Below, piece after piece: positions 1 through 49,604 of a stretch of 49,604 nucleotides of DNA (position 1 is its first letter; every line of letters begins with the position of its first letter). A program made the translations under genes and the position numbers. Under the pieces are notes generated by a model that saw only the letters and a program-made list of their open reading frames with translations, was not told where the DNA came from and ran no database searches. Source of the DNA: Piscirickettsiaceae bacterium (GTDB taxonomy: Bacteria; Pseudomonadota; Gammaproteobacteria; Nitrosococcales; Methylophagaceae); NCBI GenBank assembly GCA_024685995.1, contig JAIBDY010000014.1:1-49604 (forward strand), read 5' to 3'.

Positions 1-2
1 CT

Positions 3-62
3 AAACGCGGAGTCTGGGCAATGCTGAGATCGCTTGCAGCCAGTAAGTTGCCAAAATCATGA
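3..62 (+). CDS. C-terminal end of an upstream gene (partial)
   Basis: An open frame enters from the left edge and reads KRGVWAMLRSLAASKLPKS followed by TGA at 60-62. The stop overlaps the ATG of the next gene (ATGA at 59-62), the usual layout of translationally coupled genes. That overlap is the main reason to believe the frame is real. Too little protein is present to name a family; the tail is basic and short. It is probably the preceding member of the same operon as the two small genes that follow. Confidence 0.5.
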   Translation, partial: KRGVWAMLRSLAASKLPKS

Positions 63-364
63 ATGCGCCATTGAAGCCTGAGATCAAGGAGCAGCGTTTG
101 TTGTTGGCGGCTAATCAACAATTGGAATCGGTGTTCCAACAGCATGCAGACCCCTGTGTTGCGCTGTTGCTGAGCCGTAATTATCACTTATTAATACAAC
201 AGCAAGTGAACACGATGACACGTTTGAATTGGATGCAGAAAGCAAAATATTGGTGGCAGCAATATTTAAGCCTGAGCACCGGAAAACGATATCACTTCGG
301 CATAGACTTTCATCTTGAAGCTGGACTGTTTAAACAAATTGATATGACCATTTTTGGGAGATAA
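59..364 (+). CDS. Hypothetical protein, 101 aa
   Basis: I do not recognise this protein. It is 101 residues, Gln-rich, with no signal peptide and no clear transmembrane segment. The middle is rich in aromatic and basic residues (KAKYWWQQYL), and the end (YHFGIDFHLEAG) looks like a beta strand. Its ATG overlaps the stop of the preceding frame (ATGA), which implies coupled translation. The next gene starts five bases after its stop. Position in a tight operon and lack of a competing frame make it likely to be a real, probably cytoplasmic, protein of unknown role. Confidence 0.6.
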   Translation: MNAPLKPEIKEQRLLLAANQQLESVFQQHADPCVALLLSRNYHLLIQQQVNTMTRLNWMQKAKYWWQQYLSLSTGKRYHFGIDFHLEAGLFKQIDMTIFGR

Positions 365-369
365 CCACC

Positions 370-606
370 ATGTCAGCGACACCTTGTCAATTAGACACCT
401 TAATTAAGTCAGAGACGACTCACATCCAAATTTGTCGAGATTGTGACGAAGTACACCTCCATATGGGGCCGATTTCTTTACGGTTGTCACGTGACCATTA
501 TCAACGTTTGGCATCGGATATTTCGCAAGGTTTATACCGTCTTGAAATACCCAAACTCTCGACAGAGATGATTCACGGTACACGTCCAGGGACATTTCAC
601 AGTTAA
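370..606 (+). CDS. Hypothetical small protein with CxxC, 78 aa
   Basis: This 78-residue protein of unknown function starts five bases after the previous gene, with GGAGA just upstream as ribosome-binding site. It has a CRDC motif near residue 22 followed by DEVHLHMGPISLRLS, so a small metal-binding or redox-sensitive fold is possible, though this is only inference. There is no signal peptide. It ends the small operon ahead of the Fur-like promoter region. Proximity suggests, but does not prove, a link with iron metabolism. Confidence 0.6.
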   Translation: MSATPCQLDTLIKSETTHIQICRDCDEVHLHMGPISLRLSRDHYQRLASDISQGLYRLEIPKLSTEMIHGTRPGTFHS

Positions 607-675
607 GTGTAATGGGGTTGGTTTTGAAGTGATGTAAAAATACCACAAATAATAAAAAACAATAACATTCTAAAT

Positions 676-714
676 GGGAATGATTTGCATTATTGTTATA
701 ATGTTGCCTATACT
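676..714 (+). promoter_or_regulatory. Fur-like box overlapping a sigma-70 promoter
   Basis: GGGAATGATTTGCATTATT at 676-694 matches 13 of 19 positions of the Fur consensus GATAATGATAATCATTATC by eye, including AATGAT and CATTAT halves in the right register. It covers a possible -35 (TTGCAT, 685-690), which is followed after 18 bases by a -10 (TATACT, 709-714). A repressor bound here would block transcription of the porin gene that starts at 755. A second -10-like TATAAT lies at 697-702 but has no good -35. Confidence 0.55.
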
Positions 715-754
715 GCACACAGATCGTTAATTTATAAACAAAGAGGATAAAATA

Positions 755-1990
755 GTGAAGTTCAAACAAACATTGATCACAGCGAGCCTGATGGCGGCTG
801 GCACCGTGGCAACGGCAGCACCGAGCAACGAAGAGTTGTGGAAAATGATGCAAGAAATGCAACAACAAGTGCAAGCAGTACAACAACAAAATCAAGAATT
901 GAAAGCTGAAAATGCCACATTAAAAGGTAAAGTAGCAGAAACAGAACAAGCCGTTGAAGCCGTTGCAGTCGCGACCGAAGAGGCGGCCAACTCGGCGATG
1001 TTTACGACTAAAAACACGACTATCGGTGGTTATGGTGAGTTGCACTATAATAATTTAGAAGATCAACACGGCACCAATGATCGAGATAGATTGGATTTCC
1101 ACCGTTTTGTTTTATACTTTGGCCATGAGTTTACCGATAATTTACGTTTCTTCTCAGAGTTTGAGTTAGAACATAGTATCGCAGGTGATGGTCAGGATGG
1201 TGAAATTGAGCTAGAACAAGCCTTTATTGAATACGATATCAACGACCATAACCGCGTTAAAGGTGGTGTATTTTTAGTGCCAGTGGGTATTATCAATGAA
1301 ACTCATGAACCCAATACGTTTTATGGCACCGAGCGTAACCCGGTCGAGAACAATATTATTCCTGCAACATGGTGGGAAGGTGGTGTGATGTTCAGCGGTG
1401 AAATGGCGCAAGGCTTTGCTTATGATGTTGCAATGACATCGGGCTTAAATACCTCCATGTCGAGTGACTACAAAGTGAGAAGTGGCCGTCAAAAAGTGTC
1501 CAATGCTGAAGCAGAAGATTTTGCCTACACAGGTCGTTTGAAATGGACTGCTATTCCGGGTGTTGAACTCGCTGTAACAGCACAATATCAAGAAGATATA
1601 ACACAAAGTCTAGATGACACGGCGGGCAGCGCAACACTCTATGAAGCCCATGCAGCAATTGAACAAGGTGCATTTGGCCTACGCGCTTTATATGCCACTT
1701 GGGATCTTGACGGTGATGGCCCTAAATCCTTGGGTGCCGATGAGCAAACGGGCTGGTATATTGAACCGTCATATCGTATTAACGAATACTTCGGTGTATT
1801 CGCGCGTTTCAATGAATGGGATAATTTAGCCGGTAATTCCACCGATACCGAATACCAACAAATTGATTTGGGTGTGAACTGGTGGCCGCATAAAGATGTG
1901 GTTGTGAAAGTGGACTACCAAGATCAAGACGCACCTGCTAACAAAACGGAATGGGATGGTTTTAATGTGGGTTTAGGCTACCAATTTTAA
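755..1990 (+). CDS. Outer-membrane porin, phosphate-selective porin O/P type
   Basis: This is a 411-residue outer-membrane beta-barrel protein. It has a signal peptide (MKFKQTLITASLMAAGTVATA), then a heptad-like Gln/Glu-rich coiled coil at about residues 25-75 as in many trimeric porins. From about 88 on it has alternating barrel strands, beginning GGYGELHYNN, and ends in a terminal Phe (LGYQF), the usual assembly signal. The pattern fits the Porin_O_P superfamily, but the substrate cannot be read from sequence. The GTG start at 755 is chosen because AAGAGGA lies seven to twelve bases upstream and the signal peptide begins there. With a Fur-like box upstream and redox genes downstream, a role in metal or ferric-complex uptake is plausible. 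Confidence 0.85.
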   Translation: MKFKQTLITASLMAAGTVATAAPSNEELWKMMQEMQQQVQAVQQQNQELKAENATLKGKVAETEQAVEAVAVATEEAANSAMFTTKNTTIGGYGELHYNNLEDQHGTNDRDRLDFHRFVLYFGHEFTDNLRFFSEFELEHSIAGDGQDGEIELEQAFIEYDINDHNRVKGGVFLVPVGIINETHEPNTFYGTERNPVENNIIPATWWEGGVMFSGEMAQGFAYDVAMTSGLNTSMSSDYKVRSGRQKVSNAEAEDFAYTGRLKWTAIPGVELAVTAQYQEDITQSLDDTAGSATLYEAHAAIEQGAFGLRALYATWDLDGDGPKSLGADEQTGWYIEPSYRINEYFGVFARFNEWDNLAGNSTDTEYQQIDLGVNWWPHKDVVVKVDYQDQDAPANKTEWDGFNVGLGYQF

Positions 1991-2007
1991 TTAGGTTGAA
2001 AAATAAC

Positions 2008-2544
2008 ATGGCGAGTATCAATAATCCTATAGACAGAATCACGGGCCATGCCCTTGTTTTTGCTGTGTTGTTGATGCTCGCCTTTGCTGTTTCTGCGCGT
2101 GGCGTCTATCAAACAGATGATGATTTTTTGGCTGAAACCTTTCATGGTGATGTGCCTAAAAGTAAAGTCATTTGGGTGAAAGGCGATTTACGGCAAACCA
2201 TTTCAGATATCCTTGGTCACCCTTATTCGGGCTTACGTATTCGTTACTGGCAGCGTGATGGTCGGAGTGCTTGGATTTTGAACGAAATTGGTAAAGAGCA
2301 ACCAATTACATTTGGGATTGTGATTGAAGCGAGTCAAATTTCACATGTCAAAGTGCTTGCTTTCAGAGAAAGCCGCGGTGGCGAAATACGCCATCCCGCA
2401 TTTACCCAACAATTTAAAGACGCACGCTTGGTTGGCCAAGAGCTTGATCGCCATATTGACGGCGTGTCCGGCGCAACGTTATCAGTTTGGGCTATGACTG
2501 CGGTGACGAGGCTGGCATTATATCTGGATACATTTACTACCTAG
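2008..2544 (+). CDS. Flavinylated FMN-binding domain protein
   Basis: A 178-residue membrane-anchored or exported protein. It has an N-terminal hydrophobic segment (about residues 15-32) followed by an FMN_bind domain. The diagnostic VSGATLS motif is near the C-terminus; Thr157 would carry FMN attached through a phosphoester bond by ApbE, which is not in this window. Such domains shuttle electrons outside the cytoplasm. The ATG at 2008 is preferred over an in-frame TTG at 1996, which leaves no room for a ribosome-binding site after the porin stop at 1990. The gene lies between a porin and a PepSY membrane protein, a combination expected for reductive handling of a substrate such as ferric iron in the periplasm; the substrate is inference. 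Confidence 0.8.
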   Translation: MASINNPIDRITGHALVFAVLLMLAFAVSARGVYQTDDDFLAETFHGDVPKSKVIWVKGDLRQTISDILGHPYSGLRIRYWQRDGRSAWILNEIGKEQPITFGIVIEASQISHVKVLAFRESRGGEIRHPAFTQQFKDARLVGQELDRHIDGVSGATLSVWAMTAVTRLALYLDTFTT

Positions 2545-2556
2545 TAGAGTTTATCC

Positions 2557-3273
2557 ATGATTCACCGTTTAAGAAGTTGGCATCGTAGCGTAGGCGCGCT
2601 GGCCGCTTTATTTGTCTTAATACTGGCCATCACCGGTGTGATGCTCAATCACACGCTAGATCTCAAATTAGAACAACGTCATTTAAACTGGCCTTGGCTG
2701 TTAGCACATTATGGGGTGGCAGATGTGACAGCAGATCGGGTGTATTTGCTTGATGACAATGTGATCTCTCAAATCGACGAACAGGTTTTTGTCGATGCAC
2801 ACCCCGTAGTTAAAAGCCTCAAGCCCATTATTGGTGGTATTCATCTCGAGGATATTACGGTCATCGCTTCAGACGATGCGTTGATTCTATTGAGCCCCGA
2901 GGGCGAGTATATTGAAACGCTAGGCAGTGCCATTGGTATCCCTAGCCATATTCAAAACATTGGCTTATTCCATGGTTTGCCGGTATTACAAACACGCAAT
3001 GGCATGTGGCGTAGTGATTTTCTACTGGAGCAATGGGAAAAAATATCCTTGCAAGGTGTCAGTTGGAGTGAGCCGACTGCGATGCCTGATTCTGTGGGCA
3101 AAGCGTTAGGGCGTTATTTTCATGGTGAAGGTATTACTGTCGAGCGTTTTGTTTTAGATCTCCATAATGGACATATTTTGGGTGCACTAGGGGTTTGGCT
3201 GTTGGACTTTTTTGGTGCATTGCTGGTTATTCTGTCATTATCAGGTTTATGGATGTGGTTGAGACGAGGCTAA
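2557..3273 (+). CDS. PepSY-associated transmembrane protein
   Basis: This 238-residue inner-membrane protein has the architecture of PepSY_TM proteins. RSWHRSVGALAALFVLILAI is the first membrane segment, with its conserved His. A periplasmic loop of about 160 residues follows, then a final membrane helix (GALGVWLLDFFGALLVIL) and a WMWLRRG tail. Related proteins pass electrons across the membrane, often to ferric siderophores or to FMN-binding partners. The FMN-binding gene ends 12 bases upstream, and the next gene overlaps at TAATG, so the genes are co-translated. The direction and final acceptor of electrons cannot be told from sequence. Confidence 0.78.
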   Translation: MIHRLRSWHRSVGALAALFVLILAITGVMLNHTLDLKLEQRHLNWPWLLAHYGVADVTADRVYLLDDNVISQIDEQVFVDAHPVVKSLKPIIGGIHLEDITVIASDDALILLSPEGEYIETLGSAIGIPSHIQNIGLFHGLPVLQTRNGMWRSDFLLEQWEKISLQGVSWSEPTAMPDSVGKALGRYFHGEGITVERFVLDLHNGHILGALGVWLLDFFGALLVILSLSGLWMWLRRG

Positions 3274-4226
3274 TGAGAGCGGAGCGCTTTCCTTACTTAC
3301 CTAAAGATTTTATCGAAACGGTAGAAGGTCTTATCTTTGCGGTGGTGAGCTACCAGCCGCAGGCCGGAAAAGTCGGCTGTTTTTTACGGTATGTACAAAG
3401 CGAAACAGGCTGGCGGAAAGTGACGACCGATGAAGCCAATGCGCTGTTAAAACAAGACTATCCACAGTATCTTTATCATTCGAAACAATTTGATGCAGCT
3501 TTCCATGCCGTCTCACCCGACGCCATTATGGTGCACCATCAACCTGAGCAGCGCTTACACACCTTGCTTCAAAAAGTGCCGAAGGATGTGATTGAACAGC
3601 GGTGCCAGCAATTGATTGCCATTTTGGTGCGTGATAATGAAAGTTGCGACTTTTTAGGGCTGACAGGCTCGATGTTATTAGGTCAACAGACTGCTAGTTC
3701 CGATATTGATTTGGTCGTGTATAGTCGAGATGCTTTTCAAACATTACGTTCGCAGGTACAGCAGGCGGTCGCTAGCGGACAATTGTCGTTATTAGACTCT
3801 GCTCAAATGCGCGATAATTTTGACCGTCGTGCGGGCGAATTGGGCTTGGTCGATTTTTCTTGGCATGAAAATCGCAAGTTTAATAAGGCCGTTATTAATG
3901 GGACAAAGTTTGATATCGGCATGGTGTGCCCAGAACCCGTAGTCGAATTTGATACGCGGCAATACCAAAAACAAGGTAAAAAGACCCTGCATGCGACAGT
4001 GATTGATGACGCATTGGCTTTTGATTTTCCCGCTAGCTATGTGATAGACGATGATCTCATTTCAGAGGTCGTTGTGTATACACATACCTACGTTGGACAG
4101 GCACAAGCAGGTGAAAAGATTGAAGTATCAGGTACCGTAGAATGTGAGATGGCTACGGGGAAATGTCGGTTGATCGTAGGATCATCTCGAGAAGCGATTG
4201 GTGAATATATAAAGGTGTGTCGATAA
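3273..4226 (+). CDS. Nucleotidyltransferase-domain protein
   Basis: A 317-residue cytoplasmic protein with a polymerase-beta-type nucleotidyltransferase core. GLTGSMLLG (GS at 132-133) is followed by SDIDLVVY with metal-binding Asp144 and Asp146, as in MNT/DNA polymerase beta folds. The N-terminal 110 residues (PKDFIETVEGLIFAVVSYQP...) look like a separate conserved domain of unknown function. The ATG at 3273 overlaps the PepSY stop (TAATG). An upstream in-frame extension would run inside the PepSY gene and encode its membrane helix out of frame, so it is rejected. The substrate is unknown. Linkage to gnd, which starts directly after its stop, is notable. Confidence 0.72.
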   Translation: MRAERFPYLPKDFIETVEGLIFAVVSYQPQAGKVGCFLRYVQSETGWRKVTTDEANALLKQDYPQYLYHSKQFDAAFHAVSPDAIMVHHQPEQRLHTLLQKVPKDVIEQRCQQLIAILVRDNESCDFLGLTGSMLLGQQTASSDIDLVVYSRDAFQTLRSQVQQAVASGQLSLLDSAQMRDNFDRRAGELGLVDFSWHENRKFNKAVINGTKFDIGMVCPEPVVEFDTRQYQKQGKKTLHATVIDDALAFDFPASYVIDDDLISEVVVYTHTYVGQAQAGEKIEVSGTVECEMATGKCRLIVGSSREAIGEYIKVCR

Positions 4227-5699
4227 ATGACAATAAGTGGAACGGAAGTAGCTGCACAGGCTGATATTGGCTTAGTAGGTTTAGCGGTGATGGGGCAAAA
4301 CCTAGTTTTGAACATGAATGATAATGGCTTTACTGTCGCAGTCTATAATCGGACGACGAGTAAAGTCGATGAATTTTTAGCGGGTCCTGCCAAAGGGACG
4401 AATGTTATCGGCTGTCATGACTTAAAAGAGTTTGTGGCCTCGCTTAAGCGCCCTAGACGTATTATGTTGATGGTCAAGGCTGGGCCGGTTGTCGATAGTT
4501 TTATCGAACAGTTGATACCTTATCTTGAGCATGGCGATATCATTATTGATGGCGGGAACTCTCTGTATAACGACAGTGACCGCAGAACCTATGAATTGCA
4601 CCAAAAAGGTATTTTGTTTATTGGGGCGGGTGTCTCGGGCGGTGAAGAGGGGGCACGTCATGGTCCTTCTATTATGCCCGGTGGTAATCATGCGGCTTGG
4701 CCAGCGGTGAAACCGATCTTTCAAGCGATAGCGGCACATGTAGATGATGAACCGTGTTGTGATTGGGTGGGCAATGATGGTGCCGGGCATTATGTCAAAA
4801 TGGTCCATAATGGCATTGAATACGGTGATATGCAGTTAATTTGTGAAGCATATCAATTGATGCGCGAAGGCTTGGGCATGGACGGCGATGAGATTCAAGC
4901 AGTTTTTGCTGATTGGAACGAAGGCGTATTAGATTCCTATTTAATAGAAATTACTCGGGATATCTTAGCTGTTAAGGACGATGATGGCAGTCTATTAATT
5001 GATAAAATTTTAGACAAAGCAGGGCAAAAAGGGACGGGGAAATGGACAGGGATGAATGCCCTAGATCTAGGCATTCCTTTAACCTTAATCGGTGAAGCAG
5101 TATTTGCGCGCTGTTTATCTGCGCGTAAAGATGAACGCGTAGTTGCTTCCAAAGTGCTACCCAAATTGGCGGGTACATTTAGCGGCGATAAGACGGAAAT
5201 GGTGAACGCCATCCGTGATGCCCTCTACGCCTCAAAAATTATCTCTTATGCCCAAGGTTATATGCTGATGCGTGAAGCGGCTGAGACCTATGGTTGGGAG
5301 TTGAATTATGGCGGTATTGCAATGATGTGGCGCGGTGGCTGTATTATCCGAAGCCAATTTTTGGCCAATATACGAGAAGCCTTTGATAATTCGTCAGATT
5401 TACAAAATTTATTGCTGGATGACTTCTTTATTGAAGCGATTACAGAAGCCTTACCAGGCTGGCGACAAGCAGTGGGAACTGCGATTAGCTTAGGTGTACC
5501 CGTGCCGACATTTAGTAGCGCATTGTCATTCTATGATGGTTACCGTAGTGAACGCTTACCTGCTAATTTATTGCAAGCGCAGCGTGATTACTTCGGTGCC
5601 CATACTTATGAGCGCGTTGATAAACCAGCCGGTGAACTTTTCCATACTAATTGGACCGGACGTGGCGGGGATATTTCAGCAACAAATTATGATGTTTAA
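4227..5699 (+). CDS. gnd: 6-phosphogluconate dehydrogenase, decarboxylating
   Basis: This cytoplasmic enzyme oxidises 6-phosphogluconate to ribulose 5-phosphate and CO2, making NADPH, in the oxidative pentose phosphate pathway. At 490 residues it is a little longer than E. coli Gnd, with a short extra N-terminus. The dinucleotide fold begins [13 protein letters not shown]. The catalytic region [14 protein letters not shown] holds the Lys and Asn of the family, [12 protein letters not shown] binds substrate, and the C-terminal [11 protein letters not shown] is typical. The ATG follows the preceding TAA without a gap, with AAAGG about ten bases upstream. It is the last gene of a run without internal terminators that starts at the Fur-like promoter. 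Confidence 0.96.
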
Positions 5700-5782
5700 A
5701 TTAAGGCCATTCTCACTGACCAGTTAATGGCAATGTGGTTGCGAATAATAGGCTGAGTTCAGTATTTTTAGATGGGTTAATT

Positions 5783-5816
5783 AGGCATGTCGATGAAAAG
5801 TCGACATGCCTTTTTT
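5783..5816 (+). terminator. Intrinsic terminator after gnd
   Basis: A perfect 11-bp stem, AGGCATGTCGA pairing with TCGACATGCCT, with a seven-base loop (TGAAAAG) and a run of six T. It lies about 85 bases after the gnd stop and faces the plus strand. It closes the porin-to-gnd transcription unit. Confidence 0.92.
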
Positions 5817-5928
5817 ATGCTTATTGTTTTGAAAAGAGTCGCTAGACATTAACGAAATGAGCAATGTCGCCCTTCAATGAAACATTGTCGATGACCCAGG
5901 ATGGGCTAACAGGTGTTGGAACACTACT

Positions 5929-7254
5929 TTAGTATTCAGGCAGTTCGGTTATGTCAGGATAAACAGCGTTTTCAATGATGCGATAATGTGCCGCATCGGC
6001 TTGCGGAAGATGTATTTCGATATGGTTATTTTTACTTTTGAACGTGATGCCTTCATCAGGCGTATCGACCCACTTATCATCAGGGCTTTGCCTGTGCTGG
6101 ATGAAATAGAAGCGAGTGCTGTCGAGTTCTTCGGTATTAATAACTAGAGTCGTTCCTTGAAAATACAGTCGTGTTTTGTTCCATGGTCTTGCGAGTGGTT
6201 CGCCAATAAACAGACCTTCCCCGGGTTGTTGTACCGACTTCCAATATGCCTCAATTAGACTGTCGCCACTGGCATAGCTTGGGATGAGCACGTGTGGGTT
6301 AGGAAACTTTTCTGTGAAGTTACATGGCTCAATGACGGCACCATAGCTACCCGTTACGCCGCTGTCCAACCAACGAAAGGCTTTCATTTGCCCTGACGGT
6401 GCGATCCCAACGCCAGCGCCAGAGGTGAGATGATCGGCAATGGCGCCGGGTAAGTAGTGGTTGGTCTCAATATCGGGCACCTGTTTGAGGCCAGTTTGGT
6501 AGAACAGGATGTCTGTTTTATATTTGATTGACGTGGAGGTTATGTGAGCACTATCATCAATAAAGTGCGCGTGGATGTTGTGGTGTTGTTGCCAAATATC
6601 GGCGAAGCGTTTGAATATCGGTGCACGGGTACTGCGAGCACGATCATGTGTTTTGACTAGATAGGCATGGCCTTTTGGGTAAGTCGTATCCGCAACAATA
6701 CCCCTATCAATGAGGGCTTTCGCTTGCTGGAAGGTCTCAGCACTGAGCACCATGCTCAACCTGAACGGACTGGCTTGCTGCCAGAGTAAACCTGATTGGT
6801 CATTATAATAGGGGCTAATGGCCGTTGGGTTGCATTGCGTTTTCTGGGCTGGCAACTGGCCACAATACTTTTCGTCGAAGCCTACTGCAAAGGCACTGGT
6901 GATTGACATACAGCCGACCCGGTAAGGCGTATGCCATGTCAGTAATATGACTTTGATCGACTCGGTAAGTTTGGCAGTCAGTTGTTGGGTGAGCGTTGCA
7001 AATTGTTCTGGACTGAGTTGGTTCGTTTTGCGGGGTAATTCGACGGCGGCTAATTGTGAGTTAGGCACATGACGGCGTTGCGCATAATAGTGTGCTATTT
7101 GCTTAGAGACGGTGTCACCTTGTTTATATAGCACGAGGATATGGCTGCCACTGAGCTTGTTGGGCTGCTCTAGCGTAGGTAACTCATTGGCACTGGCGAG
7201 ACTTTGGCCTAATAAGCAAAATAAACATAGCCATGTAATGTGAGGTTGAAGCAA
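5929..7254 (-). CDS. TIGR03790 family secreted protein
   Basis: A 441-residue protein with a signal peptide (hydrophobic stretch WLCLFCLLGQSLASA) and the N-terminal pattern of the TIGR03790 family: VLYKQGDTVSKQIAHYYAQ, then R.HVP. The family's TWHTPYRVGC and GAVIEPCNF stretches are also visible. The C-terminal 80 residues are rich in beta strands and may be a separate domain. The function of the family is unknown; it is found in diverse bacteria as exported proteins. Several paired cysteines agree with a periplasmic location. The gene stands alone, convergent with gnd and divergent from the HerA-like ATPase gene. Confidence 0.75.
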   Translation of the reverse strand: MLQPHITWLCLFCLLGQSLASANELPTLEQPNKLSGSHILVLYKQGDTVSKQIAHYYAQRRHVPNSQLAAVELPRKTNQLSPEQFATLTQQLTAKLTESIKVILLTWHTPYRVGCMSITSAFAVGFDEKYCGQLPAQKTQCNPTAISPYYNDQSGLLWQQASPFRLSMVLSAETFQQAKALIDRGIVADTTYPKGHAYLVKTHDRARSTRAPIFKRFADIWQQHHNIHAHFIDDSAHITSTSIKYKTDILFYQTGLKQVPDIETNHYLPGAIADHLTSGAGVGIAPSGQMKAFRWLDSGVTGSYGAVIEPCNFTEKFPNPHVLIPSYASGDSLIEAYWKSVQQPGEGLFIGEPLARPWNKTRLYFQGTTLVINTEELDSTRFYFIQHRQSPDDKWVDTPDEGITFKSKNNHIEIHLPQADAAHYRIIENAVYPDITELPEY

Positions 7255-7386
7255 TGTTCTTCCTTATTTGCTTGGTTGAGATGCGACACAAAATCTAGTT
7301 GATTTCATTATGCCAGATCATGACATAATTCAGACTCTCAAGCCGATACATGAATTGCAAAATAGACCGAATGGTGAGGTGAGTAA

Positions 7387-8901
7387 GTGACTGATGAACA
7401 GAGTGTTTTTATTGGGCAGGCGGCAGGATCGGTTGCGCTCTTAGCGAAGATGGCAAACCGACATGGTTTGATTGCTGGGGCAACGGGAACGGGTAAGACG
7501 ATCACGATGCAAGGCTTGGCGGAAGGATTTAGCGCTTTAGGCGTGCCGGTATTCTTGGCCGATGTCAAAGGCGATGTTTCGGGCATCAGTCAAGCTGGTA
7601 AACCGCACCCTAAAGTTGCCGAACGCGTAGAAATAATGCAGTTGGATGATTTTGCTTTCGACGCTTTTCCCGTGACATTTTGGGATGTGTTTGGCGAACT
7701 CGGTCACCCGGTCAGAACAACTATTTCAGAAATGGGACCGTTGTTAATATCTCGTTTGTTGAAACTGAATGATGTACAACAAGGCGTGTTAGATCTGGTT
7801 TTTCGCGTTGCTGATGACAATGGTTGGCTGTTATTAGACTTGAATGATTTACGCGCTATGTTGAAATTTGTGGCCGACAATGCAGCTGAATTTCGTACTT
7901 TGTATGGCAATATCTCGGCGGCAAGTGTAGGCGCTATCCAACGACGTTTGATCAGTCTCGAAGATCAAGGTGGTGACCAATTATTTTCTGAACCGGCATT
8001 GAACCTAGATGACTTGATACAAACCGATGCGGATGGCAAAGGCGTGATTAACTTATTGGCAGCGAATAAACTGATGAACTCACCTCAGTTATATAGTACT
8101 TTTTTACTCTGGCTGATGTCTGAATTATTCGAACAATTACCCGAAGTGGGTGATCCGGACAAGCCCAAATTAGTGTTGTTTTTTGATGAAGCGCACTTGA
8201 TCTTTAAGAATGCTCCGACCGTATTATTGGATAAAATAGAGCAAGTTGTGCGTTTGATTCGTTCGAAGGGCGTGGGGGTGTATTTTGTCACCCAAAATCC
8301 GACGGATATTCCAGATAGTGTTTTAGGCCAGTTAGGTAACCGTATTCAACATGCTTTGCGTGCCTATACGGTCAAAGATCAAAAAGCCGTGCGAGCAGCA
8401 GCACAAACCTTTCGGGCTAATCCCAAGTTAGATACAGAACAGGTGATTACCGAATTAGGGGTCGGCGAGGCCTTGGTGTCTTTGCTTGATACTAAAGGTC
8501 GACCCAGTGTGGTGCAACAGACATTGATTAAGCCTCCTAAAAGCCAGATTGGGCCGATCAAACCCAACCAGCGTCAACAGTTGATGGAGCGTTCGCTTGT
8601 TGCGGGTGTGTATGAGCAAGCCGTGGATCGAGAATCGGCGTATGAAATTTTGATGGCAAGAGCGGAAAAGTTAGTGCAACAGCAAGAAGCCGATAATATC
8701 GCTGCGGAAAAAGATAAAACCAACTTATACGCCGAAAAAGCAAAAACGGCGAAGGCGAAAGTAAACAGTACACACAGGTCAAGCCGACGAAGTGATTCTA
8801 CACTGGAAGCCTTTTTTAAGAGTGCGATGCGAAGTTTAGGAAGTCAGGTGGGGCGACGACTAGTTCGAGGTGTTTTAGGCTCATTATTGGGCAGCAAGTA
8901 A
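7387..8901 (+). CDS. yjgR: HerA-like ATPase, DUF853/YjgR family
   Basis: A 504-residue cytoplasmic P-loop ATPase of the HerA/FtsK superfamily. Walker A is GATGTGKT (residues 31-38), followed by FLADVKGDVSGIS. Walker B is KLVLFFDEAHLIF, then the conserved YFVTQNPTDIPDSVL segment. The length matches E. coli YjgR. The C-terminus is basic and Lys/Ala-rich. A DNA-translocating or helicase activity is expected from the family, but its physiological role is not known. The start is GTG at 7387, with GAGGTGAG as ribosome-binding site. Confidence 0.9.
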   Translation: MTDEQSVFIGQAAGSVALLAKMANRHGLIAGATGTGKTITMQGLAEGFSALGVPVFLADVKGDVSGISQAGKPHPKVAERVEIMQLDDFAFDAFPVTFWDVFGELGHPVRTTISEMGPLLISRLLKLNDVQQGVLDLVFRVADDNGWLLLDLNDLRAMLKFVADNAAEFRTLYGNISAASVGAIQRRLISLEDQGGDQLFSEPALNLDDLIQTDADGKGVINLLAANKLMNSPQLYSTFLLWLMSELFEQLPEVGDPDKPKLVLFFDEAHLIFKNAPTVLLDKIEQVVRLIRSKGVGVYFVTQNPTDIPDSVLGQLGNRIQHALRAYTVKDQKAVRAAAQTFRANPKLDTEQVITELGVGEALVSLLDTKGRPSVVQQTLIKPPKSQIGPIKPNQRQQLMERSLVAGVYEQAVDRESAYEILMARAEKLVQQQEADNIAAEKDKTNLYAEKAKTAKAKVNSTHRSSRRSDSTLEAFFKSAMRSLGSQVGRRLVRGVLGSLLGSK

Positions 8902-8954
8902 GCCATCATACTCATTCACCTGTTAAGAGGTAAAGCTTAGAAGCATTACGTTGT

Positions 8955-9791
8955 TTAGGACAACAGGCCTGCAATACCGGTATCGATGGTGAATATTTGT
9001 TGCATTTTAGTGGGGATATCTGCTGTTGCTAAGCCAATTTGTTGCCAATGACGAATAGGGAATGCAGCCATTATAGCTTCTGAATCCATTGAATCATCAT
9101 AATGACTATGATTGAGGTAACGGGCAATATAGAGGGTACAAGCCGATAGCCATGCCGTGTCTTCGTCCATGGGCTTTCCTGCTGCTTGAATCGTGCTAAT
9201 TAGAGCTTGTGGTAGTTGCCACTGTCGGCACAGCTCGGCGCAGATATCATAGCGGGTAAAGCCCAGATAATGGCGTTCGCTTTCGAGCATATCGTTACCG
9301 TCATCAACTGCGGTGATTATCGCTGAAGCAGCGGTCGGGTTACCAAGGTGAATTAATAATGTGCCTAATTCACTGATTAACCCTGCGGTAAAAATCATTT
9401 CACTATCACTGAGTTTAGCGTCGTCGGCGAGCCATTTGGCGTAACTTGCTGTTCTAAAGCTATCCACCCAAAAATCATTCATATCAATTGTGGGTACATC
9501 CGGCATGGCATTAGCGACACCACTGAGGATAACCAAATTTCTGATTTCGGTGAGACCAAGCACCATTAAGGCTTGTTTAATAGCACTGATTTTTTTGGGG
9601 AGCGCGTAATGAGCGGAGTTGACGAGTCGTAATACTTTGATAGAAAGTAAGGGTTCTTTTTCGATGTTGTATGCGAGGTCATCGAAGTCTTGGTTGGGGT
9701 CATTAATTTGTTCTAACAACTGTTTAATGATTTCGGGTATCCGGGGTATGCGCTCAATATGTTCGAATAATTGGGATATGCCAGATTTCAT
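8955..9791 (-). CDS. HDOD domain signalling protein
   Basis: A 278-residue protein made almost entirely of one HDOD domain, a catalytically degenerate HD-type fold found in signalling proteins of motile bacteria. The start IPRIPEIIKQLLEQI, the segment SIKVLRLVNSAHY and the helix FTAGLISELGTLLIHL are characteristic. It lacks fused receiver, EAL or GGDEF domains, so it probably acts by binding partners. It converges with the HerA-like ATPase gene, 53 bases apart. With several c-di-GMP enzymes nearby, a role in lifestyle signalling is possible but unproved. Confidence 0.85.
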   Translation of the reverse strand: MKSGISQLFEHIERIPRIPEIIKQLLEQINDPNQDFDDLAYNIEKEPLLSIKVLRLVNSAHYALPKKISAIKQALMVLGLTEIRNLVILSGVANAMPDVPTIDMNDFWVDSFRTASYAKWLADDAKLSDSEMIFTAGLISELGTLLIHLGNPTAASAIITAVDDGNDMLESERHYLGFTRYDICAELCRQWQLPQALISTIQAAGKPMDEDTAWLSACTLYIARYLNHSHYDDSMDSEAIMAAFPIRHWQQIGLATADIPTKMQQIFTIDTGIAGLLS

Positions 9792-9825
9792 TAGTGAAGG
9801 TAAACCTTAATGCTTATTGTGGCGT

Positions 9826-9862
9826 AAAAAATTGCTGCTGATCATCCTTAGTCAGCAGCAAT
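9826..9862 (-). terminator. Intrinsic terminator after the lipoprotein gene
   Basis: An inverted repeat of 11 bp (ATTGCTGCTGA / TCAGCAGCAAT, loop of ten) is followed on the minus strand by six T. It lies just after the stop of the lipoprotein gene at 9875 and before the HDOD gene. Confidence 0.88.
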
Positions 9863-9874
9863 AATTAGGTCTAT

Positions 9875-10597
9875 TTAGAAGCCTTGTTGGCTACTTAACT
9901 TACATTGTGCTTGTGCTTCTGAACCGTTGTGTTTGTGCAGTAGTGTACCAGATACACGGTTGATAGAAATGTGATGCTGGTCAGCTTCAGCGACGATAAA
10001 GGTATCAGTCAGCTTGGTGATATTAAAGTTAGCAATCACTTCCCCGTTATGCTGTTGTTGCAATTGATGTTTTCCTGGATTCATGGCGAAGAAAACTTCA
10101 TTGCCCGTTGCTGTATTGCATGTGAGGTATTTAAACCCATTTTCATCAACCGTAGCAGGACTATGAGCAACTTTGCTTTCAAGGGCTAACATTTGTACAT
10201 CGCAGAACTTGCTGGGTAGTGCGATAACGCCTGAATCGTAAAGATGTTCAACGATTTGGCCATTATTGATTAAAAAGAAATGCGCGCGAAGCCCTTTTTC
10301 ATTGTTTGTATGGATTAAAGTACAACTACGGTATCCCGCTTTTTGGTGGGCCATATGATCGTAAAGAAATTTACTTGGTTCGTTTAAAAATTCGATTTTA
10401 TCAAGGTTAAGCGGCGCTGTTACTTGTTGCTGCTTCATAAACTGTGTGACGACTTGTTTGTAGTTTTCTGGGTATTCACCGTAGTCGACACCGTTAACCG
10501 ATGAAGGATCGGCGATAGTTGCGCAGCCCGAGAGTACACCCAAGCCGATAAGAAGAACTGTTGCTCTGATTGTTTTAAGTAATAAAAGGTTTGTCAT
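9875..10597 (-). CDS. Lipoprotein of unknown function
   Basis: A 240-residue predicted lipoprotein. It has a basic N-terminus, a hydrophobic core and the lipobox VLSGC with Cys25 as the lipidation site, then a hydrophilic domain with several cysteines (YRSCTLI, KFCDVQM, LTCNT, AQCKL). The four downstream Cys could form disulfides in the periplasm. I do not recognise the family. The ATG at 10597 is chosen because AGGGG lies six bases upstream; an ATG 15 bases earlier has no such site. It is a single-gene unit with its own terminator. Confidence 0.75.
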   Translation of the reverse strand: MTNLLLLKTIRATVLLIGLGVLSGCATIADPSSVNGVDYGEYPENYKQVVTQFMKQQQVTAPLNLDKIEFLNEPSKFLYDHMAHQKAGYRSCTLIHTNNEKGLRAHFFLINNGQIVEHLYDSGVIALPSKFCDVQMLALESKVAHSPATVDENGFKYLTCNTATGNEVFFAMNPGKHQLQQQHNGEVIANFNITKLTDTFIVAEADQHHISINRVSGTLLHKHNGSEAQAQCKLSSQQGF

Positions 10598-10765
10598 AGT
10601 TGCCCCTGGCATTATGCTTATAAATAAGTAAAGTAAAATTAATTGTTGCTAATTTACGACATTTTCATTTTATTGTTGTTATCCGGCGACATGATAAAGG
10701 ATTATGTTTGATATCACAACTAAGATAGATAAAATTTTGTCTGGGTGGTATAAGCTGCCAAATAG

Positions 10766-11269
10766 CTACGTAGTTTTGTCGGGCCAATTAAAAGCATCGG
10801 CTTGGGTGCTAGGGGGGCGGTATTTAAGTTGTAAGCCCATCAAGAAGTTACGCAGAATTTGATCTTTACAGCTACGGTAATGTTTATGATCGGGCTTTCT
10901 GAAAAAGGCACTGAGCTCATGTTTACTTATCGCTAAATCGGCTAATGCTAAGATCTCTAGCACGTCTTCGGCTTTGAGGTTAAAGGCAATCTTGAGTTTA
11001 GTGAAGATAAGGTTGTTATTGAGGTTTTTTTCCGCCTTAGGCAAAGGGCCATCTTTTTTGCCACGACGTTCAGTAATCAAGCCATTGAGGAAATTAGCGA
11101 GTTGATTATCATTACAGTTGTGATAATCAGGATCCTCTTCTTTCTTTAACCAATTACTGATTTGTTCACGGGTTACGGTGTGATTTACATGTTTGAATAT
11201 GTTGATGACGGTATCGTCACTTAAATCTAATGTATAACGTAGTCGGCGTAATATATCGTTGTTAGTCAC
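10766..11269 (-). CDS. DUF1456 family protein (YehS-like)
   Basis: A 167-residue cytoplasmic protein built from two repeated DUF1456 units. Both begin with a similar helical stretch (ILRRLRYTLDLSDD and IFTKLKIAFNLKAED) and contain a conserved HELSAF/REQISNW helix followed by Y.C.D..L.NFL. The family (E. coli YehS) has no established function. The GTG start at 11269 has AGGA seven bases upstream. It lies 18 bases after the DUF1499 gene on the same strand and is probably co-transcribed with it. Confidence 0.85.
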   Translation of the reverse strand: MTNNDILRRLRYTLDLSDDTVINIFKHVNHTVTREQISNWLKKEEDPDYHNCNDNQLANFLNGLITERRGKKDGPLPKAEKNLNNNLIFTKLKIAFNLKAEDVLEILALADLAISKHELSAFFRKPDHKHYRSCKDQILRNFLMGLQLKYRPPSTQADAFNWPDKTT

Positions 11270-11287
11270 TAATGAATCCTAGGTATG

Positions 11288-11782
11288 TTACTGGTCGGAA
11301 GCAGAGTTACTTGCTTGCGTTAATTGTTGACGAAGGTTGGCCTTCAACGCCTCAGTTCGTTTTTTGTTGATGCCGAAATCATTATGTCCTACTCGCGCTG
11401 ATGAACGGATATGAATCAGGTAATGCTCGTCATCAATTCTGAACTCGACATCGTCAATAAACCCAAAAAATGTAGAAGCAAAGGTTGCGGCAAGATAGGT
11501 GTCACTATGTGTTATCACTTCACCGCCGAGACTTGCGATGCTGGTTTTAATGGCGTGCATAGCCTTTGGTAAGGCATTATTAGGAATGGGTAGTGGTGCA
11601 ATATAGTGTTGGGTGTCTTTATCATCTTCACTGCAGGCACAATTGGGTTTGTTAGCGCAGGGCGCTAGCATATTATTGTTGAGTCCAGGAGCCTGCCCCG
11701 ATTTTGACAACCATGCCATGATAAGCAGTATGCTGATAACAATGAGTGCGGCGGTGATGAACATTTTTATGATGCGATTCAA
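11288..11782 (-). CDS. DUF1499 family membrane-anchored protein
   Basis: A roughly 160-residue protein with one N-terminal membrane helix (MFITAALIVISILLIMAWL) and a DUF1499 domain: APCANKPNCACS matches the family's CP..PNCVSS start, and the HIRSSARVGHNDFG region is typical. The function of the family is unknown. The start is uncertain. A TTG at 11782 gives a natural basic N-terminus (NRIIKMF), and an ATG lies at 11764. A longer in-frame reading would overlap the preceding gene by 47 bases and is less likely. Some relatives occur with stress or photosynthesis genes, which says little here. Confidence 0.75.
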   Translation of the reverse strand: MNRIIKMFITAALIVISILLIMAWLSKSGQAPGLNNNMLAPCANKPNCACSEDDKDTQHYIAPLPIPNNALPKAMHAIKTSIASLGGEVITHSDTYLAATFASTFFGFIDDVEFRIDDEHYLIHIRSSARVGHNDFGINKKRTEALKANLRQQLTQASNSASDQ

Positions 11783-11789
11783 AACCAGC

Positions 11790-12197
11790 TTAGTTGTCAA
11801 GTCGTTGGCCGAGGGTGTCGCCAGGCCAGCAGTCAAATATTTCTGTAATGTCCATCACAATCAGTGATTTTGCAGGAGCGTCTGGCTTCACTTTCAGTAC
11901 GGTCTCTCGCATACGCTGATACATTTCACCTTCGGTTACAATATATGCCTTGCCTTTGATTTGGATCGAGATATTATCTTCTGGAATCAAAACATTCAAT
12001 GCTACAAGTGGGTTTTGTTGCAGATTGTGCAATGTTTTAACCATGAAATTATCGACTAGCCAAAGTTGATCATCATTTTCGATTAAGACAAACTTAATTG
12101 GGACGACATTGGGCAAGCCCGACTCCGAAGCGGTTGCTAACGGGTAAAGCTCGGCTTTTTCGATAGCCTTTTTTAATGCAGCTGACAGTTTTCCCAT
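11790..12197 (-). CDS. Pyridoxamine 5'-phosphate oxidase-like FMN-binding protein
   Basis: A 135-residue split-barrel flavoprotein of the PNPOx-like superfamily. The start (LSAALKKAIEKAELYPLATA) and the strands PNVVPIKFVLIEN and LWLVDNFMVKTLHNL match this fold. It lacks the C-terminal dimerisation segment of true PdxH, so it is unlikely to be the vitamin B6 enzyme. Relatives bind FMN or F420 and reduce small molecules, with unknown substrates. It precedes and probably forms an operon with the DUF1499 and DUF1456 genes. Confidence 0.78.
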   Translation of the reverse strand: MGKLSAALKKAIEKAELYPLATASESGLPNVVPIKFVLIENDDQLWLVDNFMVKTLHNLQQNPLVALNVLIPEDNISIQIKGKAYIVTEGEMYQRMRETVLKVKPDAPAKSLIVMDITEIFDCWPGDTLGQRLDN

Positions 12198-12346
12198 AGC
12201 GATTCCTTGGCCTGTTGTGACGGATTAGCACCATACCATGCTGTCCTTGCGTGTGCGATAGCATGGGGTTATTTGTGTGAGATAGTAGAAAGCTACGTGC
12301 TGAGCTTAGGCTGGCACGTCATTTATGACTTTGATAATCGCACACC

Positions 12347-12378
12347 AAAAGCAGACATTGTAGACACAATGTCTGCTT
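12347..12378 (-). terminator. Terminator-like hairpin after the DUF4332 gene
   Basis: A perfect 13-bp stem (AAGCAGACATTGT / ACAATGTCTGCTT) with a four-base loop lies 30 bases after the DUF4332 stop. On the minus strand the stem runs into TTTTGG. The short T tract lowers certainty, but the stem is very strong. Confidence 0.72.
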
Positions 12379-12407
12379 TGTATATAGGTATTGTCACTAT
12401 TTACGTT

Positions 12408-12812
12408 TTAATGATGGACGACGCGGGGTAACTCTTTCGCTTGTGCTAGCCATGATTCAACTTGGGATACCGAGGGCACTTGGCGAACGAGTTTTTTCTG
12501 TGCGTTCACATCAGCCATTTTTTGTTGTAGGTTTTCAGCATTACGCTGTGCTAACTCGGGTATGGTATCAACACCGGCACACTCTAACAGATCAGCATAT
12601 TGTGTACTCACACCTTTGATACGTGACAAATCTGCACGGTTAACCCATTCTAAAATTAATTTTTCACTGATGCTTGTTTTATCTGCGATGGCTTTACGTG
12701 CTTTCTTCTCACAACAAATTTCCAACAGTTTTTCTAAAGAGCGGATACCAGCTTCAGACAGTTTGTCAGAGTAGGCTGGGCCAATACCTTCAATATCAGA
12801 TAACTTTGTCAC
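12408..12812 (-). CDS. DUF4332 family helix-hairpin-helix protein
   Basis: A 134-residue cytoplasmic protein of two tandem helix-hairpin-helix-like units. The first is DIEGIGPAYSDKLSEAGI and the second is RIKGVSTQYADLLECAGV. Both carry the GIG/GVS hairpin that in other proteins contacts the DNA backbone. This layout matches the DUF4332 family, whose function is not established; DNA or RNA binding is an inference from the hairpins. It is monocistronic, with its own hairpin terminator. Confidence 0.82.
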   Translation of the reverse strand: MTKLSDIEGIGPAYSDKLSEAGIRSLEKLLEICCEKKARKAIADKTSISEKLILEWVNRADLSRIKGVSTQYADLLECAGVDTIPELAQRNAENLQQKMADVNAQKKLVRQVPSVSQVESWLAQAKELPRVVHH

Positions 12813-12998
12813 GTGGTGTCTCCTTCATAAATTGAGGTTCACAATTGCAGCGTACACCGTTTCAGCTCTTTTTCAAACCCTTTTAATGAACTGTAAAAGA
12901 GCTTGTGAAGCGATGAACATGCTTTGTCTATCAAGTACTTAGTTCTTTAGATGCGAAAACAAGACTGTGATATTAACGAGAGCCAGCTGTGTCTTACT

Positions 12999-13430
12999 TT
13001 ATTCATCGACGTCATCAATATCAGATTGGCCGGAGATCCGACGGCGAATATGTGACCAAGACATGCCTGTGGCCAACACCGCGCTTAGGATAAATAGGCC
13101 AATATATGAAAAAATAGAGACGTTCTCAACGCCTAGCCAGCCGATATCGGTTAACCACCAGACGATAATGCCAAAAAAAGTGAAGGCTAATAACAGGCCA
13201 AAAAATCCCAACGACCTAAATGTTGCCCTGAGATAAATGGTCCAAGCGATGATAACAACAACACTGGACAAGGCAAGGGCAGGCGTGATGGCAAGCTTTT
13301 CGACAAATAGGGCTTCTTTTGCCCAATGATAGAGACTATAGCCACTTGGATTATAGGTCGCGTAAACGAGGATTAAAGCAAAGATCAGGCGGATGAAAAA
13401 ACTTAGCCATGTGAAATGATTATTAGCCAT
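12999..13430 (-). CDS. DUF6524-type four-helix membrane protein
   Basis: A 143-residue integral membrane protein with about four transmembrane helices (LSFFIRLIFALILVYATYN, LALSSVVVIIAWTIYL, GFFGLLLAFTFFGIIVWWL, SIFSYIGLFILSAVLATGMS) and an acidic tail (DIDDVDE). The opening F.WLSF.IRL.FAL.LVYATYNPSG.S matches proteins now grouped as DUF6524, of unknown role. It starts 34 bases after the GMC oxidoreductase gene on the same strand and may share its transcript. Confidence 0.78.
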   Translation of the reverse strand: MANNHFTWLSFFIRLIFALILVYATYNPSGYSLYHWAKEALFVEKLAITPALALSSVVVIIAWTIYLRATFRSLGFFGLLLAFTFFGIIVWWLTDIGWLGVENVSIFSYIGLFILSAVLATGMSWSHIRRRISGQSDIDDVDE

Positions 13431-13464
13431 GGGATGAGGGTAACTCCATCTTGAGGTATATGTG

Positions 13465-14892
13465 TTAGTGTTGACTTAGATGTTCAGCTAGCCGTAATGA
13501 AAGCTGTACGATAGGAAGGGTAGGGTTATTATGTCCCCCCGTCGTAAAAACAGAAGAGCCGGCAATAAATAAATTTTTTGACCCAAAGACTTGGCCGTTA
13601 TTATCGGTGACGCCATAGCGAACGGATGTCGACATTCGTGTCCCACCCATATGATGGTTGCCGCCCATTATTTCTTGTTCTGGATAAGCATCACCGTCAT
13701 TCAGCATCCAACTATCCAACTGAAGGCGCCCAGCATCACCCGCCATCAGCCATGTGTTAAAGACCCTGACAGATTCTTTAATCGTTAACATATCCAAGTG
13801 AGACTTTTTCCAATGTAGCTGTACTTTTGGGATACCAAAAATATCTGTTTCCTGACTAAGCTGCACAGCATTACTAATGGTTGGTTCTTGTTCCCAAGCG
13901 GCTCTTAATTTAGCACCACAGATGAGGTTTTTTCCTGCCAGCGTGGCGACTTTTTTGCCGAGTGTTGGCGCCGCGCATAGTAAATCACGTACCATCGCTT
14001 TGGTTCGGCCGTCGTTAGGCGTATACGGTATGACTCTGAATCCACAATTTAAAATGCCAAGTTCTTTTTGAATGCGGCCTGACAGCGAGTAATGGCGTGT
14101 ATTGACTTTCCTCGTGTCGACGAGTGCTCGTCCTAAATTTAGATGTGGGTGCTCCATCCAATATTTTCCTAAAGGTAGGTTTTTGGCAAAGAAAGCCCCA
14201 GTATTTTTTGCGTCAAAATGCATCAGGAAACGACTGTTTTCAATGCCGCCCATGGCAAATACAAATTGGCTCGCATTGATCAGAATTTTTTTCTCAGAAA
14301 AGCTTTCAAAGTTCGCAGCGTGAATTGTGCCATCTTGGCCGTAAAGCTGAGTGAGGTTAGCATTTATAAATAGGGTGATTTTGTCGCTGTCGTTGAGCAA
14401 CTTTGAAAATTTATCTTTAAAGCGAACAGGGGGCGAAAATTGAAATGTTATGTCTTTGATATCAGCGTCATTGGTCTGTTCAGGCTCAAAGTCGTCTGGT
14501 ATTTCTAAGATTTCACAAGCGGCTGTTTTATATTTTTCTATCTCAGAAAAGGAAATCGGCCAATTATATTGCTCGCCCAAATACTGGCGTTGGAAATCTA
14601 TTTCTTCAAAGCTTCTACAGCGACCGCCCCAATGATTAGTGCTGCCGCCTAAATATCTCAGTCGAGCGGTGCGAAGGTCAAAGTAGGGGTCACCGATGAC
14701 GTCTCCTTGATAAATATGTTGAGATTCGCTGCTGTATTGATCTCCACCACCCTCAATTAACGCAACTGTTTTTCCCTTTTCAGCCAAGGTCTTGGCTATT
14801 GTAATACCCGCGGCCCCAGCACCAATAACACAAACATCATATTTTCTATCAGCAGGAAATTTGGTTTCTGCAAGGTGTAGATTAAACAGCAC
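13465..14892 (-). CDS. GMC family FAD-dependent oxidoreductase
   Basis: A 475-residue oxidoreductase of the glucose-methanol-choline family. The FAD fold is at residues 17-47 (YDVCVIGAGAAGITIAKTL, then VALIEGGG). LRYLGGSTNHWGGRC is the flavin-contact region, and HHMGGTRMS and GGHNNPTLP near the C-terminus supply the catalytic His and Asn. It has no signal peptide of its own. The GTG start at 14892 overlaps the TAG of a 41-residue Tat-signal micro-ORF (TAGTG), so the two are translationally coupled. The alcohol or sugar substrate and the electron acceptor cannot be deduced. Related membrane-bound enzymes use a small Tat-exported subunit and a cytochrome, neither of which is present at full size here. 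Confidence 0.87.
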   Translation of the reverse strand: MLFNLHLAETKFPADRKYDVCVIGAGAAGITIAKTLAEKGKTVALIEGGGDQYSSESQHIYQGDVIGDPYFDLRTARLRYLGGSTNHWGGRCRSFEEIDFQRQYLGEQYNWPISFSEIEKYKTAACEILEIPDDFEPEQTNDADIKDITFQFSPPVRFKDKFSKLLNDSDKITLFINANLTQLYGQDGTIHAANFESFSEKKILINASQFVFAMGGIENSRFLMHFDAKNTGAFFAKNLPLGKYWMEHPHLNLGRALVDTRKVNTRHYSLSGRIQKELGILNCGFRVIPYTPNDGRTKAMVRDLLCAAPTLGKKVATLAGKNLICGAKLRAAWEQEPTISNAVQLSQETDIFGIPKVQLHWKKSHLDMLTIKESVRVFNTWLMAGDAGRLQLDSWMLNDGDAYPEQEIMGGNHHMGGTRMSTSVRYGVTDNNGQVFGSKNLFIAGSSVFTTGGHNNPTLPIVQLSLRLAEHLSQH

Positions 14893-15017
14893 TAAAGGTC
14901 TTCTTCTTTCAGGAGCCAGCCATCTACGATTCTAATGCGGGGTTGCTTGGTTTTCATCCAGTTCAAAGAGGGTAAAAGAAAAACCAGTGTCCCTAAAATA
15001 AATGTCCGCCGATGCAT
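14892..15017 (-). CDS. Tat-signal micro-protein, 41 aa
   Basis: A small open frame on the minus strand. It starts with a twin-arginine motif (MHRRTFILG), then a hydrophobic core (TLVFLLPSLNW) and a short polar tail ending DGWLLKEEDL. AAAGGAAATGGAA precedes the ATG at suitable distance; an ATG six bases earlier sits too close to that site. The stop TAG overlaps the GTG start of the GMC oxidoreductase gene. The coupling, the ribosome-binding site and the Tat-like composition argue for a real product. It could be a stripped-down small subunit or a carrier that helps export the oxidoreductase; both are inference. It is too short for most gene callers. Confidence 0.62.
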   Translation of the reverse strand: MHRRTFILGTLVFLLPSLNWMKTKQPRIRIVDGWLLKEEDL

Positions 15018-15254
15018 TTCCATTTCCTTTGATTAATGTATTTTAGTGTTTTGAAATACCCAATAGCGATAGCGCGTTTGTTTAATACCGTGATTTCCTG
15101 ATTTTTATTCGTCCGTCCAATCTTTATAACTAAAATGAGGTAGGACGCTCCGCCGTCATCTGGAATGCAAGTATATGATGAGTTTAAGCTTCATCTGTTG
15201 TGTTCGCAACGTCTGTTGGTGAAGGGCACTACAGGTATCGCTTCACTATGAATA

Positions 15255-16832
15255 CTATTCCCACTCAATAGTGGCAGGGGGCTTACCTGAAATATCATAA
15301 GTGACGCGTGAGATACCTTCAACTTCATTGATAATGCGGGTGGAGACTAAGCCTAAGAAATTATAAGGTAGGTGTGCCCAGCGTGCGGTCATAAAATCGA
15401 TAGTTTCAACGGCGCGTAATGACACTACATAGTCGTAACGTCGACCATCACCCATGACGCCTACGGATTTGACTGGGATAAAAACAACGAAGGCTTGGCT
15501 GGTCTTTTCATAAAGATCATGTTTGTACAGCTCATCGATGAAAATTTTATCGGCTTTACGTAATAAATCCGCATATACCTTTTTGACTTCACCGAGAATA
15601 CGAACACCTAATCCTGGGCCTGGGAATGGGTGACGGTACACCATGTCATGGGGTAGGCCTAAGGCAACCCCCAATTTTCTAACCTCGTCTTTGAATAGCT
15701 CGCGTAGCGGTTCGAGTAATTCTAATTTCATATAGTCTGGCAAGCCGCCCACATTGTGGTGGGTTTTAATGACCTGTGCTTTGCCCGTTTTAGCGGCGGC
15801 AGATTCAATCACATCAGGGTAGATTGTGCCTTGGGCGAGCCATTTTACACCTTCGATTTTATTAGATTCTTCTTCAAAAACGTCGACAAATAAGCGGCCA
15901 ATAATTTTACGTTTGGCTTCAGGATCGTTTTCGCCGGCCAATGCTGCTAGAAAACGCTGTTCGGCATCGACGCGGATAACTTTAATCCCCATGTTTTTGG
16001 CAAACATCGCCATCACTTGGTCACCTTCATTTTCGCGAAGTAGACCATTGTCTACAAACACGCAAGTGAGTTGAGCACCAATGGCTTTGTGTAATAAAGC
16101 GGCGACAACAGAGGAGTCGACGCCACCAGATAAGCCTAGAAGAACATGGTCGGTACCAACCTGTTTCCGGATGGTGTCGATACTGTCTTCGATGATTTGG
16201 TCGGAGGTCCACAAGGTGTCACATTGACAAATTTCGGTTAAGAAGCGGGAAATGATGACTTGGCCTTGCAAGGTGTGCGTCACTTCAGGATGAAATTGCA
16301 CACCGTAAAAGCCTTTTTCTTCGTTAGCCATACCAGCAATAGGGGCGCTGTCAGTACTGGCAATCAGTTTAAAACCCTCGGGCAGTTGTGTGACACGGTC
16401 GCCATGGCTCATCCACACATCCAGCATGCCATAACCTTCGGCGGTGGTATGGTCTGCGATGTCGCGCAGTAGTTGAGAGTGGCCTCGAGCGCGGATTTGT
16501 GCATAGCCAAATTCACGGTGTTGAGAGGATTCAACGTGTCCACCCAATTGCTTGGCCATGGTTTGCATGCCATAACAAATCCCAAGGACGGGGACACCGT
16601 ATTCAAATACGGCTTGCGGTGCGACAGGGGCCGTTTCACCAATAGTGGAATCAGGCCCCCCGGAGAGAATGATGCCTTTGGGGGCAAACTCAGTAATCTC
16701 TGCGTCACTAATGTCAGGATCGCGTAATTCACAGTAGACACCCGCTTCACGAATTCTGCGTGCAATTAATTGGGTGTATTGTGACCCAAAGTCGAGAATA
16801 AGAATTCGGTGATCATGGATGTGACTGCTCAT
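15255..16832 (-). CDS. guaA: GMP synthase (glutamine-hydrolysing)
   Basis: Converts XMP to GMP using ATP and glutamine, the last step of guanine nucleotide synthesis in the cytoplasm. The 525-residue protein has an N-terminal class I amidotransferase domain, with nucleophile Cys86 in [11 protein letters not shown] and the His/Glu pair in [11 protein letters not shown]. The ATP pyrophosphatase domain carries [11 protein letters not shown], and the C-terminal dimerisation domain ends [12 protein letters not shown]. The length is the same as in E. coli. It follows guaB by 75 bases on the same strand, the usual guaBA operon order. Confidence 0.98.
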
Positions 16833-16907
16833 AGCGTTCTCTGATAATACAAAAGGGTAATATAGTGAATACGGCGATTTGCCGCCGCATACACCGTTGA
16901 AATGCGC

Positions 16908-18424
<1,517 letters not shown>

Positions 18425-18541
18425 TGGCATGGAATCCTCTCAAATTATTGGATTTTTAATAAATGCTTGATAGGCTGTGTTTTCGAGAGGGTATATCGCT
18501 GCATTCGCGATCATACTCTTACAATTGAGGGAATTGGGTCA

Positions 18542-20041
18542 TTGTCATTATCAGATAAACGGGCCACCGTAGCCAAACGCCCAGTTAAAGATATTTATGC
18601 GGTATCGCGCTTGGTACGTGAGGTGCGTGGCGTCCTTGAAGGTAGCTTTCCGTTGTTGTGGGTCGAAGGTGAGATGTCCAATCTCGCGATGCCTGGTTCA
18701 GGTCATATTTATTTCACCTTGAAAGACGAAGCGGCGCAAGTTCGTTGTGCGATGTTTAAAGGCCGCAACCGACAATTACGCTTTATTCCAGAAAATGGCA
18801 TGCAGGTATTATTGCGGGTCCGGGTCACGCTGTATGAAGGTCGCGGTGAATTCCAGCTCGTTGTAGAGCATATGGAAGAAGCGGGGAGTGGGGCGTTACA
18901 ACGTGCTTATGAAGCCCTAAAACATCGGCTTGGGGAAGCAGGCTTGTTTGATGCTGCCCATAAAAAAGCGTTACCTGCTATGCCAACCACCATTGGAGTG
19001 GTGTCCTCACCTGATGGCGCGGCGGTACATGATATTTTAACTGTGTTGAAACGCCGTTTCCCTGCGGTGAGGGTGATTGTTTACCCTGTTGCAGTACAAG
19101 GTATTGGATCCGCAGCTCAACTAGCTGAGGCGATTGCGTTAGCAGACCGGCGACAAGAATGTGAGGTGTTGATTGTCGGCCGTGGTGGTGGTTCTTTAGA
19201 GGATTTGTGGAGCTTTAATGAGGAAGTCGTTGCTCAAGCCATTTTTGCCTGTGAATTGCCGATAATCAGTGCCGTGGGCCATGAGGTCGATTTCACTATC
19301 GCAGATTTTGTGGCCGATGTGCGGGCGGCAACACCCTCTGCAGCAGCCGAGTTAGCTGTGCCTGATGCGCAGCAATGGTTGCAACAGTTGCAAGGACATT
19401 GTCGGCGACTCAGCTTATTAATGACGCATTATTTGCATAATGAACAACGTCATTTACAACATTTACAACGTAGTTTGCCACAGCCTAAAGTTGTGATTCA
19501 TCAGCAAATGCAGCGGCTAGATCGACTCGAGAAACAGCTGCATCAAGCTTGGCAACAAGGTATAAGGCAGTATTCTCAAACGCTGAATTATTGGTCAGTA
19601 CGCTTAAAGCACCCACAAGCCACGATTGAAACCCAACGTTATAAAATCAATGTGCTACAAAATAGGCTACGACGGATCATTGGCCAACATCAGGACCAGG
19701 TGACACATCACTACCGGGATTTGAGTCAGCGTTTACAGTTTAAGTCGCCGTTGCCGGTCGTCAAACAACGACAATTGCAATTTGGGCAGCTGCAAACGCG
19801 ATTGCATCATGCGATGGCGCAATCGATGCTGGTGAAACAAGTTTATTTTCAACAGCAGATCAGAACTTTATCGGCGGTAAGCCCATTAAATACCTTAGAG
19901 CGGGGCTACAGTATTACCACCGATAACAAAACGGGTGGTGTCGTGCGTCGTGCTGAATCGGTCAAGGTCGGACAATCGGTTCAAGTACAGTTACAGCAAG
20001 GGCAATTAATATGCAAAGTAGAGGAAACTAATCATGACTAA
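18542..20041 (+). CDS. xseA: Exodeoxyribonuclease VII large subunit
   Basis: The large subunit of exonuclease VII, which degrades single-stranded DNA processively with the small subunit XseB (not in this window). After a short leader come the OB-fold domain (YAVSRLVREVRGVLEG, then WVEGEMSN and GHIYFTLKD) and the catalytic domain (GVVSSPDGAAVHDIL, LIVGRGGGSLEDLWSFN, ISAVGHEVDFTIADFVAD). A long Gln-rich coiled coil and the terminal LERGYSITT repeat follow. The start is uncertain: TTG at 18542 has GAGGGA upstream and gives 499 residues. An earlier TTG at 18467 would add 25 residues not seen in typical homologues, which begin near the OB fold. Confidence 0.93.
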   Translation: MSLSDKRATVAKRPVKDIYAVSRLVREVRGVLEGSFPLLWVEGEMSNLAMPGSGHIYFTLKDEAAQVRCAMFKGRNRQLRFIPENGMQVLLRVRVTLYEGRGEFQLVVEHMEEAGSGALQRAYEALKHRLGEAGLFDAAHKKALPAMPTTIGVVSSPDGAAVHDILTVLKRRFPAVRVIVYPVAVQGIGSAAQLAEAIALADRRQECEVLIVGRGGGSLEDLWSFNEEVVAQAIFACELPIISAVGHEVDFTIADFVADVRAATPSAAAELAVPDAQQWLQQLQGHCRRLSLLMTHYLHNEQRHLQHLQRSLPQPKVVIHQQMQRLDRLEKQLHQAWQQGIRQYSQTLNYWSVRLKHPQATIETQRYKINVLQNRLRRIIGQHQDQVTHHYRDLSQRLQFKSPLPVVKQRQLQFGQLQTRLHHAMAQSMLVKQVYFQQQIRTLSAVSPLNTLERGYSITTDNKTGGVVRRAESVKVGQSVQVQLQQGQLICKVEETNHD

Positions 20042-20879
20042 ATGGGCGTTGGGTGGGCTGCTTTGGTTGATGAGTATGCCGTTATTTTCCAGTGCTTTAC
20101 CCGAACAAGCGGCGATCCCCGGTGGAGTGGTGATTGTGGCAATATCGGCAGATAGTGCTGCAAAACCCAAAGTCACATATCGACAAAAGCAAGTTGCAGT
20201 AGTGCAATCTGATGGGCAATGGGTCGCGGTCGTCGGTGTCCCTTTAAACACCAAAATTGGTATGCAAAGATTGACCGTGCTGCAAAGTGGTCAAACCCAT
20301 CGAGCCTTATTTGAAATTGTCGATAAAGCTTATCCGACGCAGCATATCACTATCACTGATAAACGTAAGGTTAACCCGACTAATTTGGATATGACGCGGA
20401 TTAATAAAGAATCAGCTAGTATTCAAGCAGCGTTAAATCACTGGACCGACACAGCTGCACTGCCATTACCTTTCGCGTGGCCAATTGAAGGGCGGGTGAG
20501 TGGTTTATACGGTCGTCGTCGCGTGTTCAATGGCCTGCCACGTAGACCGCACAGCGGGATGGATATTGCCGCACCGATGGGTACGGAAATTCACGCACCC
20601 GCAGTAGGCATTGTGCGAGATACTGGAGATTACTTTTTTAACGGCAATACGGTGTTTATCGATCACGGCCAAGGATTAGTGACAATGTTTTGCCATATGG
20701 ACAGAATTGATGTGCAAGCAGGACAGAGAGTTGGACGAGGCGAAGTGATAGGCACGGTCGGGATGACTGGCCGGGTGACCGGGCCTCATCTGCATTTAGG
20801 TGTCAGTTTGAATGATGTCAGGGTCGAGCCGAGGTTGTTTTTTCCTGAGCGGGAAGCGGTTGCTGGTGATGAAAAATAA
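20034..20879 (+). CDS. M23 family metallopeptidase (LytM-like)
   Basis: A 281-residue exported peptidoglycan hydrolase or hydrolase-like factor. It has a signal peptide (WALGGLLWLMSMPLFSSA), a beta-rich domain at about 25-110 and a C-terminal M23 domain with the zinc ligands in RPHSGMDIAAP and the HLHLG motif. The active-site residues look complete, so it may cleave peptide crosslinks. Its ATG overlaps the end of xseA by eight bases, implying coupled expression. The substrate bond is not known. Confidence 0.88.
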   Translation: MTKWALGGLLWLMSMPLFSSALPEQAAIPGGVVIVAISADSAAKPKVTYRQKQVAVVQSDGQWVAVVGVPLNTKIGMQRLTVLQSGQTHRALFEIVDKAYPTQHITITDKRKVNPTNLDMTRINKESASIQAALNHWTDTAALPLPFAWPIEGRVSGLYGRRRVFNGLPRRPHSGMDIAAPMGTEIHAPAVGIVRDTGDYFFNGNTVFIDHGQGLVTMFCHMDRIDVQAGQRVGRGEVIGTVGMTGRVTGPHLHLGVSLNDVRVEPRLFFPEREAVAGDEK

Positions 20880-20950
20880 TCGGCAGGTGATAACTTCTTT
20901 GTAGCCTGTGGTTTGACTACCTAGCTAGCAGTGCGTGTTTGAAAACTAGC

Positions 20951-22180
20951 TTAGTTATTAACCAAAAAAGAGGGCCAGGTGACGTCTGGAATGCCCTTGA
21001 TTTTGGGTTCGGCAAAGTAGAAACCTTGAATTTGGGTGATGCCTGCAGAGATTAACCATTTTAAATCTTGTTCGTTATCGACGCCTTCAACAATCACCTC
21101 AATGCCAAGACGCGATGTGACATAGGTGATGGCTCCGACGATGGCCTGACGAGGGCCATGCTCGGCGACACCGAGAACGATACTTCTATCAATTTTAAGC
21201 TTATGTGGTTGAAATTCAGCCAAGAGTGATAGACCAGCATATCCCGCCCCAAAATCATCTATCGCTATTCTCATCCCATGTGCGCGTATCAAATCGGCTA
21301 CTTTATTAAACTCATCATGATTATCTATCGCTTCTTGTTCAGTGATCTCGATAATCACATTATCAGGGTTTAAGCCCAAATGCTGGGCATATTGGCTAAT
21401 CATTTGCACAGAATCAGGATATTCTACTAAAGACAGTGGTAATAAGTTGAGTGACATCAACCCCTCATATTTCATTTCACTGAACATTTCAAGCGCTGTC
21501 CGTTTTGAGTCGACATCGAGCTTATGTAACTGAGGGGGCGTTAGTTTGCCAAAAAGTTCATAAGGTGAACTGCCATCGTCCCCGCGAATTAAAGCTTCGA
21601 GAGCGGTAATTTGCATTAGTTCAAGATCGACAATGGGTTGAAATGCAAAGTTATGAGCATAGTTTTGATGAAGCTGTAACTGTATAGCTTTGACTGGTCG
21701 TGGACTTTTTTTGCTTTTGATTAAGCTGTTTTGTTCAGTATTGAACCGCCATGCGCCGTCAATAAAAGCTTTTGCAATCAACCTTGACCTCGATACCGAG
21801 TCGCCCTCTTGGTATTGTTCCAAAATTTTAGCAAGACGTTCCGTTTCATCAATTATTTTGGCCATCGACTCAGGTCTTTTGGCAAGGAGTTGCATTGCCC
21901 ATTGTTCATATTCGCGCTTTGGGATAGGCTCTTTTAGTAACGTCACTACATGACTATGCCGAGGATCGAGCTGTATCGATGACATTAATTTAGAGATAAC
22001 GCTAAATCGCCCTTCAAGCACTTGTAGAAAGTGTTCACCATCGAAAATAAGTAGCCCGGTTATCCCTAATTGCTTATTCGCATTTTGAATGATGGATAGG
22101 AATTCGCCTATATTGGCGGCATCGAATTCTTTAGAGGCCTTACTTTTGTATACAAGCTGATATAACTGCACTTGAGTCAC
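20951..22180 (-). CDS. BLUF-EAL blue-light-regulated c-di-GMP phosphodiesterase
   Basis: A 409-residue cytoplasmic photoreceptor enzyme. Residues 5-95 form a BLUF domain that binds FAD. The key residues are present when aligned with Slr1694: Tyr11 (LVYKS), Asn35 (before LGITG), Gln53 (FLQVLEG) and Trp94/Met96 (QWAMQ). Residues about 170-400 form an EAL domain with EALIRG, the Asn in SLNLLPLS, the Glu in EITEQ, IDDFGAGY, the Lys in KLKID, VEGVDN and the Gln in IQGFYF. All catalytic positions look intact, unlike E. coli BluF, whose EAL domain is degenerate, so light-controlled c-di-GMP hydrolysis is expected. The start is GTG with AAGGA about ten bases upstream. Confidence 0.9.
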   Translation of the reverse strand: MTQVQLYQLVYKSKASKEFDAANIGEFLSIIQNANKQLGITGLLIFDGEHFLQVLEGRFSVISKLMSSIQLDPRHSHVVTLLKEPIPKREYEQWAMQLLAKRPESMAKIIDETERLAKILEQYQEGDSVSRSRLIAKAFIDGAWRFNTEQNSLIKSKKSPRPVKAIQLQLHQNYAHNFAFQPIVDLELMQITALEALIRGDDGSSPYELFGKLTPPQLHKLDVDSKRTALEMFSEMKYEGLMSLNLLPLSLVEYPDSVQMISQYAQHLGLNPDNVIIEITEQEAIDNHDEFNKVADLIRAHGMRIAIDDFGAGYAGLSLLAEFQPHKLKIDRSIVLGVAEHGPRQAIVGAITYVTSRLGIEVIVEGVDNEQDLKWLISAGITQIQGFYFAEPKIKGIPDVTWPSFLVNN

Positions 22181-22614
22181 CTAGGTTAATCCTTTGCCAC
22201 ATTAAATAACCTATCTCAAAAGTCATTAAGCAATGAATTCAATACTTTGGGATAGAGAATAATATTAGAGCAACCCATACTTTTCATTATCCACTAGTTA
22301 CTCGCCTAGATTTAAAATTGTCTGCTTAATTGATTAAAAGCACAAATTTTTGTTTAACCTCAACCCGATCGATTGATTTTGACTCCGCATTTCAGTATCC
22401 ACAGAGATACGCAGTAAGTTGCCATAGATTATGGTGAAATAGACCATAAGCAAACTATTTCTCTGCCATGGACTGACTCATAACCATCCCCTTCCAATTT
22501 CCTGGTAGCTGCGGGGCAGGAGCACGGTTTTTCTGCATCAGAGAAGAATAGCTTTGTGGTGGCCGCTTTCCTTCCTGGAGAAAGGTTCAAGCCTCAACAT
22601 TTGATAGGGGCAAC
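22181..22614. other. Intergenic region with alternative inverted repeats
   Basis: About 430 bases with no convincing gene on either strand. The 22181-22330 part is AT-rich and probably holds the promoter of the BLUF-EAL gene. Near 22422-22461 three short inverted repeats overlap and exclude one another: CCATA/TATGG, ATGGT/ACCAT and GAAATAG/CTATTTC. The 22470-22610 part is richer in GC with purine runs and matches no riboswitch I know. It could be an untranslated leader, a small RNA or a gene relic. Confidence 0.3.
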
Positions 22615-23913
22615 TTATTCACTGAGTGTTGCTGCTGATTTTTGAGCAAGCATCTGGTCGGATGAGAAGAAACAAACGTTATTTTCTCCAGCGCTTTTGG
22701 CAACATACATTGCTCTATCGGCATGATTGATTAAATCAATGGAGGTGAGCCCGTCGTCGGGGAATATGCTAATACCAATAGATGTGCCTATCTGGAGTGC
22801 TTCACCGAAGATCTCGACAGGCTTATTCAGTGAGCTGATAATCCGGTTAACCACATGGGTTATTTCATCTTTGCCTTTTGGCGCATTGAGGATAAAGATG
22901 AATTCATCACCGCCAACACGGGCAACGGTATCAGATTTTCTGACTTGTGCTAACAGTCTTTTCGCGACCTCTTTTAACACATCATCGCCGGCCTTATGCC
23001 CAAACTGGTCGTTGATGGCCTTGAAGCCATCGAGGTCGATAAACATCAACGCTAGATTGCATCGTTGACGTTCATAGTTGATGATTCTTTGGTCTAGCCG
23101 TTCCATCAATAAGGTGCGATTTGGCAAGTTTGTCAAGGCATCATGAAAAGCCATATGCTTTATCTTTTCATCATTACGCCAAAGTTCTGTGATGTCATTA
23201 AATATTGAGATGTAGCGAATAGGCTCGTCATCTTGGTTACGAATCATTCTGATGGACATACGTTCTAAGTAAAGTGTCCCATCTTTACGACGGTTCCAAA
23301 TTTCGCCACTCCATTCACTTTTCGTTTTGATTTCGCGCCACACGGAGGCATAGAATGCTTTGCTGTAACGATTAGATTGCAGAATACGAGGTGGGCTCCC
23401 GACTACTTCTGTAGCGGCATAACCCGTTATCTTGGTGAAGGCAGGGTTCACTGACAAAATAATGCCATCAACATCAGTGATCAGGACGCCATCGCTCATA
23501 TTGTCGAAAACGCAGGCGGCTAATTGGAGTTCGGCCGCGGTCTCTTTTAAGTCAGTCACTTCGTTGGCGAGGATTGAAAACCCCCTGACAGTACCATCGT
23601 CATCGATATCGGGAATGTAGTTGCCGATAATGTGACCAATTTCTCCATTCACTTTGGTCAAAGTCCGTTCAAAGCGTTGCTGCTCACCGGCCAAGACTTT
23701 ACGAATATGAGGTTCATTTAAAGTAAATAATTGTTCGCCAGCTAGCTCTTGGAACGAGAGACCGATAATCTCTGAAGGGGGCTTATCGAACCATTGACTG
23801 TAGACATTATTAGCGAAACGGCAACGTAAATTCCTATCCCAATAACCGATCATATTCGGCATATCATGAATGATTGATTTGAGTTCCTGTGCTGAAATTT
23901 CGTTACGCATCAC
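22615..23913 (-). CDS. PAS-PAS-GGDEF diguanylate cyclase
   Basis: A 432-residue soluble sensor cyclase. The first PAS domain spans about residues 8-120 (MIGYWDRNLRCRFANNVYSQWF). The second spans about 128-245 (DGVLITDVDGIILSVNPAFTKITGY). The GGDEF domain at about 255-420 begins HDALTNLPNR and has the active site VGGDEF. An RxxD inhibitory site (RKSD) lies exactly five residues before GGDEF, so the enzyme should be active and feedback-inhibited by c-di-GMP. It lies upstream of the BLUF-EAL phosphodiesterase on the same strand, separated by 434 bases. The start may be GTG 23913 or ATG 23910. Confidence 0.92.
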   Translation of the reverse strand: MMRNEISAQELKSIIHDMPNMIGYWDRNLRCRFANNVYSQWFDKPPSEIIGLSFQELAGEQLFTLNEPHIRKVLAGEQQRFERTLTKVNGEIGHIIGNYIPDIDDDGTVRGFSILANEVTDLKETAAELQLAACVFDNMSDGVLITDVDGIILSVNPAFTKITGYAATEVVGSPPRILQSNRYSKAFYASVWREIKTKSEWSGEIWNRRKDGTLYLERMSIRMIRNQDDEPIRYISIFNDITELWRNDEKIKHMAFHDALTNLPNRTLLMERLDQRIINYERQRCNLALMFIDLDGFKAINDQFGHKAGDDVLKEVAKRLLAQVRKSDTVARVGGDEFIFILNAPKGKDEITHVVNRIISSLNKPVEIFGEALQIGTSIGISIFPDDGLTSIDLINHADRAMYVAKSAGENNVCFFSSDQMLAQKSAATLSE

Positions 23914-24105
23914 ACATTAGTTCCCTTGATATCAATCCGTTGTCGTTAGGTAAATTCGCCGAAATAAAAGTTCAGCAATATGGTAGAAGTCTATATAAAT
24001 ATATAGCAAAGCTAGATTAACCCAGTTGGTCTTCGGTTGAGAATAGTCAAATTGTATTTAACGTGGCTAGATGGCAGTGTAGTTAAAATACAAGCTAGTC
24101 GATAC

Positions 24106-24831
24106 TTAAAGTCTAAAATCACGGCCCAAATAGACACTCAGCACTTTTTTATCGGCCAATATTTCTACGGGAGTCCCTTTTGCGATGACTTCACCGTCGT
24201 TGAAAATATAAGCGCGTTCGCAGACATTCAAGGTTTCTCGCACATTATGGTCGGTGATTAAAATACCAATCCCACGCTCTGCTAGTGATTTGATAATGAT
24301 TTGAATATCCAATACAGAAATCGGGTCGACTCCAGCAAAAGGTTCGTCAAGTAAAATAAACTTGGGATCCATAGCCAACGCTCTGGCTATCTCGACGCGG
24401 CGGCGTTCACCGCCAGATAATGCCATGCCTATCGACTTACGGATATGGGTAATATTGAAATCGTTGAGCAGTTTTTCTAGCAGTGTGCTTTTGTCAATTT
24501 CGTTTAAATCGTCACGGGTTTCGATAATGGCATAAATATTATCTTCTACACTTAGTTTACGGAATATCGAGGCTTCTTGAGGCAAATAGCCGATGCCGAG
24601 TTGGGCGCGGTGATGGATAGGTTGGCGAGATAATTCTTGCCGATCAAGATAGATAGTGCCGTGATCGACTGGGATGAGGCCAACAATCATATAAAAGCTG
24701 GTAGTTTTACCCGCCCCATTAGGCCCTAAGAGGCCGACAATCTCGCCACTGTTAACATCGAGTGAGATATTACTAACAACTTGGCGGCCATCGAAACTTT
24801 TCGATAGCTGCTGGGCAGATAAGGTACTCAT
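24106..24831 (-). CDS. lptB: Lipopolysaccharide export ATPase LptB
   Basis: The cytoplasmic ATPase of the LptB2FG transporter that extracts lipopolysaccharide from the inner membrane. The 241-residue ABC domain has Walker [13 protein letters not shown]-loop YLPQEASIF, signature LSGGERRR, Walker [14 protein letters not shown] and the switch His in ITDHNV. It is the last gene of the kds-lpt operon, 25 bases after lptA. In many proteobacteria rpoN and hpf follow lptB; here an unrelated GGDEF gene does, so that synteny is broken. Confidence 0.97.
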
Positions 24832-24856
24832 AGCGGCTTGGCGACTCTTTGTTCAG

Positions 24857-25690
24857 TTAGAAGTTAGTGGGTGAAACATAGCTACGGTGGATCCAGCCGA
24901 TCACGACTTGTTGATTGGCTTCGCCTCGCACTTGTAGCCAATCATTTTGCTCGGTTAAGACGATCAAATCACTATTGTTTTCAAAGGTAGCAATCTTATC
25001 GTATTGTTTGCCTGGGCCCGTTCTAACGTTGAGTCGAGTGATGTTCCGAGTCGTCGGGTAGCCGCTGTCTTGAGCTGTATCAGCCGTGTGTGCCGTGCTC
25101 GCATTAGCTTCGTTGGATGACAGACTTGGTTTGGTTGTTGCCTTGTTGGGCTTGTTCGTCACTTTTTGGGTGTTGGGGTTGATAATAATGTGTACCCGAC
25201 CTGGTGTAGTCTCGGTTTTATTGCCGATTGTGACAGGTCTGGCATTGGCATTAACGATATTACGCTTAATATCATATTCGATACGATTGCCGCTAAACTC
25301 ATCGCCTGATTGATCGATATGGCCTTGACCGAGCAGGTAAATTTTTTCTGCCGCAGCGTGATATTCCATCTGCAGTGCACGGGCTTTAACGGGGGGGTCA
25401 CCGACTTTTTGAACCTGTTGGTATTTAGCCAGTTTGCCTTGGGCAATGACTTTGGTAAGTTGCTTTTGGTCATCATAATAAAAAGTGATGATATCGCCGT
25501 CGATGCGCAGTGTACCTTGCGTTAGTACGGCACGCCCTTTATATTGGGTGACTCCCGTTTTATCATCTAATTGCGCGTGGTCGGCCTCAATATTAATTGG
25601 CTTATTGCGATCGCTTGGCAGCGCCACTGCCAAAGCAGGTAGCAAGGCAATTAGGCTGATAAGCAGTTTACTTTTGCGGTGGTGCATCAT
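24857..25690 (-). CDS. lptA: LptA lipopolysaccharide bridge protein with C-terminal SH3b domain
   Basis: The periplasmic bridge carrying lipopolysaccharide between LptC and LptD. The 277-residue protein is longer than usual LptA (about 185). It has a signal peptide (LLISLIALLPALAVA), an OstA beta-jellyroll at about 30-170 (INIEADHAQLDDKTGVTQY), a Thr/Asn/Ala-rich linker at 171-214, and then a bacterial SH3 domain at about 216-277 (TRLNVRTGPGKQYDKIATF, ending IGWIHRSYV). Such domains often bind cell-wall peptides, so the tail may tie the bridge to peptidoglycan; this is inference. The ATG at 25690 (or 25687) has AAAGGA just upstream. A longer reading to 25771 would lie inside lptC. Confidence 0.9.
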   Translation of the reverse strand: MMHHRKSKLLISLIALLPALAVALPSDRNKPINIEADHAQLDDKTGVTQYKGRAVLTQGTLRIDGDIITFYYDDQKQLTKVIAQGKLAKYQQVQKVGDPPVKARALQMEYHAAAEKIYLLGQGHIDQSGDEFSGNRIEYDIKRNIVNANARPVTIGNKTETTPGRVHIIINPNTQKVTNKPNKATTKPSLSSNEANASTAHTADTAQDSGYPTTRNITRLNVRTGPGKQYDKIATFENNSDLIVLTEQNDWLQVRGEANQQVVIGWIHRSYVSPTNF

Positions 25691-26249
25691 ATTGTCCTTT
25701 GACCCTAGAGTGCAGATTAATGGTTTTTTCATCAAGTGTAGCATGCAGTCCAATGGCGTTGGTTTCGCCATAAGGTGAAATCATTTTGACGGCCGCATCG
25801 GTATAGGCAATCTGTTTGATCGTATCTAAATTAAGCTTGGTCGTATGTAGCGCGACTTCATCATTATCTTTACGGGTGATGACGACATTGTCCAATAATA
25901 AAATATTATCGCCCTTGCCATGTGTTTCACCCCGCTCTGATGTGAGCACCCAAGTGTCTTTTTGAGCTTGGATAAATTGTGCGATAGGACGGGTAATTTT
26001 AGTACTATCATCATCGGGATAGTGAGCCATGCCTTGCCCTTTGATGACGCGAGCGGGCTGACCATTCTCATCCATGATAGTCATGGTGAAGTTTGTCATC
26101 GCATAATCGCTAGCTTCATTGTAGGCTGACGGCTCATTGCTTGCTTCTATAGCCTTTTCGGTTTTACCAAGTACAAACCATAAGACTAGGCCGGCCAAGA
26201 AGACCAGCAGCACTTTGTTGAGAGCAGACAATTTAGAAATGGCGTTCAA
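25668..26249 (-). CDS. lptC: LPS export protein LptC
   Basis: A 193-residue bitopic inner-membrane protein that links LptB2FG to the periplasmic bridge. It has one N-terminal helix (KVLLVFLAGLVLWFVLG) and an OstA-like jellyroll (for example TMTIMDENGQPARVIKGQGM and VVITRKDNDEVALHTTKL). It overlaps kdsC by 17 bases and lptA by about 20 bases, so the whole block is translationally coupled. The length agrees with E. coli LptC. Confidence 0.94.
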   Translation of the reverse strand: MNAISKLSALNKVLLVFLAGLVLWFVLGKTEKAIEASNEPSAYNEASDYAMTNFTMTIMDENGQPARVIKGQGMAHYPDDDSTKITRPIAQFIQAQKDTWVLTSERGETHGKGDNILLLDNVVITRKDNDEVALHTTKLNLDTIKQIAYTDAAVKMISPYGETNAIGLHATLDEKTINLHSRVKGQYDAPPQK

Positions 26250-26754
26250 TTTGATCCTGCAGGGTACCCTGTCCTTTCATAATCAGTTCACACACTTCGC
26301 GTGCTGCGCCCTTACCGCCTTTGGCCTCTGTCACCCAGTGTGCTTTTTCTTTGACGATGGGATCGGCATCTCGGACAGCGATAGCCAGACCGACGCGACT
26401 CATAATGGCTAAATCAACCCAATCATCGCCGACATAAGCACATTGTTCTGGTTTGATGTTTAATTGTTCAATCATTTGTTCAAAGGCCGGGAGTTTGACC
26501 TTTTGACCTTGATAGACGTAGCTGATACCTAAGCTGGTCATGCGATGTTCGACGACTCTTGATGTGCGTCCAGTGATGATACCGACTTCAACGCCGGTAT
26601 ATTGCAATAATTTCATACCGTGACCATCACGAGAATGAAAAGCTTTATATTCTTCGCCATCATCACCAATGATGATGCTGCCATCGGTTAAAACGCCGTC
26701 GACATCAAAAATGACTAACTTTATTTCTTTGGTTCGGTCGAGAATAGCTTGCAT
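26233..26754 (-). CDS. kdsC: 3-deoxy-manno-octulosonate-8-phosphatase
   Basis: Removes phosphate from KDO 8-phosphate on the way to the inner-core sugar of lipopolysaccharide. It is a 173-residue C0-type HAD phosphatase without a cap. The nucleophile region IFDVDGVLTDG has Asp17 and Asp19, then IITGRTS, and the metal site YVGDDWVDLAIM. The C-terminal AKGGKGAAREV is typical of KdsC. It lies between kdsD and lptC in a compact operon. Confidence 0.96.
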   Translation of the reverse strand: MQAILDRTKEIKLVIFDVDGVLTDGSIIIGDDGEEYKAFHSRDGHGMKLLQYTGVEVGIITGRTSRVVEHRMTSLGISYVYQGQKVKLPAFEQMIEQLNIKPEQCAYVGDDWVDLAIMSRVGLAIAVRDADPIVKEKAHWVTEAKGGKGAAREVCELIMKGQGTLQDQIERHF

Positions 26755-26765
26755 TAGGGGACCCT

Positions 26766-27746
26766 TTAGACAACGCCGGCACGTAATAAATCATGCATAT
26801 TAATAGCGCCAATTAGTTTTTTATCGTCATCAATAATGAGTAAGGCATTAATTTTGTGACGTTGCATCAGTTCTAGAATTTCAGCGGCTAGCATATTAAA
26901 GTGGCCGGTTTTACAGTGCGTCGTCATGACTTTCGCAATAGGGGTAATGTGAACATCGACAGTTTGAGCGAGTACCCGGCGTAGATCGCCATCCGTAAAA
27001 ACCCCCACAATATCCCCAGCATCGGAGCAAACCGCGGTCATACCAAGCCCTTTGTTGCTCATTTCGACTAAGGCATCACTGATTAAGGCACGTTCACTTA
27101 CGCGCGGAATACTGTCATCAGTATGCATAATATCACTGACTCGTAACAACAGACGTCGTCCTAAGTTGCCTCCTGGGTGGGATAGGGCAAAATCTTCTGC
27201 TGTGAAGCCACGAGCTTCAAGTAATGCGATAGCGAGGGCATCCCCCATGACCAACGCGGCGGTTGTACTGGAGGTGGGCGCTAAGCCAAGTGGACAAGCT
27301 TCTTTAGCAACGCTGGTATCTATGTGAGCATCTGCACTTTTAGCTAAGGTTGAATGTGGTCTGCCTGTCAATGCAATAAGCGGTACGGCTAGCCGTTTAA
27401 TGAGCGGTAAAATCGTCAATATCTCACTGGTTTCACCCGAATTTGACAGCGCAAGTACAACATCTTGTGGCGTGATCATACCCATATCGCCGTGGCTGGC
27501 CTCGCCGGGATGAACAAAAAAGGCAGGACTGCCAGTACTGGCAAAGGTCGCTGCAATTTTATTACCAATATGGCCTGACTTTCCCATGCCAATCACAATG
27601 ATCCGACCTGAGCAGTTGAGCAAAAGTTGGCAGGCGAGAACGAAGGTATCGTCTATACGAGCCCGTAAAGCGCTGATGGCTTCGAGCTCGGTATTGACGA
27701 CGGCAAGGCCTAAGGTTTTTAGTTTTTGGCTGTCAGTTGGACTCAA
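26766..27746 (-). CDS. kdsD: Arabinose 5-phosphate isomerase
   Basis: Interconverts ribulose 5-phosphate and arabinose 5-phosphate, the precursor of KDO. The 326-residue protein has an N-terminal SIS domain (VIGMGKSGHIGNKIAATFAS, with FVHPGEASHGDMGM holding the active-site residues) and two C-terminal CBS domains, starting RVSDIMHTDD and ending LIGAINMHDLLRAGVV. Its ATG overlaps the yrbG stop by four bases, and kdsC follows 11 bases later. Confidence 0.96.
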   Translation of the reverse strand: MSPTDSQKLKTLGLAVVNTELEAISALRARIDDTFVLACQLLLNCSGRIIVIGMGKSGHIGNKIAATFASTGSPAFFVHPGEASHGDMGMITPQDVVLALSNSGETSEILTILPLIKRLAVPLIALTGRPHSTLAKSADAHIDTSVAKEACPLGLAPTSSTTAALVMGDALAIALLEARGFTAEDFALSHPGGNLGRRLLLRVSDIMHTDDSIPRVSERALISDALVEMSNKGLGMTAVCSDAGDIVGVFTDGDLRRVLAQTVDVHITPIAKVMTTHCKTGHFNMLAAEILELMQRHKINALLIIDDDKKLIGAINMHDLLRAGVV

Positions 27747-28729
27747 GCTGTTATTCCTACCGTACTTTGATAAGCGAGTAGACTATTATAGGTGACGTAG
27801 ACAAGCAACATTATCAAACCTGCAAGCCGCCCGATTTTGCCATCTTTACCAAAGCGTGCAAAGAGAAACAGCAAGATAAAGAGTAATACCATAGCGACAA
27901 AATCTCGTTGTAAAACGGCATCTTCAGTCTCAGATGGCATAATTAAGCCCGGCATGGCTAAGACAGCCAAAATATTAAAGACATTGGACCCTAGCACGTT
28001 GCCAATAGCAATATCGTGCTCATTTTTTAATGCCGATATCACCGATGCAGCGAGTTCTGGCAGGCTAGTGCCGATGGCAACAATCGTCAAGCCAATAATG
28101 AGCTCGCTGACGCCTAATAGCGTAGCAACGCCAGTTGCACCCCAGACTAAGGCTTTTGAGCCAATCAGTAAACTGGTTAGACCAATGACAAAACTGAAGA
28201 TCGACTGTTGAGTGGTCATGCTGGGTTGTGCGTATTCGCTTTCAAATTCTTGTTCTAAAGGGTCGTCTCTGGTGCTGCGCATCGCGATATAAGCCATACC
28301 AAAAAGCGTCAAGATGAATCCTGCAAATAAGATAATACCGTCGCTAAAGCCTAAATGTTGATCCCACAGTAAGCACAGGGCCAGTGCCATCACCGTCGCC
28401 AACATAGGGAATTCGCGTTTTAGAGTGGCTGAGTTCACGGTCAAGGGAGTGATCAGAATCGTAATGCCTAAGACCATACCAATATTAGCGATATTGGACC
28501 CAATAGCATTACCAATACCTAAGGCGGGCGCACCATCAATAGCCGCTAACGCAGACACTAACATTTCTGGCGCTGAAGTGCCGAAGCCGACAATCGTTAA
28601 GCCGATAACCAGGGGGGAAACGCCGAAGTTTCTGGCGATATTGGCGGCACCATCAACAAAGCGGTCAGCACCCCAAATCAGGACAGCAAAACCAATAATA
28701 ATGGCGATAATATAATAAATCGTTAGCAT
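27743..28729 (-). CDS. yrbG: Calcium/sodium antiporter YrbG
   Basis: A 328-residue inner-membrane exchanger of the CaCA family, with about ten helices and the two inverted alpha repeats. The first carries GFGTSAPEMLVS and GNAIGSNIANIGMVLG; the second carries AIGTSLPELAAS and GNVLGSNVFNILAV. Both hold the conserved ion-binding acidic residues. Calcium transport is assigned by family, and its link to lipopolysaccharide is not understood. It is the first gene of the kds-lpt operon, as in E. coli. Confidence 0.94.
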   Translation of the reverse strand: MLTIYYIIAIIIGFAVLIWGADRFVDGAANIARNFGVSPLVIGLTIVGFGTSAPEMLVSALAAIDGAPALGIGNAIGSNIANIGMVLGITILITPLTVNSATLKREFPMLATVMALALCLLWDQHLGFSDGIILFAGFILTLFGMAYIAMRSTRDDPLEQEFESEYAQPSMTTQQSIFSFVIGLTSLLIGSKALVWGATGVATLLGVSELIIGLTIVAIGTSLPELAASVISALKNEHDIAIGNVLGSNVFNILAVLAMPGLIMPSETEDAVLQRDFVAMVLLFILLFLFARFGKDGKIGRLAGLIMLLVYVTYNSLLAYQSTVGITA

Positions 28730-28750
28730 GAATGTGAACTATGGTTTGAA

Positions 28751-28782
28751 ATAAAAGAGCCGGACGTTAAGCCCGGCTCTTT
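28751..28782 (-). terminator. Intrinsic terminator after mlaA
   Basis: A perfect 10-bp stem (AAAGAGCCGG / CCGGCTCTTT) with a nine-base loop (ACGTTAAGC), followed on the minus strand by TTTTATTT-like sequence. It lies 40 bases after the mlaA stop and separates mlaA from the yrbG operon. Confidence 0.87.
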
Positions 28783-28822
28783 ATATTATAGATTGGTGGG
28801 CGCTGATTGTCCCACTATTCGC

Positions 28823-29545
28823 CTAATCTTCGAAGACGTCAAAGTCTTCTGGGGGATTACCATCATGCACCAAATTTAGGCGACGTTGTAGGTAGGCATC
28901 ACGGACGAAAACGTATTCATCAAAAGCGGCTTCATCGACGACTTTTTCAGCACTGAGTAATCCGGCTCGAGTATCTACAACCTTGGTAATCACAAAGGGG
29001 TTACGTGCAGCAGGGCCTGTAACATAGGTGACAGGATCTGTGTAGTAATCACCCACGAGACCGACGGCGTCACGAGCACCACTGGGTCCTAATAAAGGTA
29101 AGACGATGTAAGGCCCTGTACCGACGCCCCAAGCACCTAAAGTTTGGCCAAAATCTTCATTGTTTTTCTTGTACCCTAAGTCGGAAGCCACGTCCATAAA
29201 GCCGATGACACCGATAGTGCTATTAATGGCGAAACGGCTGGTGTCGTGAAAAGCTTGTATGAACTTGAACTGCAGGACGTCATTGACGACGACTGTGATG
29301 TCATCAAGGTTAGAGAAAAAATTGCTAACGCCTTTATTTAGCGGCGAGGGCATAATGAAATCGTAACTTTGGGCAACAGGTTTTAAAATCGCGCTATCTA
29401 CTTTATCGTTAAAGGAATACATCACACGGTTATACCCTTCTAATGGGTCATTTACATCGCTTTGATGTTGTGTTGTCGCACACCCCGTTAAAACCAGTGT
29501 GGTCGCTGCCAAGCCCATTTTGAAAAATGCGGTGACTCTACTCAC
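28823..29545 (-). CDS. mlaA: MlaA (VacJ) lipoprotein, phospholipid transport
   Basis: An outer-membrane lipoprotein that removes phospholipids from the outer leaflet and passes them to the Mla pathway. It has 240 residues, with lipobox LVLTGC (Cys22) and the family hallmarks NDPLEGYNRVMYSFNDKVD, NFFSNLDDI, RFAINSTIGVIGF.D and GPYIVLPLLGPS. The acidic tail (PPEDFDVFED) is also seen in some relatives. The mlaFEDCB genes, which in E. coli sit next to yrbG, are not here. The terminator downstream makes this a separate unit. Confidence 0.95.
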   Translation of the reverse strand: MSRVTAFFKMGLAATTLVLTGCATTQHQSDVNDPLEGYNRVMYSFNDKVDSAILKPVAQSYDFIMPSPLNKGVSNFFSNLDDITVVVNDVLQFKFIQAFHDTSRFAINSTIGVIGFMDVASDLGYKKNNEDFGQTLGAWGVGTGPYIVLPLLGPSGARDAVGLVGDYYTDPVTYVTGPAARNPFVITKVVDTRAGLLSAEKVVDEAAFDEYVFVRDAYLQRRLNLVHDGNPPEDFDVFED

Positions 29546-29671
29546 GTTTTTCTTATCCCTGTCTTATGTAAATGAAATATCACGGGATAATCGCATGAGG
29601 AGTGCGCTATTATCAAGTCGAAGCGGTAAATAATGCCCGAAAATGGGAAGTGTGTTGCATATTTACCGACT

Positions 29672-30724
29672 TTAAGCAGACCACTTGAGAAACTCAGGAT
29701 CGAGAATGGAGTGCTTTGGGCAGCATGCGCGCCCATGCCTGAGATGACCTGCGAAGACAGTACTGACCTTGGTCCAACTGGTTTGTTGTGCATAATCAAT
29801 GCAAGCAGCAGAATTGAGTTGTAGCGCTTTCCGGATGGCGATTTTGAGATTAGGGTGTAAAGCACCCGTTAGACCTTCCTGAATAATATCTTTTGGGCCG
29901 GTGACCGGATAGGCTGCGACGGGAAGTCCACAAGCCATGGCTTCTAAGATGACCAAGCCAAAGGTATCGGTTTTACTCGGGAAAACAAAAACATCACCAC
30001 TACTGACCCAAGAGGCAAGGTCTGTTCCTGATTTGCTACCAGTAAAAACAGCATTTGGGTAGCGTGATTTTAGCATGTCCAAATCCGGTCCATCGCCAAT
30101 TACTAATTTGGTGCCGGGCATATCAAGGGACAAGAAGGCTTCGATGTTTTTCTCGACTGCAATTCGGCCCATGTACACCATAATGGGTTCAGGATAATCC
30201 AGTTGTTGAGGTTGGTTGGGGGTGAATATCGCGGTATCCACGCCGCGTCCCCAGACTTTGACGTGGCGGAAACCATGGTCGTCGAGTCTTTTTTTCTGCG
30301 ATGCTGTCGGCACCAAAGTCGAGATGGCTTTACTGTGGAACCTGCGGAACCAAGCGTAACTTAAGCTGAGCGGAATTGGCAGTCTTAAACGTAAATACTC
30401 TGGAAATTGTGTGTGATATGAGGTGGTGAAACTGATATTGTTTTTTAAGCACCAGCGCCGCGCGGCTATGCCAAGAGGGCCTTCCGTTGCGATATGAATG
30501 GCATCTGGATCGATGGTTTCGAGATCACGAGTTAACTTCTTAGCTGGGAAGATTGCCAACCTGATTGAGCTGTAGCCTGGGCAAGGTATTGTGCGGTGGC
30601 CGATGTGGGAGAAGATAGTCACCTGGTGACCGAGCTTACGTAGCTCTGCTGTTGTCGCCTTTAGTGTTCTCACGACACCATTGATTTGCGGTTCCCATGC
30701 ATCGGTAATAATCGCTATTTTCAT
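29672..30724 (-). CDS. Glycosyltransferase family 4/1 (mannosyltransferase-like)
   Basis: A 350-residue GT-B glycosyltransferase. The N-domain starts KIAIITDAWEPQINGVVRTL, a stretch typical of the family including GDP-mannose-dependent transferases. It also has SYHTQFPEYL, YMGRIAVEKNIEAFL and the donor-binding DTFGLVILEAMACGLPV with its E-x7-E pattern. The sugar and acceptor are unknown; a glycolipid is likely from the family. The ATG at 30724 has AAGGTGG upstream and starts one base after the stop of the neighbouring phosphoesterase gene, so the two form a pair seen in many proteobacteria. Confidence 0.88.
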   Translation of the reverse strand: MKIAIITDAWEPQINGVVRTLKATTAELRKLGHQVTIFSHIGHRTIPCPGYSSIRLAIFPAKKLTRDLETIDPDAIHIATEGPLGIAARRWCLKNNISFTTSYHTQFPEYLRLRLPIPLSLSYAWFRRFHSKAISTLVPTASQKKRLDDHGFRHVKVWGRGVDTAIFTPNQPQQLDYPEPIMVYMGRIAVEKNIEAFLSLDMPGTKLVIGDGPDLDMLKSRYPNAVFTGSKSGTDLASWVSSGDVFVFPSKTDTFGLVILEAMACGLPVAAYPVTGPKDIIQEGLTGALHPNLKIAIRKALQLNSAACIDYAQQTSWTKVSTVFAGHLRHGRACCPKHSILDPEFLKWSA

Positions 30725-30725
30725 C

Positions 30726-31514
30726 TTATGCCACCTTGAGTTGAGGAATTTTATCGGCTTGTGTCCAGTTGATGATTTCCATTTGACCATCGGGGTGTTC
30801 GACTAGCGCGGTACAGCTCTCTACCCAATCGCCACAGTTGTAGTAATCAATGCCATTGATGTTGCTGATTTCAGCGCGGTGAATATGGCCACACACAACA
30901 CCAGAGACCCCACTGTCTTGTGCTTCTTGTGCAACGGCTTCTTCAAAATTACTAATGTATTGCACCGCATTTTTGACTTTATGTTTTAAAAAAGCAGCTA
31001 AGGACCAATAAGAAAATCCCAGTTTTCGTCGGCAGAAGTTGACCCAACTATTCGCTTTTAATAGATAGTCATAGAGACGACTACCGACTTTGGCTAACAT
31101 GGGAGAACAGGCGACAACGCCGTCAAAACGATCACCATGGAGGATAAGTAATTTTCTATCATCGGCTGTGGTGTGGATGGTCTCATGGCGGATTTCTACG
31201 TTGCCAAAGACAGCGCGATCAAAGTCCCTGAGCACTTCGTCGTGGTTACCGGGGATATAAATGACTTTGGTATTATGTTTCGCTTTACCGAGTATGGTGC
31301 GAATGACATTGTTGTGCGCTTGTGGCCAAAACATGCGTTTTTTCATTTCCCAGACATCGATAATATCGCCAACGAGGTAGAGATAATCACATTCGACATG
31401 GTGAAGAAAATCTAATAAGAAATCAGCACTGCAACCGTGAAAGCCGAGGTGAACATCCGAAATCCAGACTGTACGTACTTTCATCTTGCTTCTTGCTCTA
31501 AGGTTTGTTTGCAT
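30726..31514 (-). CDS. LpxH-like metallophosphoesterase
   Basis: A roughly 262-residue calcineurin-like phosphoesterase. The metal-binding motifs are WISDVHLG (D-x-H), LVGDIIDVWE (GD), IPGNHDEVL (GNHD), ILHGDRFDG and VCGHIHRAE (GHxH). It is related to UDP-2,3-diacylglucosamine diphosphatase LpxH but belongs to the subgroup paired with glycosyltransferases, so the lipid A role is not certain. The ATG at 31514 has AAGGG about six bases upstream; an internal ATG at 31484 and an upstream GTG at 31544 are alternatives. Confidence 0.85.
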   Translation of the reverse strand: MQTNLRARSKMKVRTVWISDVHLGFHGCSADFLLDFLHHVECDYLYLVGDIIDVWEMKKRMFWPQAHNNVIRTILGKAKHNTKVIYIPGNHDEVLRDFDRAVFGNVEIRHETIHTTADDRKLLILHGDRFDGVVACSPMLAKVGSRLYDYLLKANSWVNFCRRKLGFSYWSLAAFLKHKVKNAVQYISNFEEAVAQEAQDSGVSGVVCGHIHRAEISNINGIDYYNCGDWVESCTALVEHPDGQMEIINWTQADKIPQLKVA

Positions 31515-31667
31515 TGTGCACCCTTTGCTTAGTATTGTGAGCACACCTTATAAAAACAATATTGCAAGGATATGAAGAATTTATGTCAGTATTGTGACTG
31601 GTCGCGGGTCATCGAAACGGGCTTGACGTATAATCGTGTAATTTAAAAATCAGTGGTGCTATCTAGT

Positions 31668-33707
31668 ATGAATAATCCTTTGTTAGACAATACAAATTTG
31701 CCGGCATTTTCTAAAATCTTACCCGAGCATGTCGAACCCGCTGTGAACACGGTTTTACAACAAGCGAAGCAAACTGTGGTTGATTTATTGTCAACAATGG
31801 CAACGCCGACATGGCAATCCTTAGTGATACCGATGGAAGAACTCGATGCCAGTATCCACCAAGTTTGGTCGCCGGTGAGCCACTTGAATTCGGTGATGAA
31901 CTCAGATGACTTACGGGTTGCTTACAATGCATGTTTGCCGAAGTTAAGCGAATTTGGCACCGAAATGGGTCAAAATGAGGGCTTATATAAGGCGTATAAA
32001 GCAATAGCCGATAGTGAGCAATATCAGACATTGGATGTGGCCCAGAAAAAAGTGATTGATAATGCCTTACGCGATTTTCGCCTGTCGGGTATTGAATTAT
32101 CACAGTCTGATCGTGACAAGTTTAAAACCATTTCTCAATCATTGACCGAGTTAACCGCTAAGTTTGAAGAAAATGTCATGGATGCAACGCAAGCATGGCA
32201 AAAATTGATTACCGATGAAGCGTTATTGTCGGGTCTACCTGAATCAGCGAAAGCGATGGCGGCTCAAACAGCACAGCGCCAAGATAAAGCCGGTTGGTTA
32301 TTCACGTTGGATTTCCCTTCTTATCTGCCGGTGATGACCTATGCCGATAATCGTGAATTACGCGAAGAAATGTATACGGCTTTTGCTACTCGGGCATCCG
32401 ATCAAGGACCGAATGCAACACAGTGGGATAACACGCCGATTATCGCCGAGATTTTATCTTTGCGCCACCAATTAGCGAATCTGATTGGCTATGCTAATCA
32501 TGCAGAACGTTCGTTGGCGACCAAAATGGCGCAATCTCCCCAGCAAGTTTTAGATTTCTTGAATGATTTGGCAGCACGGTCGAAGCCTATCGCTCAAAAA
32601 GAGTTTGCAGAACTACAGGCGTTTGCCAAAGATAGCGCTGATATGTCATCGCTTGAAGCATGGGATATTACTTATTTCGCTGAAAAATTACGCCAGCAAC
32701 GTTATGCGATCTCGCAGGAAGAAGTGAAATTATATTTTCCTGAAAATAAAGTTGTATCGGGCTTATTTGCTGTGGTGAACCGGCTTTATGGTTTGACGAT
32801 TACAGAACGTCATGATGTCGATGTCTGGCACCCGTCTGTGCGATTTTTTGATATTTTTGATGCCGAGGGTGGGTTGCGAGGTCAATTTTATCTAGATCTT
32901 TACGCGCGGAGCCATAAGCGCGGAGGGGCATGGATGGATGAGTGTTTAGTTCATCGTCAAACGGCCGTGGGCTTGCAAACACCGGTGGCATATTTGACTT
33001 GTAATTTCTCAGAACCATTGGGGGATAAACCTGCCTTGTTTACCCATGATGAAGTGACTACGTTATTCCATGAGTTTGGTCATGGTTTACACCATATGCT
33101 GACTAAAATTCATTATGCTGGTGTGTCGGGTATTAATGGCGTGCCATGGGATGCGGTGGAGTTACCGAGCCAGTTTATGGAAAATTGGTGCTGGGAGCGT
33201 GAAGCACTTGATTTAATTTCGGGTCACTATGAAACTGGCGAAGCGTTGCCGGAAGCATTGTTCAATAAAATGATAGCGGCGCGTAATTTTCAATCGGCGA
33301 TGATGATGATTCGTCAATTGGAGTTTTCATTGTTTGATTTCCGCCTACACTTAGAATACGACCCTGAACAAACAGCACAAGCTGAGAAGGTATTGGCGCA
33401 AGTACGTGAGCAAGTCTCTGTGGTCAGCCCCCCGGCATTTAATCGCTTTGCCCATAGTTTTTCGCATATATTTGCGGGTGGCTATGCGGCAGGTTATTAC
33501 AGTTACAAATGGGCTGAAGTGTTATCTGCTGATGCCTTTTCTAAATTTGAAGAAAACGGCATTTTTGATCGTCAAACGGGGATTGAGTTTCTAGAAGCGA
33601 TTTTAGAGCAGGGCGGTTCGCGTGAACCGATGGATTTATTTATCGAATTCCGCGGTCGCGTGCCGGCGATAGATGCACTGTTACGCCATAGTGGCATTGC
33701 TGCCTAG
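31668..33707 (+). CDS. prlC: Oligopeptidase A
   Basis: A cytoplasmic M3-family zinc metallopeptidase that degrades short peptides, including cleaved signal peptides. It has 679 residues, as in E. coli PrlC. The N-terminus NNPLLDNTNLPAFSKI.PEH is typical, the active site HEFGH lies at residues 468-472, and GYAAGYYSYKWAEVLSAD near the C-terminus is conserved. The ATG at 31668 is preferred over an in-frame start 15 bases earlier because it gives the family N-terminus. ubiD follows 16 bases downstream. Confidence 0.96.
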   Translation: MNNPLLDNTNLPAFSKILPEHVEPAVNTVLQQAKQTVVDLLSTMATPTWQSLVIPMEELDASIHQVWSPVSHLNSVMNSDDLRVAYNACLPKLSEFGTEMGQNEGLYKAYKAIADSEQYQTLDVAQKKVIDNALRDFRLSGIELSQSDRDKFKTISQSLTELTAKFEENVMDATQAWQKLITDEALLSGLPESAKAMAAQTAQRQDKAGWLFTLDFPSYLPVMTYADNRELREEMYTAFATRASDQGPNATQWDNTPIIAEILSLRHQLANLIGYANHAERSLATKMAQSPQQVLDFLNDLAARSKPIAQKEFAELQAFAKDSADMSSLEAWDITYFAEKLRQQRYAISQEEVKLYFPENKVVSGLFAVVNRLYGLTITERHDVDVWHPSVRFFDIFDAEGGLRGQFYLDLYARSHKRGGAWMDECLVHRQTAVGLQTPVAYLTCNFSEPLGDKPALFTHDEVTTLFHEFGHGLHHMLTKIHYAGVSGINGVPWDAVELPSQFMENWCWEREALDLISGHYETGEALPEALFNKMIAARNFQSAMMMIRQLEFSLFDFRLHLEYDPEQTAQAEKVLAQVREQVSVVSPPAFNRFAHSFSHIFAGGYAAGYYSYKWAEVLSADAFSKFEENGIFDRQTGIEFLEAILEQGGSREPMDLFIEFRGRVPAIDALLRHSGIAA

Positions 33708-33723
33708 TAGTTGAGCATACTTT

Positions 33724-35190
33724 ATGAAATATAGTGACCTCCGTGATTTTATTGCCAATTTAGAACAAAGAGGGGAATTGAAACGCATCCGTGTTGAAGT
33801 TGACCCGGTGTTAGAAATGACCGAAATCTGCGATCGGGTATTGCGAGCGGGTGGGCCGGCATTATTATTTGAAAACCCGAAAGGGAGTTCTATCCCTGTA
33901 TTAGCCAACCTGTTCGGTACGCCTAAACGTGTGGCGTTAGGGATGGGGGAAGAGTCGGTCGATGCCTTAAGAGAAGTGGGACGCTTACTGGCCTTTTTAA
34001 AAGAACCCGAACCCCCTTCGGGGATGAAAGATGCTTGGCAGAAGATGCCGATCTTTAAACAAGTACTCAATATGGCGCCAAAAGTGATCAAGTCGGCTGC
34101 TTGTCAAGCGCAAGTGATTGAGAAAGCGGATATTGACCTAAGTCAATACCCGATACAACTCTGTTGGCCTGAAGATGCCGCACCTTTGATTACGTGGGGA
34201 CTGGTGGTGACGAAGGGGCCGCATAAGTCTCGACAAAATATGGGGATTTATCGTCAACAAGTGATTGGTAAAAACCGGGTTATTATGCGTTGGTTATCCC
34301 ATCGTGGTGGTGCATTAGACTTTAAAGAGTGGCAGCAAACGCACCCGGGTGAGCCGTTTCCTGTCAGTGTGGTATTGGGATGTGATCCGGCGACTATTTT
34401 AGCTGCCGTGACGCCGATTCCAGATAGTTTGTCTGAATATGCCTTTGCGGGTTTATTGCGCGGTTCTAAAACCGAATTGGTCAAATGCGTCAGTAATGAC
34501 TTGCAAGTGCCGGCAAGTGCGGAGATTATCTTAGAAGGCTTCATCTATCCAGATGATATGGCGGATGAAGGACCTTACGGTGATCACACGGGTTATTACA
34601 ATGAAGTCGACAGTTTCCCAGTATTCACTATAGAACGTATTACACAACGCCAAGATCCAATTTATCACAGCACCTATACCGGACGACCACCAGATGAACC
34701 CGCTGTTTTGGGGGTGGCTTTGAATGAAGTTTTTGTGCCGATATTACAAAAACAATTTCCGGAGATCAGTGATTTTTATTTGCCACCAGAAGGCTGCTCT
34801 TATCGGATGGCGATTGTGAGTATGAAAAAGCAATACCCAGGCCACGCTAAACGCGTCATGATGGGGGTTTGGTCATTTTTGCGCCAGTTTATGTACACTA
34901 AATTTGTCATCGTGGTGGACGATGATGTCGATGTACGTGATTGGCAAGATGTCATTTGGGCCATTACGACTCGAATGGATCCTATTAGGGACACCACGCT
35001 GGTGGATAATACGCCGATTGACTATCTTGATTTTGCTTCTCCGGTATCAGGCTTAGGCTCAAAAATGGGCTTAGACGCCACCAATAAGCAACCAGGAGAA
35101 ACTTCCAGAGAATGGGGCCGCCCGATCGAACGTGACCCGAGCGTTGTTGAGCGAATTGATGCAATTTGGGACTTACTTGACATAGCGTAG
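33724..35190 (+). CDS. ubiD: 4-hydroxy-3-polyprenylbenzoate decarboxylase
   Basis: Decarboxylates the prenylated ring during ubiquinone synthesis, using prenylated FMN supplied by UbiX (not in the window). The 488-residue protein starts [20 protein letters not shown] and has the prFMN site region [39 protein letters not shown] contains the catalytic acidic residues, and the C-terminal [10 protein letters not shown] is typical. It is transcribed after prlC with a 16-base gap. Confidence 0.97.
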
Positions 35191-35271
35191 AAATAATTTG
35201 TTTTACAATAGCTTAAAATGATGAAGGATCATTGATGCGTAAAGGTGAATAGCTGAGTTAAGGGATATGCC

Positions 35272-36411
35272 TTGGAAAGGTTGACGGTTTCACAAAGAGT
35301 TTATTTAACGCGGGTTAAGCTATTTTTTGGCCATGCTGGCGGAAATGTTGCTGCTATTCTCTTTGGTGCGGTACTGATCTTGCTCGTACTCAATGCTGCC
35401 CAAGTGGCAGTATACAAAATGGCTATCTGGTTTACGGTGATGATGATATTTTTTGCCGGCCTGTTGTACTTAGAGTCTCAGTTTAAACGCATCACATTAA
35501 CGATTGATAATGCAAAACACTGGCTGTTATTGCGAGCCTCTTTAGGGTTATTACTCAGTGCGATGTATGGCCTCGCGCCTTTTTTAATGCCCGAGACGGT
35601 GGCGCTTAAAGATGAAATGTTGATGTTTATTATTTTATCTTCTTTGATGACCATTGCCTGTACAAGCTACTCGATTATGCCGATGTATTATGTTGCCATG
35701 AATGCCGTGACGATGGTGCCGTTAACTTTTTATTTTTCAAGTTCGCCTACCATGATGCACCAAGTCATGATGATAACCGCGATAATTTGGCAGCTTGTGG
35801 TGTTAAAAAATGCGTGGGCAGTGTCGAAAACGACCATTGGAGCGGCGTATCTGACCGAAGAATTACAAGATGAAATGGCGCAACATTTGGAGACTAAGAA
35901 TCAGCTGGAAAAAATGGCGGGACAAGATAGCCTGACGGAGTTACCTAATCGACGCTCTCTCATAGAGCGCTTGACAATGATGGTCGCAGAAGCGAAGCGT
36001 TATCATAACGATATTGTAGTGATGTTTATTGATATCGATGATTTTAAACATATCAATGATAATTACGGCCATGCAGCGGGGGATTTATTATTGCAAGAGA
36101 TTGCGAGTCGTTTAAGAGGCTTAATCAGAGCGTCAGATATGGTTGCGCGCTTTGGTGGCGATGAGTTTGTTTTTGCCTCAGCCAATACCTTGCCGGATGG
36201 GCTTGTCGAACGCATTTTACAGGCGATGGCCGAGCCGTTCGTATTGCCCACTGGCGATGCTATCTCAACATATGGATCGATTGGTATCGCACGATACCCC
36301 GAGAATGGGGATAGCCCAAGTAGCCTGATTATGGCTGCGGATGAAGCAATGTATCAAGTCAAGACAACCGGCAAAAGTGGTTTTGCTTTTAGTAATAAAC
36401 AAGCAGCCTAA
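35272..36411 (+). CDS. Membrane-bound GGDEF diguanylate cyclase
   Basis: A 379-residue protein with about six N-terminal membrane helices (about residues 20-185), resembling MASE-type sensor regions. A short coiled-coil linker (TEELQDEMAQHLETKNQLEK) leads to a GGDEF domain at about 210-375. DSLTELPNRRSLIERL opens the catalytic domain, FGGDEF is the active site, and RASD supplies an RxxD inhibitory site five residues earlier. It should make c-di-GMP in response to an unknown membrane signal. The TTG start at 35272 is supported by AAGGG about seven bases upstream; a nearby ATG is in another frame. Confidence 0.9.
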   Translation: MERLTVSQRVYLTRVKLFFGHAGGNVAAILFGAVLILLVLNAAQVAVYKMAIWFTVMMIFFAGLLYLESQFKRITLTIDNAKHWLLLRASLGLLLSAMYGLAPFLMPETVALKDEMLMFIILSSLMTIACTSYSIMPMYYVAMNAVTMVPLTFYFSSSPTMMHQVMMITAIIWQLVVLKNAWAVSKTTIGAAYLTEELQDEMAQHLETKNQLEKMAGQDSLTELPNRRSLIERLTMMVAEAKRYHNDIVVMFIDIDDFKHINDNYGHAAGDLLLQEIASRLRGLIRASDMVARFGGDEFVFASANTLPDGLVERILQAMAEPFVLPTGDAISTYGSIGIARYPENGDSPSSLIMAADEAMYQVKTTGKSGFAFSNKQAA

Positions 36412-36451
36412 AGTTAATTTGATTAAAGCTAGCTGAAATGGAGGCAGGACA

Positions 36452-36835
36452 ATGAGATTATTACATACGATGTTACGTGTGGGCGATTTAGCTAAGTCAT
36501 TGGCGTTCTATACCGACGTGTTGGGGATGACATTACTCCGTCAAGAAGATTTTCCCGATGGTAAGTTTAGTTTGGCTTTTGTCGGTTATGGCGATGAAGA
36601 GAATAACACGGTGTTGGAGCTCACTCATAATTGGGATACAGATAAATATGATCTCGGGGATGGCTATGGGCATATTGCGCTTGCTGTCGATAATGCGGCA
36701 ATGGCTTGTGAAAAAATCAGGCAGCGCGGTGGTAAAGTTGTTCGTGAAGCCGGGCCAATGATGCATGGCACGGTCGTGATCGCGTTTGTAGAAGATCCTG
36801 ACGGCTACAAAATCGAGTTAATTGAGCGTGATTAA
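36452..36835 (+). CDS. gloA: Lactoylglutathione lyase (glyoxalase I)
   Basis: Converts the hemithioacetal of methylglyoxal and glutathione to S-lactoylglutathione. The 127 residues form the paired beta-alpha-beta modules of the family. They begin [24 protein letters not shown], with the metal ligand His near the start, a Glu in [10 protein letters not shown], a His in [10 protein letters not shown] and a Glu in KIELIE. It has a strong ribosome-binding site (GGAGG). Its 3' end overlaps the convergent DUF2238 gene by 18 bases. Confidence 0.96.
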
Positions 36836-37444
36836 CTCAGTTGGCGCTTTCATTATTTTGTGTAGTTGTTGATCGTGACGTTTGCCTAATAACAGCAAGC
36901 TCAATATGGCACCAACTAAGGCATAAGCCATGTCAGATTGGGTGTCCCAAATATACCCTTGAGTGCCTAAAAAGGCGTGTGCGCCCTGACCACTGATGAT
37001 GGCGACACCCCATTCAATTAATTCATAGAATGCACTGAAAGCGAGGCAGAAACAGACAATGAAAAATGCTCGCCACACCACATCATTGATGACTTGCTTT
37101 CTGATAAGAACCTCACGTGTGATCAAGGCCGGCACAAAACCTTGTGCGAAGTGGCCGAGTTTATCGTAATTATTGCGGCTCGACCCCATAAGTTCTTGTA
37201 GATCATTAAATAATGGAACGTGGGCGTAAGTGTAATGGCCACCGACCATTAAAATGACGCAATGGATTAAAATTAGGCTATAGACAATAGGGGTTAAGGG
37301 AAAGCTTTTATAGGTCGCGATAATAACAATCAGGCCAATAACTGCCGGGGCAACTTCTAACAACCATGTGAGACGATCAAGAGGATCAATTGCAGACCAA
37401 ATAAAGACACTGAAAAATGTAGTGAACCAAAAGAGTCTTTTCAT
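36818..37444 (-). CDS. DUF2238 (YjdF-like) inner-membrane protein
   Basis: A 208-residue membrane protein with about six helices. The conserved loop [21 protein letters not shown] and the later segment [11 protein letters not shown]...[16 protein letters not shown], with His, Glu and Asp in membrane-facing positions, match the DUF2238/YjdF family. No biochemical role is established. It is convergent with gloA and stands upstream of moaE on the same strand order, separated by 37 bases. Confidence 0.88.
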
Positions 37445-37481
37445 GTGTCGTCGAGATGCTTAGCAAGCGATGATGTCTTCG

Positions 37482-37919
37482 CTACAAGCCATCAGTATTT
37501 TTTTCAACCCAACGCTCGCCGTCTGTTCGGCTTTCTTTTTTCCAGAAAGGTGCACGATGTTTGAGTTCTTCTATTAACCAGCTACAGGCGTCTAGACTTG
37601 CTCTGCGATGGGCTGACCAACAAGCAATCAACATAATCGGTTCGGTGGGCTTAATCTCGCCGACGCGATGCATAATAAGGACGTCTAATAAGTCCCATTG
37701 TGTTTTAGCCTCATCAATCAATTTATCAAGATAATGTTGCGTCATGGCGGGATAATGTTCCAGCGTCATAGCGGTGACATCGGCATTGTCATTAAAGTCA
37801 CGCATCGTGCCGATAAAGGTGGCTGTTGCGCCGAATTGTTGGGCAAAGGTGGCACTTTGTTGGTGATCAGAAATCGCTAACCAAGGATTAAAAGGCTGTT
37901 CTAAAATGTAGCTAGCCAT
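37482..37919 (-). CDS. moaE: Molybdopterin synthase catalytic subunit
   Basis: The large subunit of molybdopterin synthase. It adds the dithiolene sulfurs to precursor Z (cPMP), with sulfur delivered by MoaD. The 145-residue protein shows the family core TFIGTMRDFN, LEHYPAMTQHYL, IMHRVGEIKPTEP and the catalytic lysine region APFWKKE. It starts three bases after the moaD stop, so the two subunits are co-translated. Confidence 0.96.
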   Translation of the reverse strand: MASYILEQPFNPWLAISDHQQSATFAQQFGATATFIGTMRDFNDNADVTAMTLEHYPAMTQHYLDKLIDEAKTQWDLLDVLIMHRVGEIKPTEPIMLIACWSAHRRASLDACSWLIEELKHRAPFWKKESRTDGERWVEKNTDGL

Positions 37920-37922
37920 GGT

Positions 37923-38150
37923 TTAGCCGCCGGTTACTGGTGGAAAAAAAGCCACTTCATCGCCATCTTGTACTGCACTATCAAATTGTGCATATTCAAG
38001 ATTAATTGCAACTAAGACATTGTCTGGCCGATCGGCATGATCCGTTGTAATATCCCAGACTTCACCAGCTGTCGCGGCGTTGTCGATGGTATGGTCGTCG
38101 AGGTTGAGTCTTTCTTTTAGGCTAGCGAAAAATTTAACTTGTATGCTCAT
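37923..38150 (-). CDS. moaD: Molybdopterin synthase sulfur carrier subunit
   Basis: A 75-residue ubiquitin-fold sulfur carrier. The beta-grasp start IQVKFFASLKERLNL and the C-terminal FFPPVTGG are diagnostic; the terminal Gly-Gly is adenylated by MoeB and converted to a thiocarboxylate. It is the first gene of a moaDE pair and is divergent from moaC. No moaA or moeA lies in the window. Confidence 0.95.
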   Translation of the reverse strand: MSIQVKFFASLKERLNLDDHTIDNAATAGEVWDITTDHADRPDNVLVAINLEYAQFDSAVQDGDEVAFFPPVTGG

Positions 38151-38344
38151 GATATGTTTTTCGGTCGAATAATGAAGATAGCCTTATTGTACCTCCGAAA
38201 AAGGTTTTTGTTTACGAAATCTGGTAAATCAGCTGTTAGGACAAGCTGCTTAAGGTAGAATAGCGGCTTAGTCAAAAGCGACTTTAGTTGAATAGGTATA
38301 GATTTAATTAGGGCGTTTTTAAGGTGAAAATTTTGGAGTTGAAA

Positions 38345-38824
38345 ATGTCAGATTTAACGCACTTTAATCAAGCTGGTGAAGCCCATATGGTGGATGTTGG
38401 CGCTAAAGAAGTGACAAAACGCGTTGCCGTGGCGGAAGGGCAGATTAATATGCTTGAGAGTACCCTAGCCTTGATTAAGCAAGGCGGCCATAAAAAAGGT
38501 GATGTATTGGGTATTGCTCGGATCGCGGGTATTATGGCGGCGAAAAAAACGTCTGATTTAATTCCATTATGCCACCCCTTAGCGCTGACAAAAGTGACGT
38601 TGGATTTTACTATTTTAGAGGACGAGGTCGCAGTACAATGCCGCGCCCAAGTTGAAACCAGTGGTCAAACTGGCGTTGAAATGGAAGCATTAACTGCTGT
38701 TCAAGTCGGCTTATTAACAATATATGACATGTGTAAAGCCGTTGATCGTGGCATGATTATGTTAGATATCCGCTTGCTTGAAAAAATGGGTGGTAAGTCG
38801 GGTCATTGGGTTCGCGAACTTTAG
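38345..38824 (+). CDS. moaC: Cyclic pyranopterin monophosphate synthase
   Basis: Converts the MoaA product to cPMP in molybdenum cofactor synthesis. The 159-residue protein starts [17 protein letters not shown]. It contains [13 protein letters not shown] with the conserved His, [13 protein letters not shown] and [11 protein letters not shown], where the conserved Asp/Lys pair sits. The ATG at 38345 has GGAG seven bases upstream; a GTG 21 bases earlier is less likely. Its stop shares bases with the stop of the convergent regulator gene. Confidence 0.96.
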
Positions 38825-39894
38825 GCGAAAATACGGTCAAAACTGACGGTTTTCCCTGATAGCGTGGTTTGGTAGCCACGGGTACTTTCTAGGGTGTTTT
38901 TGAATGACTCACTCTGTAGTAAAGTTGTGATTTGGCTTACACGCTTATCTGTCATAATCGCATTGGGAATGGCTAGACAATAGTGTTCCCAGACCAATGG
39001 AATAAAGTTAAGTTTGAACTTTTCAGCCATCGGCGCGATGCCAAAACCAATATCGACTGCGCCGCTGGCGACTAAGGCCGCGACGGCGAGGTGGGTAAAC
39101 TCCTCATGGTCATAACCATTGATTTGGGTTGGTTTGATATTTTCGGATGCAATTAATTGATCAAATAATAAACGTGTTCCTGAGTCTGATTGGCGGTTGA
39201 TAAACCTCAACTGGTTATTCTTTAACGCTTGAACCGAGCTAATATCATGTTCACTATCAGCGCGATACATTAAACCTTGATTTCTTTTGACGACATAGAT
39301 CAGAGTATGCGTTTTGGGGTTTAATAATGCTAAATATTGCGGCAATAGCGCAGTAGAAAGCGGCCCGATGGGAATGTGAAATCCTGCAATGTCACAGTGT
39401 TTATTTTGCAATGCGCGTAAGCTTTCCAAACTACCATGAAAATGCAAGTCGAGTTTAAAGTCTAATTGTTGGTTAATTAGCTGACGTAAGGTACTGACGG
39501 CTAAGCCGTGGCTTGCAAAAATATTAAGTGACAGGTCATGGTTTTCAGTTAATAGGGCACTAAGATCACGTTTGCATTCCGTCGCAAAATTATCAAGTCC
39601 TGGTGAAAACTTGGCATTAAGTTGGGTATTGGCATTGAGTAATTTTTCACCTACTGGTGATAAATGTGCTCCTCGACCCGGCTCGAGGATGACCAATGTG
39701 TCGAGTTGTTGTTGCCACTTATTTAATAACCCCCACGCATAACGATAGGAAACCTGCGCGTGCTCGGCGGCGCTTTTTAAAGAGCCTTTTTGCTGAATCA
39801 ACGCGAGTAGTTCAAACAAAATGGGCTCTATCGGTTGTTGATCGTCATCGCCGAATAACCAGTTGATGTGATATTTTATATTCATAATATGCAT
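38821..39894 (-). CDS. ModE-like HTH regulator with oxyanion-binding domain
   Basis: A 357-residue one-component regulator. Residues about 20-110 match the winged-helix N-terminus of ModE ([20 protein letters not shown] is the helix-turn-helix). Residues about 115-340 form a periplasmic-binding-protein-like fold (for example [16 protein letters not shown] and [17 protein letters not shown]) akin to the TupA/ModA-like PBP domain used intracellularly as a ligand sensor. This replaces the usual TOBE domains of ModE. It is divergent from the porin-tupA pair and convergent with moaC, so it probably controls the former in response to molybdate or tungstate. The ligand is inferred from context. Confidence 0.85.
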
Positions 39895-39951
39895 ATCTAA
39901 TCATATTTATTATTTAAATACTAGCAGTTAGAATGGTCATCTATCTAGATT

Positions 39952-39975
39952 ATATATGTATGTTGGTGCATATAT
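39952..39975 (+). promoter_or_regulatory. ModE-like operator candidate
   Basis: An inverted repeat ATATATG (39952-39958) and CATATAT (39969-39975), ten bases apart. It sits in the 139-base divergent region between the ModE-like regulator and the porin-tupA genes. ModE operators are TA-rich inverted repeats built on CTATATA/TATATAG halves, so the resemblance is suggestive only; the region is AT-rich and chance is possible. Confidence 0.35.
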
Positions 39976-40033
39976 TTATGGTTTCAGTTTGTATTTTAAA
40001 TTCTATTAAATGGTTATAAATAAGGGTATACCT

Positions 40034-41383
40034 ATGCAGTTATTCATCAAATCGGGCGTGGTTGCGTTAATAGCATCACAATTTCTTGTTTCTTCGGCGC
40101 TAGCAGGAACCGAAATTGAAACCTTGATTGAAATGCTGCATCAAAATGGTACGGTCAGTGATGATCAGTATGGTCGATTGAAAGCAGAGTTACAGCAGAA
40201 TCAAGTGATTCAACACCAAGAGCAACAAGCCTTGGATGCGAAATTAGTGGAGGCGACAAAACCCTCTGATGTAGAAGTGCAAATTAACGGTGGTGGTTTA
40301 GCGTTAAAAACACGTGATGGTGCGTTTACCACCAAATTAGGTGGTCGTGTGCAACTCGACGCAGCAGCCTACAGTGGCCGTCCAGAAATGGGGGATGGTA
40401 CGGAAGTTAGGCGTGCTTACCTGACTTTGCAGGGCACGATGTATGAGGATTGGGGATACCGCTTACAGTATAACTTCGCTAGTACGGGGGAAAATGGTAA
40501 AGGGATTTTAGATACTTATATCGATTATAAGGGGTTCGATAACGTGGATCTACGCGTTGGTCACTTTAAAGAACCTTTCACATTGCATGAAGCGACCAGT
40601 GATAATTTTGTGACCTTTATGGAACGTGGCTTACCGGCTGCTTTTTCAACGGGCCGCCGCTTAGGTGTGATGGCGAGTCATGCTGAACGAGACTGGACCT
40701 GGGCGACGGGCGTGTTTGGTGAATCAGTGTCTAATAAGGGTGGCGCAGAAGACGAAGGCTGGGGTGCGAGTACAAGACTGACGTATGCGCCAGTGAATGA
40801 ACCGGGTCAGTTAATACATTTGGGGGTCGGTGCTAATTTTAGAGACACTGGTGGTGCCGGTACCAGTCGTTTTAAACAAAACCCTGAAACACATATAGCG
40901 GGTATTAATATTGTTGATACCGGTACAATCGTGGATAGCAAAGATGTGATTAAACTAGGGGCTGAATTTGCCACAGTAATGGGCCCTTTCTCAGCACAAG
41001 CTGAATATATCAATACCTCCGTGAGCCGAGATGGCGCTTCTGATTTAGAGTTTGATGGCTGGTACGTTGAGAGCAGTTACTTTTTGACCGGCGAGTCACG
41101 CCAATACAAACAAGGTAAATTTGGTAAACCGAAACCAAACGGTATTGTGGGACAAGGTGGTATAGGTGCATGGCAATTAGCTTTGCGTTACAGCAATTTG
41201 GATTTAACCGACGGTGTTGTCGATGGTGGTGAGGCGGATGCAGTGACTTTAGGTTTAAATTGGTATCCAACACCGACATTACGTTTTACGGCTAACTATG
41301 TAGATGTATTGGATATTAATGGCGGCGCTAATGATGGTTCAGAAGCAAGCGTTGTACAGCTGCGAAGCCAATGGGCATTTTAA
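40034..41383 (+). CDS. Outer-membrane porin O/P family, tungstate/molybdate-linked
   Basis: A 449-residue outer-membrane barrel. It has a signal peptide (QLFIKSGVVALIASQFLVSS, cut near ALA), then a short Gln-rich helical stretch (GRLKAELQQNQ), and from about residue 80 barrel strands typical of Porin_O_P (TKLGGRVQLDAAAY, VRRAYLTLQG, YRLQYNF, GHFKEPFTLHEATSDNF). It ends in SQWAF with a terminal Phe. The family includes phosphate- and pyrophosphate-selective channels, so an oxyanion channel is likely. The ATG at 40034 has AAGGG upstream; an earlier in-frame ATG would add eight residues ahead of the signal peptide. tupA starts about 20 bases later. Confidence 0.87.
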   Translation: MQLFIKSGVVALIASQFLVSSALAGTEIETLIEMLHQNGTVSDDQYGRLKAELQQNQVIQHQEQQALDAKLVEATKPSDVEVQINGGGLALKTRDGAFTTKLGGRVQLDAAAYSGRPEMGDGTEVRRAYLTLQGTMYEDWGYRLQYNFASTGENGKGILDTYIDYKGFDNVDLRVGHFKEPFTLHEATSDNFVTFMERGLPAAFSTGRRLGVMASHAERDWTWATGVFGESVSNKGGAEDEGWGASTRLTYAPVNEPGQLIHLGVGANFRDTGGAGTSRFKQNPETHIAGINIVDTGTIVDSKDVIKLGAEFATVMGPFSAQAEYINTSVSRDGASDLEFDGWYVESSYFLTGESRQYKQGKFGKPKPNGIVGQGGIGAWQLALRYSNLDLTDGVVDGGEADAVTLGLNWYPTPTLRFTANYVDVLDINGGANDGSEASVVQLRSQWAF

Positions 41384-41402
41384 TTAAAACTAGGAAATGA
41401 AG

Positions 41403-42209
41403 ATGATGACCTTATTATTACGTTTAATGGCCGCTGCTTTTCTGGTGGTCAGTTTGTCGGCAAGTGCGGTAGAGCACTTAAAACTGTCCACAACAACGAG
41501 TACGGAAAACTCGGGTTTATTGGCGGTGTTAAACCCGGCCTTTGAAGCAGTGTATGGTGTCAAAGTGGATGTGATCGCTGTGGGGACCGGAAAAGCGCTT
41601 AAACTCGGCAGCCGTGGGGATGTTGATGTGGTATTTGTGCATGCGCCAGCTGCGGAATTGAAATATGTTGAACAAGGTGATTTTATCGACCGACAAGCGG
41701 TGATGCATAATGACTTTGTCTTGATTGGACCAGCGACAGACATCGCTAATGTAGCCGAAGCGACATCAGCAGTGGATGCCTTAGCAAGGTTGATGAATTC
41801 AAAAGCACGTTTTGTCTCGCGTGGCGATGACTCTGGTACCCATAAAAAAGAATTGGCATTGTGGAAAGCTGCAGGGGTAAGCCCCAAAGGCGGTTGGTAT
41901 ATTCAAGCGGGTCAAGGTATGGGGGCTGTGATTAAAATGGCCGATGAGATGCGTGCGTATACCCTGACAGATCGGGGAACACAAATTGCGTTTGCTGAGA
42001 AGGTGGATTTACGGGTGTTATACGAAGGGGATGAGAGGCTCTTTAATCCGTATCACATCATGGCCGTTAACCCCAAAAGACATGGACATGTGAATTACGC
42101 GTTGGCGACACAATATATTCAGTTCGTGAATAGCGAACAAGGTCAAAGTATTATTCGAGACTTTAAAATGTTGGGACAGCCTTTATTTTATCCTGACGCG
42201 ATTAAGTAG
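41403..42209 (+). CDS. tupA: Tungstate-binding periplasmic protein TupA
   Basis: The substrate-binding protein of the TupABC tungstate ABC transporter. It has about 268 residues, with a signal peptide (LLLRLMAAAFLVVSLSASA). The TTTSTENSGLL motif at the start of the mature protein distinguishes TupA from ModA and WtpA. SRGDDSGTHKKELALW also helps form the oxyanion site, and YTLTDRGT is conserved. The ATG at 41403 is preferred because AGGA lies seven bases upstream; the ATG at 41397 is too close to that site. TupB and TupC, normally adjacent, are absent: a terminator follows directly. Permease and ATPase genes elsewhere are assumed. Confidence 0.9.
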   Translation: MMTLLLRLMAAAFLVVSLSASAVEHLKLSTTTSTENSGLLAVLNPAFEAVYGVKVDVIAVGTGKALKLGSRGDVDVVFVHAPAAELKYVEQGDFIDRQAVMHNDFVLIGPATDIANVAEATSAVDALARLMNSKARFVSRGDDSGTHKKELALWKAAGVSPKGGWYIQAGQGMGAVIKMADEMRAYTLTDRGTQIAFAEKVDLRVLYEGDERLFNPYHIMAVNPKRHGHVNYALATQYIQFVNSEQGQSIIRDFKMLGQPLFYPDAIK

Positions 42210-42220
42210 GTTTGAACAAG

Positions 42221-42263
42221 GCATAAAAAAGCCGGTACAAGTAATTGCACCGGCTTTTTATGC
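42221..42263 (+). terminator. Bidirectional intrinsic terminator after tupA
   Basis: A long stem (GCATAAAAAAGCCGGT pairing with ACCGGCTTTTTATGC, one base unpaired) with a 12-base loop. Five T follow the GC core on the plus strand and six on the minus strand. It ends both the porin-tupA unit and the convergent lipoprotein gene. Confidence 0.92.
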
Positions 42264-42324
42264 TTCATTGCTTAAAACAGCACTGATTTAATGTTGTTTT
42301 TAATTAAGCAATCAACCCATAAGG

Positions 42325-42690
42325 TTAGTGACCATGGGCTTTCATTTTTTGATGATACTCTTCGGTCAGTGAGCGAACTTGTGCAGGGCCACCGATCACA
42401 TCAGCATCGCTTGTCATTTCATGCATTTTATCTTTTGCCATGTCAGTGGCTTTATTCATCATGTCTTTACCAGCTTCCATAGCATCATGTGCCATTTCTT
42501 TGCCATGCTCGCCAGCTTCGGTTGCCATTTCTTTACCTGCTTCGGCTGCCTGTCCAGCATGATCAGCGGCTTGTTCAATATGTTCAGCGGCTTTATCTAT
42601 TGCACCGTCGGTTGTTTCTTGTGCTTGATCGCAGGCTGAAATGATCAATGTCGATGCGAGAATTGCAGAAAGTGTTAGCTTGTTCATCAT
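42325..42690 (-). CDS. Ala-rich repetitive lipoprotein
   Basis: A 121-residue predicted lipoprotein (lipobox LIISAC, Cys20). Its mature part is a long amphipathic helix of degenerate 11-residue-like repeats rich in Ala, Glu, Lys and Met (EAGKEMATEAGEHGKEMAHD and AGKDMMNKATDMAKDKMHEM). This composition recalls LEA-type and Lpp/OsmB-like surface helices, but I cannot name a family. The tail is His-rich (KMKAHGH). The methionines in the repeats are unusual for such helices and could respond to oxidation or bind metal, which is speculation. AAGGA precedes the start. Confidence 0.7.
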   Translation of the reverse strand: MMNKLTLSAILASTLIISACDQAQETTDGAIDKAAEHIEQAADHAGQAAEAGKEMATEAGEHGKEMAHDAMEAGKDMMNKATDMAKDKMHEMTSDADVIGGPAQVRSLTEEYHQKMKAHGH

Positions 42691-42747
42691 TAATTTCCTT
42701 TTAGATTTAGAGTGTTAAGTTAATAGTCTTGCGGCTATACAATAGGG

Positions 42748-43809
42748 CTATCCTTGGCTGAGTAAGCTGCGCAAGTCGATAATAGCAGCATTCGCACGAG
42801 AGATATAGGATGCCATTACTAATGAATGGTTAGCTAAAAATCCGAAACCGCTACCATTCGAGATCATGGGGCTCCACACCGTTTCTTGGGTGGCTTCAAG
42901 TTCGCGAATAATTTGGCGTAAGCTGAGCAGCGCATTTTTATCTTTTAACACATCCAAAAAGTCATGCTCAACCGCTTTTAATAGATGAATCAATGCCCAT
43001 GCCGAACCGCGAGTTTCATAAAAGACATCATCGATTTGTGTCCAAGGTGTTTTCGTGACCATTTCGGCAGGTGAAGGTGTTGATTGTTGTGCCGCAGGAT
43101 CGCCCGCTAAGTCGGTGTTGACCCTTATTTGTCCGACACTAGCACTGAGGCGTTGCGATAAGCTGCCAAGCCGTTTTTCAACGATAGCTAACCACGCGGC
43201 CAAATTATCTGCGCGAGCATAAAATTGCGCGTCATCTAATTCGGTCTCACTGAGCCGGGTAAGATAAGACTCCAATGCTTTAATGCCTTTGCGATATTCT
43301 CCTTCGGTCGATGGGAATAGCCAAGACTCAGAATTAAAATTAAATTGTGGCTCCGCGACGGTAAGGTCTTTATCTTCTAATGATTGTGATTGCGATCGAC
43401 TTATATCGTTACGAAGAGAGCGCGAAAAATCGCGGATCTGAACCAATACGCCAAACTCCCAATTGGGCACATTATCCATCCAGATAGAGGGCGGGGTAAT
43501 ATCGTTACTCAAATAACCGCCCGGTTTGTCGAGCAAGGTATTAGCCAATGATATCAATGTGGTTGTTGAGACATACCCCGTGACGATTTGTTGTTGGCGC
43601 TCTGCAGCGACATGGTTGGCGTTTTGGACCGGGCTGAAATCATCCGGTGTGGTATCCCACCAAAATATAATGAATAACATTATGAAAAGAACCGTTGTGA
43701 TGGCTCCGCCGGCCAGTTTCAGATTGCGTTGACGATTATATGGGTCGGTTAAACCATCAAATAAATCCCAAGCGAAATCTTTGCAACGTTGTGTGAATTG
43801 TGAAGCCAT
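42748..43809 (-). CDS. DUF2333 family inner-membrane protein
   Basis: A 353-residue protein with one membrane helix near residues 33-53 (GGAITTVLFIMLFIIFWWDT) and a large periplasmic domain. The family hallmarks PGGYLSNDITPPSIWMDN.P and WEFGVLVQIRDFSRSLRNDISRSQSQS match DUF2333. PSTEGEYRKGI and YETRGSAWALIHLLKAVE are also typical. The function is unknown. It is usually a stand-alone gene in gammaproteobacteria, as here. Confidence 0.88.
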   Translation of the reverse strand: MASQFTQRCKDFAWDLFDGLTDPYNRQRNLKLAGGAITTVLFIMLFIIFWWDTTPDDFSPVQNANHVAAERQQQIVTGYVSTTTLISLANTLLDKPGGYLSNDITPPSIWMDNVPNWEFGVLVQIRDFSRSLRNDISRSQSQSLEDKDLTVAEPQFNFNSESWLFPSTEGEYRKGIKALESYLTRLSETELDDAQFYARADNLAAWLAIVEKRLGSLSQRLSASVGQIRVNTDLAGDPAAQQSTPSPAEMVTKTPWTQIDDVFYETRGSAWALIHLLKAVEHDFLDVLKDKNALLSLRQIIRELEATQETVWSPMISNGSGFGFLANHSLVMASYISRANAAIIDLRSLLSQG

Positions 43810-44165
43810 ATTTTATTGCGGTCTCAAATAAGGGTTATTAAAGAACAGAGTATGCTTTTGATAGTAAGATCACAATCTCGCGCCATCTGAGTCATGAAAT
43901 TCTAGAAACACATCTGTCTAAACAATAGTTAAACATTGTATCTTTGCAAATTAGAATAACCGCCCATTTCTGACATTTCAACATCTGTATAAAAGGTGGA
44001 TACGTCCGAGAGGGAGAGAGTTGAGTCTGGCGGAGGTGTCTTTTGTTGGCGGGTGTTTATTCGATTTAACTAAATTAAAACGGCATAGAATTTGCTCTAC
44101 TGAATGCTATAGATAGTCATTTTGCGTCAGAATAATGACGTGTAGAACAAAGCCGGAGTTTTGCG
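43810..44165. other. Divergent intergenic region upstream of flgA
   Basis: About 356 bases between the DUF2333 gene and flgA with no open frame worth naming. It holds small inverted repeats (ACAAT/ATTGT near 43922 and CGTCA-N6-TGACG at 44125-44140), but no clear sigma-54 or sigma-28 promoter could be matched. The flgA promoter must lie here. Confidence 0.3.
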
Positions 44166-44873
44166 ATGCATCTCAACATCAAATCCATATCATGGAGTCT
44201 TACCCTCAGTTTAATGTTAATTGTGGACGGGTGGGCGCAATCATTACAGTCCTTGGATAGTATAGAGCAGGCAGCCTACGTTTATGCCATGGAACAGGCG
44301 CAAGCAGAATACGATCTAGCACAGATTGTGGTCAGCAGCCTAGATTATCGCCTACGCTTGCAACAATGTGAACATCCATTAGAGGCATTTAGCCCACGCG
44401 ACCGTGTGGGTTTGGGTAATCAAACGATAGGGGTTAAATGTAGTGGCTCTGTGCCGTGGTCAGTTTATGTGCCTGTCACTGTCAAGCTGTTTAAACCGGT
44501 TGTTGTCACCACCAAAGCGTTGGCTGCAAAACATATTATTACCGCATCAGATGTTGCGTTGAAGCGGATTGATGTTGGCGCGTTCCAGCGCGGCTATTTA
44601 AGCAATGCGAAACCGCTGATTGGTCAACAATTGAAATATCCACTGCCAGCGGGCGCACCGCTTAACCATCATAACGTTAAACCAGAAAAGATTGTCCGCC
44701 GTGGTGATTTGATTACCTTGGTTGCGGAGGCGGGGTCAATGTCAGTGAGGATGAATGGAACGGCATTGACAGATGCAAGCTTGGGCCAACGGGTTAAGGT
44801 CAAAAATAGCTCTTCGAATCGAGTTGTTGAAGGCATTGTGGATGGGCCGGGTATTGTTCGAGTCAACATGTGA
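44166..44873 (+). CDS. flgA: Flagellar P-ring assembly chaperone FlgA
   Basis: A periplasmic chaperone needed to assemble the P ring of the flagellar basal body from FlgI. The 235-residue protein has a signal peptide ending near WAQS, a conserved Cys pair (RLQQCEHPLEAF and IGVKCSGSVPW), and a C-terminal SAF-like domain (KHIITASDVALKRIDVG, GQQLKYPLPAGAPL, ending GIVDGPGIVRV). It is followed by flgM and flgN as in other gammaproteobacteria. flgB and later genes lie outside the window; the region on the other side is not flagellar. Confidence 0.94.
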   Translation: MHLNIKSISWSLTLSLMLIVDGWAQSLQSLDSIEQAAYVYAMEQAQAEYDLAQIVVSSLDYRLRLQQCEHPLEAFSPRDRVGLGNQTIGVKCSGSVPWSVYVPVTVKLFKPVVVTTKALAAKHIITASDVALKRIDVGAFQRGYLSNAKPLIGQQLKYPLPAGAPLNHHNVKPEKIVRRGDLITLVAEAGSMSVRMNGTALTDASLGQRVKVKNSSSNRVVEGIVDGPGIVRVNM

Positions 44874-44902
44874 ACGCTTGAAATAAAAAGTGAGAAAAGT
44901 GT

Positions 44903-44929
44903 TTAAGTTTTGGATGGACTGTCCGATAG
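44903..44929 (+). promoter_or_regulatory. Sigma-28 (FliA) promoter of flgM
   Basis: TTAAGTTT (44903-44910), an 11-base spacer and TCCGATAG (44922-44929). Compared with the FliA consensus TAAAGTTT-N11-GCCGATAA this matches seven of eight and six of eight positions with exact spacing. It lies 28 bases before the flgM ATG. A flgM promoter controlled by its own target sigma factor is known in enteric bacteria. Confidence 0.8.
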
Positions 44930-44956
44930 CTTAATCAGAGTTTAAGGAATACGACG

Positions 44957-45268
44957 ATGTCAGAAATAAATAATATTAAATTTTTATTGCAACCAGAATT
45001 AAATCGTAGTCGAAATGCGCCTACGGGTGATGATGCACAACACCTTAAAACTGAAACGGTGGCGGGTCAGGCTAAACAAAGTGATACGGTAAGTTTGACG
45101 AATGCAGCCGAACAAATTCAATCTCTACAAAAAGCGGTTGCGGACAGTCCTGTCGTCGATGCAGAACGCGTAGCAAGTTTGAAAGCAGCGATTGCCGATG
45201 GCTCCTATACCGTTGATTCGGCTAAGGTGGCACAAAACCTGCTAAATTTTGAGTCCCAACTCAGATAA
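44957..45268 (+). CDS. flgM: Anti-sigma-28 factor FlgM
   Basis: Binds FliA and keeps late flagellar genes off until the hook is complete, when it is exported. The 103-residue protein has a disordered N-terminal half and the C-terminal FliA-binding helices. [38 protein letters not shown] and [13 protein letters not shown] are typical of the family. AAGGA precedes the ATG. A sigma-28 promoter lies directly upstream, giving negative feedback. flgN follows 17 bases later. Confidence 0.93.
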
Positions 45269-45285
45269 AAAGCAGGTGACCGACG

Positions 45286-45768
45286 ATGACATCATTTCAA
45301 CAGCTTTATAGTGTGTTGCAAGCCGAGCATCGAACAGCACAACAACTTCTAGAAATCTTAAGCTCAGAACGCGAAGCCTTAGTTCATTCTGACCCAGAAA
45401 TGATGGTGAAGATGACGGCCAGTAAGCAACCTCTCATTGTGCAGCTAGAGCAATTATCACGTCAACGCGCGGCGCTACTACAGGCCGAAGGGTTCTCGTC
45501 AGGTAAGGATGGTATAGCGGCCTTTATTGCGAACCAAAGCGAAGACGAAGCGGCTAAATTAAATACCTTGATGGCCGAGTTGAAATCGCTGGCAGCAGCT
45601 TGCCAAGACCATAATCAAATCAATGGCGGTATTGTGAATGTGAATCGCCAATATTTACACCGTGCAATGAGTATTCTCCGAGGACGGGATATGGAAGTGG
45701 CCTCGTACGGACCTGGTGGGGAATATACCAATCAAATTGTCCGCCAACCGTTGATAGGTCGCGTGTAA
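45286..45768 (+). CDS. flgN: Flagellar chaperone FlgN
   Basis: A cytoplasmic export chaperone for the hook-filament junction proteins FlgK and FlgL. It has 160 residues and is mostly helical; the N-terminal HRTAQQLLEILSSEREALVH and the middle KQPLIVQLEQLSRQRAALLQ match FlgN. The C-terminal tail, including GRDMEVASYGPGGEY, is the client-binding end by family knowledge. AGGTGA serves as ribosome-binding site. Its stop is eight bases from the stop of the convergent hemH. Confidence 0.88.
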   Translation: MTSFQQLYSVLQAEHRTAQQLLEILSSEREALVHSDPEMMVKMTASKQPLIVQLEQLSRQRAALLQAEGFSSGKDGIAAFIANQSEDEAAKLNTLMAELKSLAAACQDHNQINGGIVNVNRQYLHRAMSILRGRDMEVASYGPGGEYTNQIVRQPLIGRV

Positions 45769-45776
45769 AGGCGATT

Positions 45777-46787
45777 TTAGTGCTTACACCATGAAGCCAA
45801 CGTTTCAACCCATTTGGGATGTTGATTGAGGCAAGGGATGAGTGTCAATTTATTGCCGCCAGCCTGTTCAAATACTTCTTGGCCTCTGATGGCAATTTCT
45901 TCAAGCGTTTCTAGACAGTCGGTGACAAAAGCGGGACAGATGACAAGGATATTTTTTGCCCCAGACGCCGCCAATTCTCGTAACCTGTCCTCGGTGTTCG
46001 GCTCTAACCATTTTGCACGCCCTAATCTGGATTGAAATGCAATGGAATATTGATCCGTGGATAAGCCTGCCTTATCGACAAAACGTGCTGTAGTGACCAT
46101 GATTTGATGACGATAACAGGTGGCGTGGGCTGGGTTTGCGACTTGGCAGCAATCATCACTTTTTAGACAATGACTGCCGGATTTATCGAGTTTAGTGATA
46201 TGTGATTCGGGCAGGCCATGGTAGCTGAAAATAAGATGATCGAAAGGTTGATTTAAATAAGGTTGAGCACTGTCAACTAAGGCAGTGATGTAATCATCTT
46301 GCTGATAGAAAGGGGCGATGACAGTCAGTTTAACGGTCAAATTATGTTTCGTGATAACGGCTTTAGCTTGTTCGACAGAGGTGGTGACGGTGCTGTCAGC
46401 AAAGTGGGGATAAAGTGGAATGAAAACGATTTCTTCAATACCTTGCTGTCGGGCAAGCTTGAGCAGTTCTGTTTCTATATCAGGTGAGCCATAACGCATG
46501 GCGACACCAACGGGCATCTCAACTTGTGCCTGTAATGCGACTTTGAGTTGTTCTGACAAAACAATGAGTGGCGAACCTTCGTCTAGCCAAACACTCTGAT
46601 AAGCCAATGCTGAATCTTTAGGACGTTTTGGCAGTACCAGTAAGCTGACAATTAAACGTCGTAGCGGCCAGGGTAACTGGATCACATACGGATCCATCAG
46701 GAACTGGTCGAGGTAACGACGAAGCGCGGGCTCATCTGCGCGATCAGGCGATCCTAAATTAGCAAGTAATACGGCACGATGATTCAT
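45777..46787 (-). CDS. hemH: Ferrochelatase
   Basis: Inserts Fe(II) into protoporphyrin IX, the last step of protoheme synthesis, at the inner membrane. The 336-residue protein has LLANLGSPDRADEPALRRYL at the start, IPLYPHFADSTVTTS and the catalytic His190 in FSYHGLPESH. FQSRLGRAKWLEPNTE contains a conserved Glu, and FVTDCLETLEEI is typical. Four cysteines (207, 213, 214 and 224) cluster in SHCLKSDDCC and HATCYRHQ, as in ferrochelatases that may hold a [2Fe-2S] cluster; this is not certain. It converges with flgN. Confidence 0.96.
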   Translation of the reverse strand: MNHRAVLLANLGSPDRADEPALRRYLDQFLMDPYVIQLPWPLRRLIVSLLVLPKRPKDSALAYQSVWLDEGSPLIVLSEQLKVALQAQVEMPVGVAMRYGSPDIETELLKLARQQGIEEIVFIPLYPHFADSTVTTSVEQAKAVITKHNLTVKLTVIAPFYQQDDYITALVDSAQPYLNQPFDHLIFSYHGLPESHITKLDKSGSHCLKSDDCCQVANPAHATCYRHQIMVTTARFVDKAGLSTDQYSIAFQSRLGRAKWLEPNTEDRLRELAASGAKNILVICPAFVTDCLETLEEIAIRGQEVFEQAGGNKLTLIPCLNQHPKWVETLASWCKH

Positions 46788-46896
46788 CAGCTATCTCATT
46801 CTGGTCTGGCGATTAGGCTAATCAGTATAGTAGAAGGTCGGTATTTTTCCTAGATTCATAATGGTGTTAGGTCTTAAAGGACGCAATCCTGTTATA

Positions 46897-48117
46897 TCAG
46901 CTCATTACACTGAATAACTTGCCCAAAACAAAAGCCGAACTCACCAAAAAACCGAGGATAGGCACCCAAGCTGGAAAAATAATGGCGCCAACAGGAGTGG
47001 GATCCCGTTGCTTAATACGCCACAAGGCTAGATTCAGAATAGAGAATATCGTTAACATGACTATTGATGTGGCTTCTGCTAACGATAATAGACTACCGAT
47101 TAACGCAAGTAGCAGCACTATCAAGGTCGCAATGAAGGTAGCAATAAGCGGGGTGCGAGTCCGTTGATGGACGACAGATAACTGCGCGGGAAGTTGGCCT
47201 CGAGAGCTTAAGCCGTAAAGCACTCTAGCAGCCATGATCATTTGGATTAAGGCACCATTGATAACGGCAAACATGCCGATAACCATTATCACGGTCGCTT
47301 TTTGTCCAGAATGATACTCATAGAGATAAGCTAGAGGTACCCCACTGGATGCAATGTCGGAAGGCGGTAAAGATAATACGGCGGCTGTCATCAGCAAGAC
47401 ATAGAGCAGCATGGTGATGGCGAGCGTGAGTAGAATGGCCAGAGGTAGTTTGCGTTTGACATCTTTCACTTCTTCCGCCACATCGACCATGTCTTCAAAG
47501 CCAATAAAAGCATAAAACGACAAGATGGCGCCAAAAAAAATGCCTTGCCAACTGGCTAGATCCGCCGAGGGAATCAATTCACGCCACCTTGACGGCAAAG
47601 CGGCTAAGGCATCACTACTGACAGTAATGACCAATAACAGGCCACCAATTTCAATAAGAGTGATCATGCTGGCGACAGCGACTGATTCGGAGATCCCCCA
47701 GCCTGCAACAGCGCCTAATATCAATGTTATCAGCAAGATGCTCATAACGCGGTCGACCATCATGAATTGTTGTAGGTGATTGAAAAAGCCGTTGATTAAC
47801 GCGGCGGCAGAGACGAGACCAGCGAGGACAACGAATAGACCAATAACTGTCGAGAATCGTCTAGAACCAAACCCTTGACTGACGTAAAGAGCGGCACCCG
47901 CGGCACGAGGGTAGCGGCTAGACAGCTCTGCAAAGGACAAGGCCGTAAAGCCAGCTAAGATTGAGGCAATGACGAACGACAGCGGTGCATAATAGCCAGC
48001 AAGTCCAGCAATTTCACCCATTAAAGCATAAATGCCTGCTCCAATAGTTGTCCCTAAACCATAGAGCGTTAACATGGTTAAAGACAGTGAACGTTTTAGT
48101 TTGACTGGATGTTTCAT
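46897..48117 (-). CDS. APC superfamily amino-acid permease
   Basis: A 406-residue inner-membrane transporter with about twelve helices. The first is TMLTLYGLGTTIGAGIYALM, with the GxG-type substrate loop of the APC family, then ALSFAELSSRYPRAAGAALY. AFIGFEDMVDVAEEVKDVKRKLP is the conserved cytoplasmic loop. It resembles basic- or neutral-amino-acid permeases, but the substrate cannot be read. It is transcribed away from the Na/Pi gene, with a 189-base divergent region between. Confidence 0.9.
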   Translation of the reverse strand: MKHPVKLKRSLSLTMLTLYGLGTTIGAGIYALMGEIAGLAGYYAPLSFVIASILAGFTALSFAELSSRYPRAAGAALYVSQGFGSRRFSTVIGLFVVLAGLVSAAALINGFFNHLQQFMMVDRVMSILLITLILGAVAGWGISESVAVASMITLIEIGGLLLVITVSSDALAALPSRWRELIPSADLASWQGIFFGAILSFYAFIGFEDMVDVAEEVKDVKRKLPLAILLTLAITMLLYVLLMTAAVLSLPPSDIASSGVPLAYLYEYHSGQKATVIMVIGMFAVINGALIQMIMAARVLYGLSSRGQLPAQLSVVHQRTRTPLIATFIATLIVLLLALIGSLLSLAEATSIVMLTIFSILNLALWRIKQRDPTPVGAIIFPAWVPILGFLVSSAFVLGKLFSVMS

Positions 48118-48265
48118 TGCTTGCAGCTACTCTCGTTCAGTAAAGGCGCATAGTAATGATAATAGTCCAACATGCAGACAGAAGTGAAGTCGTCTAAGAT
48201 AGGACTATGAAGGTCACATCATCAGCGTGCGATAGGGGAGCGCGTCAATGTTGTCGAGCAGAGAA

Positions 48266-48285
48266 GATGATTATTGCTAATCATC
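48266..48285 (+). repeat. Perfect inverted repeat upstream of the Na/Pi cotransporter gene
   Basis: GATGATTA-TTGC-TAATCATC has 8-bp arms and a 4-base loop. It ends 21 bases before the ATG of the Na/Pi cotransporter gene, so it is in its leader or promoter. No T tract follows, so it is not a terminator. An operator or a leader hairpin are both possible. Confidence 0.5.
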
Positions 48286-48306
48286 GAGCTTGAGGTGGGG
48301 TTTGAT

Positions 48307-49604
48307 ATGCGTCAAATACTAACTGATTTAGGCATGCTATTGGGTGGCTTGGGCTTATTCATGTTGGCGGTTGGTATGATCAGTGAAGGCCTTAGGTTGG
48401 CTGCAGGCAAAACGTTGCGGCATATTCTGGGGCGATGGACCAGTAAGCCATTACATGGTTTAACCACAGGTATCGCCATTACAACAATTGTGCAATCATC
48501 CAGCGCGGTGACGGTCGCGACGATTGGCTTTGTTAACTCTGGCTTGATGACCCTTTATCAATCGCTTGGCGTGGTGTTTGGTGCCAATATTGGGACGACG
48601 GTGACGGGGTGGTTGGTCGCGCTAGTGGGGTTCAAGTTCAAAGTTGAGCTTTTTGCATTGCCTTTGATTGGCATTGGCATGTTCTTGCGTTTGATGACAG
48701 GACAGCCGCGAATAGCGCATCTAGGGTGGGTCTTAGTTGGCTTTGGTTTGTTCTTCATCGGTGTTGATTTGCTGCGTGAAGCATTTGAGGGGCTTGCTAA
48801 GGGCATTGATTTTGAACAGTTCTCTTCTGATGATGTGGGGGCTGTGCTGATCTTTCTAGCCATGGGGATGCTCATCACTGTTTTGACACAGTCTTCAAGT
48901 GCCGCGATGGCGATTATTCTCACCGCTGCCGGGGGACAGGTTGTTGAGTTGACTAATGCCGCGTCCATGGTGATTGGCGCCAACCTCGGAACGACCTCGA
49001 CCGCCTTAATTGCAGTTATAGGCGCCACTGCTAATGCAAAACGCGTAGCCGCCGCACATGTGTTCTTTAATCTGATAACCGCTGTAGTGGCACTGTTTAT
49101 GCTGCCATTGATTTTCTGGATTGTGACGCATGCAGGACAATTATTTGGCTTGCAAAGTACGCCGGAAATCACGCTGGCTTTATTTCATACCACATTCAAT
49201 GTGTTGGGCGTTTTACTCGTGTGGCCAATGCTGTCTTGGTTGACACGTTATTTGGAAAAGCGGTTTGTTACTCAGCAAGAAATAGAAAGTAGACCGAAGT
49301 ATCTCGATAAAAATGTCGCGGTTTCGCCAGCATTGGCGCTGAATGCGCTGACATTAGAAATAGAGCGCGCTACCGGCATGACTAAAACCTTGATAAAAGC
49401 CGTTCTGAATCCAGAGCAAGGCTCTAAGTGGGCTTTAAATAATCACTATGCTTCCTTGGAAAAGTTGACAAAGAGTATCGGCGAATTTATTTCAAAGTTA
49501 GAAAAAGGCACATTATCGAATGATGTCAAAAACCAGCTTTCAGTTCTGATTTTGGCACAACAATATAATTTATTCAGTGCTAATAGCGCGTTGGAAGTTG
49601 CCGA
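48307..49604 (+). CDS. Na/Pi cotransporter family protein (partial, runs off window)
   Basis: The frame is open from the ATG at 48307, preceded by GAGGTGGGG, to the window edge: at least 432 residues. It has the two inverted repeats of the NptA/PNaS family, each with QSSSA (TIVQSSSAVTVATIGF and LTQSSSAAMAIILTAA), and each followed by GANIGTT or GANLGTT. A cytoplasmic PhoU-like helical tail (from about residue 345, LEIERATGMTKTLIKAV) has begun. It resembles bacterial YjbB, which exports or imports phosphate with sodium. The direction cannot be predicted. Confidence 0.93.
   Translation, partial: MRQILTDLGMLLGGLGLFMLAVGMISEGLRLAAGKTLRHILGRWTSKPLHGLTTGIAITTIVQSSSAVTVATIGFVNSGLMTLYQSLGVVFGANIGTTVTGWLVALVGFKFKVELFALPLIGIGMFLRLMTGQPRIAHLGWVLVGFGLFFIGVDLLREAFEGLAKGIDFEQFSSDDVGAVLIFLAMGMLITVLTQSSSAAMAIILTAAGGQVVELTNAASMVIGANLGTTSTALIAVIGATANAKRVAAAHVFFNLITAVVALFMLPLIFWIVTHAGQLFGLQSTPEITLALFHTTFNVLGVLLVWPMLSWLTRYLEKRFVTQQEIESRPKYLDKNVAVSPALALNALTLEIERATGMTKTLIKAVLNPEQGSKWALNNHYASLEKLTKSIGEFISKLEKGTLSNDVKNQLSVLILAQQYNLFSANSALEVA

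Follow-up and report, generated by a model that had tools for sequence, protein, structure and literature searches.

The small subunit of fructose and glucose dehydrogenases, about 18 kDa in size, is a Tat 'hitchhiker', and to our knowledge the Tat hitchhiker carriers known so far are folded subunits. The MelC1 caddie protein of Streptomyces tyrosinase is another Tat-carrying partner of a signal-less enzyme. NCBIfam family TIGR02811 (formate dehydrogenase region TAT target, FdhX) describes a small Tat-signal protein encoded beside a periplasmic redox enzyme; it consists of a Tat signal and a short conserved C-terminus with a tyrosine/histidine-rich motif. Also close to the case described here is the FAD-SLDH gamma subunit (PF12318; Burkholderia glucose, fructose and sorbitol dehydrogenases), the Tat-signal partner of a signal-less GMC oxidoreductase. 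Its body, about 130 residues long, consists of five helices, and the subunit belongs to a complex with a catalytic subunit carrying a 3Fe-4S cluster and a triheme cytochrome. In Burkholderia glucose dehydrogenase this 'hitchhiker' gamma subunit is needed for folding and secretion (PMC6719666). For NiFe hydrogenases and PaoABC, two further papers describe a signal-less subunit that is exported by complex formation (PMC10924467; PMC4273604).

The locus analyzed here likewise pairs a signal-less GMC oxidoreductase with a Tat-type partner. However, whereas the hydrogenase and PaoABC carriers are full enzyme subunits and the gamma subunit has its helical body, the partner is here a near-naked signal peptide encoded by a micro-ORF. 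In the window (the whole stretch of 49,604 nucleotides that was analyzed), the locus comprises the following features:

14892..15017, minus strand: micro-ORF of 41 aa with a Tat-type N-terminus and a conserved C-terminal tail
15025..15030, minus strand: Shine-Dalgarno-like AAAGGA, 7 nt 5' of the ATG at 15017
15006..15011, minus strand: twin-arginine codons (within HRRTFILG); both arginines are invariant in a 33-sequence alignment
14964..15005, minus strand: hydrophobic core TFILGTLVFLLPSL
14895..14930, minus strand: C-terminal tail IVDGWLLKEEDL, with the family signature [ND]G-W-[LIV]-L-[KR]-x-x-D
14890..14894, minus strand: TAGTG stop/start overlap, in which the micro-ORF TAG (14894-14892) and the GMC GTG share one G
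13465..14892, minus strand: GMC oxidoreductase of 475 aa with a GTG start (Pfam GMC_oxred_C)
14632..14634, minus strand: codon of His87, which aligns with the FAD-linking His105 of Burkholderia glucose dehydrogenase

A preliminary description of this region had named, with no strand given, the ribosome-binding site, the 41-residue ORF with its twin-arginine motif and hydrophobic core, the overlapping TAG and GTG, and the oxidoreductase; all of these elements are present and lie on the minus strand. The description had overlooked the conserved C-terminal W-x-L-x-x-x-D tail. The micro-ORF (15017-14892) translates as MHRRTFILGTLVFLLPSLNWMKTKQPRIRIVDGWLLKEEDL, followed by the stop codon. A second in-frame ATG at 15023 would give a product of 43 aa, but the start at 15017 is the likelier one because AAAGGA (15030-15025) lies 7 nt before it. 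The peptide has zero matches in Pfam and NCBIfam, neither of which contains a family spanning its entire length, and no description of it was found in open-access PMC papers.

Homologous loci were identified by scanning a three-sequence GMC alignment against one genome per species; this yielded 79 loci. The loci were collected on the basis of their similarity to the GMC, with Mesorhizobium over-represented, and are thus not independent events; the argument rests on phylum breadth (Pseudomonadota, Nitrospirota and Myxococcota) and on a clean clade boundary. Two loci are cut by contig ends, leaving 77 that are testable. The preliminary description had made its reading depend on a conserved micro-ORF upstream of orthologous oxidoreductases, and a short ORF combining a twin-arginine motif with a W-h-h-x-x-x-D tail at its C-terminus was found just upstream of the GMC gene at 74 of the 77 loci. 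The three exceptions have masked bases over the N-terminus (L063), tail and signal in different frames (L072), or no such ORF (L062).

The peptides (77 aligned sequences, including those of the window, L004 and L032) are 38-78 aa long, with a median of 54. The residue at position +2 after the arginine pair is F, L or I in 69/77. The search pattern for the tail required W and permitted D, N or E at +6; this position is D in all 77 peptides, L occupies +2 in 75, and G, which the pattern did not impose, precedes the W in 69. A diverse alignment of 33 sequences has four invariant columns, namely R, R, W and D. The C-terminal W-x-L-x-x-x-D tail is the strongest sign that the peptide has a role beyond that of a signal.

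Comparison of synonymous and non-synonymous changes, a check put forward with the preliminary description, gave median dN/dS values for unsaturated pairs of 0.24 in Mesorhizobium and 0.21 in Halomonas/Vreelandella; individual pairs with higher values (Nitrospira, 0.75; Pelagibacteraceae, 0.43) are few and based on little sequence. Substitutions in the micro-ORF are thus strongly purifying (dN/dS ~0.2). Over the last 12 codons in Mesorhizobium, second positions differ by 1.4% versus 25% for third positions. A detector combining the Tat motif and the tail fires at 73/76 GMC starts versus 1/578 starts of other genes at these loci. A chance ORF is ruled out by the conservation, the dN/dS values and these controls, and the micro-ORF is a real protein family without an earlier name.

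The TAGTG arrangement is part of a wider layout: the micro-ORF stop overlaps or abuts the GMC start codon at 65/73 loci, with an overlap of four bases at 28 and of one base at 32, and a gap of zero at five. Stop/start overlap at most loci could also be expected of a leader or coupling ORF, for which the act of translation matters and the product does not; with conservation acting at the amino acid level (dN/dS ~0.2) and with an arginine pair and a C-terminal motif that are universal over three phyla, this explanation is extremely improbable.

The 475-aa partner belongs to the GMC superfamily (PF05199, E 7.5e-19, above the cut-off; GxGxxG motif present). Its FAD Rossmann motif (YDVCVIGAG) starts at about residue 18 with no signal peptide ahead of it, as the preliminary description had held. 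The closest solved structures by sequence are the Burkholderia glucose dehydrogenase alpha subunit and the fructose dehydrogenase large subunit, and the modeled fold of the L047 homologue resembles the fructose dehydrogenase catalytic subunit (Z 40) and Burkholderia glucose dehydrogenase (Z 35); DET catalytic subunits are thus the nearest solved folds to this GMC. His87 is invariant in 37 GMC homologues, and the role of its counterpart His105 in linking FAD is described for the Burkholderia enzyme (PMC6719666). Judged from this alignment, the GMC probably holds FAD covalently via His87. DET-type catalytic subunits are recognized by a C-x5-C-x3-C motif that binds a 3Fe-4S cluster, whereas none of the 37 homologues contains a cysteine cluster of the form C-x4-6-C-x2-4-C. 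Since His87 is kept but the Fe-S cysteines are missing, the GMC is a relative of the DET complex family that lies outside it, and its electron acceptor must differ from that of its DET-type relatives. The protein is probably a sugar or alcohol oxidoreductase.

The association between peptide and GMC is specific. A profile of the peptide searched against 398 genomes of the phylum gave eight full-length matches, all directly upstream of this GMC; the remaining matches examined either are confined to the signal portion of larger proteins or are due to chance, such as one in genome G240 (L126), where a GMC is absent and a stop codon falls within the match. A GMC profile searched against an equal number of genomes shows a score gap (>550 bits versus <360 bits), with a micro-ORF at nine of the ten high-scoring GMCs and at none of the 20 lower-scoring ones examined, which belong to other subfamilies. 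GMCs with a micro-ORF group together in a maximum-likelihood tree, in a single supported clade (98/97) to which the GMC of L062 also belongs. The GMC copies found to lack a peptide (in G290 (L186), L066 and L062) all lie beside another GMC copy: G290 and L066 contain tandem paralogues, one with a micro-ORF and one without, and in L062 the second GMC is at the cut edge of the locus, its upstream region out of view. Since these peptide-less GMCs are second copies, they would fit either one carrier shared by both copies or a second copy retained in the cell. The tandem GMCs of L073 each have their own peptide. No fusion of the peptide and GMC genes was seen among the GMC N-termini inspected.

The idea of a minimal hitchhiker, raised in the preliminary description, gains support at the sequence level from a micro-ORF that is coding, conserved and restricted to one GMC clade whose predicted fold is nearest to that of enzymes with a Tat small subunit. 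The micro-ORF is accordingly read here as a minimal Tat hitchhiker for the GMC, that is, a separately encoded signal peptide with a short docking tag, with a probability of roughly 75%. A twin-arginine signal peptide would be made as a separate protein of 40-60 residues, and the observed stop/start overlap would couple its synthesis to that of the GMC. The GMC would fold in the cytoplasm and take up FAD, probably covalently via His87. The tail of the peptide, predicted to form a beta-hairpin whose Asn/Asp-Gly turn precedes the invariant Trp, would then dock on the folded GMC, and the twin-arginine signal would bring the complex to TatBC for export of the folded, signal-less enzyme. Where a signal-peptidase site is lacking, as in the window, the uncleaved signal would probably stay in the membrane and tether the GMC on the periplasmic side.

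The peptide has the feature expected of a Tat substrate, a hydrophobic core behind a twin-arginine motif. All 20 hosts tested have TatC, and the genome of the window encodes one TatC and two TatA/B-family proteins, their genes lying together. Library Tat models match only 4/33 peptides, weakly. For TIGR02811 the weak matches number 4/33 (best E 0.0029); its C-terminal motif is unlike G-W-x-L-x-x-x-D, and it goes with formate dehydrogenase, whereas the partner of the micro-ORF in the loci examined is a GMC. The peptide has no match to PF12318, and homology to the hitchhiker body of that family was rejected because profile comparison aligns the signal region only. The micro-ORF also differs from the gamma subunit of the DET complex in having no recurrent gene partner except the GMC, which itself has no Fe-S cysteine cluster.

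An AxA-like cleavage site is found in 46/77 peptides and is missing after the hydrophobic core in 31/77, including that of the window, where the AxA survey revealed no clear site. Some peptides may thus be released, while others may be membrane anchors. The 31 peptides without a site would also fit a peptide that serves as a membrane anchor only, through a single N-terminal helix, the GMC being translocated otherwise or not at all. This is very unlikely, given the site in the other 46 peptides, an arginine pair with a hydrophobic residue at +2, which is the Tat pattern, and a GMC that bears no other export signal.

In AlphaFold2 models of the L047 and L040 loci, which are in frame and were modeled as fusions with the stop codon read through, the tail forms a hairpin in both cases, with strands at residues 26-29 and 32-35 around an N/D-G turn; tail pLDDT is 50-56 in both models, and because these values are low the hairpin is a lead only. 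The more detailed proposal of a detached signal peptide, made of a Tat signal and a docking hairpin of about 12 residues, that acts in trans on a folded flavoenzyme and in certain gene clusters possibly serves two GMC paralogues per carrier, is considered rather probable. A mixed MAFFT alignment had suggested that the tail is a mimic of the 'GRxxLxxWL' segment within the GMC itself; this was rejected after a profile comparison (probability 0.4%, E 0.14).

The conservation of the tail goes far beyond the apparent needs of export alone, and this could point to a folding or flavinylation chaperone with a Tat-like or membrane-targeting N-terminus that matures the GMC as MelC1 does tyrosinase. One peptide weakly matches MelC1 (E 0.066), and in the related glucose dehydrogenase, the small subunit is reportedly required for both folding and secretion (PMC6719666). 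However, a chaperone domain would have little space in the roughly 20 residues that lie outside the signal, and the arginine pair is invariant although it would not be needed for maturation alone; MelC1, for its part, is larger than the peptide, has a copper-transfer role and gives that single marginal match only. A chaperone is therefore unlikely.

If the hitchhiker reading is true, a signal peptide can be encoded apart from its cargo, without a folded carrier domain to connect the two. A carrier reduced to a signal and a short tag would define the minimum needed for piggyback export and would be a ready-made tag for exporting folded proteins. The family would also identify a missed class of small genes, and it predicts that a widespread, uncharacterized GMC clade, SAR11 copies included, works outside the cytoplasm.

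The GMC is absent from the 28 other genomes of the window's genus (0/28), and in the tree the window's copy clusters with those of Pelagibacteraceae and with others that are mostly alphaproteobacterial, a placement suggestive of acquisition by transfer. Viral contigs gave no match, and among plasmid orthologues only those of Azospirillum and Halomonas stand out. On the Halomonas sp. PA16-9 plasmid (L032), the GMC is split over two frames, through a broken gene or a sequencing error, and the micro-ORF is intact despite the split. On the Azospirillum thermophilum plasmid (L031, 4778-4966), the micro-ORF ortholog is annotated as hypothetical with a start inside the signal peptide, so that the twin-arginine motif is removed in this, the one annotated record examined.

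In the window, the 3' end of guaA (15255-16832) is near the micro-ORF/GMC unit, 366 bases before the GMC. The corresponding distance is 293 bases in L046, and guaA is also present in the L054 locus; guaA ends are known integration hot spots. Downstream of the GMC are a DUF6524 gene (12999-13430, minus strand), 34 bases after it on the same strand, and a DUF4332 gene (12408-12812, minus strand).

Within about 5 kb on each side, no third gene that would name a substrate recurs across genera, nor does a cytochrome-like neighbor family, the neighbors being only partly assigned to families. Glycan-type neighbors occur in some lineages only. The SAR11 copies (L033, L038 and L049) adjoin genes for a short-chain dehydrogenase and an FAD_binding_4 oxidase. 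In L033, genes for a UbiA prenyltransferase and a GT87 glycosyltransferase are also close by, and these neighborhoods are reminiscent of DprE1/DprE2-type polyprenyl-sugar chemistry. In L062, the GMC is located within a sugar-nucleotide cluster encoding a dTDP-sugar isomerase, a nucleotidyltransferase, an epimerase and an amine oxidase.
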